Assembly: GCA_029556545.1 (NCBI GenBank)
Contig: JAKQEQ010000007.1
Location: 15,031 to 79,030, forward strand
DNA from: Candidatus Hydrogenedentota bacterium
GTDB taxonomy: Bacteria > Hydrogenedentota > Hydrogenedentia > Hydrogenedentales > JAGMZX01
Length of the DNA: 64,000 nt
Direction of reading: 5' to 3'
In this document: in pieces, positions 1 to 64,000 of the stretch
How positions within the stretch are numbered: position 1 is the first letter of the stretch
Layout: every line of letters begins with the position of its first letter
The notes under the pieces: model-generated
What the model saw: the letters and a program-made list of their open reading frames with translations, nothing else
Database searches by the model: none
What the model was told of the DNA's origin: nothing
Position numbers and translations under genes: made by a program

Positions 1-328
1 GTACCAGCCCGATGCAACGCTGGCCGGGGGCGTGTCCGTGGCGCGGGAAGTCGCGCGGCTTGCCCTAGCGCGGGGTCGCAGCTTTTCGCCGCACACCTGG
101 ACCAACGGCATCGGGTTCGCGATCAACCTGCAGATCGCGGCCAGTCTCACGGAATGCCCGTTCCTCGAGTATCCGTGGGAGCCGGAGAGTTGGAGCCCTG
201 AAGCGCGCGACGCCATGCTTACGCAACCGTTTCTTGCCAAGGACGGCGCAATCTCGGTGCCCGAAGGCGCGGGTTTCGGCGTCACCTTGAATCCGGAGGC
301 GATGGGGCGCTTTGCGAAAAGGTTATAA
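1..328 (+). CDS. Enolase-superfamily (mandelate racemase/muconate lactonizing type) enzyme, C-terminal fragment
   Basis: The reading frame is open from the first base of the window (codons from base 2) to a TAA at 326-328, so only the last 108 or so residues are present. The segment SPHTWTNGIGFAINLQIAAS, followed by FLEYPWEP and a final stretch with PEGAGFGVTLNPEA, matches the end of the TIM barrel and the C-terminal cap of the mandelate racemase/muconate lactonizing group. In this family the PH(T) histidine is the usual catalytic base region, and members dehydrate or epimerise sugar acids. Substrate cannot be told from this fragment. An in-frame GTG at 32 is not the start, because coding similarity continues upstream of it. 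Confidence 0.8.
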   Translation, partial: YQPDATLAGGVSVAREVARLALARGRSFSPHTWTNGIGFAINLQIAASLTECPFLEYPWEPESWSPEARDAMLTQPFLAKDGAISVPEGAGFGVTLNPEAMGRFAKRL

Positions 329-372
329 CAGACGCGCCACGATCTGAAATCTCAAATCTGAAATCTCAGATG

Positions 373-975
373 CTACACAGTGCGCTTCGGGCGCGCCAGG
401 CGCGCGTTAGGCAGATCAAACAGGCGTCTTACGCGGTCGCGCAACTCCGCCAATTGAAACGGCTTCTTCAAGAAGTCATCGAAACCATAGTCGCCCAACT
501 CGCGAATCTCGTCCTCCTCGATGAACCCCGAGATACCGAGGATGCGCGTATTGCGCGTTTCCGCCCGACTCTTGATCCGCTCGCAGACCATACGGCCGTC
601 CATGTCGGTGAGATGAATATCCAGGATGACCAGTTGCGGGTTGTGTTCGACCACCAGCGCGCCGGCATCGAAACCCGTGGACGCGGTCAGCACCTGGAAT
701 TCCTCCTCCTTCGTCAAGATGGACGGAATAATGTCCAGATAGTACGGGTCGTCGTCCACGACGAGGACACGGCGCTCGCCTTGCTCGAGGCGCTCGAGCG
801 GGATGCCGTGGCTGAGCATGAATTTGCGTAGGTTGTCATGGGGAATGCGCCGGTCGCCGCCGGGACCGAGGCGGTAACCGTCAATTTGCCCCAGGTCGAA
901 CCAGCGCGACACCGTGTCGGCGGACACCCCGCAGATTGCGGCCACTTCCCCTGTGGTGAAAACGCGGTTCTTCAT
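373..975 (-). CDS. MerR/excisionase-type HTH domain fused to a response-regulator receiver domain
   Basis: A 200-residue cytoplasmic regulator. Residues 5-55 form a helix-turn-helix of the MerR-like/BldC-like type (TTGEVAAICGVSADTVSRWF, then a wing with GGDRRIP). Residues 68-190 are a receiver domain with the acidic pocket D74/D75, phosphoacceptor D119 in LVILDIHLTDMDG, S149 in the switch region and K171 in LKKPF. The HTH-then-receiver order is the reverse of normal response regulators; here the HTH may place the protein on DNA while the receiver senses phosphorylation. No histidine kinase lies beside it, so the partner is unknown. I chose the ATG at 975: it begins the HTH homology, whereas the in-frame codon at 1017 adds 14 unconserved residues. 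It is transcribed away from the pseudopilin genes. Confidence 0.82.
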   Translation of the reverse strand: MKNRVFTTGEVAAICGVSADTVSRWFDLGQIDGYRLGPGGDRRIPHDNLRKFMLSHGIPLERLEQGERRVLVVDDDPYYLDIIPSILTKEEEFQVLTASTGFDAGALVVEHNPQLVILDIHLTDMDGRMVCERIKSRAETRNTRILGISGFIEEDEIRELGDYGFDDFLKKPFQLAELRDRVRRLFDLPNARLARPKRTV

Positions 976-1164
976 GCAACCACCATGCCTCCATCCAAGC
1001 TCGCATCGCACATCCAACGTTTCGCGGCTGGAACGCCGCGGAGAGAGACCCCTCCGGAGTGTGCGAATCCTGCGACTTCACTATACTCCACCCCCTTCCC
1101 CCTGTCAAACCCCGCCAGACACGAAATGCCCGCGTATACAGGAAATCAGCGACTGTTCCGAGGC

Positions 1165-1210
1165 AAAAAAAGGGCGTTCCCCGCACCCCCTCGCGGGTCG
1201 AGGAACGCCC
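1165..1210 (-). terminator. Rho-independent terminator of the first pseudopilin gene
   Basis: A 9-bp perfect stem (GGGCGTTCC 1172-1180 with GGAACGCCC 1202-1210) is followed on the minus strand by seven T residues (complement of the A run at 1165-1171). It begins 26 bases after the stop codon of the minus-strand pseudopilin gene ending at 1236, which is the classic arrangement. Confidence 0.85.
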
Positions 1211-1235
1211 TTGCTGTCGCAAACGATCTTACAGA

Positions 1236-2237
1236 CTAGTTCAGGCTGGCAAGCAGACCGATCAGTGCGGCCATGCTCGGCAGCACTGGCGCCGTTGCCT
1301 GCGTATCCACGGGCGGATTGGTCGAGGGACTCGGGATGTAGCGAATCCAATCGACGTGGCCATCCAGGTAAAGCACATTGCAGCCGCCCGGCACGTGGTT
1401 GAAGAACTGGATCGCGCCCGCGCCCGCGAACAGGTCCATCATAATCCACACGGTGCTCTGGGCCTGGGCCGTTGCCGCGGGGTTGTTGATGTCCGTGATC
1501 AGGAAGCGCTCGATACCTTCACGCAGACGGTAGATCGTCGTGCCGCCGCCATTACCGTAAGGCGTCGCTACTTCGACGTCCTTGTCCGCCGCCTTCTGGA
1601 CCGCGATGCCAATCGGATTGCCGGACATTTCGCCGGCTGCGGTGGCCAACAGGCCGTCAATCGCGTAGCCGAACTGCGCGGTCACAAAGGCGTTGGTCGG
1701 AATCGTCACGGTGGCGCCGAAAAGCGTCACGATCAGATTCACGTTCGTGAAGGCCGAAATTGGCAGCGCAGGCAGCCCCGGCACATTCAGCCGGTCCAGC
1801 GTCCAGCCAATGTAGGCGTAGCTCGCGTCGACCGTACCCGGATCATCCGCGAATTTGGGCGTGCCGTCGGAGTGGAACATGTCCTTCACGTCGTCCTCCG
1901 CGTCTGACGGGCAGATGGCGATCGCGGGGTCCGTCAGATATTCCGGGTAGATCGTGTACACTGCCGGGCCAGCGGCCAGGTCGATGCAGCCCGTGCCTGT
2001 CGGCCAGTCCGCGTCCCGCTGATCTACGGCCTGCAAGGGCGGGTACCGTTCGCCCGGGTCCTCGTTTGAGTACATCTTGAACACGAGGCCCCATTCCTTG
2101 AGGTTGTTCTGGCAACTCGATCGTCGCGCGGACTCGCGCGCGCGCGCCAGCGCCGGCAGTAGAATCGCGGCCAGGATGCCGATGATCGCGATCACCACCA
2201 GCAGTTCAATGAGGGTGAAGCCTTTTCTCTTGCGCAT
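1236..2237 (-). CDS. Type II secretion/type IV pilus-like pseudopilin (prepilin, H-X-DG type), paralogue 1
   Basis: A 333-residue prepilin-like protein. The N terminus is a class III signal: short basic leader MRKRKG, cleavage before F, then [20 protein letters not shown] with the E at mature position 5 needed for methylation and assembly. After the helix come [15 protein letters not shown] and, near the C terminus, the [11 protein letters not shown] segment (H-X-DG type) typical of the expanded pseudopilin families of Planctomycetes, Lentisphaerae and Hydrogenedentes. It is expected in the inner membrane and in a pseudopilus or surface filament; the function of these expanded families is not known. 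RBS GGAGA lies about 9 bases before the ATG. The gene downstream on the plus-strand map (2775-3785) is a close paralogue; strongest identity is in the first 60 residues and in [20 protein letters not shown], so they arose by duplication. It has its own promoter and terminator. Confidence 0.88.
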
Positions 2238-2506
2238 TCCACTTCTCCTTTAGTCCGTTGAGAATGCCTGATTAAGACAAAACACGCCCACCGTGGACGT
2301 AATTGCCGGGAGTATTGTGTACTTCGTTTGGTCGATTCGGCTGAATATGCGGGGGAAGAAGCATCTTGATTTGCCTGCCTTAACCCACACAACTGCGCCT
2401 CCTTGCGCTTAACTACTCCTGATTCATCCCCACCGCCATCCCCGCAGAATGCGCCTGCTTTTCGACTTTCTATGGATATTATACCTAACCCAAGCGCGCT
2501 TTGCAA
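2238..2506 (-). promoter_or_regulatory. Promoter and about 235-nt 5' leader of pseudopilin paralogue 1
   Basis: Reading the minus strand, a TTGCAA -35 (2501-2506) is followed after exactly 17 bases by a perfect TATAAT -10 (2478-2483). Transcription would start near 2471, leaving a leader of about 235 nt before the ATG at 2237, unusually long for one gene. I found no match to a riboswitch class I can recognise by eye. A second TATAAT lies further upstream (near 2538) without a clear -35. The rest of the gap up to 2712 shows no gene; the open frames there are shadows. Confidence 0.6.
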
Positions 2507-2712
2507 GTCTCGTTGCCCACCCTCGCCACCAAATCCATTATAACCCATCCTCAGGTCTGAAGGCAAACGCCTTTTCCCGACAACCGGACGCGGTGCCACA
2601 AAAGGAAGGGCCAGCGCGCAGCTCCCAATGGCCCCAAGGGAGTCCGCGGAGTCTCGTACCCATTGCCGGGGCAGGCCCGCTGATCCGTCCGGTCCGGCCG
2701 GCAACGCACGGA

Positions 2713-2750
2713 AAAGAACCCCCCGGGTCCGTTTCCGAACCCGGGGGAAC
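2713..2750 (-). terminator. Probable terminator of pseudopilin paralogue 2
   Basis: A 9-bp GC-rich perfect stem (2720-2728 with 2739-2747, loop of 10 bases) lies 27 bases after the stop of the minus-strand gene ending at 2775. On the minus strand it is followed by GTTCTTTTCC, a short T-rich tract. Confidence 0.65.
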
Positions 2751-2774
2751 GATACTCGGGGGGGGTGCGAATTC

Positions 2775-3785
2775 TCAGCTGCCGGTGTTGGCGATGGCGC
2801 CAATGATCGTCGCGACACTCGAGATGATCGGCGCAGTCCCCGGCGGGGGATTGGCGTTCTGTGGATTCGGGATGTAGCGGAGGAAATCCACGTGCCCGTC
2901 CAGATACAGCACATTGCAGCCGCCCGGAATGTGATTGAAGAATTCAATCGCGCCTGCGGCGGAAAGCTGGTCCATCATGATGAAGATCGTGCTCTGGGCC
3001 TGCGCCGTGGCCGCCGGGTTGTTGATGTCGGTGATGAGGAACCGCTCGATGCCCTCGCGCAAACGATAGATGGTCTTATCGCCGCCGTTGCCGAAAGGCA
3101 CAGGCACCTCGATGTCCTCGTCGATCTTCTTCTCGAGGGCCGTCGCCTGCGCGGCCGTGCCCACGGTCCCCGACGGGATGAAGGGCAGGTACTGCGCGCT
3201 AATCTTCGCGAAGAGCCGCTCCGCGGCATAGCCCAACTGCTGGTCCACAAGCGTGGACGGGCTGATGGTGGCGCCGCCCAATTGCGAAATGATCAACTGG
3301 ACAGCCGCGAACGTTGAGAAAGGCATCGAGAACATGCCCACGCGATCGAGCGTCCAGCCCAGGTAGGCATAACTCGCGTCGATGCGCTCCGCGTTGATGT
3401 GAATGATCGGGTCGCCCGTATTCGAGTCGTAGAAGTAATCCGACGTTTCCACCGCGTCGGAGGGGCAGGCGCCGATGGACGCATCCGTCAGATACTCCGG
3501 ATAGATGGTCGCGACCTTGGGACCCGCGGCCAACGCTTCCACGTAGCTCCCAGAGCCCCACGGCTGTTCCTTCACTACCTGCATCGGCGGGTACCGCTCG
3601 CCCGGGTCCTCGTTCACGTACATCTTGAACACGAGGCCCCATTCCTTCAGGTTGTTCTGGCAACTGGCCCGCCGCGCGGACTCGCGCGCACGCGCGAGCG
3701 CCGGCAGCAGGATCGCCGCCAGGATGCCGATGATGGCGATCACCACCAGCAACTCGATAAGCGTAAAACCTCTTTTCCTTCGCAT
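2775..3785 (-). CDS. Type II secretion/type IV pilus-like pseudopilin (prepilin, H-X-DG type), paralogue 2
   Basis: A 336-residue pseudopilin, tandem paralogue of the gene at 1236-2237. It starts MRRKRGF followed by [20 protein letters not shown] (methylated F after cleavage, E5 conserved), then [21 protein letters not shown] and a C-terminal [18 protein letters not shown]. The central part (residues 100-230) has diverged from the paralogue while the N-terminal helix and the [15 protein letters not shown] block are almost identical, the pattern expected if the helix and the block serve filament assembly and the middle is surface-exposed. RBS AAGGAG lies 10 bases before the ATG. It has a separate strong promoter and terminator, so the two copies can be expressed independently. 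Confidence 0.88.
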
Positions 3786-4061
3786 TTCCCACTACTCCTT
3801 ATTCTATTCCTGTTGCGCTAACATGCCTCAATGAACACAAAAAGACCGCTCTCTTGATACCGCGTCACGAAGGTGAAACGCCTCTTCCCAAAAAGCGTAC
3901 CCCCTCATGTCGACCGACGCTCTCAAGGTCACAGCCAATTCGCCTTGCCAAATATCGCAGCTTCTTCGCAGTACCCGGACGCACCGCAACACCTCTGCGG
4001 TGCGCGTACTTTGCTGCTCCCAACGCAGCCACAGAATAGCAGGTTTTTCTCGGGCTGTCAA
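3786..4061 (-). promoter_or_regulatory. Promoter and about 240-nt structured leader of pseudopilin paralogue 2
   Basis: On the minus strand a consensus TTGACA (4056-4061) is followed after 17 bases by TATTCT (4033-4038). Transcription from about 4026 gives a 240-nt leader. Near its 5' end the leader holds a long hairpin at 3970-4010: a 9-bp perfect inner stem (3980-3988 with 3996-4004), an asymmetric internal loop, and a 5-bp outer stem AGTAC/GTACT. Structure plus length suggests control at the RNA level, but the sequence does not match a riboswitch class I can name. Confidence 0.6.
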
Positions 4062-4225
4062 TAGGGTTGGACGGCACGTCATTTTCGGCGTCAAGAAACA
4101 GGTTGGGGACAGGGACGCTGCCAACTCGACGAAGTACCATTTGATGCGTTGGACGCGCCAGGCATTTGGGTTACCGACAAAGCCAAGAATAGAAGGCGCG
4201 CTTGACCGCCGATGTGGCCCCCGGG

Positions 4226-4240
4226 GAACTTCGGAAGTTC
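4226..4240. promoter_or_regulatory. Perfect 15-bp palindrome between divergent promoters
   Basis: GAACTTCGGAAGTTC is a perfect inverted repeat (6-bp arms, 3-base centre) in the 340-base spacer between the pseudopilin promoter and the clpX promoters. It could be an operator or a small transcript hairpin. It does not match CIRCE, the HrcA heat-shock operator. Confidence 0.35.
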
Positions 4241-4271
4241 TCGGCGTATGATAGTAAATGACGTTGAGAAG

Positions 4272-4300
4272 TTGACTTAGCGGGAGTTTCTTGGCACAAT
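4272..4300 (+). promoter_or_regulatory. Possible upstream clpX promoter
   Basis: TTGACT (4272-4277), 17-base spacer, CACAAT (4295-4300). The -10 is imperfect, so this is weaker evidence than the promoter at 4339-4367. Confidence 0.35.
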
Positions 4301-4338
4301 AGCGACGCGTGTGTGCTTTAGGCGGGCGAGGTAATCTA

Positions 4339-4367
4339 TTGACAAGCGCGCGCAAAAGTGATATATT
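4339..4367 (+). promoter_or_regulatory. Sigma-70 type promoter of clpX
   Basis: Consensus TTGACA (4339-4344), 17-base spacer, TATATT (4362-4367). Transcription would begin near 4374, about 26 bases before the clpX ATG, with AAGGAGGT at 4386-4393 in between. This also shows that the in-frame GTG at 4358, inside the promoter, is not the start. Confidence 0.75.
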
Positions 4368-4399
4368 CGCCTTTGCCCTTGTGGCAAGGAGGTGTTGGC

Positions 4400-5680
<1,281 letters not shown>

Positions 5681-5800
5681 GCGCGTTCACCGCCGCAAGG
5701 GTCTTCTTGCCCATCGGCGTTAGTTACGGCCTCTTCACCTGAGAAAGTCTTCCCCGCGTTGGATCGCCCGGAGAATTAGTCATTCAACTTTCGAATTACG

Positions 5801-5806
5801 TATACT
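5801..5806 (+). promoter_or_regulatory. Possible -10 element for lon
   Basis: TATACT at 5801-5806, about 40 bases before the lon ATG. A -35 is poor (TTAGTC, 19 bases away), so the call is tentative. The 166 bases between clpX and lon hold no other feature. Confidence 0.3.
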
Positions 5807-5846
5807 TTCCTCGTCCCTTTCCATCCATGACATTGGAGCGTAACGC

Positions 5847-8201
5847 ATGCCCCCGAAAACGCAAGAACAGCATCAGACGGCGCGGTTGCCGCTGTTGCCT
5901 TTGAAAGACGCCGTGGTGTTTCCCCGGATGGTGGTGCCGTTGATCGTGGGCCGCGCGGCGTCGCTGGCGGCGGTCGAGGAGTGCCTGGCAAGCGAGATGC
6001 CGATCTTCCTGTTGACGCAGACGGATGCGTCGGAGGAGCACCCGACGGCGGAGCATCTGCATCGGGTCGGCACGGCGGCGAACGTGCTGCAAACGACGCG
6101 CCTGCCGGACGGGACGATGAAGGTCGTGGTCGAGGGCTTGGGTCGGGGCCGGGTGCGGCGATTCTACCTCGACGACGCGCCGCCCGAGGCGCTGGTGGTG
6201 CGTATCGATCGGCCCGCACCGCCCGGCGACGAGTTGGCGGGGATGATGCGGGCCGCGCTGACGCAGTTCGAGCAGTACGCGCGGCTCAGCGGGCGTGTGG
6301 CGCCGGAGATCGTATTGTCCCTGAAGGAGGTGGCGGAGGCGGACGTGTTGGCGGACATGTTGTGCGCGTATCTGCCGGGCGGGGTCGAGGAGCGGCAGGA
6401 ACTGCTTGAGACGACGGACGCGGCGCGGCAACTCGAGCGGATCACGGGCCTGCTGATGCGCGAGAACGAACTGTTCGAGATCGAGCGAACCGTGCGCGAG
6501 CGGGTGCGCGAGCAGATGGAGCGTGGCCAGCGCGAGCACTACTTGCAGGAGCAACTGAAAGCGATCCATCAGGAGCTCGGGGGCCGCGAGGAGGGGGGGG
6601 ACGAATTCACGGAACTGCGTACGCTGGTGAAGAAGGCGAAGATGCCGAAGGAGGTCCGGGAGAAGGCGGAGCATGAACTGGCGCGGTACACGCGCATGCC
6701 GATGATGAGTCCTGAGGGCGTGGTGATCCGCACGTACCTCGAATGGCTCGCTGAAGTGCCTTGGGCCAAGCGCACCAGGGACAGCATCGACATCGTGCAT
6801 GCGCAGCAGGTGCTTGACGAGGACCACTACGGCCTCGAAAAGGTCAAGGAGCGTATTCTCGAGTTTCTCGCGGTGCGTAAGCTGAGCCAGGACGTGCGGG
6901 GGCCGATCCTGTGCCTTGTGGGGCCGCCCGGCGTCGGCAAGACGTCGCTTGGGCAATCGATCGCGCGGGCGATGAACCGGAAGTTCGTGCGCGTATCCCT
7001 CGGCGGCATCCGCGACGAGGCGGAAATCCGGGGCCACCGACGCACATACATCGGGGCGCTGCCGGGACGGATCATCCAGAGCATGAAGAAAGTCGGGGTG
7101 AAGAACCCCGTGTTCATGCTCGACGAGATAGACAAGATGAACGTGGATTTTCGGGGCGATCCTTCTTCGGCGCTGCTCGAAGTGCTTGATCCGGCGCAGA
7201 ACAAGGCGTTCAGCGATCACTATCTCGAAGTAGAGTTCGACCTTTCCGAAGTCTTCTTCGTGGCCACGTCGAACACGGAGTTCGATATCCCGCACGCGCT
7301 GCGCGACCGCATGGAAATCGTCCGCATGCCGGGCTACACAAGCTACGAGAAGGCGGCCATCGCCAAGGGCTTCCTGATCCCGAAGCAGATAAAGACCTGT
7401 GGATTGAAGGACACCCACCTTGTCTTCGAGAGCGACGGCATCGAAACGATCATCGCTCGGTACACGCGCGAGGCAGGCGTGCGCGAGTTAGACCGCCAGA
7501 TTGCCGGTATCTGCCGCAAGGTGGCGCGCAAGGTCGTCACGGAGCCGGAACAGCCTCGAATTCCCGTGCGAAAGACCGAAGTCATCGAGTTTCTCGGGCC
7601 GCCGAAGTATTCGGAACAATACGCGGAGAAGAAACCGCAGGTGGGCGTGGCCGTCGGCATGGCCTGGACCGAGGCGGGCGGCGATATCCTCAACATCGAG
7701 ACCAGCACCGCGAAGGGCAAAGGCCGTCTGACCTTGACCGGGCAACTCGGCAGCGTCATGAAGGAGTCGGCCCAGGCCGCGCATACGTACCTGCGCGCTC
7801 ATGCGGACGCGCTCGGGCTGCCGGCGGACTTTCACAAGACGCTCGATATGCATATTCACATCCCCGAGGGCGCGATCCCGAAGGACGGCCCGTCGGCGGG
7901 CGTTGCCCTGCTCGTGTCGATGCTTTCCGCGCTGACCGGGAAGGCCCCGCGCGTCGGGCTGAGTATGACCGGTGAAATTACGCTGCGGGGCCGGGTGCTG
8001 CCCGTGGGCGGGATCAAGGAGAAGGTGCTCGCGGCGCACCGCGCGGGCATCCGGCGGATCATCCTGCCCAAGGAGAACGAGAAAGACTTTCCCGAGATTC
8101 ACGAGGAAGTGCGGCGCGATATCGCCTTCACGCTCGTCGAAGAAGTGAGCGAGGCGCTGGCCGTGGCCTTCGGCGACGACGAAACGCCCGGAGGCGAGTG
8201 A
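5847..8201 (+). CDS. lon: Endopeptidase La (Lon protease)
   Basis: A 784-residue LonA-type protease, the usual length. It degrades misfolded and regulatory proteins in the cytoplasm using ATP. Domains in order: N-terminal LAN substrate-binding domain (about 12-205, LPLLPLKDAVVFPRMVVPL), coiled-coil helical region (210-290, EREHYLQEQLKAIHQELG), AAA+ module with Walker A GPPGVGKT (359-366) and Walker B MLDEIDK (D426/E427), and the C-terminal peptidase with the Ser-Lys dyad: S683 in KDGPSAG and K726 in GGIKEK, the same 43-residue spacing as in E. coli. Start ATG 5847 has GGAG about 8 bases upstream. Nothing unusual is seen in the key residues. Confidence 0.97.
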   Translation: MPPKTQEQHQTARLPLLPLKDAVVFPRMVVPLIVGRAASLAAVEECLASEMPIFLLTQTDASEEHPTAEHLHRVGTAANVLQTTRLPDGTMKVVVEGLGRGRVRRFYLDDAPPEALVVRIDRPAPPGDELAGMMRAALTQFEQYARLSGRVAPEIVLSLKEVAEADVLADMLCAYLPGGVEERQELLETTDAARQLERITGLLMRENELFEIERTVRERVREQMERGQREHYLQEQLKAIHQELGGREEGGDEFTELRTLVKKAKMPKEVREKAEHELARYTRMPMMSPEGVVIRTYLEWLAEVPWAKRTRDSIDIVHAQQVLDEDHYGLEKVKERILEFLAVRKLSQDVRGPILCLVGPPGVGKTSLGQSIARAMNRKFVRVSLGGIRDEAEIRGHRRTYIGALPGRIIQSMKKVGVKNPVFMLDEIDKMNVDFRGDPSSALLEVLDPAQNKAFSDHYLEVEFDLSEVFFVATSNTEFDIPHALRDRMEIVRMPGYTSYEKAAIAKGFLIPKQIKTCGLKDTHLVFESDGIETIIARYTREAGVRELDRQIAGICRKVARKVVTEPEQPRIPVRKTEVIEFLGPPKYSEQYAEKKPQVGVAVGMAWTEAGGDILNIETSTAKGKGRLTLTGQLGSVMKESAQAAHTYLRAHADALGLPADFHKTLDMHIHIPEGAIPKDGPSAGVALLVSMLSALTGKAPRVGLSMTGEITLRGRVLPVGGIKEKVLAAHRAGIRRIILPKENEKDFPEIHEEVRRDIAFTLVEEVSEALAVAFGDDETPGGE

Positions 8202-8215
8202 AACACGCCGCGGCG

Positions 8216-9127
8216 TCACTCCTCGAACGGTTCGATGTGCACCAGCACATCAACGACGTCTTCTCCTTCGCGCAGGAGCCGCCGCTTCACCGCGCGCGCG
8301 ATCTCGTGCCCTTCATGCACCGTCAAGCTGGGATCGACAAGGACGTGCAGGTCCACATAAAGGTCCGGACCAAGCCGGCGCGTGCGCAGGCCGTGCGCGG
8401 ACCGCACGCCGCGGGTCTCGCGCACAAGCACGTCCAGGGCGGTGCGTTCCGCCTCGGTAACCCCCGCGTCACTGAGTTGCTGCATCGCCGGCGCGACAAT
8501 CCGCCACGCAGCCTGGAGAATCATCACGGCGACCAGCAGGGCGGCTACGTGGTCGAGGAAAGTCCAGGCCGGCTGTACGTGCGATCCGAGCACCGCTACC
8601 GCGACCGGCACCGAACTGAAGGCGTCGGAGCGGTGGTGCCAGGCGTTGGCCGCGAGCGCGGAAGACCGCAGGCGGCGACCAACGCGGGCGGTCCAGCGAT
8701 AGAGACCTTCCTTCAGAACTATCGAGACGCACGCCACAACGAAGGCGAGCCAGCCCGGGGTCGATTTGTCCTCCGCGGCAAGCGTCGCGAGCGCGTTGTA
8801 GGCAAGGCCAAGCCCGACCAGCGCCAACGCGGCGCCGATGAAGACGGTCACCATTGTCTCGATGCGTCCGTGGCCGTAGGGGTGATCGGCGTCTGCCGGG
8901 GCGGCCCAGAACGGCGCGCCGATGATGACGACGATATCGGTCGCGGAATCGGAAAGGCTGTGGAAGGCGTCAGCGATGAGGGCTTGGCTGTGTGCGGCGA
9001 CGCCGGCGACGAACTTGATCGCCGCGAGGACCAGATTCGCGCCCAAGCCCCACAACGTGACCCAGCGCACGGTACGCGCCGCGTTGCGCGCCGTCGTTTC
9101 CGGGTGTGCGTCGTTTGTTTGCGTCAT
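8216..9127 (-). CDS. Cation diffusion facilitator (CDF) family transporter
   Basis: A 303-residue inner-membrane metal/proton antiporter of the CDF family, which exports Zn, Fe, Mn or Co. Six membrane helices span roughly residues 15-210; the family signature begins at SQALIADAFHSLSDSATDIV, with the Asp and His ligands of the transport site (ADAFHSLSD in TM2, NAWHHRSDAFSS in TM5). DHPYGHGRIE after TM2 is the standard loop. The C-terminal cytoplasmic domain (220-303) carries HVLVDPSLTVHEGHEIA and ends HIEPFEE. The metal is not predictable by eye. Start ATG 9127 overlaps the stop of the upstream gene by ATGA, so it is translationally coupled as the last gene of a three-gene operon with an exported protein and a PQQ-propeller protein. 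Confidence 0.9.
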   Translation of the reverse strand: MTQTNDAHPETTARNAARTVRWVTLWGLGANLVLAAIKFVAGVAAHSQALIADAFHSLSDSATDIVVIIGAPFWAAPADADHPYGHGRIETMVTVFIGAALALVGLGLAYNALATLAAEDKSTPGWLAFVVACVSIVLKEGLYRWTARVGRRLRSSALAANAWHHRSDAFSSVPVAVAVLGSHVQPAWTFLDHVAALLVAVMILQAAWRIVAPAMQQLSDAGVTEAERTALDVLVRETRGVRSAHGLRTRRLGPDLYVDLHVLVDPSLTVHEGHEIARAVKRRLLREGEDVVDVLVHIEPFEE

Positions 9128-10155
9128 GAGCCGGTTCCCCGATCGCGGCGCGCGATGCCCCAGGCCAGCGCGCCTGAGACCGCCGCCGCCCCGAATACGC
9201 CCAGCGCCAGCAAGCCCGTCATTCTGCCAAAGGCGGTCTTGATGTGCGGCGGCGCGCCCAAGACATCCTCCACGAGCGGCGTCACCGGCGTCACCGGCGT
9301 CGACATGGCCAGCGCGCGCTCGGTGATGGTGTCGTCCCACAACATCGGCAAGTCCAGCCCGAAACGCACGGACTGGTGCAAGCACGTACACGGCGTGGCC
9401 AGGGTTTCGAGAAGACGATTGAGGCTGTCTTCCGAAATATCGTCGCCCGTCAGGGGCGGCGCGAGCAACGTGCCTTTGCCGAATACGACGCCCAGCCAAT
9501 CAGGTCCCTGCGGGGGTATCCGCGCGAGGGCGCACACGATGCGCTCGCGCGGGTCGTCGCGCTGTAGACGCACCACGGCGAGCCCCGGCGGTTGTTTTTC
9601 GGCCCATGTCGCGCACGCCGCGCCGATTATGGCCTCGCTCTCCGACGTGTCCGACGTGTCCGACTGGTTCGACAATTCCGGCGCGTGCAGCAGCACGGCC
9701 CAGTGCGTCGCGAGCGCCGCCTTAATGGTCTCCCGCGCCGGGGAGTCGAGCAGCCCATCGAAGTCTTCCGGCGCGGGCTCCCACCCGCCGATTACGAAGG
9801 GATTTCCCGAAGGTACGGACTCGCCGATCAAGGCCGTCGCGGGCAGCCGCGGCGGCCTTGACGGGATGCCATAGTCGCTCCAGGTTACCTCGGGGTCGTC
9901 GGGAAAAACCCGCTCGATGCGCAGGTTGTGCGCATCGCCCCGCGCCGTCAACCAGGTATCGAGTCGCTCGGCGATGGCGTCGCCGTCCGGATCGCCGTGA
10001 GCGGCAAAGACGCAAAGCCGGTGCACGTCGCGCTGCCGGCTGAACGCCGCGTCGCGCACCGTGCCGCTGTCGCAGGCCCATGCCGACGCCTCGGCGATAA
10101 GCCAAGTTCCAAGGACCGCCGGCAGACATGGCCATCTGAAAGACATTGCGGTCAT
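9124..10155 (-). CDS. Exported protein of unknown function with C-terminal membrane helix
   Basis: A 343-residue protein I do not recognise. Residues 1-28 look like a signal peptide (SFRWPCLPAVLGTWLIAEAS) ending just before CDSGTVRDAAF; the cysteine there could be lipidated, though the lipobox is weak. The N-terminal 130 residues (VHRLCVFAAHGDPDGDA..., PPRLPATALIGE) might have a thioredoxin-like layout but lack a clear CXXC. A single hydrophobic helix (LLALGVFGAAAVSGALAWGI) lies near the C terminus, followed by a positive tail, so the bulk is likely periplasmic and membrane-anchored. Two 9-base tandem repeat tracts inside the gene encode SDTSDTSES and TPVTPVTP. Both ends overlap the neighbours by ATGA. 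An alternative start is the ATG at 10146. Confidence 0.7.
   Translation of the reverse strand: MTAMSFRWPCLPAVLGTWLIAEASAWACDSGTVRDAAFSRQRDVHRLCVFAAHGDPDGDAIAERLDTWLTARGDAHNLRIERVFPDDPEVTWSDYGIPSRPPRLPATALIGESVPSGNPFVIGGWEPAPEDFDGLLDSPARETIKAALATHWAVLLHAPELSNQSDTSDTSESEAIIGAACATWAEKQPPGLAVVRLQRDDPRERIVCALARIPPQGPDWLGVVFGKGTLLAPPLTGDDISEDSLNRLLETLATPCTCLHQSVRFGLDLPMLWDDTITERALAMSTPVTPVTPLVEDVLGAPPHIKTAFGRMTGLLALGVFGAAAVSGALAWGIARRDRGTGS
9278..9304. repeat. 9-bp tandem repeat inside a gene
   Basis: GTCACCGGC twice, then GTCGACATG; encodes TPVTPVTP on the minus strand in the exported unknown protein. Confidence 0.5.
9640..9675. repeat. 9-bp tandem repeat inside a gene
   Basis: TCCGACGTG, TCCGACGTG, TCCGACTGG, TTCGACAAT; encodes the SDTSDTSES stretch of the exported unknown protein on the minus strand. 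Same unit as the intergenic tracts. Confidence 0.65.
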
Positions 10156-13100
10156 TTCTCCGGCGCGCCCAACGGGACGCGACGACCTTCGGTGTCGTAT
10201 ATCCGCGCGCCGACGGCCCAGTCGCCGCCCCATTGGGTCACCTTGACGAGCAGTTCGTTGCGTCCCTTGCGGCCACGGACCGGCAATTTGTCCTGGTCCG
10301 GCGCATAGGCGCGGCCTCCATCGAAGCGCCCCGCCTCCGCGCGGTTGAACCAGCATTTGAACCCGTCGTTGCTGCCGAGCGCGAGCACGTAGTCGCCGTC
10401 CTCGGGCAGGAACACTTCCGCGAAAGCGTATACGGCCTTGTGTTCGAGCGCCCCAAACAGGCTGCGCAGCGGCACCATGCCCTCGGGACTGACCGCGACG
10501 TACTCGCGCCAAGTCAGCCGATCGCGCCCGATCCGCACCGGGCGCGCGGTGTTGACGTTGGGTTCGCTCGCGAAGACGCGGTCTATCGGGTGTTGGTCTT
10601 CGTCCCAGGGAACTGGGCCAAGGACGCGCCAATCCGTGACGACCCCGTTTTCGCGGAGATCGCCCAGCACGTCCACGCCGAGATCGCGTAGCCTCGCCAG
10701 GAGCATAGCGCGTCCCTCCTGATCATGGACCGATTCGAGGCCCGCCTCGAGCCGCCGGACGACGTGCGCCTGGTCGGCGATCCCCGTGCGGGCCATGGCG
10801 GCAAGGCCCGCCAGGTTCGCCTCGAGCGCCGCCACGTCGCCCCACGCCGCCACGCTGCCGTCCTGCATCGCGACGAGAACACGGCCGTCGCGGTCGATGG
10901 CAAGCCCGTTAAGACGCGGCGCCGCCGGCAGTTCGTCCGTCCACACCACCTCGCCCGTTTCCCGCGAGAGCAAGCTCACGCGGTAGTTGGGACGGAGCGA
11001 CCGGGGCCGAGGCGTCGCATACGTGACTGCCGCGACGTTCTCGGCCAGCACAAGGGCTTCCACCCGCGCGTCGGCGAGCCGTTTCGCCTCCCATAGCCGT
11101 TTCGGCAGGCGGACGCGGTCCCGCTTGAGTTCCGCGAACAGCGCGTCGCTCTCGAAGACGACCGGGACCGCGTCGCGGCGCGGCACACACGCGAGCAGTG
11201 TGTCGTCCCACGCGGGCATTACCCTGCCCGATGCGAACTCGACCTGTTGCCCGGCGCCGTCCGTGAAAGCGAACCGGCCCGGATTCACCACGTTCTCCGC
11301 CGAGGAATACCGCAGACGCCCGCCGTAGACCAGAAAGCGGTCCGCGAACGCGCCGATTTCCTCGCCTCGGTTCACGCGCGGCGATCCGTCCCCGACCGCT
11401 GGATCGCCGAGATACGCGCCTGTTGCGAGGTCATACGCCGCAGGCGGCATCACATTCCCCGCCGCGAGCCAGAGTTTGCCGCCCATGATGGTCAGATTGC
11501 CTTGCGCGGACACGCCCTTCCGCAATTCCTTGTCGAGGTGCCCCGTAGTGTTGTTGACCCACTTGAGCGCGCCCGTCGCGGCGTCCACCGCATACACGTA
11601 GGTGCCGTCGTAGTCGATGATGCCCGCGGCGAAATAGGCGACGCCGTCACGCACAAGCACACCGGTGTTCACCGGCCACTTCGAGCCGAGCGCGCCATAA
11701 ATCATCGTGCGACGCTCGACGGGCACCGCCCGGAATTTCCAAAGCAGCCGGCCCGTGGCGGCCTCGATCGCGTAAACGCTGCCATCGCCCGAACCGACCA
11801 ACACGCGCCCTTCCCACGCCGTGGGCGGTTGCATAATCGCGCCCGCCGTCGCGAATCGCCAGCGCAGTTCCCCCGTCGCGGCGTCAATTGCGCGCACGTA
11901 GCCGTCATCACCGCCCAGCAACACCAGACCGCCCGCGGCCGTGGGCGCGGTCGGGAGAAACGTCGCCTGATCGTCCGAGGGCGCGTTTCCGTTCCAGCCC
12001 TCTTTCCACGTCCACAGCGGCAGCAGCGCCTGCGAAACCGCCACGCCGGATGCGCCACTGTGCGCGTTCCCGCCGCGGTAAGCGGGCCAGTCGCGCTCGT
12101 CCACGGGCGTCGCGACGACACTCAGGTCTTCAGCGAGGTAAACCCGCTCGCCCTGGAACGCGGCGGGATCGAATTCGCCTGCCGACGCCAGCGTCACCGA
12201 GCCCATGAGCGAAAGGTTGCAGTCGCACAACCAGGGACCGATATACAAAAGGCCGTTCGCGCCAATAGCCCCGTCATTGCAGGCCGGGCGAACCGAACCA
12301 TCGAAGTAGATGCGCCTCGTGGCGCGGTCGTATCGTGTCAGCCCCTCGGGATATCCCCGCACGAATAACGAGTCCGGCGTCGCCGTCAGCCGCACGCACG
12401 AACGCTTCTTGAAGCCCAGGTCCTCGAATGTCTCGCCCGTCAACGGGTCCAGCGCCAGCGTCGAGCCCTCGACGCCGATGCCCGCCAGCACATTGCCGTC
12501 AACGTAGAGCACGTTCGGGTTGTTCGACGTTTTTCGGCGATGCCACATCAGGCGTCCGTGGTCCTTAGATATGGCCACGAGGTTGGCTTGCGCCTGACCC
12601 TGGAAAAACAATCCCTCAGGCGTATACACGCAAATGCAGGCCGTGCGGAAGCCCGGCGTCGAGAAAAGGCCGCGCCCCTTCTCTTCGATTAGCGCGCGAA
12701 TCTCGGGATCCTCGTTGGTCCAGACCACCTCCCCCGTGCGCGCGTCGAGCGCGCCCAGTCGCGCGTCCGGCGCATAGAAGAAGACCTTCCCGTCGCCCAG
12801 CGCCATCGCCCGCGCGTCAATGGGCGCGTCCTCCCAACGCACCCAGAGCAGCTTCCCGTGCGTCACGTCAAATGCCGCAACGGCGTTGCCGAAACCCCAG
12901 GGGATGCGGTCCTCATAATAGCCCGTGCTCAGTTCTTCCCAACTCCACGCCGGATTCTCGCTTCGCACGACCGTGATTTGCCCCGGGTCGCGTGTCTTGC
13001 CCTCAAGCACGTAGAGCACCCCGTCGTCCAGCGCCATCCACTTCCACTCGCCCGACAGATCGGGCAGCCGGATGCGCCCCTTCTCCGCGCCCGTCTCCGG

Positions 13101-13967
13101 ATCGAGCAGCAGACACCCCGAGCCGTCCAGGTCGATCATGTAAAACGTGTCGTCCGTCGCGATGAACGCGGATCGGTGCACCAGGTAGCCGTCCGGCAGG
13201 CGCCGCCGCCAGAGTTCCTCACCGTTGTAGCCGTTGCGCGCGAGCAGCGTATTGAGCCACGGTTCCTCTCGCTCGTGATGCGCGATGTGCCCCATCGCCA
13301 GGAAGATGCGCCCGCCAGCCGCCGTCGTGACGGCCGGCATGGCGATGTAATACGGCTGGCCCAGCCACCGCGTCGCATACGGCGCGCGAATGACCGTGTC
13401 GTTCGAGACGGGATTGTTATCCGGCCCATGTTCCCAATGGGACCAGTTGTCCACACCCGCCTGCGGCGGCTCTACCCGCACCTGCCACGGGGCATCGGCG
13501 GAAGCCGCCCGCAGATACAGCTTGCCGCCCGGACGAAGCACGCGCAGCGCTTCCTCTTGCCGCGCCGGACTCCACGCCTCCGGCGGCGCGTCGAGCGCCA
13601 CCACCACGTCCACGAGATCGTCCGCATAGGGAAGCAGCGGTGTGGTCTTGTCGATGCCCTCGATCCAATGCTCGACCACGAATCGCGGCGGACGCAGCCC
13701 CCGCACCAGACCGCAATCACGAACCGCACCCGCCCGCGCGCCGTCTGTTTCGAGCACATGGACTACCCAGTTGCTCTCACGCCCAATCGCGACCGCGAAA
13801 TCCGGGTCCGCCGCGCCGACCACGCAACACACGCCTCCGGCGAAACCCGCGTCCCGCACGAGATCGTGCGCCCGGCTCCACGCGACGCCCTGCGCCTCCG
13901 CGCCGAACCCCCATAACGTCATCAACACGACAATCGAAACCAGAAACCATGACCATGCGCTGCGCAT
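10152..13967 (-). CDS. Secreted methyltransferase-like / PQQ-type beta-propeller / beta-sandwich protein
   Basis: A 1271-residue exported protein. Residues 1-26 are a signal peptide (WFLVSIVVLMTLWGFGAEAQ). Residues 30-165 resemble a class I methyltransferase Rossmann fold in a degraded form: the post-III segment EEALRVLRPGGKLYLRAA and DDLVDVVVALD are there, but the glycine-rich SAM motif is replaced by CVVGAADPDFAVA. Residues 180-1080 form repeated PQQ/quinoprotein-type beta-propeller blades (for example GTYVYAVDAATGALKWVNN, GYVRAIDAATGELRWRF). The last 190 residues (VTDWRVLGPVPWD ... GDYVLALGSNDGFKCWFN) are a beta-sandwich, PA14-like domain. RBS AAGGGAGG lies 6 bases before the ATG. It heads an operon with an exported unknown and a CDF transporter. 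Activity is unknown; a periplasmic redox or scaffold role is only inferred. Confidence 0.8.
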   Translation of the reverse strand: MRSAWSWFLVSIVVLMTLWGFGAEAQGVAWSRAHDLVRDAGFAGGVCCVVGAADPDFAVAIGRESNWVVHVLETDGARAGAVRDCGLVRGLRPPRFVVEHWIEGIDKTTPLLPYADDLVDVVVALDAPPEAWSPARQEEALRVLRPGGKLYLRAASADAPWQVRVEPPQAGVDNWSHWEHGPDNNPVSNDTVIRAPYATRWLGQPYYIAMPAVTTAAGGRIFLAMGHIAHHEREEPWLNTLLARNGYNGEELWRRRLPDGYLVHRSAFIATDDTFYMIDLDGSGCLLLDPETGAEKGRIRLPDLSGEWKWMALDDGVLYVLEGKTRDPGQITVVRSENPAWSWEELSTGYYEDRIPWGFGNAVAAFDVTHGKLLWVRWEDAPIDARAMALGDGKVFFYAPDARLGALDARTGEVVWTNEDPEIRALIEEKGRGLFSTPGFRTACICVYTPEGLFFQGQAQANLVAISKDHGRLMWHRRKTSNNPNVLYVDGNVLAGIGVEGSTLALDPLTGETFEDLGFKKRSCVRLTATPDSLFVRGYPEGLTRYDRATRRIYFDGSVRPACNDGAIGANGLLYIGPWLCDCNLSLMGSVTLASAGEFDPAAFQGERVYLAEDLSVVATPVDERDWPAYRGGNAHSGASGVAVSQALLPLWTWKEGWNGNAPSDDQATFLPTAPTAAGGLVLLGGDDGYVRAIDAATGELRWRFATAGAIMQPPTAWEGRVLVGSGDGSVYAIEAATGRLLWKFRAVPVERRTMIYGALGSKWPVNTGVLVRDGVAYFAAGIIDYDGTYVYAVDAATGALKWVNNTTGHLDKELRKGVSAQGNLTIMGGKLWLAAGNVMPPAAYDLATGAYLGDPAVGDGSPRVNRGEEIGAFADRFLVYGGRLRYSSAENVVNPGRFAFTDGAGQQVEFASGRVMPAWDDTLLACVPRRDAVPVVFESDALFAELKRDRVRLPKRLWEAKRLADARVEALVLAENVAAVTYATPRPRSLRPNYRVSLLSRETGEVVWTDELPAAPRLNGLAIDRDGRVLVAMQDGSVAAWGDVAALEANLAGLAAMARTGIADQAHVVRRLEAGLESVHDQEGRAMLLARLRDLGVDVLGDLRENGVVTDWRVLGPVPWDEDQHPIDRVFASEPNVNTARPVRIGRDRLTWREYVAVSPEGMVPLRSLFGALEHKAVYAFAEVFLPEDGDYVLALGSNDGFKCWFNRAEAGRFDGGRAYAPDQDKLPVRGRKGRNELLVKVTQWGGDWAVGARIYDTEGRRVPLGAPEK

Positions 13968-14104
13968 CGGCGGCCTCCCTTCTCATCAATATGTACGCCC
14001 TGCGGTGGGCTCTTGCTCCAGAACAATAACGTACACCCTGAATACCCCTTTCGCCAAGCTGAGACGCGCCGGTTGAAGTGTTCACCGCCGACAGAGGCGA
14101 ATCC

Positions 14105-14134
14105 TTGACGTGTGATCGCTTTAGTTCGTAGTCT
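14105..14134 (+). promoter_or_regulatory. Promoter of the GTPase pair, possibly giving a leaderless mRNA
   Basis: TTGACG (14105-14110), 18-base spacer, TAGTCT (14129-14134). The start codon ATG is at 14143, only 8 bases beyond the -10, and no ribosome-binding site is visible, so transcription would begin at or next to the start codon. Confidence 0.4.
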
Positions 14135-14142
14135 ATGCGCTT

Positions 14143-15924
14143 ATGGATGAAACTTTGGGAGAGGGTCTGTCCGCGTTCGAGGCCGCGCTTGGGCGGCTGC
14201 GCGACGCATTGGTCGCGCAACCCGATGTCGCGGCGTTTCTCTTCGCGGACACGGACGAGTGGCGCGCCTTGCTCACCTATAAGCTCGTGCCGCATCTTGC
14301 GGGGGCCGGTTGTCTCGTGGCTGCCGTGGCCGGGGGCACGAATACGGGCAAGTCCACAGTCTTCAATCTGCTGCTCGGCGAGACGGCGAGTCCCGTGCGC
14401 GCGACCGCCGCGGCGACGTGCCGGCCCGTACTCGCGGCGAGTCCGGTTCGCTCGGCGCAATGTCTTGAGGCGAAACTCGTCCCCGAGTTCACGCCCGTTC
14501 CCCTTACGGCGCCGGAGGCGATTCTGCATTACGACGGACCGGAGAACGCCCTCTACATCTACGAAACGTCGCGCCTCTCGGACGGCCTCGTCCTGCTCGA
14601 TACGCCGGACATCGACTCGATCATGACGCGGCACTGGCGGGTGGCGGAACACTTGCGCGCCGCGGGCGACGTGCTCATCGGCACACTCACGCCGGAGAAG
14701 TACAAGGACGAACGCGTCGTCGCATTCTTCCGCGCGGCACACGCGGCGGGGCGGCTCGTGGTCCCGGTCATGAACAAGGCCAACCCGGCCGAGGACTACG
14801 CCGCGGCACGGGCGCAAATCGACGACTTTCGCGCCGCCGTCAACCTTGGCGCAACGCCCTGCTTCGTCATCCCTTACGACCCCACTCTCGCCGAGGACCC
14901 GACCCGGCCCATCCAGTCGCTGAACGGCCACGGCGCCCTCCGCGAGTATCTCGCCGGTATTGACGTGTCCGCCCTCAAGCGCCGCGTCTATCGCGACAGC
15001 GTCACGCGCTTCGCGGAACAGGCCGGGCTCTTCGTCGAGAAGGCGGACCGCCTTGTCGCGGAACTGCGCGGCCTGCGCGCGGACCTCGCCGCGCGCGCGC
15101 GACGGTTCGCGCAACAGTACGACCCCGCGCCCGGCCCGGAAGTCGGCGGCCTCTTCCACGAATTCGTGCAATCCAAGCGCGGCGCGGTGGGCCGCGCCAT
15201 CGGGCAGGCCAGCGGCGCGGTCGCCCGCGGGGCCGCGGCCCTCGGCGGGGCAGTGCGCCGCGCCATCACACGCCGCGCCACGTTCGAGCGCGGCGACGAG
15301 ATCGAGACCGAGTCAGCGCTGCGCCAGCGGCACCGCGCCGCCATCGAGCGCATCACGCGCGACCTGGCCACGGACCTGATCGACCTGGCTCGCCGCATCG
15401 ACCCGCCTTCCGCGTCGCTGCTCCAGCGCGACCTCGAGTCGATGGACCTCGCCTCCGTCGGCGCGCGCGTGGCCGATGAGGCGCTCAGCGCCGACGACAT
15501 CTCGGAGGCGTTTCGCCGCCACGCGCGCAAGACACTCGAAACGTGGTGGGAGAATCACCCCGAGAAGCGTCGGGCCCTCCTCGCGCTCGATATGATCCTC
15601 GCGTTGACGCCTGCGGCCATCGCCGTGCCCATCTCGCTGTACACAGGCGGCATCGGCGTGCCCGAGGCGATGATCTTCGCCGGGCCGCTTATGGAGCAAT
15701 TCGTCGCGCGCGTCATCGAGTACCAGTTCGGCGACGCGCTCTTCGACTTTCTGTCGCCGTGGCGCGAGGAACAGCGGGCCGCGCTGGCGGCGGCGCTCGA
15801 ACGCCATTTGATCGAGCCTGCTGCGCGCGGTCTGGCCGACGCCCTTGCGCCGCTCGAAAGCGAGGCATGTCTCGCATTGGGAGAACAGTTGGAACTGTGC
15901 CGGAAAGCCTTGCCGAAATCCTGA
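14143..15924 (+). CDS. Dynamin-like/TRAFAC GTPase, first of an overlapping pair
   Basis: A 593-residue GTPase I can place only in the dynamin-like/TRAFAC group. G1 is GGTNTGKST (K70, S71), G3 is DTPD at 153-156 and G4 is NKAN at 211-214, where the usual final Asp is Asn, which may alter guanine specificity. Residues 280-330 are long basic helices (LVAELRGLRADLAARARRF), and near the C terminus (about 480-530) there are two hydrophobic segments (MILALTPAAIAVPISLYTG, then GVPEAMIFAGPLMEQFV), so it probably inserts in or remodels membranes. Bacterial dynamin-like proteins often work as adjacent pairs. The next gene, also a GTPase, begins inside the last 58 bases of this one, implying coupled translation. 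Confidence 0.8.
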   Translation: MDETLGEGLSAFEAALGRLRDALVAQPDVAAFLFADTDEWRALLTYKLVPHLAGAGCLVAAVAGGTNTGKSTVFNLLLGETASPVRATAAATCRPVLAASPVRSAQCLEAKLVPEFTPVPLTAPEAILHYDGPENALYIYETSRLSDGLVLLDTPDIDSIMTRHWRVAEHLRAAGDVLIGTLTPEKYKDERVVAFFRAAHAAGRLVVPVMNKANPAEDYAAARAQIDDFRAAVNLGATPCFVIPYDPTLAEDPTRPIQSLNGHGALREYLAGIDVSALKRRVYRDSVTRFAEQAGLFVEKADRLVAELRGLRADLAARARRFAQQYDPAPGPEVGGLFHEFVQSKRGAVGRAIGQASGAVARGAAALGGAVRRAITRRATFERGDEIETESALRQRHRAAIERITRDLATDLIDLARRIDPPSASLLQRDLESMDLASVGARVADEALSADDISEAFRRHARKTLETWWENHPEKRRALLALDMILALTPAAIAVPISLYTGGIGVPEAMIFAGPLMEQFVARVIEYQFGDALFDFLSPWREEQRAALAAALERHLIEPAARGLADALAPLESEACLALGEQLELCRKALPKS

Positions 15925-17540
15925 ACGAACTGCGGCGGCTCGCGTCGTATGACGGCCCCTGGCGGCGGCTCCGTCAAGAGACCGCGCTGCTGCGCAGGCG
16001 CGTCGATGAACTCGGCAGCCGCGAGGCGCAACTGAGCGACGTGCTCGTCATCGCGCTGGTCGGCGGCTCCGGCGTAGGCAAATCGACGCTGCTCAACGCG
16101 CTCGCGGGCGACCACCTGGCGCGGGTCTCCGAGTTCCGGCCCTGCACACCCGCGCCCACGGTCTACCACCCGCCCGGCGTCACCCTCGACGTGCCCGACT
16201 GGACCTCCGTATCGGGGTCGGCCCTCGAACACCTCGTTATCATCGACACGCCCGATTCCGACACCATTGTCCGCGAGCACCGCCAGAGTGTCATCGAGGT
16301 CCTGGCGAAGTGCGACCTCATCATGCTGTGCGGCAGCCCCGACAAATACCTCGACGAGGCCACCTGGTCGCTCCTGCGCCCGCTCCAGGGAGAGCGCTCG
16401 CTTGTCTGCGTCGAGACGAAGGCGGAAGTCGCGGACGGCATCCGCGCCCATTGGATTGGGCGGCTCGAAGAGCAGGGCTTTCACGTGGCGGACTACTTCC
16501 GCGTCAACGCGCTGCGCTCGCTCGACCGGAAACTCGCGGGCCGTCCGCCGAGCGCGGACGAATTCGATCTCCCGCGCCTCGAAGCGTTCCTGCGCAACGA
16601 ACTGAGCGCCGAGCGCATCGCGCGCATCAAGCGGTCCAACGCGGCGGGGCTTCTCGGGAAAACCGTGGCCCGCCTCGATGAGCAAGTCGGCGGCGCCGCC
16701 GAAACCCTGCGCGAACTCGAAACGCGGCTTCACGCCGCGGACCAGGCGGTGGCGCGCGGGTGCATCGAAATCATCGAGCGGCGGCTGTTTACCGACCCGC
16801 ATCTCTGGCACTACGCGATCGGGCGCGAGGTCTCGCTGCGCGCCCGCGGCATCGTCGGCACGCTCTACCGCCTCCTCGAGGGGCTGCGCACCCTGCCCGC
16901 CCGCGCCGCCGGCTGGCTGCCCCGCAACGTGGTCCGTGCCCGGCTCGGCCGTCGCGCAGCGTCGATACTCACGAGCAAGGGCACCTTCGAGGAGGAACTC
17001 GAGGTTGCCTCGCGGGACGTCATCGAGCTTCACCGGCGGTACCAGAGCGACGTCGCCTTCGCGTTCACCCGCGCCGGTTTTGATCCGCCCGCCGAAGGCG
17101 CGGGCGTCGATCCGTTCCGGCGCGAGGTTAATGCGCGCGTCACCGCCGTCCTCGAGGGGCCCGCCCGCGAAGGCGTCGCGAAGCGCGCGCGCCGCCTGAC
17201 CGCCCTGCCCGCCGCGCTGGCCGCCGACGCGCCGCCGCTCCTTTTCATGGCCTACGCCGGATTCAAGATCGTGTACGCCTTCTTCGCGCCCGATCCGTTG
17301 CCGCCCGGCTTCATGGGCCACGCCCTGGCCGTGCTGATCATCCTTCTCGGCCTCGAACTCTTCTGCTTCGCCGCCCTCACACGCCTGCTCGCGTGGTCCG
17401 CGCGCCGCCACGCCGCCAACATGCTGCGCATCGCCCTGCACGGACCCTGCCTTGCCTTCGCCCCCGAACGGGCCGCCCTCCACGACGCCAAAGACCGCGT
17501 CGAAACCATCCGCGCGCTCAAGGCCGCAGTCTTCCGGTGA
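15867..17540 (+). CDS. Dynamin-like/TRAFAC GTPase, second of an overlapping pair
   Basis: A 557-residue GTPase related in layout to the preceding one. G1 is GGSGVGKS (66-73), G3 is DTPD (127-130) and G4 is degenerate (TKAE at 184-187 instead of NKXD). A helical region follows (LDEQVGGAAETLRELETRL), and two membrane segments lie at about 456-475 and 482-508 (LFMAYAGFKIVYAFFAP; ALAVLIILLGLELFCFAAL). The ATG at 15867, with GCGAGG just upstream, fits the homology; it overlaps the first gene by 58 bases in another frame. Open frame before it (from 15543) is a shadow. The two GTPases probably form a hetero-oligomer at the inner membrane for membrane remodelling or stress tolerance; the exact role is unknown. 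Confidence 0.8.
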   Translation: MSRIGRTVGTVPESLAEILNELRRLASYDGPWRRLRQETALLRRRVDELGSREAQLSDVLVIALVGGSGVGKSTLLNALAGDHLARVSEFRPCTPAPTVYHPPGVTLDVPDWTSVSGSALEHLVIIDTPDSDTIVREHRQSVIEVLAKCDLIMLCGSPDKYLDEATWSLLRPLQGERSLVCVETKAEVADGIRAHWIGRLEEQGFHVADYFRVNALRSLDRKLAGRPPSADEFDLPRLEAFLRNELSAERIARIKRSNAAGLLGKTVARLDEQVGGAAETLRELETRLHAADQAVARGCIEIIERRLFTDPHLWHYAIGREVSLRARGIVGTLYRLLEGLRTLPARAAGWLPRNVVRARLGRRAASILTSKGTFEEELEVASRDVIELHRRYQSDVAFAFTRAGFDPPAEGAGVDPFRREVNARVTAVLEGPAREGVAKRARRLTALPAALAADAPPLLFMAYAGFKIVYAFFAPDPLPPGFMGHALAVLIILLGLELFCFAALTRLLAWSARRHAANMLRIALHGPCLAFAPERAALHDAKDRVETIRALKAAVFR

Positions 17541-17554
17541 GTCGCAGGGATTGC

Positions 17555-17583
17555 TTGCAGGTTCGGCGCGGAATCCCTAGAAT
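17555..17583 (+). promoter_or_regulatory. Promoter of the Gfo/Idh/MocA-permease pair
   Basis: TTGCAG (17555-17560), exactly 17 bases, TAGAAT (17578-17583). The predicted start is about 34 bases before the ATG at 17624. Confidence 0.6.
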
Positions 17584-17623
17584 ACCGCCCGTTGGAGAGC
17601 GCGGAGCGCGGGGAGACACGATC

Positions 17624-18652
17624 ATGAGCAAGCTCGGGGTCGGTATAGTCGGGGCCGGTTGGGTCGCGGGCGAGTACGTGCGCGCCTTTGCGGCCAACCC
17701 GCATACCGAGGTGCGCGCGCTGTGTTCGCGCACGGAAGATCGCGCCAGGGCGCTCGCCGCCGAAAAGGGCGTCCGCTGCAAGATTCTCACCGATTACGAG
17801 CGTATGCTCGGCCTGGACGGCGTCGATATCGTCGTCATCGCGACACCGCCCAACTGCCATTGCGCGCAGGCGGTGGCCGCGGCCGAGGCGGGCAAGCACC
17901 TGGTCCTTGAGAAGGCCATGGCCGTCACAATTGACGAAGCGCGGTCCATCCGCAGCGCCGTGGCGAAGGCCGGGGTGAAGTCGGTGGTCAGTTTCGTGCT
18001 GCGCTGGAACCCGCTCTTCGAGATCATCAAGCGGCAACTGGCGGACGACGCGATTGGCCGGGTGTATCTTGGCGAGGTGGACTACTTCCACGGCATCGGG
18101 CCCTGGTACGCGCTATACGGCTGGAACGTGAAGCGGGACGTGGGCGTCAGTTCGCTGCTTTCGGCGGGGTGTCACGCGATGGACGCGCTACGCTGGTTCA
18201 TGGGCGGCGAGGTGGTCGAGGTGTACCAATACGCGACCTTCGGGGGAGGCCCCGATTTCAAGGAGTACGAGTACAATCCGACTTCGTGCACCCTCTGCAA
18301 GTTCACCGACGGCCGCGTGGGCAAGGTGGCCTCGTGCATCGAGTGCATCCAGCCTTACGTGTTCAACATCAACCTGGTCGGCACGCAGGGGACGATCCGC
18401 AATAACCAGATTTACTCGCGCTCCAAGTTTCCAGGCCAGACCACGTGGGTCCAGGTGCCGACCGTGCTGCCGGACAGCGGCGACGTGACGCATCACCCCT
18501 TTTCGCACGAGGCGGCCCACCTCATCGAGTGCATCCTCGAGGACCGGGAAAGCCACGCCAACGTGGCGGATGCTTACAAGACCCACGAAATCTGCTACGC
18601 GGCGGACCTCTCGGGCAAGGAAGGGCGGCCCGTACGCCTGCCGCTGCCATGA
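17624..18652 (+). CDS. Gfo/Idh/MocA family NAD(P)-dependent oxidoreductase
   Basis: A 342-residue cytoplasmic oxidoreductase of the glucose-fructose oxidoreductase/inositol dehydrogenase family, acting on sugars or inositols. The N-terminal Rossmann fold has GVGIVGAGWVAGEYVRAF (GXGXXG), VDIVVIATPPNCH, and LEKAMAVTIDEA, where the EKP motif reads EKA but keeps the lysine. The C-terminal domain carries the catalytic-type GCHAMDALRWFMGG. Start ATG 17624 follows GGGGAGA; the open frame upstream runs inside the GTPase gene. The substrate is not evident. The next gene, 30 bases on, is a sugar-type ABC permease, so both may serve uptake and oxidation of one sugar or polyol. Confidence 0.88.
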   Translation: MSKLGVGIVGAGWVAGEYVRAFAANPHTEVRALCSRTEDRARALAAEKGVRCKILTDYERMLGLDGVDIVVIATPPNCHCAQAVAAAEAGKHLVLEKAMAVTIDEARSIRSAVAKAGVKSVVSFVLRWNPLFEIIKRQLADDAIGRVYLGEVDYFHGIGPWYALYGWNVKRDVGVSSLLSAGCHAMDALRWFMGGEVVEVYQYATFGGGPDFKEYEYNPTSCTLCKFTDGRVGKVASCIECIQPYVFNINLVGTQGTIRNNQIYSRSKFPGQTTWVQVPTVLPDSGDVTHHPFSHEAAHLIECILEDRESHANVADAYKTHEICYAADLSGKEGRPVRLPLP

Positions 18653-18682
18653 AAGCGCGGTGAAAGGTAAGAAGCGACCCCG

Positions 18683-19666
18683 ATGTGGAATGAAAGCGTG
18701 AAACGGTTCGTGGCGAAGCACTCGCCGCTGTTTATTCTTGCGGCGATATGCATCGTGTTCGCCGTGGTGTCGCCGCCGTTCCGCACCTCGAACAACTTGC
18801 AGCAGGTGCTCGCGCGCACCACCTTTGTAGGCGTCCTCGCCATCGGCGAACTGCTCGTGATCCTGACCGCGGGCATCGACCTCTCGGTCGGCAGCGTGGC
18901 GGCCCTCGCGGGGATGGTGGGCTGCATGTGCATGAAGGCCGCCGGGCTCGAAAGCATCTTCGGCGAAAACGCCACCGTGCTCCTGTTCCTCGGAATCGTC
19001 GCCGGCACGGCCACCGGCCTGACCTGCGGCGCGGTCAACGGCGCGCTCGTGGCCAAGGGCCGCATCCCGCCCTTCATCGTCACGCTCGGCATGATGATGA
19101 TCGCCCGCGGCGCGGCGCGGCTCCTCTCCGGCGGCCAGAACGTCTCGGACCTGCCCAAGGCCTTTGCCTGGCTCGGCGGCTCGCGCGCCTGGTGGTTCCC
19201 CGTGGCGATCACGCTCGTGATTACGGGCGCCGGCGCGATTGTGCTCGCCTTCGCGCGCTTCGGGCGCTATCTCTACGCCGTCGGCGGCAATCGCGAAGCG
19301 GCGCGGCTGTCCGGCCTCCCCGTGGACCGCGTGCGCATCGCCGCCTACGCCATTTCGGGCACCCTGGCGGGTTTCGGCGGCATGGTCCTCGCCTCGCGGA
19401 CCATGATCGGATCGCCGAATGCCGCCGAAATGAGCGAACTGGACGCCATCGCCGCGTGCGTCATCGGCGGCGCGAGCCTGATGGGCGGGGAGGGGGGCGC
19501 GCTCACCGCGCTCGCGGGCGCGCTGATCATGGCCGTGCTCACCAATTTCTGCATCCTCATGGGTCTCAACGACAATTGGCAGCGCGTGCTGATCGGATCG
19601 CTGATCATCGTCCTGGTCTTTTACGACAACCTGCGTAAGCGCCGCGCCGGCCTCCTCAAGGAATAG
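18683..19666 (+). CDS. Carbohydrate ABC transporter permease (RbsC/BPD_transp_2 family)
   Basis: A 327-residue inner-membrane permease of the ribose/xylose type. Motifs include GELLVILTAGIDLSVGS in the second to third helices, GKIPPFIVTLG-like GRIPPFIVTLGMMMI, the EAA-type cytoplasmic loop AVGGNREAARLSGLPVDRV, and the helices around ACVIGGASLMGGEGGA. About eight to ten membrane spans are seen. A typical system needs an ATPase with two nucleotide-binding domains and a periplasmic binding protein; neither is adjacent on either side, so it must use parts encoded elsewhere. It is probably co-transcribed with the Gfo/Idh/MocA gene (30-base gap). Confidence 0.9.
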   Translation: MWNESVKRFVAKHSPLFILAAICIVFAVVSPPFRTSNNLQQVLARTTFVGVLAIGELLVILTAGIDLSVGSVAALAGMVGCMCMKAAGLESIFGENATVLLFLGIVAGTATGLTCGAVNGALVAKGRIPPFIVTLGMMMIARGAARLLSGGQNVSDLPKAFAWLGGSRAWWFPVAITLVITGAGAIVLAFARFGRYLYAVGGNREAARLSGLPVDRVRIAAYAISGTLAGFGGMVLASRTMIGSPNAAEMSELDAIAACVIGGASLMGGEGGALTALAGALIMAVLTNFCILMGLNDNWQRVLIGSLIIVLVFYDNLRKRRAGLLKE

Positions 19667-19696
19667 CGGTAATCGGGCGCGGCCTGCGCCTTCCAT

Positions 19697-19717
19697 GTCC
19701 CCTCGGTATGAGGGGAC
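19697..19717 (+). terminator. Possible terminator after the permease gene
   Basis: A perfect 8-bp stem (GTCCCCTC / GAGGGGAC) with a 5-base loop begins 30 bases after the permease stop. There is only a short T tract after it, so it is a weak candidate. Confidence 0.4.
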
Positions 19718-19840
19718 GGCCCTTTCCCGCGCGACGGCGTCCTTCTATGCCGTATGCAAGGGCGGGTCCTGGCACGAAATTTGCTTCCCCATAAGGCGAT
19801 ATCTGTGGTTCTCACCAAAAAAGAAATCTGCGGAAACCCC

Positions 19841-20131
19841 TTGACGCCCAGAGACTTTCGGTCTATCATGGAGTTGGACGAAACGCGACGAGGGTTGCAC
19901 GACAGAATTGAAGTCAATGACCGAGCGCGCGTGATCGCATCGCCCTGCTGCGACGCCACCGCAGTGTGGGAATCCCGATGGGCTCCGTGCGCGAGGCGGG
20001 GGTAAGGCTGTCGCGTCGATCATTCGCCGTGAAATTCCAAGTGGGCATGGAGTGCATGGGTAAACCGCCTCTGCCTGCCCGAAATGTTTGTGCGCGTGGT
20101 GGGACAGAGGCCCTCTAAGGAGGCAGAAGCG
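19841..20131 (+). promoter_or_regulatory. Promoter and about 255-nt leader of the GEGEG protein gene
   Basis: TTGACG (19841-19846), 17 bases, TATCAT (19864-19869), so transcription would start about 19876. This leaves a 255-nt leader before the ATG at 20132, where a strong RBS (AAGGAGG at 20117-20123) lies. No conserved frame fills the leader. The rest of the 465-base gap (19718-19840) shows nothing I can name. Confidence 0.55.
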
Positions 20132-22351
20132 ATGTATCAGGTCATCAGGAGTGTATCGAGCGTCGGGGGGCTTGTGGCGGCTTTCGTCTTGATCGGAGGG
20201 GGAGCGGCTTTCGGGGAGGTGTGCAATGCGCCGGATAACGGCGGCACCGTGGCGCTTCCAGCGAACTGTCCCTACGTGAATCAAGGGGGTACGCTGGACA
20301 TCGTGGACGGCCTACCACCCGGCACCACGATCCAGATCGATTACCAGATAGACAGTTTTTTTGACGTCTTTACGGAGGTCGGCGGTGACTTGGGCGGACA
20401 ACAGATTACCTTCGGCGCAACTATGCGAATGAAGATGACCGGTACGGGGATGCTTGCGGGCTACACGTATGCCCTCGACATGCCGCTGCTGTCCGTGGTC
20501 GAACACACGGCCCCACGCACGCCGGGCCAACCGGTGCAGCGTTTTGCCTGCCAGTTGTTCCAACTCGACGGGCAGGTGACCGGCGATTCGCTTTTCGATC
20601 TCCTTCGAGTCGAGTCGGGCACCGACGCGGGCCTTCTCGCCGCAGGTCAAACTATACTGACCCAACTTCCCGGCGGTGACTGGCACGTGGACAGCTTCTT
20701 TGATATCACGTACCGAATCGAATTTGTCGGGGCGCCCGGCGGGCCGCTCGCGGGCATGTCGGGTACGAGCACAGACACGGTCCGCACCCAACAGGGGGAA
20801 CCCTACCCGTGGGACCACTGCAACGTCTTCAACATCGAGTTTGGTGATGCCGGCGAATTTCTCGGCGGCGGCGGCGACGGCTGGAACGGCGACGGCCTAG
20901 GCCCTTGGTACTATTACGAGAACACCGATTGGTGGAACGAGTGGTATTACGACGGCGAACTCGACCTGGAACGCTATAAGGACGTGTGGCTGCAGTTGAA
21001 CGTCAACCCCACTGACGTGGGATCTAACGTCACGATCGCTCTCAACTACAGTTCCGGAGGATACCCGCCCGCCACAGGGGAGCCGCCGGTTCCGCCACTA
21101 GACCCGGTCGACGAAGAGCAGTGGATCGTCCGAGACATCCTGTACGGACCTATCGAGGTGACGGGACCCACACCGCTTGACTTTTTCGTGAATATTCCGG
21201 ACTTCAACCCGGAATGGGTCTCCATTGACGTGCGGGGCGTGGACGTGTTGATCAACGGCACGATCTGCCATTCCTGCCTGCCGGCGGCCGAAGGCGAAGG
21301 CGAGGGGGAGGGCGAGGGCGAGGGTGAAGGTGAAGGCGAGGGTGAAGGCGAGGGCGAGGGCGAGGGCGAAGACTGCCCTCCCGACACCATCTACGGGCAA
21401 CGACCGTTTACCCCCTTGGAGCCTGTGGCGTACTTCCCGAGCGATGAGACCGCCGCGCTCTTGGGCTATCCGTTGCCATGGGACAACTTCCCGCCGCCGG
21501 GCGTGCCGATCTGCGACCTGCATTGGTGGGGTTTTGAAGTGGACGCGACAACGGCGCCCTGTATGCGCGCGCCGGATTTGTTCAATATCGATATTGCCGT
21601 TGATGTCGGTGGACATGCGGGTCCCCCTGTGTGCACGTACACCGTATCGGCCACGAAGACGAACACGGGTATCAGCTATCTCGCCTACACGCTCTACCGA
21701 TATGACGCGGTGCTGGATCCGTGTTGTGTACTTCCGCCGGGAACAATGGGCTGGCTGAACATACGGGGCACGGGCAGCATGGCCTGCTTGTTCGTCTGGC
21801 TCGGTTCGCCGCAGGGCGACGGGCAAATGACGCTCTTCAGCAGCAGCACGGGATTCGTCCCATACGCCGGCGATCTCAGTTTCTGCCTGACGCCCGGGGG
21901 CGCGGAAGGTGAGGGCGAAGGCGAGGGTGAGGGCGAGGGTGAGGGCGAGGGCGAAGGCGAAGGCGAAGGCGAGGGAGAATGCGTAAACAATCCCCAAGGG
22001 TGCCCGCAACCTTACGGCGGTCTCTACGAGGTTGGCGGCGAGCTTTGCTTGTGCGTGCCGTGTCCCATCTCCGCAACCACCTCGTTCGTGTGGGCTAAAG
22101 ACGGGATTGCGCTCGCAAATGACGGGCGGATCACCGGCGCTACCGCCCGGACGCTGCGCATCCTCACGCTGGTGGAAAGCGACAGCGGGGTGTATTCGTG
22201 CATCTACGACGACGGGACAAAGGTGGTGCAGGTCTTCGAGGCCCATGTGGTCGTGGGTGAAAACGTGCCCGCGTTGGGGCCAATCGCCCTCCTCGTGCTT
22301 GCCGCCGCGTGCGGCGCCGCAGGGGGCGTTATGCGATATAGACGCCGCTGA
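20132..22351 (+). CDS. Exported protein with two GEGEGE linkers, an Ig-like domain and a C-terminal membrane anchor
   Basis: A 739-residue exported protein. Residues 1-28 are a signal peptide (VGGLVAAFVLIGGGAAFGEV). A large N-terminal region (30-385) with many aromatic and acidic residues is unrecognised. A (GE)n linker follows (DNA 21290-21370), then a second unrecognised domain (395-590), a second (GE)n linker (21905-21978), and an Ig-like domain with the pattern W-KDG, LESDSGVYSC-like VESDSGVYSC (about 625-705). The C terminus is NVPALGPIALLVLAAA, a hydrophobic helix and RYRRR, resembling a tripartite cell-surface sorting tail. It is likely displayed on the outer surface; function is unknown. 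Start ATG 20132 rather than the earlier in-frame codon at 20084, since the RBS and signal peptide fit. Confidence 0.75.
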   Translation: MYQVIRSVSSVGGLVAAFVLIGGGAAFGEVCNAPDNGGTVALPANCPYVNQGGTLDIVDGLPPGTTIQIDYQIDSFFDVFTEVGGDLGGQQITFGATMRMKMTGTGMLAGYTYALDMPLLSVVEHTAPRTPGQPVQRFACQLFQLDGQVTGDSLFDLLRVESGTDAGLLAAGQTILTQLPGGDWHVDSFFDITYRIEFVGAPGGPLAGMSGTSTDTVRTQQGEPYPWDHCNVFNIEFGDAGEFLGGGGDGWNGDGLGPWYYYENTDWWNEWYYDGELDLERYKDVWLQLNVNPTDVGSNVTIALNYSSGGYPPATGEPPVPPLDPVDEEQWIVRDILYGPIEVTGPTPLDFFVNIPDFNPEWVSIDVRGVDVLINGTICHSCLPAAEGEGEGEGEGEGEGEGEGEGEGEGEGEDCPPDTIYGQRPFTPLEPVAYFPSDETAALLGYPLPWDNFPPPGVPICDLHWWGFEVDATTAPCMRAPDLFNIDIAVDVGGHAGPPVCTYTVSATKTNTGISYLAYTLYRYDAVLDPCCVLPPGTMGWLNIRGTGSMACLFVWLGSPQGDGQMTLFSSSTGFVPYAGDLSFCLTPGGAEGEGEGEGEGEGEGEGEGEGEGEGECVNNPQGCPQPYGGLYEVGGELCLCVPCPISATTSFVWAKDGIALANDGRITGATARTLRILTLVESDSGVYSCIYDDGTKVVQVFEAHVVVGENVPALGPIALLVLAAACGAAGGVMRYRRR
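21290..21370 (+). repeat. (GE)n-encoding repeat, linker 1
   Basis: Imperfect hexanucleotide repeat GGCGAG/GGTGAA encoding alternating Gly-Glu. Synonymous codons vary from unit to unit. Confidence 0.9.
21905..21978 (+). repeat. (GE)n-encoding repeat, linker 2
   Basis: Second hexanucleotide repeat of the same gene encoding alternating Gly-Glu, again with mixed GGC/GGT and GAG/GAA codons. Confidence 0.9.
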
Positions 22352-22385
22352 TACATGATAGGCGACAGTACGTGACAAACATAGT

Positions 22386-22417
22386 CGGGGCCGTTGCGGT
22401 GCGTGGCAGCGGCCCCG
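22386..22417 (+). terminator. Probable terminator of the GEGEG protein gene
   Basis: A 12-bp stem (one G-U pair) with an 8-base loop, CGGGGCCGTTGC...GCAGCGGCCCCG, lies 35 bases after the stop and is followed by GCTCTTGTT. The T tract is modest. Confidence 0.6.
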
Positions 22418-22577
22418 GCTCTTGTTGCCAAGATCCGTAGTGTTTCTGGGCGGTTGTCGCCCTCTTCCCGGCTGTGTTCCAGCTTCCTGCATCCTGTTTC
22501 CGTTCATCCGTTCTGTTATCATGGCGCCCGCGTGGCCGGTATTTGCGTTTCTCGGTCCGATACGTGGAGAGTGCCCG

Positions 22578-23930
22578 ATGACAAAACGGCAATATGTGCT
22601 TCTATCTCTGATCATGGCGGCCTGCTCGTTTCTGGGCGGCGCCGTCGCCTCGTTCTTCTTTCACGGCGTTCCGGTGTATGCGGCGAGTCCCACGCTGCGC
22701 GCCGAGCAACTCGTGCTCGTGGACGCGCGCGGCAAAATACGCGCGGCGCTCGGCGTCACCAGCGACAACGTGGCGAAACTGGGCTTCTTCGACGCGGCGG
22801 GCGCGCCCGCGGGCGCCGTCGGCGCGGCGCCGACCGCGGGGGGCGGGCTTGGCTTCTACGACCGCCGCGGTCTGCTGCGCGGCCTCGTCTCGATGGCCGA
22901 CGACGGCGCGACCGCCATCGGACTTTACGACAAGGAGGGCGTGTCGCGGGTCGCGCTTGCCATCGACGGCCAGGGCGCGGGCTCGCTCAGTTTCGACGAT
23001 GGCGCGGACCAGCCGCGACTGCTCCTTGGCGCGGGTGCAAGCGGCGCGCCGGCAATCAGCATGCGCGACGCCGCAGGGCGCGCGCGGCTGGCCCTCAGCA
23101 TGACACAGGACAATAAGACCGCCCTCGGTCTCTACGACGAGAGCGGCTTCGCCCGCGCCGCCACCGTGGTCTCCGCCGATGGCACGGCCAAGCTCGGCAT
23201 CTACGGTAACGCGGGCGCGGCCAGCGCCGTGCTCGCCACCACACCCGGCGGCGCCACCGAACTGGGCCTCTACGATGCCGCAGGGCAGGCCCGTGTCTCC
23301 CTCGGCGCGGGCGCGGACGGCAGTTCGACCTTGAGCCTTCACGACGCGGAAGGCACGGCCCGCGCCCTGTTCGCCGCCCGCGTCGACGGCGAATCCCGGC
23401 TCGTGTTCAACGACCCGCAGGGCGTGGTCCGCGCCGCCATCGGCGCGGGCTCGAACGGCGCGCCCGCCCTCGGACTGCGCGACGCCGCGGGGGTAGACCG
23501 CGTCGCGCTCGTCCTCGCTGAGAGCGGCATGCCGTCGCTGAGCCTCCACGACGGCGCGGGTGCGGGCAGAACCGCCCTTACCGTGGACGAAGAAGGGCGG
23601 TCAAGCATCGAATTCGCTGATGCCGCCGGCACGGTACGCAGCGCCGTTGGCGCTGCCGCGAACGGCGCGCCTTCCTTGAGCCTGCGAGACGCCGCCGGCG
23701 TGAAGCGGCTCGCCCTCGCCGTCGGGGTCGATGGGGCGACCACGCTGTTCTTCGTCAACGCGGACGGATTGCCCCAAGCCTCCCTCGCCGCGCAGCCCGG
23801 CGCCAAGCCAGGGCTCAGCTTCTACAGCGATGCCGGCGATACCTTGGCCGTCTTCGGCGTCAGCCCGGACGACAAGCCCGCGCTCATCCTCAAGGACAAG
23901 GATGGCAACGTGACTTGGTCCGCGAAGTAG
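22578..23930 (+). CDS. Exported protein built of about 27-residue beta repeats
   Basis: A 450-residue protein that I cannot assign to a named function. Residues 1-35 are a signal or anchor (YVLLSLIMAACSFLGGAVAS). The rest is a regular repeat with the pattern L-G-L-Y-D-X-X-G-X-X-R-X-X-L, then 10-14 residues, then the next copy (ALGLYDESGFARA, ELGLYDAAGQARVSL, TLSLHDAEGTARALF, ALGLRDAAGVDRVAL, SLSLHDGAGAGRTAL, SLSLRDAAGVKRLAL). About thirteen copies fill residues 45-445, ending ALILKDKDGNVTWSAK. Such spacing fits a beta-solenoid or a beta-roll on the cell surface, but the fold is inferred. RBS GGAG sits 8 bases before ATG 22578. The gene stands alone between a terminator and the MarR locus. Confidence 0.7.
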   Translation: MTKRQYVLLSLIMAACSFLGGAVASFFFHGVPVYAASPTLRAEQLVLVDARGKIRAALGVTSDNVAKLGFFDAAGAPAGAVGAAPTAGGGLGFYDRRGLLRGLVSMADDGATAIGLYDKEGVSRVALAIDGQGAGSLSFDDGADQPRLLLGAGASGAPAISMRDAAGRARLALSMTQDNKTALGLYDESGFARAATVVSADGTAKLGIYGNAGAASAVLATTPGGATELGLYDAAGQARVSLGAGADGSSTLSLHDAEGTARALFAARVDGESRLVFNDPQGVVRAAIGAGSNGAPALGLRDAAGVDRVALVLAESGMPSLSLHDGAGAGRTALTVDEEGRSSIEFADAAGTVRSAVGAAANGAPSLSLRDAAGVKRLALAVGVDGATTLFFVNADGLPQASLAAQPGAKPGLSFYSDAGDTLAVFGVSPDDKPALILKDKDGNVTWSAK

Positions 23931-24059
23931 CGAGGAATCTAATAAGTCTGAGAAACTCTAGGCGACTTAAGCTCACTCGCGCACGGCCGTCGGGGAGTTC
24001 CCAATAAGCGCCTGCCCGCTACCCGGAGGCAGCATTTCGATATCGCTGTCAGCGGCCGT

Positions 24060-24088
24060 TTGCACTTCGCATTATTTCCTGTTATGAT
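24060..24088 (+). promoter_or_regulatory. Promoter of the MarR-GNAT/racemase locus
   Basis: TTGCAC (24060-24065), 17 bases, TATGAT (24083-24088). The -10 lies partly inside the 24-bp palindrome at 24085-24108. Confidence 0.65.
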
Positions 24089-24108
24089 ATTTCCCATGCA
24101 AAATATCA
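24085..24108. promoter_or_regulatory. 24-bp palindromic operator, probable MarR binding site
   Basis: TGATATTT (24085-24092) and AAATATCA (24101-24108) are perfect 8-bp inverted arms around an 8-base centre that holds CATG, itself symmetric. The site covers the end of the -10 element and the expected transcription start, and lies 16 bases before the start codon of the MarR-GNAT gene. This is the position and form of an autorepression operator for a dimeric winged-helix repressor. Confidence 0.7.
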
Positions 24109-24124
24109 ACCAAGAGAGGCGCTC

Positions 24125-25189
24125 ATGCCCTTGACCGACTGCGAAGAAATGGTTGTCGAGCTGCGTAAGATCATACATTTACTTGACTTACACTCCAGAT
24201 GGCTAAACCGGGAATATGCGCTGACCAGCCCACAACTGGTCTTCCTGAAGGAGATTGGCGGCCAGGAAGGCATCACTATCGGGGACTTGGCCAAGCGGAC
24301 CAGCCTCAGTTGCGCCACGGCCACAGGCATTGTGGACCGTCTCGAACGGCGCGGTTTGGTGGCGCGCAGTCGAAATGGGCGCGATCGGCGTCAGGTACAA
24401 CTCCACTTGACGCCAACTGGCCGCGAGACCTGCGAACGCCGCCCGCCGATACTGCAGGAGACCTTCGTGCAGGGGTTGGAGCGTCTGGAACCCGCGGAAC
24501 GGCGGCGGCTTCTGGACAGCCTGCGACGGTTGACCGCGATGATGTCGGGCCTGGTGGAAGACCGTATGCCATCCCCCGCGGCGGTCGCGGAAATACTGGC
24601 GAACGCTCCGGAGGCCGCCTGCGCGGCTCAGGATTCGCCCGCGGAGTTTCTCGAGTCCTGTCGCATGTTGTTGGCGGGCGCCTCGAATGCGGATTCCCCC
24701 GACGCCGCTCCAGGAAACGGGGGGCCGGACGGGGTAGGTATCCATGTGGCGCGCTCGCGAACGGCGCTTGAGGCGCGCGTCGCTGTACCCGCGCTTGCCC
24801 GATTCCTACACGAGCACCTCAAACCTTACGAGGATCCGGAAGACGCGGTCCTCGAAGGCATCGAATACGCGCTCTCGGAGGAGCCGGGCAAGGGCGGATT
24901 CGTGCTGCTGGCCGAACTGGACGGCGAATTGGCGGGCGCGCTGGTGATGCTGAACACGGGGATGCGCCGCTACGTGCCGCCGAACCTGCTCCTGTTCATC
25001 GCGGTGGACGCCGCACACCGGGGCCGGGGTATCGGTGCCCGACTTGTTCGTAAGGCGCAGTCGCTGGTGGAAGGCGACATCAAGCTGCACGTCGAGTACG
25101 AGAATCCCGCACGTCGCTTGTATGAGCGACTCGGTTTCTCCAGCAAGTACGCGGAAATGAGGTGGGCTCATGAGCCGCGTAACGGTTAA
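24125..25189 (+). CDS. MarR-family regulator fused to a GNAT N-acetyltransferase domain
   Basis: A 354-residue two-domain protein. Residues 1-145 are a MarR winged helix (LTSPQLVFLKEIGGQEGITIGDLAKRTSLS, ATGIVDRLERRGLVARSR, DRRQVQLHLTPTGRE). A linker of about 60 residues follows. Residues 200-350 are a GNAT fold with the acetyl-CoA loop AVDAAHRGRGIGARLVRKA and the C-terminal EYENPARRLYERLGF. The fusion may sense an amino or amide metabolite and both modify it and control transcription. It heads a locus with a racemase, a methyltransferase and a symporter, and its gene overlaps the racemase gene by 20 bases. A perfect 24-bp palindrome over its promoter suggests autoregulation. Start ATG 24125 has GAGAGG upstream. 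Confidence 0.88.
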   Translation: MPLTDCEEMVVELRKIIHLLDLHSRWLNREYALTSPQLVFLKEIGGQEGITIGDLAKRTSLSCATATGIVDRLERRGLVARSRNGRDRRQVQLHLTPTGRETCERRPPILQETFVQGLERLEPAERRRLLDSLRRLTAMMSGLVEDRMPSPAAVAEILANAPEAACAAQDSPAEFLESCRMLLAGASNADSPDAAPGNGGPDGVGIHVARSRTALEARVAVPALARFLHEHLKPYEDPEDAVLEGIEYALSEEPGKGGFVLLAELDGELAGALVMLNTGMRRYVPPNLLLFIAVDAAHRGRGIGARLVRKAQSLVEGDIKLHVEYENPARRLYERLGFSSKYAEMRWAHEPRNG

Positions 25190-26258
25190 TATCGAGGCGC
25201 TTTCGGCGAACCTCGAGGCCATAGACCGGTTGATGACCGGTCACGGCGCCGCCTGGACGCTGGTGACCAAGGTGCTGTGCGGCAACACCGCCATAATGCG
25301 GGTGCTCGCGTCGATGGGCGTGCGCTCGGTCGGCGAGTCGCGGCTGACGCACCTGCGTGCCGTACGCCGCGTCTTCGAGGACCCGGAAACCTGGTACCTG
25401 CGGATTCCCCGGCTCTCGATGTGCAACACCGTGGTCACAATGGCCCACGTAAGCCTTAACAGCGAAATCGAGACCATTGCGCGCTTGAACGAAGCCGCGG
25501 CCGCCAAGGACAAGGTGCACCGCGTCGTCATCATGATCGAACTCGGCGACCTGCGCGAAGGCATTCTGCCCGGCTCGCTCATCGCCTTCTACGACGCGGT
25601 CTTTCGCCTGCCGCACATCGAGGTCATCGGGATCGGCACGAACCTCGGCTGTCTGGCCGGCGTGCCGCCGACCGTCGACCAACTGATGCAACTGGTGCTC
25701 TATCGCGAATTGCTCGAACTCAAGTTCAATAAGCCGTTGCCGCTTATTTCGGCTGGCTCCAGCGTTGTCTTGCCCTTGCTTGTCGAAGGACAGGTTCCCA
25801 AGGCCATCAATCACTTTCGGATCGGCGAGGCCCTGTTCCTGGGCTCGGACCTCGTGCATGGCGGTACGCTGCCGGGGTTTCGGGACGACGTCATGCTCCT
25901 CGATGCGGAGATCGTCGAGTTGAAGGAGAAGGGCATGGCGCCGATCGGCGAGAGCGGGGTGACATCCCCCTTCCAGGCCATGCCCAACGGAGATGCCGCG
26001 CCCGGACAGCGCGGTTACCGCGCGCTGGTAAGCATGGGCCAGCTGGATACGGAGATCACGGGGCTGACGCCGACCCAACCGGACTACCAGATTGTCGGGG
26101 CCAGCAGCGACATTACCGTCGTCAACATCGGCGAGAACCCGCGCAACCTGCGTATCGGCGACACGGTAACGTTCCGCATGAATTACGCCGCGCTGTTGCG
26201 CCTCATGAGCAGCCGCTACGTGACGAAGGAAATCATTGGCACAAGGGAGGATGGCTGA
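25170..26258 (+). CDS. Alanine/ornithine racemase family PLP-dependent enzyme
   Basis: A 362-residue cytoplasmic enzyme of the alanine racemase N-terminal (TIM-barrel) superfamily, closest in pattern to the ornithine racemase group. K34 in TLVTKVLCGN is the expected PLP lysine; other group motifs are GVRSVGESRLTHL, VSLNSEIETI, VIMIELGDLREGI, IGIGTNLGCLAG and KAINHFRIGEALFLG. It likely interconverts L- and D-forms of an amino acid; whether ornithine or another amine is unclear. Start ATG 25170 lies inside the MarR-GNAT gene and has GAGGTGG upstream, so the pair are probably coupled. A methyltransferase gene follows after 33 bases. Confidence 0.85.
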   Translation: MSRVTVNIEALSANLEAIDRLMTGHGAAWTLVTKVLCGNTAIMRVLASMGVRSVGESRLTHLRAVRRVFEDPETWYLRIPRLSMCNTVVTMAHVSLNSEIETIARLNEAAAAKDKVHRVVIMIELGDLREGILPGSLIAFYDAVFRLPHIEVIGIGTNLGCLAGVPPTVDQLMQLVLYRELLELKFNKPLPLISAGSSVVLPLLVEGQVPKAINHFRIGEALFLGSDLVHGGTLPGFRDDVMLLDAEIVELKEKGMAPIGESGVTSPFQAMPNGDAAPGQRGYRALVSMGQLDTEITGLTPTQPDYQIVGASSDITVVNIGENPRNLRIGDTVTFRMNYAALLRLMSSRYVTKEIIGTREDG

Positions 26259-26291
26259 CCGCGCCGCGCCCGCGACGGGAGGACAGCACAG

Positions 26292-27338
26292 TTGAAGCTA
26301 CATGAACGGATTGCCAGCGACCTGTCTACGTGGAACCGCTGCGCCCGCGCGTATGAAGATGCGATTGTGCTCGGACACCCGGACGTGTGCGCCTATGAAG
26401 CCTTCGAGGAGGATTTCCTCGATGCGCTTCTCCTGTACCTCATTCGTGACGCGGGCGTTTGCGTGCGATTGTTCGACGTGGGTTGCGGCTCGGCCCGGCT
26501 GCACCTGCGCTACGGCAGGAAGACCACGCCGCTTCCGCGAAATGAAACGAATGGTTCCATCGCGCCGGACCCCATCATGGCCGCGGGCCTGTCGCGGATA
26601 GACGGCATCGACTTCTCCGCGGAGATGCTCGAAATCGCGCACGCCAAGCTTGAAGCCGCCGGCCTGCTCCCGAGGGCGGCCGACCGTATCGGCCTCCGGC
26701 AAGGGTCGGCGTTCGATCTCGAGGCCATGCCCGGCGAGGGCGTTCCGGTGGCCGTGGCGGTGTGTAACACCATCGGCGTCATGCAAGGCCCCGAAGGCGC
26801 GCGAAAGCTGCTCGATGCCGTGCGCCGCGTCGTCGAACCGGAGGGCGGCGTCGCGCTGATCAGCGCATACCGGAAAGACGCCGTCGCCAGCCACGCACTC
26901 GGCAATTACGAAAGTACCATGCACGTTTCCGGCCAGCCGTGTTGGCTGAAGCCGGCGAAGTTTGTGTCGCGCGACGTCGTTCCCGTCCCTCTCGATATCA
27001 AGCGCGCGTTCGACCCGAAGGCGACGATTCGCGTTGCCGCGCGGAACCAGGCCGGCGAAACCGTCGAGGAATACCTCCTTGAACGCGACCCCGACGAAGT
27101 AAAGCGGACGATTTCAAGGGGCCACATTCGGACGTATTGGGATTACGAGTCGCACTGGTACTCGACGGCGCGCCTGCGTCGATGGATGGATGAAATCTGG
27201 GCCGGGCTGCCGCACCGGCATATCGCGGGCGGCGCCCTCGACCGTGTGCGCGCCGGCCCCGCCCAGTTGGCCGTGCTCGACGCGGGCGGCAGGCTCGAGG
27301 CCTTCTTCGCGCGCCTCGGTATGCGGAAAGGAACGTGA
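26292..27338 (+). CDS. Class I SAM-dependent methyltransferase
   Basis: A 348-residue protein with a Rossmann-fold methyltransferase core. Motif I is VRLFDVGCGSARLHL (about 58-72); an insertion of about 30 residues (RKTTPLPRNETNGSIAPDP) separates it from motif II GIDFSAEMLEIA. Then QGSAFDLEAM, VAVAVCNTIGVMQGPEG, and the motif-VI-like EGGVALISAYR. The C-terminal 130 residues (TYWDYESHWYSTARLRRWM) are unassigned and may bind substrate. It starts with TTG at 26292, supported by GGGAGG 9 bases upstream. Lying between a racemase and a sodium symporter gene, it may methylate an amino acid or amine; this is an inference from context. The next gene begins 4 bases after its stop. Confidence 0.82.
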   Translation: MKLHERIASDLSTWNRCARAYEDAIVLGHPDVCAYEAFEEDFLDALLLYLIRDAGVCVRLFDVGCGSARLHLRYGRKTTPLPRNETNGSIAPDPIMAAGLSRIDGIDFSAEMLEIAHAKLEAAGLLPRAADRIGLRQGSAFDLEAMPGEGVPVAVAVCNTIGVMQGPEGARKLLDAVRRVVEPEGGVALISAYRKDAVASHALGNYESTMHVSGQPCWLKPAKFVSRDVVPVPLDIKRAFDPKATIRVAARNQAGETVEEYLLERDPDEVKRTISRGHIRTYWDYESHWYSTARLRRWMDEIWAGLPHRHIAGGALDRVRAGPAQLAVLDAGGRLEAFFARLGMRKGT

Positions 27339-27342
27339 CGGC

Positions 27343-29178
27343 GTGAGCGGCAACTGGATTATGTGGGCCATCGTGCTTGGCTATCTCACCTTCGTGTTTT
27401 CGAAGGGCGTGCTCAAGGTGCGGCAGGTCTCAAATACGGACGACTTCCTCGTGGCGGGCCGGAATGTGGGGTGGTTCTTCCTTCTCTGTACAATGGGCGC
27501 GACGGTTGTGGGCGGCGGCGCGTCCATCGGCGCGATCGGGCGCACCTACGACTGGGGCGTGCTCATGCTCCTCGTGTCCTTGGGCTGGTACCTGCACTTC
27601 ATTTTCGCCGGCCTTTGGGTGGCGCCGCGCTTTCGCGAGGCGAAGTTGTACACCGTCGCCGGATATTTCGGCCATCGCTTCGGCGAGGGGCCGCGCTTTT
27701 TCGCCCTGTTATTGTCCCTATTGTTCTCCGTCTTTATCGTCGCCGCGCAAATGGCCGCGTTCGGCAGCGTCATGGCGGCCATTGCGCCGCAACTCGCCGA
27801 TGCCGAGAACGTGCTGCGCTGGGCCATCCTGATCGGCGGCGTGCTCGTGATCACCTACAGCACGGCGGGCGGCCTGCTCGCCGTGATCCACACGGACGTA
27901 TACCAGTTCATCATCCTGATCGTGGGGTTCGCCATCACCCTGGCGTTTTGCGTGCCGGACCTCCTCGAATCCTACGACGACCGCACCGGCAAGTTCGTGC
28001 CATTGCGCTTCTCCAGCGTGGATATACGGTCCCCGGAGGCGTTCGCCGAGACGTTGGGCCGCGGCGACGATCCCGTGGCCCGTTACCTGCTCGAGACCGC
28101 GGGCGCCGCGGAAGCGACGAATGACGGGAAGATCGACGCGGCCGCGATCGCCGCGATGCTCAATCGCGCCCTCGACGACCCGGAACTGTACGCCCCGGAA
28201 CGCTTCGCCCATGTATCGCTCAGCCGCCAGGTGCGCGAGTTGCTCGAAGGTGAGGCCAACGGAAGACGGCTACGGCGGCTGAATCTCTCGCTAATCCAAG
28301 ACGCCTTTCCCGACTTCATATCGCCAAACCGCGCGATAGCGCCGTCCTTCTTTCGCATGCATGGCGATAAGGGGTGGCTCTTCCTCATCACCACCTTTCT
28401 CGCTTTTCTCCTCGGCGAGTGTTTCGCGCCCGGGTATGCGACCCGGTACTGCGTGGGCAAGAACATCCGCGAAACCCGCATCGGCATCGTCGGGGCCGGC
28501 GTGTTTCTCGCCTTGGTCTTTCCCGCGATTCTTTTCTTCATCGCCCTGTACGCGCGTATTCATTACCCGGCCATCGACCCGCAACAGGCATTGCCGCGCG
28601 TCGTGTATCAACTGCACAATCCCGCAATCACGGGCCTCATCATCGGCGCGCTGCTGATGGCCGTCATGTCCTCCGCCGACAGCGCCCTCAACTCGGCTAC
28701 CGCCATCTTCGTCAAGGACCTTTTCGAGCACCAATTCGGCTGGCGCGACGACCAGCGGCATCGCCTCCTCAAACTTGCCCGCCTGTGCAGCATGGCCCTC
28801 GGCGGCATGGCGATTCTTGTCGCTGTGCTCTGGTCCGACATCATCGGCCTGCTCTTGTTCACCTACCACGTCTGGGCGCCCGCCGTTATTGTGCCCGTGT
28901 GCGTGGGCGCGCTGTCGCGCAGTCCCTCGCGCCGCCAGAACCGCATTGTGCTCGCCACCATGATCGCCGCCACCGCCGCCACGCTGCTCTACCGCCTGCC
29001 CCAGGCACTCGAACACCACTTCGGGCTGCGCATCCTTCCAGATGCACTGCACGACTTGACCGCCCGTCTCGACCCCGCCGTATTCGGCGTCGCCGTGTCC
29101 CTGCTCGTCTTTGGCGCGCTTACCGGGACCGCAAGGGGGCTCTACGGCCCCGCGCCCAAGTTCACCCAAGGCGGATGA
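27343..29178 (+). CDS. Sodium:solute symporter (SSS) family transporter with a large insertion
   Basis: A 611-residue inner-membrane symporter. GTG 27343 is preferred: AAAGGA lies 9 bases upstream and the reading continues right after the methyltransferase stop; the ATG at 27361 is an alternative. Core SSS motifs: NTDDFLVAGRNVGWFFLL after TM1, GATVVGGGASIGAIG in TM2, TYSTAGGLLAVIHTDVYQFI in TM5-TM6 and MSSADSALNSATAIFVKDL, the sodium-site helix 8 signature. Between TM6 and TM7 (about 210-340) sits a hydrophilic insertion of roughly 120 residues with mixed-charge helices, which ordinary members lack. It probably imports an amino acid, amine or related solute for the racemase and methyltransferase upstream. 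Confidence 0.88.
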   Translation: MSGNWIMWAIVLGYLTFVFSKGVLKVRQVSNTDDFLVAGRNVGWFFLLCTMGATVVGGGASIGAIGRTYDWGVLMLLVSLGWYLHFIFAGLWVAPRFREAKLYTVAGYFGHRFGEGPRFFALLLSLLFSVFIVAAQMAAFGSVMAAIAPQLADAENVLRWAILIGGVLVITYSTAGGLLAVIHTDVYQFIILIVGFAITLAFCVPDLLESYDDRTGKFVPLRFSSVDIRSPEAFAETLGRGDDPVARYLLETAGAAEATNDGKIDAAAIAAMLNRALDDPELYAPERFAHVSLSRQVRELLEGEANGRRLRRLNLSLIQDAFPDFISPNRAIAPSFFRMHGDKGWLFLITTFLAFLLGECFAPGYATRYCVGKNIRETRIGIVGAGVFLALVFPAILFFIALYARIHYPAIDPQQALPRVVYQLHNPAITGLIIGALLMAVMSSADSALNSATAIFVKDLFEHQFGWRDDQRHRLLKLARLCSMALGGMAILVAVLWSDIIGLLLFTYHVWAPAVIVPVCVGALSRSPSRRQNRIVLATMIAATAATLLYRLPQALEHHFGLRILPDALHDLTARLDPAVFGVAVSLLVFGALTGTARGLYGPAPKFTQGG

Positions 29179-29419
29179 GATCCCGACGTGCGAGATATCT
29201 CGGTCGTGGCGCACGGGGGATGCTGCTCGCGTTGATGTCCCGCATGTGCTGGACTGCCCCGAGGCAGCGTCAACATGTTCAGGCCCGTAACTTGGAAGAG
29301 CTTTTTGGACGGGACGTTCCGGTATTGGCATGAGAATCCACGCCTCGGGGTGATTCTGCCAGTATCCCCCGCATATACTCTGTGGCGCGTCGGGATACCT
29401 GAGGCAGGGGGTGAGACCC

Positions 29420-30397
29420 ATGGAAGTGCGCCGCATCTCGAGTCCGCCGCCCAATGCGGCGGCGTTTATTGCGGAGATTGCCGCCGGAATCGAAGCGCTT
29501 TACGGGCCTCTAGCCGCGGAGCATTATCGCCGGACGGCCCCTGAAGGGTTGTGCGCTACCTTGGCCCATCCGACGGTGTACGCCGTGGCCGCGTTCAACG
29601 AATGGGGTGAGGCGCTGGGTTACCTCGTCGCCGTGCAACGGGCGCCTGCGGCGCACATCACGTTCCTTCATGTCCTGTCGGGGTGGGACGGACAAAGCAT
29701 CGAGAACCGGCTGGTCGAGCGCGCGGCGGGCGACTTCCAGCGCGCCGGCCTGGACCATATCGTGTGCGAGTGTGTCCCTTTCTGCCGCCTTGACCTTTCG
29801 TGCACGTTCTCGGCGTTCGGTTTCGAACGCATCGAGCGTGTTCTGATGATGGCTTCGGTGCAAGACACGGGGAGCGCGCCAAAGGCCCGAGCGCCGATCT
29901 CTTCCGCTGTAGCCGGTCCTTCCACCCCGCGGGTTCTAACCCTGGATGCCGGCCTCCGGCGTGCGGCGGCGGAGTGCCTGGTGGAAGCGTATCGCGACAG
30001 TCGTGGGCGTCGGCTTCACATGGAGGTCACGGATGTAGACCGTGCCCAGGTCTTTGTCTCGCGCGTGGCCGCGGGCGGTTTTGGCCATGTCCACGCGGAG
30101 TACGGCAAGGCGGTTTTCGAAGGGGACCAATGCGTGGCCGTCGCGCTTGGCTGCGAGACCGCGCCGGACGTCGGGTTTGTCCTGCAGGTGGCGGTCCGGC
30201 CCAAATGGCGCCGGCAAGGATTCGGCACGTTACTGCTGCACGAACTGGCCGCGTCGTTCCGGCAGACGGGGCTGACGCGCGTCGCGCTCGGCGTGACGAG
30301 AGACAATCCCGCGCGTCTGCTCTACGAGCGGCTTGGCTTCACCGCGTTGCGTCCCGTCGACGCCTACGTCTGGTGGCGGCCGGGGCGGGAACCTTGA
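29420..30397 (+). CDS. Tandem GNAT-domain acetyltransferase
   Basis: A 325-residue protein with two GNAT folds. The first (1-150) is degenerate: GYLVAVQRAPAAHITFLHVLSG aligns with the central strand, but the acetyl-CoA pyrophosphate loop is not canonical. The second (170-320) is intact, with FVLQVAVRPKWRRQGFGTLLLHEL (R/Q-X-X-G-X-G/A loop) and GVTRDNPARLLYERLGFTAL. Double GNATs such as mycothiol synthase use one lobe for catalysis and the other for structure. The substrate is not known. Start ATG 29420 follows AGGGGGTGAG; an in-frame GTG at 29411 is inside that RBS. It follows the symporter by 241 bases with no visible terminator, so co-transcription is possible. The intervening bases hold no other gene. 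Confidence 0.8.
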   Translation: MEVRRISSPPPNAAAFIAEIAAGIEALYGPLAAEHYRRTAPEGLCATLAHPTVYAVAAFNEWGEALGYLVAVQRAPAAHITFLHVLSGWDGQSIENRLVERAAGDFQRAGLDHIVCECVPFCRLDLSCTFSAFGFERIERVLMMASVQDTGSAPKARAPISSAVAGPSTPRVLTLDAGLRRAAAECLVEAYRDSRGRRLHMEVTDVDRAQVFVSRVAAGGFGHVHAEYGKAVFEGDQCVAVALGCETAPDVGFVLQVAVRPKWRRQGFGTLLLHELAASFRQTGLTRVALGVTRDNPARLLYERLGFTALRPVDAYVWWRPGREP

Positions 30398-30415
30398 TTC
30401 GGCTACCGGCGCACC

Positions 30416-31627
30416 TTATGGCGCGGCAACCGGTATGGTGGTTCTGACCTCATTGCTGGTGACAAGGTCGCCGGTGGTGTGATAGAGCGCTGTCGTCGCA
30501 AGCTCGCGCGAGGCGCTCTCATTCTCCGGGATGCGTACGCGATACGAGAGTCGTGCGGGCCACTCGGGAACCTCGATCCACGCGAATTCGAGGATGCCGG
30601 TCCGGCCCTGTGGCGGCGCAACGGCGGGCGCGGCGCCCCCAGCGATTCCCTCGAAGGCCCAACCGGACGGCAGCACGGTCTGGAGTCCCACCGCCGTAAT
30701 CGGGTCCGTGCCCGCGTACCCTAACTCAAGGTCGATTTGGACAACCTCGCCCGGCGCGACGGACGGATTCGCAATGGACTGCGCCACCACAATGCCGCGT
30801 TCCTCGGGTGCGGGCGGTGCTGATTCCGCTTTCGCGGTATCCGAGGAAGATGCCTTCTGGTTGGCGGCTTGTGCCTCCGGCGCAGGCGCTGCCGCTTCCG
30901 GCGCTGACCCGGCAATCGCCGCGGGGGCGCTTGGCGCGACGCCGGGCTGTTGCAGCAGTTGGCCGGCCGGCGCGATCGACGGTTGTGCGGGGCTCATCGC
31001 CGCGGCTGTTGTCGGCACTGGCTCGCCTTGTTCAACGGGTGTCACAATCAGCCCCGTTCGCAGTTCGTCGCCGCTCGTTCGGTAGAGCGCTTCGCCGGTG
31101 ATATCCTTTACCCCCGAGGCGTCCGCCGGGGTACGGACGCGGTACGCGAACGTGGCGGGGTACTCCGGTATATTGAACCACGCGAATTCCACCTTGTTGC
31201 CGATCACGCGCTTGATGTCCGGAAGCGCGCCGCTTTGATCGGCGTATCCTTCGAAGGTCCAACCCTCGGGCAGCGTCTCCTCCATGCCCATCGCCGTAAT
31301 CGGTTCGGTGCCTTCGCGGAGAAACGACACCGCCACGTCCACCGTCCCGCCGGGCTGATATCGGCTGCCGCGCACCTCGCGGGTCAGGAACAGTTTCGCC
31401 GGGGTGTACTGCGGCTTGTCCGGGGCCGCCTGCGGCGTTTGGGGCGGGGTCGTCGGACGCTGCACGGCGGGCGTCGCCTGCGGCTTTTGGACGGGCGTCG
31501 CGGTGGGACTCGCCCGCTCCGTGACGCGCACGTCCTGCGAATCCCGGCCCATGTCGAGTAGGATGTAGCCGACAACGCCGATGCACACCAAGCCGAACAC
31601 GAATCCCACAACGGACCATTTGTTCAT
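30416..31627 (-). CDS. Membrane-anchored protein with Pro-rich linkers and two homologous beta domains
   Basis: A 403-residue protein. M10 of the open frame (31627) is preferred, with GGAGAG upstream. Residues 5-27 are a membrane helix (VGFVFGLVCIGVVGYILLDMG), followed by a Pro/Thr-rich linker (about 40-85), a first beta domain (90-195), a second Ala/Pro-rich linker, and a second beta domain (295-400). The domains are clear duplicates: ITAMGMEETLPEGWTFEG with ITAVGLQTVLPSGWAFEG, FAWFNIPEYPATFAYRVRTP with FAWIEVPEWPARLSYRVRIP. They may have an immunoglobulin-like, DUF11-like fold. It is probably anchored in the inner membrane with the domains in the periplasm. Function unknown. It converges on the GNAT gene with an 18-base gap. 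Confidence 0.72.
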   Translation of the reverse strand: MNKWSVVGFVFGLVCIGVVGYILLDMGRDSQDVRVTERASPTATPVQKPQATPAVQRPTTPPQTPQAAPDKPQYTPAKLFLTREVRGSRYQPGGTVDVAVSFLREGTEPITAMGMEETLPEGWTFEGYADQSGALPDIKRVIGNKVEFAWFNIPEYPATFAYRVRTPADASGVKDITGEALYRTSGDELRTGLIVTPVEQGEPVPTTAAAMSPAQPSIAPAGQLLQQPGVAPSAPAAIAGSAPEAAAPAPEAQAANQKASSSDTAKAESAPPAPEERGIVVAQSIANPSVAPGEVVQIDLELGYAGTDPITAVGLQTVLPSGWAFEGIAGGAAPAVAPPQGRTGILEFAWIEVPEWPARLSYRVRIPENESASRELATTALYHTTGDLVTSNEVRTTIPVAAP

Positions 31628-31779
31628 TGCTTCTCTCCAGACCTTCCCCTGCACTCGGGTCCAACCTCGAAAGCACTCAGTTTACCACGCGCGCCCGGCG
31701 ACGCGTCAAAAAGCAATCCTGCCGCGCTTCACCAAGAACGTGCTTGACGCCGACTTTGATGACGCCGTTGTCCTGACGC

Positions 31780-33114
31780 TTACGGTCTCCGCCACGGCGC
31801 GAACACCGCCTGGTATCCCAGGTGTATCATGTATTGATCCAGCAGGATGATTGCCAGGAACGCCTCGGCCACCGGCCAGACGCGCGCCACGATGGTCGGG
31901 TCCCGGCGCGTAACCGCCGACAATACCTTATTTTCGAGCGAGACCTTGTCGATGGTCTCCTGATCCTTCGCGATGGTGGGCGTCGGCTTCACCGCGATGC
32001 GTGCGACGAGCGGCTGGCCCGTGGTCAGCCCACCCGTGACGCCGCCCGCGTGGTTCGACGCGAACACCACCTTCCCGTCCGTCACGCGCAGCGCGTCGTT
32101 GCATTCCGAGCCGCGCAGGTCTTTCACCGCGTAGCCCGCGCCCACCTCGACCGCCTTCACCGCGCCTATGCTCAGCATCCTGCCGATTTCGCCGTCGAGC
32201 TTCTGGAACACGGGTTCGCCCATGCCCGCGGGCAATCCCGTCGCGACAACCTCGACGAGGCCGCCGCTCGAGTCGCCTTCGTCGCGGATTTCGAGGATGC
32301 GCTGCTCCATCGCGAAGGCGGCGTCCACGTCCGGGCAATTCATGGTGAAATGAATCCCGTGTTCCTCGCGGATGGCTTGTGGATCGACCGCCTTGGCCGT
32401 GTCGCGGATTTTGAGCAGGTCGCGCTCAAGTTCGGCGATCACGGCCATCTTGTGCAGGAACCGCATGTGCGGGTTGATCCGGCCCTCGCCGAAAACCCAC
32501 TGGTAGATTGGGTCGTAATCGCGGCGCACCTTGCGGAAGGTCTCGACCTTCTCGCGCGCCGTATCGAGGGCCACGTCCGCCGCGCGAACGCCCGCCGCCT
32601 CCTTCACATACGCGAATACCTCGATGCCGTGCTCCTTCAGGATGCGCCGCGCCACCGCGCCCGCCGCCACAATCGTCGAGGTGTATCGTCCGCTGAAGAA
32701 GCCCGCCCCGATCGAGTCGTCCCATTCGGCGTATTTCTGATACGAGGCGTAGGAAGCGTGCCCGGGGCGCGGCGTCCGATTCGTCACCTGGTACTGCTCG
32801 ATGTGCTCGAAGTGACGGTCCACGTTCGGGATCAGAATCGTCATCGGCGTGCCGTTCGTATAGCCCGCGTTCGAGAAGCCCGGCATCGTGTCCGCCGCGT
32901 TCACGCCCGTGTAGATGACCGGCACGTCCGCCTCACGCCGCGGCGAGGCCAATTCGCTCTGGCCCGGCTTGCGCGTGAGCAGCGCCTCATAGATATCCGC
33001 GTCCGTAATGTACAAACCCGGCGGCACGCCCTGAAGCACCACCGTCAGCCCTTCCTGATAACTGCCCCCCGCCACTGTCGTCTGGAACATCGTCCCGTAC
33101 GTACAACCCAGCAT
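31780..33114 (-). CDS. aroC: Divergent chorismate synthase family protein
   Basis: A 444-residue protein that aligns with chorismate synthase along its length: VLQGVPPGLYITDADIYEAL, RKPGQSELASPRREADVPVI, RPGHASYASYQKYAEWDD, VVATGLPAGMGEPVFQKLD, FASNHAGGVTGGLTTGQPL and PVAEAFLAIILLDQY. The enzyme forms chorismate from EPSP using reduced FMN. Two changes stand out against known enzymes of about 360 residues. The N-terminal FGESHG motif, with a conserved active-site histidine, reads VAGGSYQEG. The GGGRSSARET phosphate-binding loop reads GAGFFSGRYTST. There is also an insertion of about 80 residues around 185-270 (KVRRDYDPIYQWVFGEGR). RPGHA histidine is kept. It may be a bona fide but diverged enzyme or a relative with another role. 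Start ATG 33114 has GGGAG upstream. Confidence 0.75.
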   Translation of the reverse strand: MLGCTYGTMFQTTVAGGSYQEGLTVVLQGVPPGLYITDADIYEALLTRKPGQSELASPRREADVPVIYTGVNAADTMPGFSNAGYTNGTPMTILIPNVDRHFEHIEQYQVTNRTPRPGHASYASYQKYAEWDDSIGAGFFSGRYTSTIVAAGAVARRILKEHGIEVFAYVKEAAGVRAADVALDTAREKVETFRKVRRDYDPIYQWVFGEGRINPHMRFLHKMAVIAELERDLLKIRDTAKAVDPQAIREEHGIHFTMNCPDVDAAFAMEQRILEIRDEGDSSGGLVEVVATGLPAGMGEPVFQKLDGEIGRMLSIGAVKAVEVGAGYAVKDLRGSECNDALRVTDGKVVFASNHAGGVTGGLTTGQPLVARIAVKPTPTIAKDQETIDKVSLENKVLSAVTRRDPTIVARVWPVAEAFLAIILLDQYMIHLGYQAVFAPWRRP

Positions 33115-33246
33115 GTGTGTGATCTCCCGTTGAGGCCGCTTGCTATGAATCCCCGCGCGGTCTTCGTGCCGAGGGGGCGCAAACGGCAGGATTATAGCAT
33201 CTTTCGGCGCACAATTCGCTCGGAATCGGCACTGACCATCGAACCG

Positions 33247-33273
33247 GTCTGACGGGTCCGATTCATCCGACGC
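33247..33273. repeat. 9-bp tandem repeat tract (three units)
   Basis: Units GTCTGACGG, GTCCGATTC, ATCCGACGC lie between the divergent aroC-like and pseudopilin genes. They belong to a family of 9-bp repeats with consensus close to GTCCGACNN that recurs at other loci in the window. Confidence 0.5.
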
Positions 33274-33304
33274 CGGCCACGCTAAAGTGCTAAAACTACA
33301 CTAT

Positions 33305-33333
33305 TTGACGACCTTACAGGCGCGTGGTAAGAT
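33305..33333 (+). promoter_or_regulatory. Promoter of the third pseudopilin gene
   Basis: TTGACG (33305-33310), 17 bases, TAAGAT (33328-33333). Transcription would begin about 35 bases before the ATG at 33375. Confidence 0.65.
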
Positions 33334-33374
33334 GATCATGTGACGCATGTGTCAACCCATGGGGAGTGTGTATC

Positions 33375-34403
33375 ATGAATCGGCGGACTATCCGGGGGTT
33401 TACTCTCCTGGAATTGCTGACGGTTATTGCGATTATTGCGATTCTTGCAGGGATTACCTTCGCCGTTTTCCCTCGCATACGGGAACGGGCACGGGTGCGG
33501 TCGCTCCAGGCGACGATGAACGAGTTGCGCACGGCCCTCGCCCAGTACTACGCGACACACGGGACCTATCCGCCCGCATACGGCTACCTCGATTTTCAGG
33601 CTGTTGCGAATTACGAACGGACCAGTGTTCGTCCTGCGGATAACGTACTCTTCAATCTGAAGCCGTTCATGACCTTTATCAGACTGCATGGCGCGGACGA
33701 CCATTACGACAACTTCTCGGAAGGCTATGACGCGGACCGGGACGGCGCCATAAGTCTCTTCGAGTTTTCGCCCGTTGGTGCGAAGGACCAGGCCACCGGT
33801 AGATACTCGTTCCCCGATACGGTGCGCTATAACGGCAATAACGCTTCGCAGTTGAGCGAGTTCCAGCGGATGGGCGAGGAAGATCAGCGCCCGCTCATCT
33901 ATATCCCGGTGAACAAGAGGCAATTCGATCGCGCGCGCAAGTATTGGATCAGGAAAGCGGCCGAGGACCCCGCCGGTCTCGATTTCTACGCCCTGAGTTG
34001 GGACCCGACGGACCCGATGCTCCAAGGGGTCGTCTTTCCGCCAAGCAGCTACGACACGTTCGTGCTCATCAGCGTCGGTCCCGGCGGCACCACCTTCGGC
34101 ATACCGCCTCCGGCCCCGATCAACAATGACCAGTGGGACCAGGCGACGCTGCACGTCATGAATAACTACCCCGACGACATGTACCACATCATCGGGATGC
34201 GCGCCTACTTCGTCGCCACCCGCGACCTGGATGACAATGGGAAGCTTGACTTCCATTTCGAGGATCGCCGCACCGGCGAGGCCCGCGGCACAGACACCTA
34301 TCAGATCATCGTCGACGGGAGCACGGTCACGGTGCCCCTCGGCAACCTGCTGCCCGACCGCCGCGCCCCGAACGGCTACGGCCCGTACATTTACAAGTAC
34401 TAG
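33375..34403 (+). CDS. Pseudopilin with type III signal and a Ca-binding-like segment
   Basis: A 342-residue prepilin-like protein. The class III signal is MNRRTIRG followed by FTLLELLTVIAIIAILAGI; E5 is present. Beyond the helix it differs from the two H-X-DG pseudopilins near the window start: SLQATMNELRTALAQYYATHGTYPP resembles GspG/GspH-type proteins, and DADRDGAISLFEF and DLDDNGKLDFHFED look like two EF-hand/calcium loops, as in major pseudopilins that bind calcium. It probably belongs to a type II secretion-like or type IV pilus system in the inner membrane. RBS GGGGAG lies 8 bases before ATG 33375; GTG 33366 is inside that RBS. It has its own promoter. Confidence 0.82.
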   Translation: MNRRTIRGFTLLELLTVIAIIAILAGITFAVFPRIRERARVRSLQATMNELRTALAQYYATHGTYPPAYGYLDFQAVANYERTSVRPADNVLFNLKPFMTFIRLHGADDHYDNFSEGYDADRDGAISLFEFSPVGAKDQATGRYSFPDTVRYNGNNASQLSEFQRMGEEDQRPLIYIPVNKRQFDRARKYWIRKAAEDPAGLDFYALSWDPTDPMLQGVVFPPSSYDTFVLISVGPGGTTFGIPPPAPINNDQWDQATLHVMNNYPDDMYHIIGMRAYFVATRDLDDNGKLDFHFEDRRTGEARGTDTYQIIVDGSTVTVPLGNLLPDRRAPNGYGPYIYKY

Positions 34404-34439
34404 CGGCCCCGCGTTTTCAAGTAGGGAGCGCGTCCTTTA

Positions 34440-34560
34440 GGGCGCCGGATGCGGGCTGAAGCCCGCACTCCGAACGGGGGGCTGCGGTCGGTGCTGTGGC
34501 TCGGTCGGGAGACCGGCCACAACGGAGAACTGCCCCACGCGAAGCGGGGAAAGGGCTTAT
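34440..34560. repeat. Cluster of REP-like palindromes
   Basis: The 240-base gap after the third pseudopilin holds at least three hairpin elements: GCGGGCTGAAGCCCGC (34451-34466), CGGTCGGGAGACCGG (about 34504-34518), and CCCCACGCGAAGCGGGG (about 34536-34552). Their style resembles repetitive extragenic palindromes. The last is close in sequence to the inner hairpin of the palindrome at 54131-54186. They could also terminate transcription of the pseudopilin gene. Confidence 0.5.
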
Positions 34561-34568
34561 CCCAGCTA

Positions 34569-34598
34569 TTGACCGCAGTTGGCACATCCGGCTATAAT
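34569..34598 (+). promoter_or_regulatory. Promoter of the RHH/PIN toxin-antitoxin operon
   Basis: TTGACC (34569-34574), 18 bases, perfect TATAAT (34593-34598). Start would be near 34605, just before the inverted repeat at 34607-34632. Confidence 0.65.
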
Positions 34599-34606
34599 GG
34601 TTCCAG

Positions 34607-34632
34607 AATGGTGTCGTAATGGATGCACCATT
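34607..34632. promoter_or_regulatory. Inverted repeat, probable antitoxin operator
   Basis: AATGGTG (34607-34613) and CACCATT (34626-34632) are perfect inverted arms separated by 12 bases, placed directly after the promoter and up to the RBS (GGAGG 34633-34637) of the antitoxin. RHH antitoxins of this type bind such repeats to repress their own operon. Confidence 0.5.
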
Positions 34633-34643
34633 GGAGGACGAAT

Positions 34644-34886
34644 ATGGCTACCATCACACTCAAAGGCGTTCCGGACGGCTTGTACGAACGTATCCGACGG
34701 AGTGCAGCTGAGAACCGACGCAGTATCAACAAGGAAATCATGTTTCGTCTTGAGTATGCGTTGACCGAGCAACGCCCCGTGCCGCTGGCGGTATTGGAGC
34801 GCATTGATCGCCTGCGCGCCCGGGCAAAGCTCCCTCCGGTATCGGAACGGTGGCTTAAGGCCGCGAAGGAGAAGGGGCGGGCATGA
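34644..34886 (+). CDS. Ribbon-helix-helix (Arc/FitA-like) antitoxin
   Basis: An 80-residue antitoxin. The N-terminal ribbon-helix-helix domain reads ITLKGVPDGLYERIRRSAAE followed by NRRSINKEIMFRLEYAL, and the C-terminal tail (RAKLPPVSERWLKAAKEKG) is the part expected to wrap the toxin. It should form a dimer that binds the operator at 34607-34632 and neutralise the PIN toxin of the next gene. GGAGG ends 6 bases before ATG 34644; the upstream in-frame ATG at 34623 lacks an RBS. The start of the toxin overlaps its stop by ATGA. Confidence 0.85.
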   Translation: MATITLKGVPDGLYERIRRSAAENRRSINKEIMFRLEYALTEQRPVPLAVLERIDRLRARAKLPPVSERWLKAAKEKGRA

Positions 34887-35287
34887 TCGTCGTGGACACG
34901 AATGTCCTGGCCTACTTGCTTCTGGGCGGGGAGAAGACGCCGCAGGCGCGTGCCGCGTTCGTGAAAGACCCCGAATGGGCGGCGCCGCGGCTTTGGCGCA
35001 GCGAATTTCGAAGCGTACTGGCCGGTTACCTGCGACGAGGACACCTGACAGCGGCGTTGGCACGGTCTTTCATGGGTGAGGCGGAAGCGCTTCTCGGGGA
35101 AGCCGACTACGAACCGGATTCCAACGACGTATTGCGCGCGGTGGCATCGTCCCGCTGTTCGAGTTATGACTGCGAGTTTGTAGCGCTCGCGGAGGCTCTG
35201 CGCGTAACTCTGGTGACTTGTGACCGCCAGATACTCGATGCGTTTCCCACTGTGGCGGTCTCGTTGGACGTGTTTTCAACGAAATGA
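34883..35287 (+). CDS. PIN-domain ribonuclease toxin (VapC family)
   Basis: A 134-residue PIN-domain RNase. The catalytic acidic residues are in place: D5 in IVVDTN, E41 in WRSEFRSVL, D96 in SYDCEFVALAE and D114 in TCDRQIL. VapC toxins cleave tRNA or rRNA in a magnesium-dependent way and stop translation when free of the antitoxin. It is translationally coupled to the RHH antitoxin by an ATGA overlap. The pair appears intact and probably functional. Confidence 0.9.
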   Translation: MIVVDTNVLAYLLLGGEKTPQARAAFVKDPEWAAPRLWRSEFRSVLAGYLRRGHLTAALARSFMGEAEALLGEADYEPDSNDVLRAVASSRCSSYDCEFVALAEALRVTLVTCDRQILDAFPTVAVSLDVFSTK

Positions 35288-35384
35288 GCCGCGCCGGAGA
35301 CGCGGTTGTGAACGAGAAAGTGGGGGAGGGCGCCTGCCGATCAAAGCAGTCCCCAATTGGAGCGCGCGCGGCCTTGGGATGCGC

Positions 35385-36341
35385 CTACTCGAGGTAGCGC
35401 CGCACTTCCGCGAGTACGTCTTCGCGGTCCACCCAGGCCTTGTACACAAGCCGCATGCGCACGCCGTATTCGCGCCCGACTTCCGGGTCCGGCACGATCA
35501 ACTGGAAATCCCAGGCGGGGCACGTGTCCGCGCCGTCGGGCGTGAGGCCGCCGCCCGAAGGGGAATGGGCGAATCGGACCAACGGCCCGGGCCGGAAAAT
35601 GTAGATCAGCACCCGGTCGCGGAACCGGCCATAGAAGAAAGGCTCCTCGAATCGGAGCGGCGAGAAGCTTGAATACAACATGCTTCCCGGCTGCTCGAAC
35701 GGCAGTTCGAGCGTGTCCGCCACGTGCCGCACCGTGCTGTCGCGATCGTGAAGCGCCGTGCAGTGCTGCACCCAGAGCGTCTTGTCGCCGCCGGGACCGG
35801 TCCCGCGCATGTAGAGGCTCTTGTCGCCGGGCGCGTTGATGTACGACGCCCAGAAGACGCCGAAGAACCCGCCCCGGAATACGTCCTTCCGCGGCACGCA
35901 GCGGAATTCCATATCGATGTAATACGGTTCCTTGAGTTCGAAGCGCGTCCAGCTCTCGACCCCGTAATGCGGCGTCGGCGGCTGATGCAATTCGGCGGTC
36001 GTCGCGTTGACTCGCGTGAACGTCATGGGCGTGCGGCGCGGCTCGAACAGCACATTGTCGGTGGCGCGCGGCCGCGCGTCGAAGTAGTGCTCCAGATTCA
36101 GTCCGGCGTACAGCGGCACAAAGGGCGACTCGTCGATCCCGGGCGCCCGGATGCCGAATACGCCGTTGTAGCCCGCGCGGTGCTCGCCCAACGCCGCGTT
36201 GCCGCCGATGACACACCGCAGCCCGGATACCGCGAGCTCGCCGCAATCGTTCATGTCAATCGTCTCCTCGGCCGGGACATTGGCGAATGCGACCGCCAGG
36301 ATCGCCATGGTTCCCATAATCCGTCGCGCACGCGCCTCCAT
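35385..36341 (-). CDS. Exported protein of unknown function
   Basis: A 318-residue protein that I do not recognise. A signal-like segment (RIMGTMAILAVAFANVPAEE) lies at the N terminus. The remainder is rich in aromatic and basic residues (GVFGIRAPGIDESPFVPLYAGLN, EPRRTPMTFTRVNATTAEL, YYIDMEFRCVPRKDVF, CPAWDFQLIVPDP), suggestive of a beta-sandwich, perhaps carbohydrate-active or binding, but no catalytic motif is clear. It is the last gene of a probable minus-strand operon; the alpha/beta hydrolase gene ends 18 bases upstream. Start ATG 36341 has GGCGGG upstream; an alternative is the ATG at 36317. Confidence 0.6.
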   Translation of the reverse strand: MEARARRIMGTMAILAVAFANVPAEETIDMNDCGELAVSGLRCVIGGNAALGEHRAGYNGVFGIRAPGIDESPFVPLYAGLNLEHYFDARPRATDNVLFEPRRTPMTFTRVNATTAELHQPPTPHYGVESWTRFELKEPYYIDMEFRCVPRKDVFRGGFFGVFWASYINAPGDKSLYMRGTGPGGDKTLWVQHCTALHDRDSTVRHVADTLELPFEQPGSMLYSSFSPLRFEEPFFYGRFRDRVLIYIFRPGPLVRFAHSPSGGGLTPDGADTCPAWDFQLIVPDPEVGREYGVRMRLVYKAWVDREDVLAEVRRYLE

Positions 36342-36359
36342 TATCCCGCCTTTCTCCGG

Positions 36360-37862
36360 CTATGCGGCCTCGAGCCGGTACTCGAGTTCGATCAGCGCCG
36401 CGCCCAGCGCCTCCACGGTCAACGTGTCTCCAAACGGCTTCAGGGGGCACTCGAGGTAGAGCGCTTCGAGCCGCGCCGTGTGCTCCGGGCCGAGACTCGC
36501 GTAATCAAGCAACCCCACCAGCACGTCGCGTTGCTCGATCTCGGCGTAATTCAGCCGGTTGGCCGGCTCGCCCGAGTGCAGCATCGGCGGGTTGACCGGC
36601 GTCCTCGTGTAACGCCGCATCAGGTGTTCCAGCTTTGCCGCGTTCAGGATATCCGGCGTCGGCGGCGCGTCGCGGTAATGGTCCGTGAAGCTGTCGGGCG
36701 ACATGTCCCACTCGAAGGTGGTATGCCCGGCCTGTGGCGCGGGGCCGCCTTCATCGAGGTACAGCAGCGACCACTGATGATTGCGGCTCCAGGGCTTGTC
36801 CTCGTTCTTCGGGCCGGGTTTCGGCTTCTTCTTCCGGTTCTGGATCATCTCGAAGGTAATCTCGAAGCTGTCTTCCTGCGTCGGGGCCACATGGAGAAAG
36901 ACCGCCTCCGGCGGCAGCAATTCCTCGAAGGTGACCCGCGCCTTCGCGCACGGGGTCAGCGCATCGAAATCGCGGCGGTATCCCTCGGGAAGACGCGCCG
37001 GGTCGAAAGGCCGCGCGTGCCGCCGCGTCATCTGCTCGATGGGCACGAGCATATCGCCCGTGGCGCATGTCACGAGCACTGGATTCGCGATGCGGTCCAG
37101 ATAGGAAATCGGGCTCACGTAGTACCAGGCGTCGTCCGAGAGGTCGCTCGGGAAGTACCTGTACGACCAGTCCGCGAGCATCGTCACCGACGCGAGGATC
37201 GGCAACGGCGATTCCGCGCCTGTCGCGGGATAGCGCATGGGCCCCTTGTTCGCCTCGAAGTAACCCAGGTTGTACGCCCAGTTGACCACGGGCACGTCCG
37301 ATGTCGTCGAGGTCACGGGAAACATGTCCGCGCTCATGGCGAGCGCCATGTACCCGCCCTGGCTGCCCCCGTCGATGTGGAGCCGCGTGCGGTCGATGAA
37401 CGGCAGACGCCGCGCCCACTGGATGATCGCCCGCGCCAGATTGTTCCCGTTGCCGATCGAGCAGTCGATGGGCGACTCGCCCTTCTCGTCCGTGTAATGC
37501 GCCGTGAAGACCGCCCAGCCGCGATCGCACCATTTCCTCGCACCGCCCACGTCCTTCTCATAGTGGACGTGGCAGAAGGCCGGAATCGGATCGCCCGCCG
37601 CGACGACGCGCCGATGCACGACAAGCCGCGCCAGTCCGGTCTTCGCGTCGCCTTCGATGCCGAGATAAGGGACCCTGACGGTCACGACACCGAGGTCGCC
37701 GTCATGATCCGTATCGACCACCGTGACCGCGCCCTCGAAGCCGTGCTCGCTCGACACTAGGCCGTTGACGAAGGGGGCGGGCCGCGTAGCCACGAACACA
37801 GCCGCCGCGACGGCCGCCGCGACCGCCACTCCCGCCGCCAGGATTCTCCATCGCGTGCTCAT
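36360..37862 (-). CDS. Exported alpha/beta hydrolase (prolyl oligopeptidase-like)
   Basis: A 500-residue protein with an N-terminal membrane or signal helix (RILAAGVAVAAAVAAAVFVA). The core is an alpha/beta hydrolase: nucleophile elbow DGGSQGGYMALAMS with Ser in GXSXG, and PVLVTCATGDMLVPIEQM, where the third strand and the catalytic Asp (GDMLV) are expected. The likely His lies later. It may be a peptidase or esterase acting in the periplasm. It sits 31 bases after the DUF1080 lipoprotein gene and 18 before an exported unknown, so it belongs to a carbohydrate-related operon. Substrate not known. Confidence 0.78.
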   Translation of the reverse strand: MSTRWRILAAGVAVAAAVAAAVFVATRPAPFVNGLVSSEHGFEGAVTVVDTDHDGDLGVVTVRVPYLGIEGDAKTGLARLVVHRRVVAAGDPIPAFCHVHYEKDVGGARKWCDRGWAVFTAHYTDEKGESPIDCSIGNGNNLARAIIQWARRLPFIDRTRLHIDGGSQGGYMALAMSADMFPVTSTTSDVPVVNWAYNLGYFEANKGPMRYPATGAESPLPILASVTMLADWSYRYFPSDLSDDAWYYVSPISYLDRIANPVLVTCATGDMLVPIEQMTRRHARPFDPARLPEGYRRDFDALTPCAKARVTFEELLPPEAVFLHVAPTQEDSFEITFEMIQNRKKKPKPGPKNEDKPWSRNHQWSLLYLDEGGPAPQAGHTTFEWDMSPDSFTDHYRDAPPTPDILNAAKLEHLMRRYTRTPVNPPMLHSGEPANRLNYAEIEQRDVLVGLLDYASLGPEHTARLEALYLECPLKPFGDTLTVEALGAALIELEYRLEAA

Positions 37863-37893
37863 GGTTCCCTCCGTTGGTTACGCGCGCCGACCT

Positions 37894-39195
37894 TCACAAC
37901 GGCTTGATGCGGATGTTTCGGAACGCGACGTAATTGCCGTGATCCGTAAGGCCGATAAACCCACGCCGCAGCCGCGGCGCCAATTCCTCGTGCTCGTCGA
38001 AGTCGACGTCCTGCACCAGGGTGTCATTGATCTTCACGCTGATGCGCGAGCCCTGGCAAACCACTTCGAGGTCGTTCCAGAGGCCGTCCTCGCGGGTCGG
38101 CAGGCACAACGGCGGTATCACGTCGTAGATGGCCCCCGTATTGTCCTTGGTCAATTCCTCCGTTCCGTAGTCGCCGCGCATCTGCACCTCGAAACCGAAT
38201 TTCGACTGGCGCGCCCCGCGCGTCGCGCGCAGCCATACGCCGCTGTTGCCGTCCGGCAGGATTTTCCATTGCAGGCGCAGCACGAAGTCCCCGTAGCGTT
38301 CGCGCGACATGAGCGCGCCCCCGCCGCCGCTGCGCCACTCGATGAACCCGTCCTCGCTTACCTGGAAACATTCCTTGTTGTCGTCCTTGACCCACCAGCC
38401 GTCCAGCGTCCTGCCGTCGAACAATGCGATGAATCCGTCCTGCCGCTCCGCCTCGCTTAGCACGGTGTTGTCGGGCGTCCAGGGCGCTTGCTCGACCTCC
38501 GTCCTCAGCGCCGCGTCCAACGCGGCATAGTCCGCATCATGGCCTTCAAGAAGAAAATGCACCGCCCCGAGACTGAAATCCGGCAATGCGCCCACCACGA
38601 GCACCGCATGATCGGGCTCGGCCTGAGGCGCGGCGGCGATCACGCGGATGTCCCCGTTCTCCGGCGCGGCGACCACCAATTGCGGCGCGGCCTTCTTGAA
38701 CGCCTTCGCGAGGTCGGCGGCGTCCGGCCCGTCGATCAGATACACCGCCTTGCCGTGCCCCCGAAACGTCTTCGCCGCCGTCCGCACCGCCCGCCTCCGG
38801 AATCCGGCGTCGGCGTTGTCGCCCAGCACACGCACCAGCGCGCACATACGCGAATCCTTCGCGCGGTGCGCGATGGCGTCCACTGTCTGCACACCCGCCG
38901 GGTCGAGTTGCGATCCGTCTTCGTTGAATCCCCACAGATCGAAGCACACCGTGTTCCCGCCGACCTCCGCCACGCGCGCCATCGCCGGAATGACCTCGCC
39001 CGGCGCGCCCGAGGTCGCGCCCAGACCCGGTGTCCTGAAACCGTACATCGTGAACGCGCTCGTTCCCCGATACAGCTTGCCGTCCTCGATCCGAAAGTCG
39101 TCTTTGCCAAGACCAATCGACCGGCAGCCGGTTCCGAATACTACCGCCGTGAGTAATAAGGTCAACATCATGGACTCGGGCGAAAACCGAAACAT
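37894..39195 (-). CDS. Lipoprotein with DUF1080 (3-keto-disaccharide hydrolase) domain and an N-terminal domain
   Basis: A 433-residue probable lipoprotein (LLLTAVVFGTGC, Cys at the start of the mature protein). The first domain (30-230) has a TIM-barrel-like pattern (GEVIPAMARVAEVGGNTVCFDLWGFNE) without clear catalytic residues and is unassigned. The C-terminal domain (255-433) matches DUF1080, a jelly roll: GFIALFDGRTLDGWW, FVLRLQWKILPDGNSGVWLRA, GFEVQMRGDYG, WNDLEVVCQGSRISVKIND, FIGLTDHGNYVAFRNIRI. DUF1080 proteins cleave 3-keto-glycosides. Start ATG 39195 has GGGAG about 8 bases upstream; an in-frame ATG at 39222 is less fitting. It is the second gene of the minus-strand operon. Confidence 0.85.
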   Translation of the reverse strand: MFRFSPESMMLTLLLTAVVFGTGCRSIGLGKDDFRIEDGKLYRGTSAFTMYGFRTPGLGATSGAPGEVIPAMARVAEVGGNTVCFDLWGFNEDGSQLDPAGVQTVDAIAHRAKDSRMCALVRVLGDNADAGFRRRAVRTAAKTFRGHGKAVYLIDGPDAADLAKAFKKAAPQLVVAAPENGDIRVIAAAPQAEPDHAVLVVGALPDFSLGAVHFLLEGHDADYAALDAALRTEVEQAPWTPDNTVLSEAERQDGFIALFDGRTLDGWWVKDDNKECFQVSEDGFIEWRSGGGGALMSRERYGDFVLRLQWKILPDGNSGVWLRATRGARQSKFGFEVQMRGDYGTEELTKDNTGAIYDVIPPLCLPTREDGLWNDLEVVCQGSRISVKINDTLVQDVDFDEHEELAPRLRRGFIGLTDHGNYVAFRNIRIKPL

Positions 39196-39279
39196 ATTGA
39201 TCTCCCTCAGGTTTGTCTCCAAGCATGCGTGCCGACGCGGAGAATGCTGCCGTACATTAGCAAATCGCGCGGGACGCCG

Positions 39280-40356
39280 TCATGCGCGCAGGCTCGCGGC
39301 GTGGTCGCGAATCTGTTCCTCGCTGATGCCCGCCGCGGCGTACATGGCGAAGATATTCGCGTCGGGCGCCTCGGGAGGAATGGCGTGGGAAGCGGCGAGG
39401 ATATAGCCGCCGCCATCGGCGGTCATGCCCTCGATGAGCCGCTCGGTGGCGCGGCGCACCTCGTCCGGCGTTCCGTTCGGCAGGAGGCCCTGCGTATCGA
39501 CTCCGCCCATGAACGCGAGCGCGTCGCCGAATTCGCGCTTGAGCTCGAGCGGGTCCATGCCGGGGCAATTGCACTGGACGGGATTCAGCACGTCGATGCC
39601 GATTTCGATCAGGTCCGGGATGAAGGGCCGCACGGTCCCGCAGCAGTGATAGGCCACGGGCAGGCCGCGACGCTTGCCCACCGCGACGATCCGTTCGAGG
39701 TGCGGCTTGATCAACGTGCGCCAGAGCGTCGGGCTCATGATGGGCGCCTGCTGCCCCGCCACGTCGTCGCCCGTCCACAGCCAATCGAGGGGAAAGCGCT
39801 CGCAGGCGGCCTCCGACAGCGCCACGGCGAAATCGGCGCAGCGCCCGAGCATCGTATCCGCGAGTTCCGGGTCCTCGACCAAATCGAGCGTGGCCGCGCC
39901 CATGCCGCGGATGCGTCCGTACATCTCGTACACGCAGGGCGATACGTCGCACCCGATGAAGAATTCGCTGGCCTGTCGCGTCACCGGGTCCATCTGGGCC
40001 AGCAGCGTGTCCAGATGCTCATAGGGGAAGGCATAGTCCAGGCAGGCCACGCGGTCGGCCTCCTCGAGCGGCGAATGGACAATCTGGTTGAACTCGCCTT
40101 CTTTCCGCCACGTGACGCCCCAGTAATCCGTGTGCGACTCGCCCTCGTGCTCGTGGACGATCCCCTCCATCGCGTAGTTGTTGTTTACCCACGCCTGCCG
40201 CACGTCGTCGCCCATCACGTAACCGAGCGCATCGCGGGGAACGTCGAGCAGCCGCGCGAGCCGCGCCGTCGTCGAGGGATGAAACCACATCCACACCGGC
40301 ACGCGGTCCGTCGGCGCGCGCAAGAGGGCGTTCCTGACCCGTTGTTTCGCGTTCAT
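39280..40356 (-). CDS. Uroporphyrinogen decarboxylase-family (MtaA/CmuA-like) protein
   Basis: A 358-residue protein of the URO-D superfamily, more like the methyltransferase branch than HemE. It starts NAKQRVRNALLRAPTDRVPVW; the zinc-ligand-type HCCGTVRPFIPDLIEIGIDV is conserved, and LNPVQ, GMDPLELKREFGDALAFMGGVD and ERLIEGMTADGGGYILAASH follow the family pattern. Related proteins transfer methyl groups to or from corrinoid or thiol carriers; the many paralogues in these phyla are uncharacterised. Start ATG 40356 (GAGG upstream). The DUF1080 gene begins 84 bases downstream on the same strand, so this probably heads the operon. It is divergent from malate dehydrogenase. Confidence 0.85.
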   Translation of the reverse strand: MNAKQRVRNALLRAPTDRVPVWMWFHPSTTARLARLLDVPRDALGYVMGDDVRQAWVNNNYAMEGIVHEHEGESHTDYWGVTWRKEGEFNQIVHSPLEEADRVACLDYAFPYEHLDTLLAQMDPVTRQASEFFIGCDVSPCVYEMYGRIRGMGAATLDLVEDPELADTMLGRCADFAVALSEAACERFPLDWLWTGDDVAGQQAPIMSPTLWRTLIKPHLERIVAVGKRRGLPVAYHCCGTVRPFIPDLIEIGIDVLNPVQCNCPGMDPLELKREFGDALAFMGGVDTQGLLPNGTPDEVRRATERLIEGMTADGGGYILAASHAIPPEAPDANIFAMYAAAGISEEQIRDHAASLRA

Positions 40357-40445
40357 TGCATGGCCTCACGACGCGCCGCATTATGGCATATCAGTGCAGC
40401 CGCATGCGGCGGGACGGCTCGGAGAAAACCAGGGAAAACCCCGGA

Positions 40446-40474
40446 TTGTCCGGGGAATAATCGGACGGTATAAT
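40446..40474 (+). promoter_or_regulatory. Promoter of malate dehydrogenase
   Basis: TTGTCC (40446-40451), 17 bases, perfect TATAAT (40469-40474). The start of transcription is about 55 bases before the ATG at 40536. Confidence 0.7.
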
Positions 40475-40535
40475 CCAGTTTTTACGAAGAATCCTTGTCG
40501 TTGTCAAAGTAACGCAAACCGTGGAGGGGACAAGC

Positions 40536-41486
40536 ATGTCCGTCGGAAAGAAATTCAAGATCGCGTCGATCGGCGCGGGAAACGTGGGCGCGTCCGTCGC
40601 GCAGTACTGCCTCGAACTTGAACTGGGCGACGTGGTGCTTACGGACATTGTTGAAGGACTGCCGCAGGGCAAGGCGCTCGACATGACCCAGGCGGGGCCG
40701 ATCCGCGGTTACAGTTGCCAGGCTGTGGGCACGAACGACTACAAGGACCTCGCGGGCGCGGACCTCGTCATCATCACGGCGGGCCTGCCGCGCAAGCCGG
40801 GCATGACGCGCCTCGACCTCCTCGAAAAGAACGGCGGCATCATCTCGGGTATCTGCGAGAACGTGAAGCAATACGCGCCGGACGCGATCGTGATTGTCGT
40901 GACGAATCCGCTCGACACCATGGTCTATCTCGCGCACAAGAAGCTCGGCTTCCCCCCGAATCGGGTCATCGGCATGGCGGGCTGCCTCGACAGCGCCCGG
41001 ATGCGCGCGTTCGTCGCGATGGAACTCGGCGTGAGCATGAAGAACGTGGACACCATGGTCCTCGGTTCCCACGGCGACGACATGGTGCCGCTGCCGCAGT
41101 ACACGGTCGTGTCGGGCATTCCAATCACGAAACTGATGCCGCAAGACCGGATCGACGCGATTGTCGACCGCACACGCAAGGGCGGCGGCGAAATCGTGCA
41201 ACTACTGAAGACCGGCAGCGCCTACTATGCGCCCGCGGCGAGCGCCGTCCGCATGGCGCAAAGCGTCCTGCGCGACGAGAAGCAACTGCTGCCCTGTGCG
41301 GCCTACCTGACGGGCCAATACGGCCTGGATGACATCTTCATGGGCGTGCCGTGCATCCTGGGCAAGGACGGTGTCGAACGGATTGTCGAACTGGACATTA
41401 CTGAGGCGGAAAAGGCGTCGCTCCACAAGTCCGCCGAAGAAGTGCGCACCGGCATCAAGCAATTGCAGGAACTCGGTCTGCTCTGA
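40536..41486 (+). CDS. mdh: NAD-dependent malate dehydrogenase (LDH-like type)
   Basis: A 316-residue cytoplasmic enzyme that oxidises malate to oxaloacetate in the TCA cycle. The dinucleotide fold is IASIGAGNVGASVAQY with G13, G15 and G18. Substrate specificity for malate over lactate is shown by the mobile-loop motif GLPRKPGMTRLDLL, with two arginines. Other key parts are VTNPLDTMVYLA, the Arg in CLDSARMRAF, and the catalytic His in GSHGDDMVPLP. The length and order are normal for the LDH-like malate dehydrogenases found in many phyla. ATG 40536 is preceded by GGAGGGGA; the in-frame GTG at 40521 overlaps this RBS and is not used. Confidence 0.95.
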   Translation: MSVGKKFKIASIGAGNVGASVAQYCLELELGDVVLTDIVEGLPQGKALDMTQAGPIRGYSCQAVGTNDYKDLAGADLVIITAGLPRKPGMTRLDLLEKNGGIISGICENVKQYAPDAIVIVVTNPLDTMVYLAHKKLGFPPNRVIGMAGCLDSARMRAFVAMELGVSMKNVDTMVLGSHGDDMVPLPQYTVVSGIPITKLMPQDRIDAIVDRTRKGGGEIVQLLKTGSAYYAPAASAVRMAQSVLRDEKQLLPCAAYLTGQYGLDDIFMGVPCILGKDGVERIVELDITEAEKASLHKSAEEVRTGIKQLQELGLL

Positions 41487-41493
41487 ACCGCGG

Positions 41494-41511
41494 CCTTGCG
41501 AGACCGCAAGG
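41494..41511. terminator. Bidirectional hairpin between convergent mdh and rhaB
   Basis: CCTTGCG (41494-41500) and CGCAAGG (41505-41511) form a perfect 7-bp stem with a 4-base loop in the 26-base gap between two convergent genes. There is no clear T run on either side. Confidence 0.5.
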
Positions 41512-41512
41512 T

Positions 41513-42976
41513 CTACCCGATCCGGTCCCAACTTGCCGTGTCGCGCGGCGCGTACTGTTCGAGCGTCACGCTGTTCGCGATGACGCGGCGCAATTCATCG
41601 AGCGAGGCGATCGCGCCCACCGCCATTGCCTGCACGCCGATGTTGCCGAGGGCGGTCGCCTCGACGGGCCCCGCCACCACCGGCACACCGCAGGCGTCCG
41701 CCGTCATTTGGCAGAGCAACTTGTTCTGCGTGCCGCCGCCGATGATGTGCAGGCGCTCCGTCTTGCGCCGGAGCACGCCGTCGAGCGCGCGCAGGGTCTT
41801 CCTATACTTGAGCGCCAGACTTTCGAGCGCGCACCGGATGATCGGCCCGCGTCCCTCGGGAACCGCCTGCCCCGTCTTACGGCACATGGACTGAATCAGC
41901 TCCGGCATGTTGTCCGGCGCGATGAGGCGCGGGTCGTCGAGGTCGATGTGCGAGACAAACGCCGGGCTCGCCTCGGCCTCCGCCGTGAGCGCGGCGTAAT
42001 CCAGCTTCTCGCCCGAGCGTTCCCACGTGCGCCGGCACTCCTGCACCAGCCACAGGCCGAAGATGTTCTTCAGGAAACGTATCTTGCCGCCGACGCCGCC
42101 CTCGTTCGTGAAGTCGAGGGCGAGGCTTTCCTCGGTGATGTTCGGTTCGTCCAGTTCCGCGCCGAGCAGGGACCACGTCCCGCTCGACAAATAAGCCCAC
42201 GGCCCCGCGTCCGCCGCCACCGGGACCGCCGCCACCGCCGCGCCGGTGTCATGTGTCGCGGGCGCGATGACGGGCACCTCCGGCGCGATGCCCGTTCGCG
42301 CGGCGATTTCCGGGAGCACCGGCCCAAGCACGGTGCCCGGCGGCACGGGGTCGAGCAGGATATGGCGGGGCAGACCCAGCTTACGGATCAGTTCCTCGTG
42401 CCATGCTCGGGCGCGCGGGTCGAGCAACTGCGTCGTCGAGGCGTTCGTATACTCGCACGCGCGCTTGCCCGACAGCAGGTAGCCGAAGAGGTCGCCCATC
42501 ATCAGCAGACAGTCCGCGACTTCCAGCAGCGGCGACTTCGCGCGCACCAAGCTCAGCAATTGATACACCGTGTTGAACGGCAGAAACTGGATGCCCGTGG
42601 CGCGGTAAATGTTCGCGCGCGGCACGACGGCGAAGGCCGCATCCTGCATCCCCTCGTTCCGCTTGTCGCGATAGTGCACCGGATTGCCGAGCACCGTGCC
42701 GTCGCGCGCGATCAGCCCGAAATCCACGCCCCACGTGTCCACGCCCATCCCGTCGAGTTCCGGCGTGTGCTCGCGCGCGCATTTCGCGAGACCTTCGCAC
42801 ATCTCCTCGTGGATGCGGGCGAAGTCCCACTGTCGCGTGCCGAGGATGGTCAGGCCTTCCGTGCGGAAGCGGTGAATCTCCTCGAGGGCGATGCGCCCCT
42901 CCGCAAGGGTCCCCAACACGGCACGACCACTTTCCGCGCCGAGATCGAATGCAAGAAAACGGTATGTCCTGGCCAT
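41513..42976 (-). CDS. rhaB: Rhamnulokinase (FGGY carbohydrate kinase)
   Basis: A 487-residue FGGY-family kinase. Rhamnulokinase phosphorylates L-rhamnulose at O1 in the cytoplasm in rhamnose catabolism. Sequence signs: FLAFDLGAESGRAVLGTL (phosphate 1 motif), QWDFARIHEEM, DTWGVDFGLI, LPFNTVYQLLSL, YTNASTTQLLDP, ATHDTGAAVAAVP, AYLSSGTWSLLG, and the ATP-binding IIGGGTQNKLLCQMTADA. It fits the RhaB branch closely. Start ATG 42976 follows GGAGGG; the longer frame from 43027 is not supported. No rhamnose isomerase or aldolase is in the window. It converges on malate dehydrogenase. Confidence 0.9.
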   Translation of the reverse strand: MARTYRFLAFDLGAESGRAVLGTLAEGRIALEEIHRFRTEGLTILGTRQWDFARIHEEMCEGLAKCAREHTPELDGMGVDTWGVDFGLIARDGTVLGNPVHYRDKRNEGMQDAAFAVVPRANIYRATGIQFLPFNTVYQLLSLVRAKSPLLEVADCLLMMGDLFGYLLSGKRACEYTNASTTQLLDPRARAWHEELIRKLGLPRHILLDPVPPGTVLGPVLPEIAARTGIAPEVPVIAPATHDTGAAVAAVPVAADAGPWAYLSSGTWSLLGAELDEPNITEESLALDFTNEGGVGGKIRFLKNIFGLWLVQECRRTWERSGEKLDYAALTAEAEASPAFVSHIDLDDPRLIAPDNMPELIQSMCRKTGQAVPEGRGPIIRCALESLALKYRKTLRALDGVLRRKTERLHIIGGGTQNKLLCQMTADACGVPVVAGPVEATALGNIGVQAMAVGAIASLDELRRVIANSVTLEQYAPRDTASWDRIG

Positions 42977-43071
42977 GACTGCCCTCCGCTGAGGTTCGTC
43001 CCACGGCCAAGACAATACCGAATCCACCGGGAGAGGCGCTACTTGCCCGCTGGTAAGTCGATCAGCGGCGG

Positions 43072-43107
43072 TATGGACGATATGGACGATATGGACGGTA
43101 TGGAGAA
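43072..43107. repeat. 9-bp tandem repeat tract (about four units)
   Basis: TATGGACGA, TATGGACGA, TATGGACGG, TATGGAGAA in a row; on the minus strand the unit is GTCCATATC. It lies in the 135 bases between rhaB and the DHH gene. It resembles the GTCCGACNN family in unit length and in the leading GTCC. Confidence 0.6.
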
Positions 43108-43111
43108 AGCG

Positions 43112-44149
43112 TCATCTTCGGGCGGAAGTCAGGGGTATGGGCGTCTTGCCCGGCGCGAAGACTCTGAGAATGCGCTCCTGGACTTGTTCGAGTCGTTGTT
43201 GTGGTGATTCGCCCCCGGGCACATGGCCGCCCGCCATCGTGCGGTGGCCGCCGCCCGAGCCGATGTGCGCGACCACGCGCCGCATCTGTTGCGCCATGTT
43301 TCCGCGGGCGTCCGCCGCGCGCGCCGAGATCAGGATGTCGCTCTCGAAAAGGCCGTAGCACACGGCTCGGCGCATGCCTTCGAGCCGCATGAGCAGGTCC
43401 GCCACTTCGGGGATCATGTCCGCGTTGACGCAGTTTCTGATGCAGCTTATTACCGTGTTTCCCGCAATAAGACAGTTGGCCAGACTGTCGGCGAGCATGC
43501 AGAAATAGGCCGCCGGCACCGGGGCGCGGCGAATATGCGCCAGCTTCCGCTTGTCGGCGAGCAGGAAAAGTTCCTGATACGCCTGCAACCCCGACGGGCT
43601 GAACTCGCGGCCCAGGTCCTGCGTATCCGACTGGATGCCGTAGAACAGCGCCGTCGCCAGCGCCGTACTGATCTTGATGTCCGCGGCCTTCGCGTATTCG
43701 TAGAGGATGGTCGAGGTCGCGCCGTAATCGGGCCGGATATCGACGAGTTCCGCCTCGATTGGCCTGCCCCGGCGCACAAGATGATGGTCGATGACCACGT
43801 CGGGGCGACGCCCGCCGAGCACGTCGCTGTTGCCGGACGCTGGTTGTGCGTCCACGAGACATACCGTTCGAAACGGCGCGAGTTCCGAGGGGTTCATGCG
43901 CCGCGCGTCGATGCGCAGCGTCTCGATCATCGCGCGGTTCTCCGCCCGCCCGCAAATGCCCGCGTAGCCGATGGCGACCCGCTTCCGGAGACGCTGTTGC
44001 GCCAGGTCGCGAATGGTCATGGCGCAGGCCAGGGCGTCCGGGTCCGGGTTGTCCTGCATCACTACTACAATCCGCCCCGGGCGGGCGCAAACGTCGAGCA
44101 GGCGCGCAACCGCCGCCCGGGAACGCCGCATCGCCTCGTCAATGTTCAC
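43112..44149 (-). CDS. DHH-family phosphoesterase (NrnA-like)
   Basis: A 345-residue cytoplasmic phosphoesterase. Motif I reads VVMQDNPDPDALA, motif II has VCLVDAQ, motif III is VIDHHLV, and the DHHA1 domain carries GSGGGHRTMAGGH (substrate-binding glycine loop). Such proteins hydrolyse nano-RNA, c-di-AMP or pAp. Which of these applies is not clear; the subfamily with DNPDPDA in place of THXNPDGD is widespread and not well characterised. Start ATG 44149. It lies 28 bases after the double hydrolase gene on the same strand, so may be co-transcribed. Confidence 0.85.
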   Translation of the reverse strand: MNIDEAMRRSRAAVARLLDVCARPGRIVVVMQDNPDPDALACAMTIRDLAQQRLRKRVAIGYAGICGRAENRAMIETLRIDARRMNPSELAPFRTVCLVDAQPASGNSDVLGGRRPDVVIDHHLVRRGRPIEAELVDIRPDYGATSTILYEYAKAADIKISTALATALFYGIQSDTQDLGREFSPSGLQAYQELFLLADKRKLAHIRRAPVPAAYFCMLADSLANCLIAGNTVISCIRNCVNADMIPEVADLLMRLEGMRRAVCYGLFESDILISARAADARGNMAQQMRRVVAHIGSGGGHRTMAGGHVPGGESPQQRLEQVQERILRVFAPGKTPIPLTSARR

Positions 44150-44177
44150 TGCCGCGCCTCCACTATCCGTGCCGCGT

Positions 44178-46202
44178 TCAAGTCGCCGGACCCACAGCCG
44201 CCTCGATTGTCAGCTTCGCGCCCAGCGTTGCCGCGAGGTCCGGCAGATCGTACACCGTCAACGCCCCGTGTACCGCGTTGATCAACTGGTTATCCGTGGG
44301 CCACGTGTGCACGACCTCGGCCCAGGACCGCAGCACGCCGACAAGCCGCACAGACACGAAAAGGTCCGGTTCGAGCGCGGCGGCGTGCAGCGCGGGCACG
44401 CCGACGTCGCCGAAGGCGCGCAACGCTACCGCGCCGCCGGTCTCGGTTGCCAAATACCGCGCGCAGACAAGCAGGTCTTCCGCGCGCATGCCCACGTAGG
44501 AACGCCCCAGCGCATACGCCGCGAAGAAATCCTCCCAGTCCGTGCCGAATCCCTCGCCCAAGTGGCTCTGTCCGGTCTGTTGCGTCTCACCCGTGCCGCG
44601 CAGGTCCACGGCCAGGACCGCGCCGCCCGCCCGCAACAAGTCTTCGAGCGCCCCGCCGGACACCGCGGCGGCGAAGCCTGCCTCGTGCACGCACAAGTTC
44701 GCGGGCGTTGCGGTACTCGACATGGCGGGGAAGTAGAGGGCGGGCAGGAGAATGCCTTCTTCGGGCCTTAGAATCAGTTTCTTCGCCGCGCGCCCCGCGA
44801 CCTCCGCCTCGCCCGCCTCTTCGACAAGCGGCGCGGCCAATTCCGCCAACGGTCGAATACCCGCCGTCGCGCGGACCTTCTCGAACAGCGCCCGCGTGTC
44901 TTCGGTCGCCCAGAGCGCCTCGCGCTTCACCGCCAACTCTCGTTCGTAATCCGCGTTGATCTCGTAGCCCGATCGCGCGCCGTCAAGCAGCATGACCTGG
45001 CCGCGCGGCGTGCTGTGCATCTCCTCCTCGGTGAACAGCGTCAGTTCCGGTTCGGTGATCGGCTCGTCGCGCTTGAGCAGCCAACGGGCCAGCCACCGCG
45101 CGACGCCTTCCCGTTGCAGCTTGTTGTAATTGTGCTCCGCGTCGTTTTCGAGCAGGTCCACACGCTCCGCGAAGCCCATCATCGTATACCGCCGCTTCGC
45201 GAAGCGGAACGACTCCCACGTGGCGCGGATGTCGAAGAAATCCTTCGTGGCCGCGGCGATGAGGATCGGCGTCGGCGCGCGCATCATAATGAAGTCCGCG
45301 TGGTCCATACCCCATGCCAGTTGCCCGAAAATGTTCTGTTCCGCGTCGCCCGTGGCCACCTCGAGCTGCCGCGTCACGTGGTTGAGATAGCAGCTTGGCG
45401 CGGCGCAGAGAATCCGATCGTCAAGCGTCATGAGAAACGACGTCTGTGTGCCGCCGCCGCTGTTGCCCGTGCAGCCGATGCGCGCCGGATCCACCTCGGG
45501 CCGCGATAGCAGGTAATCGATGCCGCGCATGCCGTCCCACACCTCGAAGCGTGCCGTGTTCCGCCCGAGCAGGATGCAGCCCACCCCGAACATGGTGTGC
45601 GCGCGCGTGCCCCACATCACGTGCTTCCCCTCCGCATCGAGAATTTGCATGCGCTCGCCTTGTTCGATCGGGTCGAAGACCAGCGCCGCCATGCCGTTCA
45701 GCGCGAGGAACGCGCCCATCGACTGATAGGTGTCGTGCGCCTTCGCCGCCTGCGCGTGGCCGCACGGCACGAGCACGCCCGGATAAGGCGGCGCGTGCCG
45801 GGCCGGGTCGGGCAGAAACAGGGCCGCCGTGACGAAAAGCCCCGGCTGACTCTCGAAGATGACCTTCTCGACGCGGTAGCCCTCGCGTTCGAGCACGCCC
45901 GTGACTTGCGGGTTCAGCGGTGTGCGTTCGGGGAATCCGCCGAGCGTTTCGACGAACTTCGCGCGCAGGCGGTGCTGGTACGCCGCTATCTCTTCCGGCG
46001 TCTTCACCTGCTCGAAATCCGCCTTCCATCGGTCCCACGCCGCGTAGGCGCGCCCGATGAGGTAGCGGCGCATCATGTCCCCGCTCGGACGCCCGTCAAT
46101 GGTCTCGGGCAGAACCCGCGGCAACGCATCCTCCGCAGAGCAGGACGCGCTTCCCCCGAAAAGCATTCCGATGATCATGGGCAGACAGAATACGCGCCAC
46201 AT
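44178..46202 (-). CDS. Exported double alpha/beta hydrolase (acetyl xylan esterase-like)
   Basis: A 674-residue exported protein. Residues 1-24 are a signal peptide (VFCLPMIIGMLFGGSASCSA). The first alpha/beta hydrolase domain (70-420) has the nucleophile elbow GCTGNSGGGTQTSFL, with Ser; preceding parts are LVPCGHAQAAKAHDTYQSMG and DGMRGIDYLLSRPEVDP, as in AXE1/dienelactone-type esterases, and MRAPTPILIAAATKDFF supplies the acidic residue. The second domain (430-674) is similar in layout (VLAVDLRGTGETQQTG) but its elbow reads AFGDVGVPALHA, with Val where Ser is expected, so it is inactive or regulatory. Start ATG 46202 with GGGGAGGA 6 bases upstream. It is probably a deacetylating esterase on plant or microbial polysaccharide. 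Confidence 0.82.
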   Translation of the reverse strand: MWRVFCLPMIIGMLFGGSASCSAEDALPRVLPETIDGRPSGDMMRRYLIGRAYAAWDRWKADFEQVKTPEEIAAYQHRLRAKFVETLGGFPERTPLNPQVTGVLEREGYRVEKVIFESQPGLFVTAALFLPDPARHAPPYPGVLVPCGHAQAAKAHDTYQSMGAFLALNGMAALVFDPIEQGERMQILDAEGKHVMWGTRAHTMFGVGCILLGRNTARFEVWDGMRGIDYLLSRPEVDPARIGCTGNSGGGTQTSFLMTLDDRILCAAPSCYLNHVTRQLEVATGDAEQNIFGQLAWGMDHADFIMMRAPTPILIAAATKDFFDIRATWESFRFAKRRYTMMGFAERVDLLENDAEHNYNKLQREGVARWLARWLLKRDEPITEPELTLFTEEEMHSTPRGQVMLLDGARSGYEINADYERELAVKREALWATEDTRALFEKVRATAGIRPLAELAAPLVEEAGEAEVAGRAAKKLILRPEEGILLPALYFPAMSSTATPANLCVHEAGFAAAVSGGALEDLLRAGGAVLAVDLRGTGETQQTGQSHLGEGFGTDWEDFFAAYALGRSYVGMRAEDLLVCARYLATETGGAVALRAFGDVGVPALHAAALEPDLFVSVRLVGVLRSWAEVVHTWPTDNQLINAVHGALTVYDLPDLAATLGAKLTIEAAVGPAT

Positions 46203-46351
46203 GGTGTTCCTCCCCAAAGCCGTCTTGCGGCCGGTTATGGTCTCCGAGTTCAACGCCGCTTCACCATAAAACCCGTTAGCGCGCGTGTCAACCTCCGCGG
46301 CACGGACATGCTGCCCGTGGCCGCGCATGGGTAAGTGGATGCCGCGCACGC

Positions 46352-47446
46352 CTACCGGTCGAGGGGCTGCACCGATTCCTCGAAGTAGCGGTGAACCGAC
46401 CGGGGCAGCGCGTGATAGTCCAAGTGCGTAATGTCCCTGCTGAAATCGCGCGAATTGTACGTGTTCCAGAAGAGCGCGGTCCGGTCGCGCAACCGGCCCG
46501 CCGCCGCATCCACCAGGATCGCCGCGAACGTCTTACCGGTATAGGTTCCCTCAAGTTTAAGGTCTTCGGTCTCTCGCGCCATCCTCACGGCGCGCATGCC
46601 TGCCTCGGTGTATTGCCCATACGCCTCCCCGTAGAACTCGTGGCGCATTTCGAGGCGGTCTTCGGGGAACGGAAGCAGCGGAAACGACGGGTCCGCGCGG
46701 TGTAACAGGCGGTTCGTGGCGGCGAAGAACCGCCGCGCCTTCCGCATCGAGGTAAACTGCGGTTGCGTAACACGGACCGCCACGACGCGCGTGTCGAGCC
46801 CCGCCGCGACGAGACCCAGCAAGAGCCCGATGACGGTGCCCATCGTGCCCGACGCCGCATAGAGGCGGTCCGGCGCGGGCATTGCGCCCGCGTCAACCTG
46901 TCGCTTCAACTCGAATGCCGCGGCGACAAAGCCCGCCATGCCCAGCGGCGTCGTGCCGCCCGGCGGAATGATCATCGGCAGGACGCCGTCCCGCAGCCCG
47001 TGCCGCAGGTAGTGGTAGACCGAAGGAAGAACGACTTGGACCATGCCGCCGTGGTGGTGCAGTTCGGCCTCCGCGGCGTGGCTCAGCAGCAGATTGCGGC
47101 CCACGGACCGCGCGTTCGGCTGCGGCACGAGCATCGAGATGCTTCGGAGCCCCGCTTGCCGCGCGTACAGCGCCGTGGCCAGCGCGTGGTTCGATCCCGC
47201 CGCGCCGAAGGTCATTACGCATTTGCGTCCGTCCCGCAGTGCCCGCCCGAGAAGGAATTCGAGCTTGCGCACCTTGTTCCCCCCGTACAGCGACGCGCTC
47301 AGGTCGTCTCGCTTCACGTAGAGATTCGGCGCGCCGATGGCCGCGCCCAGCCGCGCGAGCGGCTCGATCGGCGTCGGCAAGTCCGCCAATGCGACATACG
47401 GGAGGGACTGCCGCAATCCCGGGTACAGTTCAAAAAGCGCGTTCAC
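46352..47446 (-). CDS. D-cysteine desulfhydrase / ACC deaminase family PLP enzyme
   Basis: A 364-residue fold-type II PLP enzyme. PLP lysine K58 lies in SLYGGNKVRKLEFLL. Family motifs: NLYVKRDDLSA, VMTFGAAGSNHALATALYAR, GGTTPLGMAGFVAAAFEL, YAASGTMGTVIGLLLGL and TYTGKTFAAIL. Members break down D-cysteine to pyruvate, H2S and ammonia, or deaminate aminocyclopropane carboxylate; sequence alone does not settle which. It uses GTG at 47446 with AGGGGAA upstream. It is followed after 149 bases on the same strand by the double hydrolase. The presence of a racemase locus elsewhere in the window hints that D-amino acids matter to this organism. Confidence 0.85.
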   Translation of the reverse strand: MNALFELYPGLRQSLPYVALADLPTPIEPLARLGAAIGAPNLYVKRDDLSASLYGGNKVRKLEFLLGRALRDGRKCVMTFGAAGSNHALATALYARQAGLRSISMLVPQPNARSVGRNLLLSHAAEAELHHHGGMVQVVLPSVYHYLRHGLRDGVLPMIIPPGGTTPLGMAGFVAAAFELKRQVDAGAMPAPDRLYAASGTMGTVIGLLLGLVAAGLDTRVVAVRVTQPQFTSMRKARRFFAATNRLLHRADPSFPLLPFPEDRLEMRHEFYGEAYGQYTEAGMRAVRMARETEDLKLEGTYTGKTFAAILVDAAAGRLRDRTALFWNTYNSRDFSRDITHLDYHALPRSVHRYFEESVQPLDR

Positions 47447-47542
47447 CAGTCTTTCCCCTCGGACGATTCCCGCGCGGAGTATATGCTATTAGCGGCCGTT
47501 TCGCACGCCGGATACGTGGTATAGTGTCGCCCGGTAAACCAA

Positions 47543-47569
47543 GTCTGACTCGTCCGACCGGTCCGACTC
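47543..47569. repeat. 9-bp tandem repeat tract (three units)
   Basis: GTCTGACTC, GTCCGACCG, GTCCGACTC, located about 25 bases before the DUF1460 start codon, next to its RBS. Same family as the tract at 33247-33273. Confidence 0.65.
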
Positions 47570-47592
47570 GACCACCTTGGGAGACCCTGAAC

Positions 47593-48381
47593 ATGCTCGC
47601 TTGGCGCCTGCCGTTGTTCTTGCTCTTGGCGCCGCTTTTCCAGATGCAGGAAGCGGACGTGGACGACTTCCTCGCCGGCCTGCAATCGCGGAACCTGAGC
47701 TTCGAACAACGCCTCTTGGAAGTGGCGCGGGGCTTCGTGGGCGCGCCCTACAAGGACGGCCCGTTGGGCGAGGGGCCCGACGGCAAGTACGACAAGGACC
47801 CGCTCATCGATCTGAGTTGCGCGGACTGCGTGACGTTTATCGAGCAGGTCATCGCGCTGGCGGCCTCGGACACCTATGAGGAGGCGTTTGCGCTGCTCCA
47901 GCGTATTCGCTACAAGAACGGGCGCATCGACTTCGAGACGCGCAACCATTTCATGATTGCAGACTGGGTGGTCAACAACCCCTTCTGCCGCGACGTGACG
48001 CGGATGCTCGACGCGCCGACGCGGGAGGTCACCCGCACTATCAGCAAACGCGCGTTCTTCGAACGGGTCAAGGCTCTGGAGCTGGGCCGTGATACCCCGG
48101 CCCGGGAGATGACCGTCGCCTATGTCCCGCTCGATCACGCGGCGGCGGCCATCGACCACCTGCCGAGTCCGAGTCTCATTCTCCTGATCGGCAAGGTGGA
48201 CTGGCTTTTCGCCGTGCATACCGGCCTGTTTCTGCGCGACGCCGCCGGAAACGGGCATTTCTTCCACGCGAGTTCCAAGAGCGGCGCGGTGTTGGACGAC
48301 GATCTTGCGGCCTACCTCGACGGATCGACGCGTCACCTCGGCTTCTCCGCGTATCGCATCGAGAAGCCCGACGCGCGCTAG
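47593..48381 (+). CDS. DUF1460 (N-acetylmuramoyl-L-alanine amidase-like) exported protein
   Basis: A 262-residue protein with a signal peptide (RLPLFLLLAPLFQMQEA). The rest is DUF1460, an NlpC/P60-like fold: GAPYKDGPLGEGPDGKYD, then LSCADCVTFIEQVIAL, with the candidate nucleophile C79, then RNHFMIADWVVNN and, near the C terminus, FFHASSKSGAVLDD. Such proteins cleave peptidoglycan stem peptides or are structural relatives. It acts in the periplasm. Start ATG 47593 with GGGAG about 9 bases upstream; a long open frame before it is a shadow. Divergent from the D-cysteine desulfhydrase family gene. Confidence 0.85.
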   Translation: MLAWRLPLFLLLAPLFQMQEADVDDFLAGLQSRNLSFEQRLLEVARGFVGAPYKDGPLGEGPDGKYDKDPLIDLSCADCVTFIEQVIALAASDTYEEAFALLQRIRYKNGRIDFETRNHFMIADWVVNNPFCRDVTRMLDAPTREVTRTISKRAFFERVKALELGRDTPAREMTVAYVPLDHAAAAIDHLPSPSLILLIGKVDWLFAVHTGLFLRDAAGNGHFFHASSKSGAVLDDDLAAYLDGSTRHLGFSAYRIEKPDAR

Positions 48382-48498
48382 TTCTTACCGGCAAAGCCGC
48401 CCGGCGCCCGGCTCAAGACTACGGAAGGTCATTCGCGCTTCTCTTACTCGAGAAAAGTTGGTACACTGGCGATGCGTGAGATATTGGTGGAGGTAGAC

Positions 48499-48732
48499 AT
48501 GACCCCACAAAGCGAGAAGGTACTGGCGGACGCCTTGGCGCTGTCTCCGGCGGAGCGCGCGGCGCTTGTCGAGGACATCCTGTCGAGTCTCGACTCGTCC
48601 TCGCGCGAGACGTTGGACGCACTATGGGCCAAGGAGGCCGAAGACCGGATTGACGCCTATGAACGCGGCGAGATGCGTTCTGCTCCCGCGCAAGAGGTCT
48701 TCGCCCGGCTCGACCGGCGCCAGGACGCATGA
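48499..48732 (+). CDS. Addiction-module antitoxin (small acidic, PF09720-type)
   Basis: A 77-residue antitoxin. The pattern VLADALALSPAERAALVEDI, SLDSSSRETLDALWAKEAEDRIDAYERGE is typical of the putative addiction module component family. ATG 48499 is preceded by GGTGGAGGT at 4 bases; the in-frame ATG at 48472 is possible but has no RBS. The toxin gene begins at the ATGA overlap with the stop. It should bind and neutralise the ParE-type toxin. Confidence 0.88.
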   Translation: MTPQSEKVLADALALSPAERAALVEDILSSLDSSSRETLDALWAKEAEDRIDAYERGEMRSAPAQEVFARLDRRQDA

Positions 48733-49034
48733 AGGTCGAATTCCTTGCCGCCGCGCAGGCCGAACTCGTGGACGTCGTCTCCTACTACAACGAACGGGCC
48801 GAAGGGCTTGGATATGAGTTCGCGGCGGAAGTAAAACAGACCCTCGCGCGCATCTTGCAGTTTCCAGATGCGGGGCGCCCGCTATCGCGGCGGACGCGGC
48901 GCGGTCGCACCAGGCGTTTCCCATACGGCGTTGTTTACCAAGTGCGCGCGGACCTTGTCCTCATCGTTGCGGTCATGCACATGCGCCGACATCCAGAATG
49001 TTGGAAGTCACGGCTGGAGCCGAGGGAAAGGTAG
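48729..49034 (+). CDS. RelE/ParE-family toxin
   Basis: A 101-residue toxin. Sequence VEFLAAAQAELVDVVSYYNERAEGLGYEF, ILQFPDAGRPLSRRTRRGRTRRFPYGVVYQV and HMRRHPECWKSR match ParE/RelE-type proteins, which block gyrase or cleave mRNA on the ribosome. The beta strand and C-terminal Arg/His residues are in place, so it may be active. It overlaps the antitoxin by ATGA and forms the second toxin-antitoxin pair in the window. Confidence 0.88.
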   Translation: MKVEFLAAAQAELVDVVSYYNERAEGLGYEFAAEVKQTLARILQFPDAGRPLSRRTRRGRTRRFPYGVVYQVRADLVLIVAVMHMRRHPECWKSRLEPRER

Positions 49035-49132
49035 AGGGCAACCGTTCCGGGCTTTCAGCAAGAGCCTTTATGCCTGCTGCGAACCGTTTGTTCCCCTCGG
49101 CGGCTCAGGCTACCCGCTCGCCTCCTCCCTCC

Positions 49133-49161
49133 TTGCGGCGATGACGCGAAATCATTATCTT
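49133..49161 (+). promoter_or_regulatory. Promoter of the DUF6259-like/sialidase pair
   Basis: TTGCGG (49133-49138), 17 bases, TATCTT (49156-49161). Start would be near 49168, about 25 bases before the GTG at 49193. Confidence 0.4.
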
Positions 49162-49192
49162 GAGACTCTGTGAACATGGAAGGAATCCAGTT

Positions 49193-52100
49193 GTGCGATG
49201 GCGAGAGAAGCGCGTGTTGTGTGTTGTGCTTGCAGGGCTGCTTGTGTGCGGGTACGCGGCCTTTGCCGAGACCCGCATCGAGACGGACCGCTTTCAGGCG
49301 ACCTGGGACCGCGGCGCGCTCGTCGCCTTGACCGACGCCGCCGGGCGTGGCTTTGTCGAAACGAAAGGGACGGTCTCTGCGACGCTCCACCTCCTCTCCG
49401 GCGACCACGCGGTGACCGAAACCGCGACCGAACAGGGGTGGGGGACCGAGCACAAGGCCGTCGAGCGTTACGCGTCCTTCGCGGGGCTTGAAGGCGCGTC
49501 CGGCGCGTGTACGTACACGCTCGACCCCGCGTCGGGCGGCCTGATCGTCGAGCAGACGATGCAATCGCCTCAGGCGGGCCTGTGGGGCGTAGGGTGGACC
49601 ATCGGCATGGTCCCCCTCGATATGAACCTTGTCGTGCCCGCTCACTCCGGTCTCAAGTTGACCTCGGCTACCCCGGGCGCGTCGCACAGTTTCGATTACC
49701 CGATGAGTTGGGAGGCCCAACTGCTCATCGTCGAGGGCGAGGGCGCGGGGTTCTACGTCTGGGCGGAGGACCCCGACGGCGCATACAAGCGGCTGACTAT
49801 CGCGCGTTCCCCCGAGGGCTGGCGCATCGGGCTTGTAACTATGCCGCTCGCGCCCTTCGAGGACAAGACCGCCTGCGCGTCCGTCCGCTGGCGGCTCAAC
49901 GTGTACGAGGGCGACTGGCAGGTCCCCGCGCGCCGATACCGCGACTGGGCGGAGGCCGCGTTCAAGCCGACGCGCGTCGAAGAACAGCAGCCCGCGTGGG
50001 TGCGCGACATGCGCTGTTGTGTCATCATGGGTCTCGACGCCGAAATGATCGAGGCGTTGCCCAAGCGGCTTGACCCGGCGCAGACCCTGATCTACATCCC
50101 TTCGTGGCGCAAGGCGGGCTATGACCGCGATTACCCGACCTACGATGCGCCGGTGGACGCGCTGGCCCCGTTTCTCGCCCGCGCCCATGAACTCGGCTTC
50201 CGCGTCATGCTCCACGTGAACTACTTCGGCTGTCACCCGGAACATCCCGCCTACGAGCGCCTCAAGGACGCCCATTGTCGGAGTCCCTGGGGCGATCACG
50301 ACCACGAGTGGTGGCTCTGGGAGCGCGCCGATCCGCCGATCAAATTCGCGTATATCAACCCCGCAAGCAAGACATGGCGCGAGTACTTCGTCGGGGCCAT
50401 GAAGGAACTCTGCTCGAGCCATCCGGTCGACGCGCTGCACCTCGATCAGACGCTCTGCATTTACAACGACCACAACGGCCTCATCGACGGCATGACCATG
50501 ATCGAGGGCAACATCGTGCTGCACCGCGAACTCTGCGAGGCGCTGCCCGAGGTCGCCCTCAGTGGCGAAGGGCTCAATGAAGTCACGTACCGCCACGAGG
50601 CGTTCGCGCAGCGGCACGTCTGGGGCGTCAACCACGCGGACCATAAGTTCAGCATGCCGCACCTGCGCGCGTCCCACCCCATCAGTTCGTACCTTATGCG
50701 GCCTTACACCATCATGTACGGCTACCTCGGCTGCGCGCCGCCCACCGACGGCCAGATGTACGCCGCGTGGGCCGAGGCGTATCGCTATTACGGCGTCATT
50801 CCCACGCTTAAGCCGGACCTCGATACGTTCGCGAATTCGACCGGCTTCGCAAGGCAGTTCTTCGACGAGACGGCGTTCTGGCTCGAACACCGCGTGGACC
50901 CCGACTTCAGCGCGCCGTGGCCGTCGAACGTCACGTTTCCGTACCGGACCCATCGCGGCACGCCCGTCACGCGTCTCCACGACCGCAGCCTCACGAGCCG
51001 CACCCGCGTGCTGAGCCGCACCATTCGCGATCGCGCGTGGGTGCGCGTACCGGGATCGGTTCCCGACTGGTACGCCTACGACGCGGACCGAATCATCGGG
51101 CTCGATCCCGGCATGTGGTATCCGCTGTTCAGTGAGCCGCGCGACCAGGAAGTCTTTCATATCGCCGCGCTCCCCGAGGGGCACGCCGTCGAGACCGTGG
51201 CAATCAAGGAGTCGTTCATCTACATCCGCACGCGGCTGGCCGCCGGCGCGAACCCGCGCATCGCGCCCCTGATACACGAAGCAACCTGCGGGTCCCGGCC
51301 CGCCGAGGGCGAAGGCGTTGAGGTGATGGGCGCGCTCCTCGCCGAAGACGGCGCACAGTTCTACGCGGAGGACGGCGTGTTGCACGCGCATCCCCCGTGG
51401 AAAACACCCGGAAGCGGCGTCGTCTACGCCCAATTCACGCTGACCATCCCGTGGAACGCCCTGCGCTTCGTCAGCGAAGTGACCCTGGACCCGAACGCCG
51501 TCGGCGAGTGCAAGTCCGACGGCGTGACATTTAGCGCGCGCGTCACGCGCAAGGACAAGGTCCAGGGGCGCGGCGTGTTTCAAGACACGAGCGAGCCGCG
51601 CCGACTGGCGGTCGGCGTTTCCGAATTCCAGGGACGCGAGGTCACGCTCGAACTGACCGTGGACGCGGGCCGCAACCGGAATCCCAGCTACGACTGGGCG
51701 CGCTGGTTCGACGCGCGCATCGAGTGCGACTGGGCCAAGGATTGCGAGATCACCCTGGCCAACGTACAGCCGCGCCGCGTTGCCGTATCCGGCGAGAAGG
51801 TGCTCACGTTCGCCGTCGCCGATAACCAGAGTACGCTGCCGGTCGTGCTGCCGGGAAGCATCTACCTGTTCGCCGACATGCCGTCCGCCGTGACGCTGCC
51901 TGCGTCGCTCGTCGATCTGTCATACGAGGCCCTCTATATCGACGCCGCGGGTGTCGTGTTGCAGGCGCCGCGCTTCGCAAGTGCCGAGACGGCGGAAGGG
52001 ACCGTCGGCGGCGTGACGAAATCCGGTTTCTACGCCCATCCACCCCGCAATGGCCGTACCCAGATGGATTTCCCCATGACGCTGCCGTTGGACGCCGCCA

Positions 52101-52345
52101 CGCTCCGCGCGTTCGCTGGCATTCGCGATGGCTCGAAGTCGCGCGGCGTCGTCTTCCGTATCGAGGCCAACGGCATCGAACTCGCCCGCGAGTCGCTCAT
52201 GCCCGGCGCGTGGAAGGAAATGACCGCCGACTTGGCGCCGTATCGCGGTAAGCCCACCGTCATTTCCCTCATCACCGACGCCGACGGCGACCACAGCGGC
52301 GACTGGGCGCATTGGGGCGAACCGGTCATACGCGCGCGAGAGTAG
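49193..52345 (+). CDS. Exported DUF6259-like putative glycoside hydrolase
   Basis: A 1050-residue exported protein. GTG 49193 is chosen: GGAAGGA lies 8 bases upstream and a signal peptide follows (RVLCVVLAGLLVCGYAAFAE). Residues 25-260 form a beta-sandwich like the N-terminal domain of GH31/36/97-type enzymes; 280-590 a TIM barrel with HLDQTLCIY (D418) and ALSGEGLNE (E459), probable catalytic acids, plus RVMLHVNYFG and VNHADHKFS. The C-terminal 400 residues include two or more beta-sandwich domains, perhaps carbohydrate-binding. It matches the DUF6259 layout; substrate unknown. A sialidase-fold gene follows after 9 bases, so both are probably made together to act on a glycan outside the cell. 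Confidence 0.72.
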   Translation: MRWREKRVLCVVLAGLLVCGYAAFAETRIETDRFQATWDRGALVALTDAAGRGFVETKGTVSATLHLLSGDHAVTETATEQGWGTEHKAVERYASFAGLEGASGACTYTLDPASGGLIVEQTMQSPQAGLWGVGWTIGMVPLDMNLVVPAHSGLKLTSATPGASHSFDYPMSWEAQLLIVEGEGAGFYVWAEDPDGAYKRLTIARSPEGWRIGLVTMPLAPFEDKTACASVRWRLNVYEGDWQVPARRYRDWAEAAFKPTRVEEQQPAWVRDMRCCVIMGLDAEMIEALPKRLDPAQTLIYIPSWRKAGYDRDYPTYDAPVDALAPFLARAHELGFRVMLHVNYFGCHPEHPAYERLKDAHCRSPWGDHDHEWWLWERADPPIKFAYINPASKTWREYFVGAMKELCSSHPVDALHLDQTLCIYNDHNGLIDGMTMIEGNIVLHRELCEALPEVALSGEGLNEVTYRHEAFAQRHVWGVNHADHKFSMPHLRASHPISSYLMRPYTIMYGYLGCAPPTDGQMYAAWAEAYRYYGVIPTLKPDLDTFANSTGFARQFFDETAFWLEHRVDPDFSAPWPSNVTFPYRTHRGTPVTRLHDRSLTSRTRVLSRTIRDRAWVRVPGSVPDWYAYDADRIIGLDPGMWYPLFSEPRDQEVFHIAALPEGHAVETVAIKESFIYIRTRLAAGANPRIAPLIHEATCGSRPAEGEGVEVMGALLAEDGAQFYAEDGVLHAHPPWKTPGSGVVYAQFTLTIPWNALRFVSEVTLDPNAVGECKSDGVTFSARVTRKDKVQGRGVFQDTSEPRRLAVGVSEFQGREVTLELTVDAGRNRNPSYDWARWFDARIECDWAKDCEITLANVQPRRVAVSGEKVLTFAVADNQSTLPVVLPGSIYLFADMPSAVTLPASLVDLSYEALYIDAAGVVLQAPRFASAETAEGTVGGVTKSGFYAHPPRNGRTQMDFPMTLPLDAATLRAFAGIRDGSKSRGVVFRIEANGIELARESLMPGAWKEMTADLAPYRGKPTVISLITDADGDHSGDWAHWGEPVIRARE

Positions 52346-52354
52346 GGGAGAGGC

Positions 52355-54202
52355 ATGCTCGGCACGTCCATACGCGCGCTATGGATCGCGATCGCGGCGG
52401 GAATTGCCCTGTTTTCGGGGACGGTCCTTGCCGATCGCGCGATGGACCCACGCAACGTGGCTGCTGGCACGCTTATCCACGAGCATGGCTATTGCGATCA
52501 GCCCTACGTGGTCGTCCTGCCGGACGGCGCGTGGCTGTGTGTATTCACGACGAGCGCCACGCGCGAAGGCGCGCGCTCGCAATACATTGTCGCCGTGACC
52601 AGCCGCGATCACGGGCGCACGTGGTCGGACCCCGTTCCCATCGAGCCGCCCGACGGCCCCGAGGCGTCCTGGGCCATGCCGCTGCTCACCGACTTCGGGC
52701 GCGTCCACATCTTTTACGTCTACAACGGCGACCGCATAGACGCGCTGCCGGACGGACGCCCCGCCCGCGCCGATATGCTCGGCTGGTACTGCGCGAAGTA
52801 TTCCGACGATGGCGGCCTCACGTGGTCCGAACGGCGGCGGCTGCCGGTGCGCGTGACCGCCTGCGATCGCGGTAACGACTGGGGCGGCGCGGTCCAGATT
52901 TTCTGGGGGATCGGCAAACCCATCGTGCATCGGGGGGGCGCTATCTTCGCCTTCACCAAGATAGGCCGATACATGCTCGACGATGGGGAAGGCTGGTTCT
53001 TCCGCTCGGACAACATCCTCACGGAACGGGACGCCGCCCGTGTCCGCTGGGACCTGCTGCCCGAGGGCGACCATGGTGTGCGCGCGCCGGACTTCGGATC
53101 GGTGCAGGAGGAGCACAATATTGTGTCCCTCGAAGACGGCGGCCTGTACTGCGTCTATCGCACCACCCTCGGCCACATGGCCGAGTCCTATAGCCGCGAC
53201 AACGGCAGGACGTGGTCGCGGCCCGAGGCCGTGCGCTACGCGGATGGCCGCGTGATGAAGAACCCGCGCGCGTGCCCGCGTCTCTGGAAGACGCGGGAGG
53301 GGAAATACCTGCTCTGGTTCCACAATCACGGCGGCACGGGCTTCGAGGACCGCAACCCCGCGTGGATCAGCGGCGGCATCGAGAAAGACGGACGGATTCT
53401 CTGGTCACAGCCCGAAATCCTCCTTTATAGCGACGACCTTTCGTATGACACGGGCCGGCTGAGTTACCCCGACTTCATCGAAGCGGACGGGCGCTATTGG
53501 GTGACCACCACGCAGAAAACACGCGCGAGCATCCACGAAATCGACCCCGCGCTCCTCGGTGGCCTCTGGGAACAGGACTTTGGTTGTGGCCGGTCTCCTG
53601 CTTGCCCGCCGAAGTCACGCGCCACGCGTGACGAAGGCTGGGACCGCGCCACCGGCCCGACCGAAGGTCTCCCTCGAGTCCCCACCGCCCCGTCCGGCTT
53701 CACCCTTGAATGTGTCGCGATTTTCGACGACCTGGCGCCGGGACAGGTGATCCTCGATACCCGCGACGAACACGGTCGCGGCATCGTCCTCCAGACCACC
53801 GGCCGTGCGACCATCGAACTCCGCCTTGACGACGGCGTCACCGAAGCCGCCTGGGAATGCGATCCCGGCGCGCTCGTGTCCGGCAAACGCTGCCATATCG
53901 CCGTAGTCGTCGACCGTGGACCAAACATCATCCAGTTCATGATCGACGGCGTGCTCTGCGACGGCGGCGCGCATCGCCAATACGGATGGGGTCGATTTCC
54001 CCCGACACTGGGCGATGTCTCGGGTGACCGCGGCGCCCGCCTCGCACCAAGCCTGCGTGGCCGCGTCGAACTGCTGCGCATCTACGACCGCCCCCTGCGC
54101 ACCGCCGAATTGGTCGGCAACTACCATCTGACGGGGACTGGCAAAAGCGACCCCGCGCTTCGCGGGGGAGACTTGCCTGTCCCCGACCCCTCGCCCCTAT
54201 AG
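52355..54202 (+). CDS. Exported sialidase-fold (BNR) protein with LamG-like domain
   Basis: A 615-residue exported protein. Signal peptide at 1-26 (ALWIAIAAGIALFSGTVLA). A six-bladed propeller (35-415) with Asp-box repeats SRDHGRTWSDP, SDDGGLTWSE and SRDNGRTWSRPE, typical of sialidase-like proteins; these act on sialic acids or other glycans, or are only binding. Residues 440-595 are a LamG/concanavalin-like domain (FTLECVAIFDDLAPGQVILDT, GRVELLRIYDRPL). The last 20 or so codons come from a nested palindrome (54131-54186), so the C terminus may have been extended by a REP-like insertion. GGGGAGAGGC upstream of ATG 52355. Coupled to the preceding DUF6259-like gene. Confidence 0.82.
   Translation: MLGTSIRALWIAIAAGIALFSGTVLADRAMDPRNVAAGTLIHEHGYCDQPYVVVLPDGAWLCVFTTSATREGARSQYIVAVTSRDHGRTWSDPVPIEPPDGPEASWAMPLLTDFGRVHIFYVYNGDRIDALPDGRPARADMLGWYCAKYSDDGGLTWSERRRLPVRVTACDRGNDWGGAVQIFWGIGKPIVHRGGAIFAFTKIGRYMLDDGEGWFFRSDNILTERDAARVRWDLLPEGDHGVRAPDFGSVQEEHNIVSLEDGGLYCVYRTTLGHMAESYSRDNGRTWSRPEAVRYADGRVMKNPRACPRLWKTREGKYLLWFHNHGGTGFEDRNPAWISGGIEKDGRILWSQPEILLYSDDLSYDTGRLSYPDFIEADGRYWVTTTQKTRASIHEIDPALLGGLWEQDFGCGRSPACPPKSRATRDEGWDRATGPTEGLPRVPTAPSGFTLECVAIFDDLAPGQVILDTRDEHGRGIVLQTTGRATIELRLDDGVTEAAWECDPGALVSGKRCHIAVVVDRGPNIIQFMIDGVLCDGGAHRQYGWGRFPPTLGDVSGDRGARLAPSLRGRVELLRIYDRPLRTAELVGNYHLTGTGKSDPALRGGDLPVPDPSPL
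54131..54186. repeat. Nested REP-like palindrome at the end of the sialidase gene
   Basis: Outer arms of 12 bases (54133-54144 GGGGACTGGCAA with 54173-54184 TTGCCTGTCCCC; one mismatch) enclose a 7-bp inner hairpin (CCCCGCG, loop CTT, CGCGGGG; 54151-54167). It lies inside the 3' end of the sialidase gene and at the convergent end of the ROK gene, where it may also end transcription. Confidence 0.7.
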
Positions 54203-55150
54203 AACCTCGGCGGCGAGCAGTAGCGCGCCGACAATCACAACGGACTCGGCCAAGGCGCAAGGCACGATTTCGTAGCGGTCGCGGAACGGGCCGAACACGC
54301 GCCGGGCCACGTTGCGCCGGACCGGCGCGATCAACACGTCGCCCATAAGCGACACGCCGCCGCCGAGGGCGATCCGCTCGGGATGAAACAGGGTGATGAC
54401 ATTCGCGAGCGCAATCCCGACGGAGTCAGCAACGCGATCGATCTCGTCGAGGGCGTCGGGGTCTCCCGCGCGAGCCGCTTCGGCGAGGGCTGCGCAGTCG
54501 ATTGCCGCCGGGTCACCGTTGCACAGGCGCATGATCGGGCTGTCGGGCGGATAGTCCCGACGCGCGCGTAGCCGCTGCTCGATGGCCCATCCGCTGCACA
54601 GGTGTTCAAGCTTGTCCGCCGCGCCGGGCGCGCCGCTTCGCCAGTCCGGCACATACGTATGCCCGATCTCGCCCGCGCCCCGTCCCTGGCCGTCGAGGAG
54701 GCGGCCATCGAGGATCAGCGCGCCGCCGATACCGCTGCCGATATTCATGTAGCAGAAGTAGCGCGTGCCGCGACCCGCTCCAAGGCAGTACTCGGCCCAG
54801 CCCGCGGCGTTGGCGTCGTTGGCGATGATCGCGGGCGCGTGGAATCGATCCTCGAACCATGGGCGTAGCGCGAAGCCTTCCCAACCGGCGATCTGATGCG
54901 ACACGAGCACCGCCCCGGTGGCGCTGTCCACTGGGCCGCCGAAGCCGACGCCGATACCCGTCGGTTGCGTGCCGGTGGCATCGATCAGGCGATGTGTTTC
55001 GCCTTCGATCCACGCGAGGATGCCCGCCGCACCGCCCGCCGGGTCCACCGCGCCCCGTCGCGTCGCGAGGATGGTCCCGTCGGGCCGTCCGAGCGCGACC
55101 TGGAGTTTCGTGCCGCCGATTTCCACGGCCATGAGCGTTGGTTCGTCCAT
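54197..55150 (-). CDS. ROK-family sugar kinase
   Basis: A 317-residue ROK-family kinase. The ATP motif is MAVEIGGTKLQVALG, the catalytic Asp is in IIANDANAAGWAE, the Gly-rich region is YMNIGSGIGGALILDG, and GAGEIGHTYVPD leads where the zinc motif would start. The CXCGXXGCXE zinc cluster of classic ROK glucokinases is absent; the segment reads RSGAPGAADKLEHLCSG. It probably phosphorylates glucose, N-acetylglucosamine or N-acetylmannosamine. ATG 55150 is taken; a GTG at 55165 is the alternative and neither has a strong RBS. Its 3' end overlaps the sialidase gene by 6 bases in convergent orientation. A sugar kinase beside a sialidase-fold gene fits use of released amino sugars. Confidence 0.85.
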   Translation of the reverse strand: MDEPTLMAVEIGGTKLQVALGRPDGTILATRRGAVDPAGGAAGILAWIEGETHRLIDATGTQPTGIGVGFGGPVDSATGAVLVSHQIAGWEGFALRPWFEDRFHAPAIIANDANAAGWAEYCLGAGRGTRYFCYMNIGSGIGGALILDGRLLDGQGRGAGEIGHTYVPDWRSGAPGAADKLEHLCSGWAIEQRLRARRDYPPDSPIMRLCNGDPAAIDCAALAEAARAGDPDALDEIDRVADSVGIALANVITLFHPERIALGGGVSLMGDVLIAPVRRNVARRVFGPFRDRYEIVPCALAESVVIVGALLLAAEVL

Positions 55151-55247
55151 GGCGCGTATTGTCACGCGGCATGGGGGAGAGGTGCAAGCGAAGTCCAGGT
55201 TTTAGGGCCTATGGCTTAGGGGTAAAGTAATACAGCCGTCGCTTCAG

Positions 55248-55276
55248 TTGACTGGTCGCCGCGTGATCGCTACATT
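55248..55276 (+). promoter_or_regulatory. Possible promoter of the membrane protein/GH3 pair
   Basis: TTGACT (55248-55253), 17 bases, TACATT (55271-55276), about 120 bases before the GTG at 55400. Confidence 0.4.
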
Positions 55277-55399
55277 GAAAAGGAAGCTGACGAGGTTGGT
55301 TCGCCTCTTTTCGTGGTTTGAAGAATCGGTCTTGTCTCGCGGCCTGTGGCGCGCAATGGGTCGCGACGATGAGCGGGATGTCTTTAAGCGGAGGTCGTT

Positions 55400-56353
55400 G
55401 TGGGAAAAGGTTGTTGCCTGGGATGCTTGATCGCGGTCTTGCTTGTCGCGGCCTGTGTCGCGGGCGTCGCCTTTCTCGCCGTGAAGTTCGATATCACCCA
55501 CGAGGCCGCGCCGGTGGACACGGTCGCCCATATCGGCGGCCAGCCCGAGTTCCTCGCCCGGATCAACCCGAACGCGCCGGAGCTGATGGCGCTGCTCGTG
55601 GAAGGCTTTAGCGGCGCGCCGCCACCGGTCATCGCATGGTTCCTGCCCCATGAAATCTCGGTGGCCATCGGCTACGACCGGGAGAAGGAAGCGGCGGCGT
55701 GCGCCGTGGCCGTGAGTCTGCGGCGACTCGCGGGCGCGTTGGCTTGGCTCGCAAGCGATGCCGAGGGGTGGCGCTTCTCGCCCGTGCAGCGGGCGCTCCG
55801 CGTAGCGAAGGAACGCGACGGTCTCTGGGTTATCCGCTCGCAGTGGGCTACGTCTGAAGAGACGCGGGATCGTGTGGCGCGATGGTGGAAGGCCGACCGA
55901 TTCGTGCTTATCGAACTGGAAGGCGGCCACCTCTTCGAGGCCGTGCTAGACAATCGCGCGGGGGGCGGTTTGCTCGCGCTCGAGGCGCTCCTCGCGCCGG
56001 AGGACTTCATGCCCGAGCAGCGCGAGGTCGTGGTCAAGGCCCCGTTCGACGTCGAGGCGCAGCGTCTGCCCGGCCTCTTCCGGCGGCTCGAGACGCTCCG
56101 CGTCTCCATGGACCTCGAAGACGGCGACCGCATGCGCGTCCGCGTCGACGCGAACTGCCGTGACGCGGCGGCGGCGGAAAGCCTGGCATTCTTTCTGTAC
56201 ACGCTGCGCGACCTCGCGTATCGCGACCTGATCGAGTCGGACGTCATCCTCGATAGCGACATCGTAGTGAGCGGCGCGGCGATCCGCGGCGTATTCACCC
56301 TCGAAGGCGTCCGCGAGATCATCGTGCGCGCCATTCGCGATGGCGTCGAGTAA
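55400..56353 (+). CDS. Membrane-anchored protein of unknown function
   Basis: A 317-residue protein I do not recognise. Residues 4-30 are a membrane helix with Cys (CCLGCLIAVLLVAACVAGVAFLAV). The rest is soluble, probably periplasmic, with amphipathic helices and acidic strands (VDTVAHIGGQPEFLARIN, ISVAIGYDREKEAAACAVAVSL, GHLFEAVLDNRAGGGLLALE, DGDRMRVRVDANCRDAAAAE). Start GTG 55400 has GGAGGT 4 bases upstream. The GH3 gene begins 15 bases after its stop, so both are probably co-transcribed. A role in cell-envelope turnover is possible but only inferred from that neighbour. Confidence 0.6.
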   Translation: MGKGCCLGCLIAVLLVAACVAGVAFLAVKFDITHEAAPVDTVAHIGGQPEFLARINPNAPELMALLVEGFSGAPPPVIAWFLPHEISVAIGYDREKEAAACAVAVSLRRLAGALAWLASDAEGWRFSPVQRALRVAKERDGLWVIRSQWATSEETRDRVARWWKADRFVLIELEGGHLFEAVLDNRAGGGLLALEALLAPEDFMPEQREVVVKAPFDVEAQRLPGLFRRLETLRVSMDLEDGDRMRVRVDANCRDAAAAESLAFFLYTLRDLAYRDLIESDVILDSDIVVSGAAIRGVFTLEGVREIIVRAIRDGVE

Positions 56354-56368
56354 AGGAGGGCACGGAAG

Positions 56369-58174
56369 GTGACACCGCGAATGCTCTGCATCGTGCTCGC
56401 GTGCGGGACGCTGTGCATCGGCGCGGTCGGCCTACCCGAGACGCCGGGCGAGGCCGAGGTCGAGGACCTGCTCGCGCGGCTTTCGCTCGAACAGAAAGCG
56501 ATGCAGATGCAGACCGTTGGATACGAAGGCGTCGCGCTTACGCCCGAGATGCGCGCCCTCATCGAGCGGGACGGAATCGGCGGTTTTTTCCTGCAGATCG
56601 CCGATAATTTCACGTTTCCCGAGGAGTGCGCGGCCCTCGTGAACGAACTCCAGCGCGCGGCGATGGAAAGTCCCCATCGCATCCCCCTCTTCATCGCCCT
56701 GGACCAGGAAGGCGGCGCGGCGGCGCCCATCCACTACATGCTCGGCGCGACGCCCACGCCCGGCAACATGGCGCTCGGCGCGTCGGGCCGCGAGGAAGAC
56801 GCCCATGCCGCCTACAACACGCTCGGCATCGAGATGCGCCTGTGCGGCGTCAATGTCAACTATGCGCCCGCGATCGACGTGCTCACCCGGCCCGAGAACC
56901 CCGATTACACCGTGCGCTGCTTCAGCGGGGACCTCGCGCGTAACGCGCGCCTCGGGCGCGCCGCCGTGCGCGGCCTGCAGGACGCGGGCGTCATCGCCTG
57001 CGCCAAGCACTTCCCGGGACTCGCCTGGTACGTCGAGGATACGCACAGCCGCGCGCCGCACATCACCGCTGACGAAGAAGAACTCTGGCGGGGAGATCTC
57101 GGCCATTGGCGCGCGGTCATCGAGGCGAAGACCGGCATGATCATGACGGGTCACGTTTACGTGGACGCCTGGGACCCCGACTTTCCCGCAACGTGCTCGC
57201 GCGTCCTCATCGCGGACATCCTCCGCACGCGCCTTGCCTACGACGGCGTCGTCGTGACGGACTCGATGGGCATGGGCGCGATCACCGGCGTCATCAGCGA
57301 CAGCGGCGAGGCGACGGTGCGCGCCGTCGTCGCCGGATGCGACGTGATCCTCCAGGTCGCCCGCAACTTCGAGGAATTGCGCGCCCGCGCGGCCGCCATC
57401 GTACACGCCGTCGCTTCCGGCAGACTGAGCGAGGAGCGCATCAACCACAGCGTGCGCCGCATATTGCGCGCAAAGCTCGCCGCAGGGCTCTTCGCCGACC
57501 CCTACGGCGCCGACCCGGAGGAAGTGCTCGACAAACTGCGGCGGCCCGACCTCGTCGAGGCAAACAGGCGCGCGGCCCTGAACGGCATCGTTGTCGTGCG
57601 CGACGACCGCGGCTGGCTGCCGCTCGACCACGCCGGCAAACGCCTCGCCGTCATCTGCCCGCCCACCGCCATCACCCGCGCCGGAAAGAAGGACGAGGTA
57701 TTGCCCGTCGGCTACACCCTCGCCCACTACGTGCGCGAGCGCGTGCCGGACGCCCTCGAAATCCTCGTCGATACCGTTCCAACCGAGAAGCAGGTCGCGC
57801 ACGCCCTCGAACGCGCGCGCGACGCCGACCTCATATTGCTCGGGCAATTGCTCGCACACCAGGCGCGCGAGCAAGTCACGTTTATCCGCCGCGTCCTCGA
57901 ACTCGGCAAGCCCGTCATCATCGTGGGCATGGGCGTGCCTTCCGACCTCGCGCTCTTCCCCGAAGCCCCCGCCTTCGTCGCCGCGAACAGCCCCGTTCCC
58001 ATCTGCCTCGAAGCCGCCGTCAAGGTCGTCTTCGGCGAGGCCGCCCCCGGCGGCACGCTGCCCATGCCCGTCGGCGACCTCTATCCCATCGGTTACCCTG
58101 GGCTACTTCATGCATCCGAACCCGATCCGCATCATGCCCCCGAGGAGAAACAAGATCAGCCCGCGAATTCATAG
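56369..58174 (+). CDS. Glycoside hydrolase family 3 protein (NagZ-like)
   Basis: A 601-residue exported protein (signal MLCIVLACGTLCIGAVGLPE). The GH3 barrel (30-350) shows LIERDGIGGFFLQ, ALDQEGG, KHFPG at 213-217 with the DTH pair soon after (EDTHSRAP), the hallmark of NagZ-type beta-N-acetylglucosaminidases, where the His acts as acid/base. The nucleophile is D298 in VVVTDSMGMGA. A second, Rossmann-like domain (360-570) follows, as in larger GH3 enzymes. It may cut GlcNAc from peptidoglycan or other glycans. GTG 56369 with AAAGGAGGG 8 bases upstream. It belongs with the membrane protein gene before it. Confidence 0.88.
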   Translation: MTPRMLCIVLACGTLCIGAVGLPETPGEAEVEDLLARLSLEQKAMQMQTVGYEGVALTPEMRALIERDGIGGFFLQIADNFTFPEECAALVNELQRAAMESPHRIPLFIALDQEGGAAAPIHYMLGATPTPGNMALGASGREEDAHAAYNTLGIEMRLCGVNVNYAPAIDVLTRPENPDYTVRCFSGDLARNARLGRAAVRGLQDAGVIACAKHFPGLAWYVEDTHSRAPHITADEEELWRGDLGHWRAVIEAKTGMIMTGHVYVDAWDPDFPATCSRVLIADILRTRLAYDGVVVTDSMGMGAITGVISDSGEATVRAVVAGCDVILQVARNFEELRARAAAIVHAVASGRLSEERINHSVRRILRAKLAAGLFADPYGADPEEVLDKLRRPDLVEANRRAALNGIVVVRDDRGWLPLDHAGKRLAVICPPTAITRAGKKDEVLPVGYTLAHYVRERVPDALEILVDTVPTEKQVAHALERARDADLILLGQLLAHQAREQVTFIRRVLELGKPVIIVGMGVPSDLALFPEAPAFVAANSPVPICLEAAVKVVFGEAAPGGTLPMPVGDLYPIGYPGLLHASEPDPHHAPEEKQDQPANS

Positions 58175-58180
58175 TATAAT
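58175..58180 (+). promoter_or_regulatory. Possible -10 element for the modular SUMF1 protein
   Basis: Perfect TATAAT at 58175-58180 right after the GH3 stop, 47 bases before the ATG at 58228. No matching -35 is seen. Confidence 0.3.
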
Positions 58181-58227
58181 GAGCAAGTTCGTGTTCTTGC
58201 GCCGCGTTCCATAAGGTACGCATCGAA

Positions 58228-60855
58228 ATGTATTCGCGAGATTGGCGGCGTCACATGTATCCGGGTGTTCGGGCGACATTGGCATGCTGGTTACTTCTCC
58301 TGCTCCTTTTCGTGGCCTGTGGCGCGGAAACGGCTTTGGCGGCGACGATGGCGCCCGGCGTGCCCGAACAGAGCCCGATCTTGCTTGAGAAGACCTCTTA
58401 CACGCTCACCATCATCATAGACGGAATTGGCACGACGGAACCCGCCGGGGCACCGGCCCCGGGCGCCTCTTACACATTCCCGGCAGGGACCTTTGTCTAT
58501 GTCTTTACTCGGCTTGGTTCAGGCGCGTGGGCGTTTTCGCACTGGACGGGTGATATCGGCACCATTCGGCCGACCAAGTGGCACTTGGAACTTCTGATGG
58601 ACCAGGACCGGACCGTCACGGCGCACTTCCTTCCCGCGGAGCGATGGCTTACTGTAAGTCGCACCGGTATCGGGGATACATATCCCGAGCCCGGCGTGTA
58701 TTCCCTCGTGGACGGCACTTCCTTTGAAGTTGTCGCCAACGTGGTGTCCGGCGGTCATGCATTCAGTCGGTGGACCGGCGATATCCCGCCGGACGCGAAC
58801 CCGTTTCAATTCGACGTATATCTCTTGATGGACCAGGACCGGAGCGTGTGCGCCGAGTTTGTACCAGGCGATTTCATACTCACCGTCCGGGAGCCGAGTG
58901 TTACCACCGATCTCCAGCTCTTCCCGGCCCCGGGTGTCTACGCTTATCTCGCGGGCGGTATCGCCTGGACCGAAGCCCGGCCTACCCCAAACGGATTCTG
59001 GGGGGGCTGGATAGGCGACGTGAGCACCCAATTCCTCATTCATCGCTTCGTGATGGACGACAACAAGACCCTGTATCCTATCGTCAGGACGATTGGCCGA
59101 AAGCTGCGGGTGGACACCACCGGTCTGGGTATGGTCCTGCCTCCGCAGCAAGAACAGCATTACACGCTCGGTGCGACTCCCGTCCTGCACGCCGGGGGAA
59201 ACGAAGGCCAGTTATTCGCCGAATGGACCGGAGATGTGCCGGAAGACCAGGACCCCGCAAATCCTGACCTCCCGGTCTATATGGATAGAGACCGCGCGAT
59301 CACGGCCCACTTTGTTCCCCCGGATTGGATTCTGAAACTCAGGGCGGGCCCGGGAGGCATCACGGACCCCGACCCCGCGGACCACGGTTTCCTGGACGGC
59401 CATTCGATTACTGTCGAGGCCGTGCCGCAGCGAGACATGCGCTTTCTGCGCTGGGAGGGCGACGTGCCCCCGGGCATGGACCCAACCGCGGCTTCCCTCG
59501 ATATCGTCATGGACTGCGACCGCGGCATGACGGCCGTGTTTGCGCCCGCTCTGGTCTCGGTCCCGGATGTCGGGGGCATGCCGCTGGCCGAGGCGCAAGA
59601 GACTTTGGCAGACGCGGGGTTGGTCGTGAACGACGTCGTCGAGATGTCGAGTTGCCTTGTCGAAGCGGGACGCGTGATGCGCCAGCGGCCCGAGCCCGGT
59701 CAGACAATCGCTTACGGCGGCGGGGTGGACCTGATGGTCTCCAATGGCGATTGCGATCCGTGTCGGCGGCTGCATCACGCCGCGGACGACAATCGCGATT
59801 ATCGCATCGACATGCATGAGTTGCTTCGTGTAATCCAGTTCTACAACAGCAACGGGCTGCATTGCAGTGCCGACCCGACGGATACGGAGGACGGCTACAA
59901 GCCCGGTCCCGGAACGGACCGCCTGTGCTGCCCGCACAGCGCCGATTATCTGCCCGCCGAACCCGACTGGATCATCGAGTTGAGCGAACTGCTCCGCGTG
60001 GTCCAACTCTTCAGCGCCGGCGTCTACGGGTGCGACGGCGATTCCGAAGATGGGTTTTCGCCGGTTCCCGGTGGTTGCGATGACCCCGACGACGTACCCG
60101 AATGGGATACGCTGCCCGACGATTCGGAAGGGGAACTGCCGGAGCCCCAGGCAGGGCAACAAGCCGTGTTTGTTGACATCATTTTCGTCTGGTGTCCTCC
60201 GGGCGGATTTCTCATCGGCGCGGGCGTGGGCGACACCGACGCGCGCCCCATCGAGCAACCGCTTCATTCCGTGACATTGTCGCGCGGATTCTGGATTTCA
60301 AAGTATGAGATTACGCAAGGTCAATGGCGGCGGGTTATGGGGTCGCATACTTCATACTTCGTGGGCGGCGACCGCAACCCCGCCGAGAACATGTCGTGGA
60401 TCGAGGTCCAGGACTTTCTCGCCAACCTGAATGCCCAGAACCCCGGCATGGAATTCCGGCTGCCGACGGAAGCGGAGTGGGAGTACGCGTGCCGCGCCGG
60501 GACGGCCCACCGCTTCCCTTGGGGAGACGATCCGACCTACGAAGCCGTAAACCAATATGCATGGTACGACCAGAACAGTTGGGGGCGCCCGCACACGGTG
60601 GGTACGAAGCTGCCCAACCGGTGGGGTATCCATGATATGAACGGCAACGTGTGCGAGTGGGTCCAGGACTGGTTGGGGCCCTATACCGCCGACCCGCTGG
60701 TGGACCCGACCGGACCCGCCGCCGGATCATATCGCGTGGCGCGCGGCGGCTGCTGGGGACTGCGCGCATATAGCTGTCGTTCCGCCTATCGCAGCACATT
60801 TAACGCACCAGACGGAAAATATAGCTATGTAGGTTTTCGCCTCGCGAAATTCTGA
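58228..60855 (+). CDS. Large secreted modular protein: beta repeats, PASTA, dockerin-like pair, SUMF1/FGE-like domain
   Basis: An 875-residue exported protein. A signal peptide (LACWLLLLLLFVACGAE, about 18-40) leads to five InlB B-repeat-like domains (about 58-438), each ending in a W-X-GD and MDXDRXVXAXF pattern (SHWTGDIG, LLMDQDRTVTAHF). A PASTA domain follows (440-505, VPDVGGMPLAEAQETLADAG). At 515-615 are two copies of an EF-hand or dockerin-like unit (HELLRVIQFYNSNGLHC, SELLRVVQLFSAGVYGC, each followed by EDG). Residues 640-875 are a SUMF1/FGE-like domain (GGFLIGAG, ISKYEITQGQWRRVMG, RLPTEAEWEYACRAGT, GNVCEWVQDW, RVARGGCWGLRAYSC). The second FGE copper cysteine is present but the first is Leu, so it is probably not a true formylglycine-generating enzyme. 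ATG 58228 has AAGGTA upstream. Confidence 0.82.
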   Translation: MYSRDWRRHMYPGVRATLACWLLLLLLFVACGAETALAATMAPGVPEQSPILLEKTSYTLTIIIDGIGTTEPAGAPAPGASYTFPAGTFVYVFTRLGSGAWAFSHWTGDIGTIRPTKWHLELLMDQDRTVTAHFLPAERWLTVSRTGIGDTYPEPGVYSLVDGTSFEVVANVVSGGHAFSRWTGDIPPDANPFQFDVYLLMDQDRSVCAEFVPGDFILTVREPSVTTDLQLFPAPGVYAYLAGGIAWTEARPTPNGFWGGWIGDVSTQFLIHRFVMDDNKTLYPIVRTIGRKLRVDTTGLGMVLPPQQEQHYTLGATPVLHAGGNEGQLFAEWTGDVPEDQDPANPDLPVYMDRDRAITAHFVPPDWILKLRAGPGGITDPDPADHGFLDGHSITVEAVPQRDMRFLRWEGDVPPGMDPTAASLDIVMDCDRGMTAVFAPALVSVPDVGGMPLAEAQETLADAGLVVNDVVEMSSCLVEAGRVMRQRPEPGQTIAYGGGVDLMVSNGDCDPCRRLHHAADDNRDYRIDMHELLRVIQFYNSNGLHCSADPTDTEDGYKPGPGTDRLCCPHSADYLPAEPDWIIELSELLRVVQLFSAGVYGCDGDSEDGFSPVPGGCDDPDDVPEWDTLPDDSEGELPEPQAGQQAVFVDIIFVWCPPGGFLIGAGVGDTDARPIEQPLHSVTLSRGFWISKYEITQGQWRRVMGSHTSYFVGGDRNPAENMSWIEVQDFLANLNAQNPGMEFRLPTEAEWEYACRAGTAHRFPWGDDPTYEAVNQYAWYDQNSWGRPHTVGTKLPNRWGIHDMNGNVCEWVQDWLGPYTADPLVDPTGPAAGSYRVARGGCWGLRAYSCRSAYRSTFNAPDGKYSYVGFRLAKF

Positions 60856-60961
60856 TTCGGCAAGCGGGACCGCCCAATGCCCGCTCCAGTGCAACTCCCA
60901 CGGGATGTGCTAGAATGGTTCATATCGTACAAGGGCTGGATCAATCTTCGGGAAGAGAACT

Positions 60962-63900
60962 ATGCGACGTATCCTATTCGCAGCGCGGCCTTCGGAAAGC
61001 GCCGCCCATGTAGCATTGTTCACGGTCTTGCTATCCGCCGGGCTGATGTACTCCTCAGATGCACTCGACATCATCCTCTCCGGCGGACTGGATCAGCGCG
61101 CCGTCGCCGCCGCGAACGCGCCCGTGCTGCGGATGCGTCCAGTTGTCGTGGATATCGCGGCCCTCGACGGGCCGGAGGCGCGCCCCGGCGCGCCGGTGTC
61201 GCTGCGCCTGTTCGACGACCTGACGGTGGAAGGTGTTCTCACCCGGCGCAGCGATCGCGGCGAGGACGGATTTCTGTGGCGCGGCGACATACCGGGCGAC
61301 CCGCACGGGTATCTGGTCCTTTCCGTGTGTGACGATACGCTGTCGGCCACGGCCTTCTCGCGCAAGCAGGGCCTGTTTGAAGTGCGCCCGACAAGCGAAG
61401 GCTACGTGGCGCGAGAACTGGACCCGGAGCGCTGTTGCGAATGCACGGCATTGCCCGCGCCGTCCATCACGGACGGAGACATTGATACTCCCGGCCCGCG
61501 TCGTCTTGCCACAAAGGACGACCCCGTGGAAATCGACGTGATGGTGGTATACACGCCGAACGTGCGCGTGGAAGCCGGCAGCCACGCGGCGGTCCTTAGC
61601 GAGATCAACCTGGCGATTGACCTCGCCAACGCAAGCTACATGAACAGCGGCGTCCACGCGTACCTGCGTCTCGTACACGCCGCGGAAGTCGCCTACACCG
61701 AATATGGCGACATGTCTGTTGACCTCGCCCTGCTCACCGGTCCCGACGATACCTTCATGGACCAGGTGCATTCCTGGCGCAATCAATATGGGGCGGACAT
61801 GGTGGCGCTGCTGGTCGCGTTCGGCAACGCCTGCGGTATGGCGTGGATCATGCACAACAACAGCCCCGCCTTCGGGGCGAATGCCTTTTCCGTGACGGAC
61901 CACGGCTGCATCGCCACGCACACCTTCGCGCACGAACTCGGGCACAACATGGGCTGCGCCCACGACCGCGAAAACGCCGGGACCGGCCTGTATTCCTACT
62001 CCTACGGGTGGCGTTTCACCGGCAATGACAGCGTGCTGTACCGCACGGTCATGTCGTATGCGCCCGGCGTGCGCACCAACTATTTCTCGAACCCAGACGT
62101 GACCTTCGCCGGCGTGCCGACGGGCGTGCCACTCGGCGAGACCCTCGAAGCGCACAACGCACTGACCATCAACCAGTCCGCACCCACGATCGCCGCGTTC
62201 CGGCCCACGGGCGGCACGGGCGGCGAAGGAGAGGGTGAAGGCGAAGGAGAGGGAGAAGGAGAAGGTGAACCCGTGCCCGAGGGCATGTTTTGCGCCGCGC
62301 TGTATGCGCTGTACACCAGCGCGCTCATCCGCGCCATCGTGCCCGAGGAGTACCGCCCGCTCCTCGAACTGCTCAATCCGGATACCGCCGACCTGAACGG
62401 CGGCTACAATGTCGAGACGTATGAGGTATTCCCGAACGGCATGCTCGATTGCGCCCATGAACTCGGTGTCATCGAGGCGGTGCTCAATAATCCGCTCTAT
62501 GACGCGACGGCCACCGGCGGCGTTACCCACGCAATCGCCCAAGCCGCATTCGACGCCAACGTGGCGCAAATCATCGTCGATGTAGGCCCGGCGAACCTCG
62601 AATTGATCAACGTCGTCGCGCCCGGCGCGATCGAGTTGCTCGCCGGATACATGACCATCGGCGACGAGGATTCCGCCGGCGCCGTGCTCGCGATTTTTGG
62701 CTTGGCCGAGGGGCTGGTGTCAAATACGAATCCCGACATCAACGACTATCAGCCGCTGCCGCAGTTCTTCGCGCCGGATGGCGACGCGGACGGCGACGGC
62801 GCCACGAACCGCGAAGAATACGACGCCTACGCTCCGCTCGGGCCGCACATCTATGTGGCCTTCGCGCTCGACCCGAATATCCGGCCCACGGGCGGTGAGG
62901 GCGAAGGGGAAGGCGAGGGCGAAGGCGAGGGACTGGGGCCCGGGCGAAACTATCGGCAGGACATGCGCGACCTCGTGATGACGATCAGCGGGTACGGCAA
63001 GCTCTTCTCGCCCGGCTTTATCGTGATCCCGCAGAACGGCCAGGAACTGCTCACCCGCAACGGGGAAAGCGACGGTCCGCCGGCATCCGGCTACGTCAAC
63101 GCGATTGATGGGCAGGGACGCGAAGACCTGTTCTACGGCTTCGACGAGGACGACGCGCCGACGCCGCCGTCCGAGCGGGACTATATGCTCGGTTTTCTCG
63201 ATTTCGCGGAGAGTGCGGGCGTTGAAGTGCTCGTGACGGACTACTGCGCGACCCAGGCGTTTGTCGACGATTCCTACGCGCAGAGCGCCGCGCGCGGCTA
63301 TATCTCGTTCGCGGCGAGCCACCGCGAACTGGACAACGTGCCCGTCTACCCCGTCGCGCCGTATCAGGCGAATACGGCGGAGATCGCCGTGCTTCCCGAT
63401 GCGAAGAACTACCTCTACATCTTGAACTCGGGCAGCTTCGCTTCGAAGGATGACTATCTCGACGCGCTCACGGCAACGGACCATGACCTGATCATCATGG
63501 ACCTGTTCCACGAGGACGCCGCGCTGAATTCCGCCGACCTCGCGCGGATTCGCACGAAAGCCTCCGGCGGCGGCCGGCTGCTACTCGCTTACATGAGCAT
63601 AGGCGAAGCCGAGGACTATCGCTACTACTGGCAGCCCGGCTGGGAACCCGGCGCCCCCGACTGGATTGTCGCCGAGAACCCGGACTGGCCCGGCGACTAC
63701 AAGGTCGCTTACTGGCGGCCCGAATGGCACGTGCTCCTGTACGGCAGTCCCGGCGCATACCTGGACCGAATCATCGCGGCGGGCTTCGACGGTGTGTACC
63801 TGGACATCATCGACGCCTTCGAATACTTCGAGTCCTTGCCCGGCGAGGGCGAAGGCGAGGGCGAAGGCGAAGGCGAAGGTGGTGAGGGCGAGGGCGAAGG

Positions 63901-64000
63901 TGGTGAAGGTGAAGGCGAGGGTGAAGGTGGCGAAGGCGAGGGCGAAGGTGGCGAAGGCGAGGGCGAAGGTGGTGAGGGCGAGGGTGAAGGTGGAGAGGGC
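60962..64000 (+). CDS. Secreted metzincin-type metalloprotease fused to a GH114-like domain (partial)
   Basis: An open frame of 1013 residues that runs past the window end, so the C terminus is missing. A signal-like helix (VALFTVLLSAGLMYSS) is near the N terminus. Residues 190-415 are a zinc metalloprotease: VMVVYTPNVRVEAGSHAAV, HELGHNMGCAHD (H324, E325, H328, H334) and the Met-turn M364 in TVMSYAPG, a reprolysin/peptidyl-Asp-type metzincin. A GEGEG linker (421-436), a middle domain with a Ca-binding-like DADGDGATNREEY, and another GEGEG linker (644-660) follow. Residues 660-955 resemble GH114/TM1410 polygalactosaminidases (LLAYMSIGEAEDYRYYW, VAYWRPEWHVL, GVYLDIIDAFEYF). From 960 a long GE linker with GG breaks continues to the end. 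RBS GGGAAGAG precedes ATG 60962. Confidence 0.82.
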   Translation, partial: MRRILFAARPSESAAHVALFTVLLSAGLMYSSDALDIILSGGLDQRAVAAANAPVLRMRPVVVDIAALDGPEARPGAPVSLRLFDDLTVEGVLTRRSDRGEDGFLWRGDIPGDPHGYLVLSVCDDTLSATAFSRKQGLFEVRPTSEGYVARELDPERCCECTALPAPSITDGDIDTPGPRRLATKDDPVEIDVMVVYTPNVRVEAGSHAAVLSEINLAIDLANASYMNSGVHAYLRLVHAAEVAYTEYGDMSVDLALLTGPDDTFMDQVHSWRNQYGADMVALLVAFGNACGMAWIMHNNSPAFGANAFSVTDHGCIATHTFAHELGHNMGCAHDRENAGTGLYSYSYGWRFTGNDSVLYRTVMSYAPGVRTNYFSNPDVTFAGVPTGVPLGETLEAHNALTINQSAPTIAAFRPTGGTGGEGEGEGEGEGEGEGEPVPEGMFCAALYALYTSALIRAIVPEEYRPLLELLNPDTADLNGGYNVETYEVFPNGMLDCAHELGVIEAVLNNPLYDATATGGVTHAIAQAAFDANVAQIIVDVGPANLELINVVAPGAIELLAGYMTIGDEDSAGAVLAIFGLAEGLVSNTNPDINDYQPLPQFFAPDGDADGDGATNREEYDAYAPLGPHIYVAFALDPNIRPTGGEGEGEGEGEGEGLGPGRNYRQDMRDLVMTISGYGKLFSPGFIVIPQNGQELLTRNGESDGPPASGYVNAIDGQGREDLFYGFDEDDAPTPPSERDYMLGFLDFAESAGVEVLVTDYCATQAFVDDSYAQSAARGYISFAASHRELDNVPVYPVAPYQANTAEIAVLPDAKNYLYILNSGSFASKDDYLDALTATDHDLIIMDLFHEDAALNSADLARIRTKASGGGRLLLAYMSIGEAEDYRYYWQPGWEPGAPDWIVAENPDWPGDYKVAYWRPEWHVLLYGSPGAYLDRIIAAGFDGVYLDIIDAFEYFESLPGEGEGEGEGEGEGGEGEGEGGEGEGEGEGGEGEGEGGEGEGEGGEGEGEGGEG
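62219..62270 (+). repeat. (GE)n-encoding repeat, linker after the protease domain
   Basis: Hexanucleotide-like repeat encoding alternating Gly-Glu, here with GGA and GGT codons as well as GGC. Confidence 0.85.
62891..62938 (+). repeat. (GE)n-encoding repeat, linker before the GH114-like domain
   Basis: About eight Gly-Glu pairs between the Ca-binding-like segment and the GH114-like domain. Confidence 0.85.
63841..64000 (+). repeat. Long (GE)n repeat with GG phase breaks, open at the window end
   Basis: At least 160 bases of GGCGAG/GGCGAA/GGTGAA units. From about 63870 a Gly-Gly occurs every third or fourth pair, giving an 18- to 21-base higher-order period (GGEGEGE). It continues past the window. 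Confidence 0.9.

Follow-up and report, generated by a model that had tools for sequence, protein, structure and literature searches.

N-Acetylation and racemisation of an amino acid meet in the DgcN-DgcA pathway for D-glutamate, in which an N-acetylation enzyme is encoded beside an amino-acid racemase/epimerase; this pathway employs DUF1611 and an enolase-type epimerase. The ectoine cluster is a second point of comparison, combining the MarR-type regulator EctR, the GNAT N-acetylation enzyme EctA and a transporter. The locus described here, found in a 64,000-nucleotide stretch of DNA (the window) on contig C19 of a 6.1-Mb Hydrogenedentota genome (G000), shares features with both. Unlike the DgcN-DgcA pathway, it pairs a GNAT acetyltransferase with a PLP racemase and has no DUF1611 in the unit (no Pfam match in the four locus proteins; a DUF1611 gene is present beside a sister-clade racemase in L058). 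Unlike the ectoine cluster, it has a racemase and a methyltransferase, and no match to EctA, EctB or EctC was found among the locus proteins with Pfam or NCBIfam. An earlier interpretation of the DNA letters, hereafter the sequence-only reading, knew of no described pathway with this gene combination, and we likewise found none in the open-licence literature, which is weak evidence of novelty.

Four plus-strand ORFs at 24125-29178 of the window encode a MarR-GNAT fusion, an ornithine-racemase-like PLP enzyme, a SAM methyltransferase (MT) and an SSS-family Na+ symporter (Table 1). The first two overlap by 20 bases, and gaps of 33 and 4 bases separate the racemase gene from the MT gene and the MT gene from the symporter gene, exactly as the sequence-only reading had described them. 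Its assignments of a MarR regulator fused to an acetyltransferase and of a PLP enzyme of the ornithine/alanine racemase family also held up in Pfam and NCBIfam searches, with scores of 59.7 bits for MarR and 48.7 bits for GNAT in the fusion protein, and of 61.4 bits for Ala_racemase_N and 297.7 bits for racem_Orr in the racemase. In comparison with a genome of the same genus (G040), pN/pS is 0.31 for MarR-GNAT, 0.25 for the racemase, 0.29 for the MT and 0.21 for the symporter, indicating purifying selection on all four genes. The double-GNAT gene does follow the symporter, as had been reported, but we rejected it as a fifth member because it lies 232 bases downstream and no homologue turned up at the three other Hydrogenedentota copies of the cluster. 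The search for a terminator between the symporter and this gene was negative; the nearest plus-strand terminator-like site behind the symporter (29444) sits within the double-GNAT gene.

Table 1. Features of the locus in window coordinates.
Feature	Position	Strand	Basis or remark
Possible sigma-70-like promoter (TTGCAC 24060-24065, 17 bp, TATGAT 24083-24088)	24060-24088	+	Read in sequence
Putative MarR operator, ATATTTCC-CATG-CAAAATAT	24087-24106		Core of larger inverted repeat
MarR (N-terminal) fused to GNAT acetyltransferase (C-terminal)	24125-25189	+	Pfam/NCBIfam; copies in L006/L007 67/58% identical
Ornithine-racemase-like fold-III PLP enzyme	25170-26258	+	NCBIfam racem_Orr; AF2 model; GNAT-paired clade 100/100
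SAM-dependent class I methyltransferase with cap insert (about residues 196-307)	26292-27338	+	Methyltransf_25; AF2 model; Foldseek/VIA-align
SSS-family Na+/solute symporter, GTG start, insertion of ~115 residues	27343-29178	+	SSF/sss; L006/L007 80/77% identical
Double-GNAT gene	29411-30397		Start 232 bases downstream of symporter

Within Hydrogenedentota, the MT is present in 4 of 68 genomes. The window genome, G040 and G015 carry all four genes in the same order; in G020, an ORF judged sulfatase-like by eye comes after GNAT-racemase-MT. Ten loci emerged from a scan of GTDB contigs with the MT alignment. The nine new ones come from MAGs named Acidobacteria, Verrucomicrobia, Coatesbacteria, Armatimonadetes, Chitinispirillaceae (three), Deltaproteobacteria and Sumerlaeota, and in each of these the genes stand in the order GNAT-racemase-MT-SSS on a single strand within the reach of the contig. 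A further complete locus, L048 (genome G109), comes from the phylum of Chitinispirillaceae. The order GNAT-racemase-MT-SSS is found in at least eight phyla including Hydrogenedentota, while the flanking genes vary from locus to locus. The racemase is upstream of the MT in all 14 MT-bearing loci, the symporter follows the MT in 12 of the 13 with a long enough contig (the exception being L008), and the GNAT is immediately 5' of the racemase in 29 of the 30 testable GNAT-paired loci. These locus counts are samples, drawn from 1650 genome searches in total, in which some genomes were counted repeatedly; going by record titles, most or all members are MAG contigs, and phylum names outside the GTDB scan are inherited from the search centre. 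No MT homologues were found in plasmids or in viral contigs. In L016, a gene for a MarC-family membrane protein, perhaps an exporter, intervenes between racemase and MT (L016:2168-2770).

Conservation of order and strand in at least eight phyla argues that the arrangement is not due to chance, and its maintenance across these mostly uncultured phyla at roughly 40-65% protein identity argues for selection on a joint function. The sequence-only reading had proposed related genomes as a check, in which scattered genes would have spoken against it; the genes are not scattered. Distance matrices of the genes also correlate, with r = 0.88 for racemase-MT, 0.65 for racemase-SSS and 0.63 for GNAT-MT (0 of 2000 permutations as high), and r = 0.58 for GNAT-racemase and 0.55 for MT-SSS (at most 2 of 2000). 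The GNAT-SSS correlation is weak (r = 0.26, 169 of 2000 permutations as high).

Racemase-profile searches of phyla, together with reading of the gene neighbourhoods, provided the basis for counting modules. Six loci contain GNAT-racemase-SSS without the MT (one in a Hydrogenedentota genome and five in genomes from the Acidobacteria-phylum search), and nine contain the GNAT-racemase pair with neither MT nor SSS. When placed in a tree with a comparison set of 14 Orr-like racemases without an adjacent GNAT, all 31 racemases of GNAT-paired loci fall into one clade (100/100). The presence of the MT requires seven changes on this tree, at least four of them forced by well-supported branches, and thus the MT has been repeatedly gained or lost. 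In these neighbourhoods, the GNAT-racemase pair is the core, with MT and SSS as modules that come and go. Other loci combine similar functions from different parts. L100 contains MarR, SSS, GNAT and racemase genes, its SSS being distinct and PutP-like, whereas L095 contains a GNAT, an M20 amidohydrolase, an alanine racemase, an Orr-like racemase and a PutP-like SSS. MarR is a separate neighbouring gene beside GNAT-racemase in L096, where it is divergent, and in L100. The separate MarR genes of L096 and L100 and the distinct PutP-like SSS of L095 and L100 argue for independent linkages of the same functions. The M20 amidohydrolase of L095 scores 180 bits to the N2-acetyl-diaminobutanoate deacetylase DoeB2, under its cut-off, and, with the alanine racemase, points to N-acetyl-amino acids.

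In the sequence-only reading, the regulator could sense the product. MarR control of this locus is backed by a dedicated candidate operator. A perfect inverted repeat, TGATATTT-N8-AAATATCA, lies at 24085-24108, 5' of the MarR-GNAT start, and this 24-bp palindrome matches nowhere else in the 6.1-Mb genome with up to two mismatches allowed; no second operator site that would indicate a wider MarR regulon was found there. The start regions of the loci compared give the operator consensus ATRTTTTG-N4-CAAAAYAT. Of 10 MarR-fusion loci, all from Hydrogenedentota and Acidobacteria, 9 carry an exact half-site (CAAAATAT or ATATTTTG) no more than 70 bp upstream, versus 0 of 14 MarR-less GNAT loci; the tenth, L090, has a variant differing by one base. 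The half-site 8-mer occurs once in the window. The nine loci share kinship and hence are not independent events, although their surrounding upstream sequence differs. A palindrome just 5' of the regulator's own gene is a feature of a MarR-autoregulated operon. A consensus promoter scan gave one promoter-like site, that of Table 1, a count no higher than in shuffles and weak alone. Since the putative operator repeat overlaps the possible -10 element, repression by the fused MarR domain would be the natural reading. Regulation of this kind is not general, since many members lack MarR.

The racemase resembles Orr (NF040742) over its full length (profile positions 3-351 of 351) and in its fold. 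In contrast to Orr, its score lies under the curated 480-bit cut-off, which was exceeded in none of ten related genomes; it is paired with GNAT, MT and SSS, and the GNAT-paired enzymes form a clade of their own. Its AF2 model (pLDDT 83.8) has the two-domain fold of fold-III PLP racemases and retrieved serine, alanine, lysine and broad-spectrum racemases in Foldseek at E values of about 1e-17. The racemase profile had no match at 0.01 among PDB sequences.

For the MT, Methyltransf_25 scores 31.6 bits against a Pfam gathering score of 27, and the domain is found in all 13 MT members scanned (E<=0.01). The sequence-only reading was right in calling this protein a methyltransferase, but what it took for an unassigned C-terminal domain is a cap within the fold. 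The AF2 model (pLDDT 89) has a complete class I fold in which, by strand order, roughly 110 residues of cap separate core strand 187-194 from the last two strands (308-312 and 324-330), and structural alignments extend to residues 331-338. Among its best solved matches in Foldseek are glycine and glycine-sarcosine N-methyltransferases, ToxA, CypM, TylM1 and the histidine N-methyltransferase EgtD, and the model is that of a class I enzyme resembling small-molecule N-methyltransferases. The glycine and glycine-sarcosine enzymes and EgtD, whose substrates are amino-acid amines, share with the MT the class I fold and extra parts around the active site, but only 12-17% sequence identity.

The MT could also be imagined as an azetidine-2-carboxylate synthase, since VIA-align placed VioH first (Z 19.3) and AzeJ fourth (18.4), both similar in overall class I fold. 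Ordinary methyltransferases tie with these (ChlM, 19.1), however, and the signatures of azetidine-2-carboxylate synthases, PFNxxGN and RxxYYxxC (PMC11794875), are absent from 13 of 13 MT members. As such, we find this identity barely credible and ruled it out. Many other methyltransferases follow within a few Z units, and O-, C- and tRNA methyltransferases are also among the top ranks; the fold thus does not decide the substrate.

The symporter scores 119.4 bits for SSF (PF00474; gathering score 22.8), but far under the curated cut-offs of all the substrate-specific subfamilies PutP, PanF and MctC. Its closest solved relatives by sequence are choline transporters, which match best, and a putative sodium:solute symporter. 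The large insertion noted in the sequence-only reading is genuine, with 189 residues between two fixed motifs versus 72-75 in relatives without it. The Hydrogenedentota copies, L010, L092 and L094 carry an insertion of ~115 residues, as do, by alignment lengths, L016 and L093; it is absent from L012-L014, L017, L048, L090 and L091. Going by SSS topology, we take it to be a loop, probably periplasmic. The conserved motif LGE[CTA]FAPGYATR contains a glutamate that could fit a cationic substrate.

The sequences show the four genes to be a conserved unit with catalytic folds, whose MarR-fusion versions share an operator-like palindrome. We give about an even chance to their being a MarR-autorepressed cassette that takes up a small, probably basic amino acid, racemises and N-acetylates it and, optionally, N-methylates it. 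The MarR domain would repress the operon from 24087-24106 until the amino acid or a derivative binds; the symporter would import or recapture a small amino acid of zwitterionic or cationic character, the likeliest being ornithine or a diamino acid like it; and the racemase would interconvert its L and D forms. The GNAT would N-acetylate it, on a diamino acid plausibly at the side-chain amine, sparing the alpha-amine for the racemase, and the MT, where present, would N-methylate the product. PLP racemases require a free alpha-amine, and with one common substrate for three enzymes, a side-chain-acetylated diamino acid would be the simplest arrangement. The best hint of ornithine-like substrates for this enzyme group comes from a sister Orr-like group, in which L054 joins the racemase to an arginase-family domain within a single ORF. 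Counting against the proposed cassette are the racemase score of 297.7 versus the 480-bit Orr cut-off and the weak correlation of GNAT-SSS distances, and GNAT and class I MT folds take very varied substrates. The import, racemisation and modification of an amino acid that had been suggested from the letters fits insofar as a racemase goes with an acetyltransferase and a methyltransferase, but the methyltransferase step is optional, as the six and nine loci without it demonstrate.

Such a cassette could serve to use or detoxify a D-amino acid, or to make a modified solute or signal. It would be a discrete piece of D-amino-acid chemistry, with racemase, acetyltransferase and methyltransferase together with their own transporter and candidate operator, and, if true, it would explain what a subfamily of ornithine-racemase-like enzymes and an MT family without specific annotation do, and might uncover a new metabolite. 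In a bolder version, which we consider unlikely, a MarR-controlled pathway has spread horizontally through many uncultured phyla; it would produce an undescribed D-amino acid, N-acetylated, N-methylated and probably ornithine-derived, recapture it via its own sodium symporter and use it as a solute or as an extracellular signal.

The same genes could instead serve salvage or detoxification, with the symporter importing environmental D-amino acids, a reversed racemase yielding the L form, and acetylation (with methylation) trapping or detoxifying the unusable remainder. SSS proteins are importers in most cases, which would favour this account. Its racemase-acetyltransferase logic parallels the DgcN-DgcA D-glutamate route (PMC10845958, PMC12363236), and L095 adds an M20 deacylase and a second racemase. 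Nevertheless, the unit has no conserved oxidase, deaminase or other catabolic enzyme, and a methyltransferase would be superfluous for salvage, so that we regard this account as possible but on the doubtful side. In a further account, the genes would synthesise a compatible solute (an amino acid bearing N-acetyl and/or N-methyl groups) and the symporter would take it back up. This account would draw on the likeness of the MT fold to glycine-sarcosine N-methyltransferase and on a choline transporter being, among solved structures, the closest to the symporter by sequence. Diamino acids with an N-acetyl group are known as solutes, N-alpha-acetyl-alpha-lysine being an example (PMC4685198). A racemase is unusual in solute synthesis, however, and no EctA/EctB/EctC-type enzymes were matched among the locus proteins. 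The habitats are not clearly salty either (groundwater is named for one member, and there are 'Zod' isolates, presumably from Zodletone spring). Overall, solute synthesis is distinctly unlikely in our view.

Were the genes neighbours through shared mobility, with no joint pathway, the coming and going of MT and SSS, including the seven MT changes on the racemase tree, would be expected. But eight phyla keep the order despite different flanks, the genes diverge in a correlated manner, and MarR and SSS have been repeatedly linked to the GNAT-racemase pair, all of which makes this explanation very unlikely. An anti-phage defence role was rejected, PADLOC having returned only generic HTH and MT-domain similarities.

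Several further observations concern relatives of the racemase and the surroundings of the locus. The L054 fusion (L054:1486-3450) is possibly a bifunctional arginine-to-D-ornithine enzyme, and the racemase ORFs of L052, L053, L056 and L057 are of similar length (about 655-670 aa). In the Verrucomicrobia-phylum search, DUF1611, an Orr-like racemase and YcaO were found in a row in L058 (4-3674, by Pfam) and in L060 (by eye), a cluster that to our knowledge is not described in the literature. In a Hydrogenedentota genome, a D-Ala-D-Ala-ligase-like ATP-grasp gene lies immediately 5' of an Orr-like racemase that, like those of L054 and L058, belongs to the sister group (L032:1-1930). Within the window, an ORF of 755 aa at 20084-22351 contains two long runs of a Gly-Glu repeat, (GE)n, and matches no Pfam model above its cut-off, and the ORF at 22422-23930 (502 aa) consists of short repeats around 'LGLYDxxG' with no Pfam or NCBIfam match. 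At 31780-33114, on the minus strand, a 444 aa chorismate synthase matches its 351-position model in two stretches, which suggests an internal insertion.
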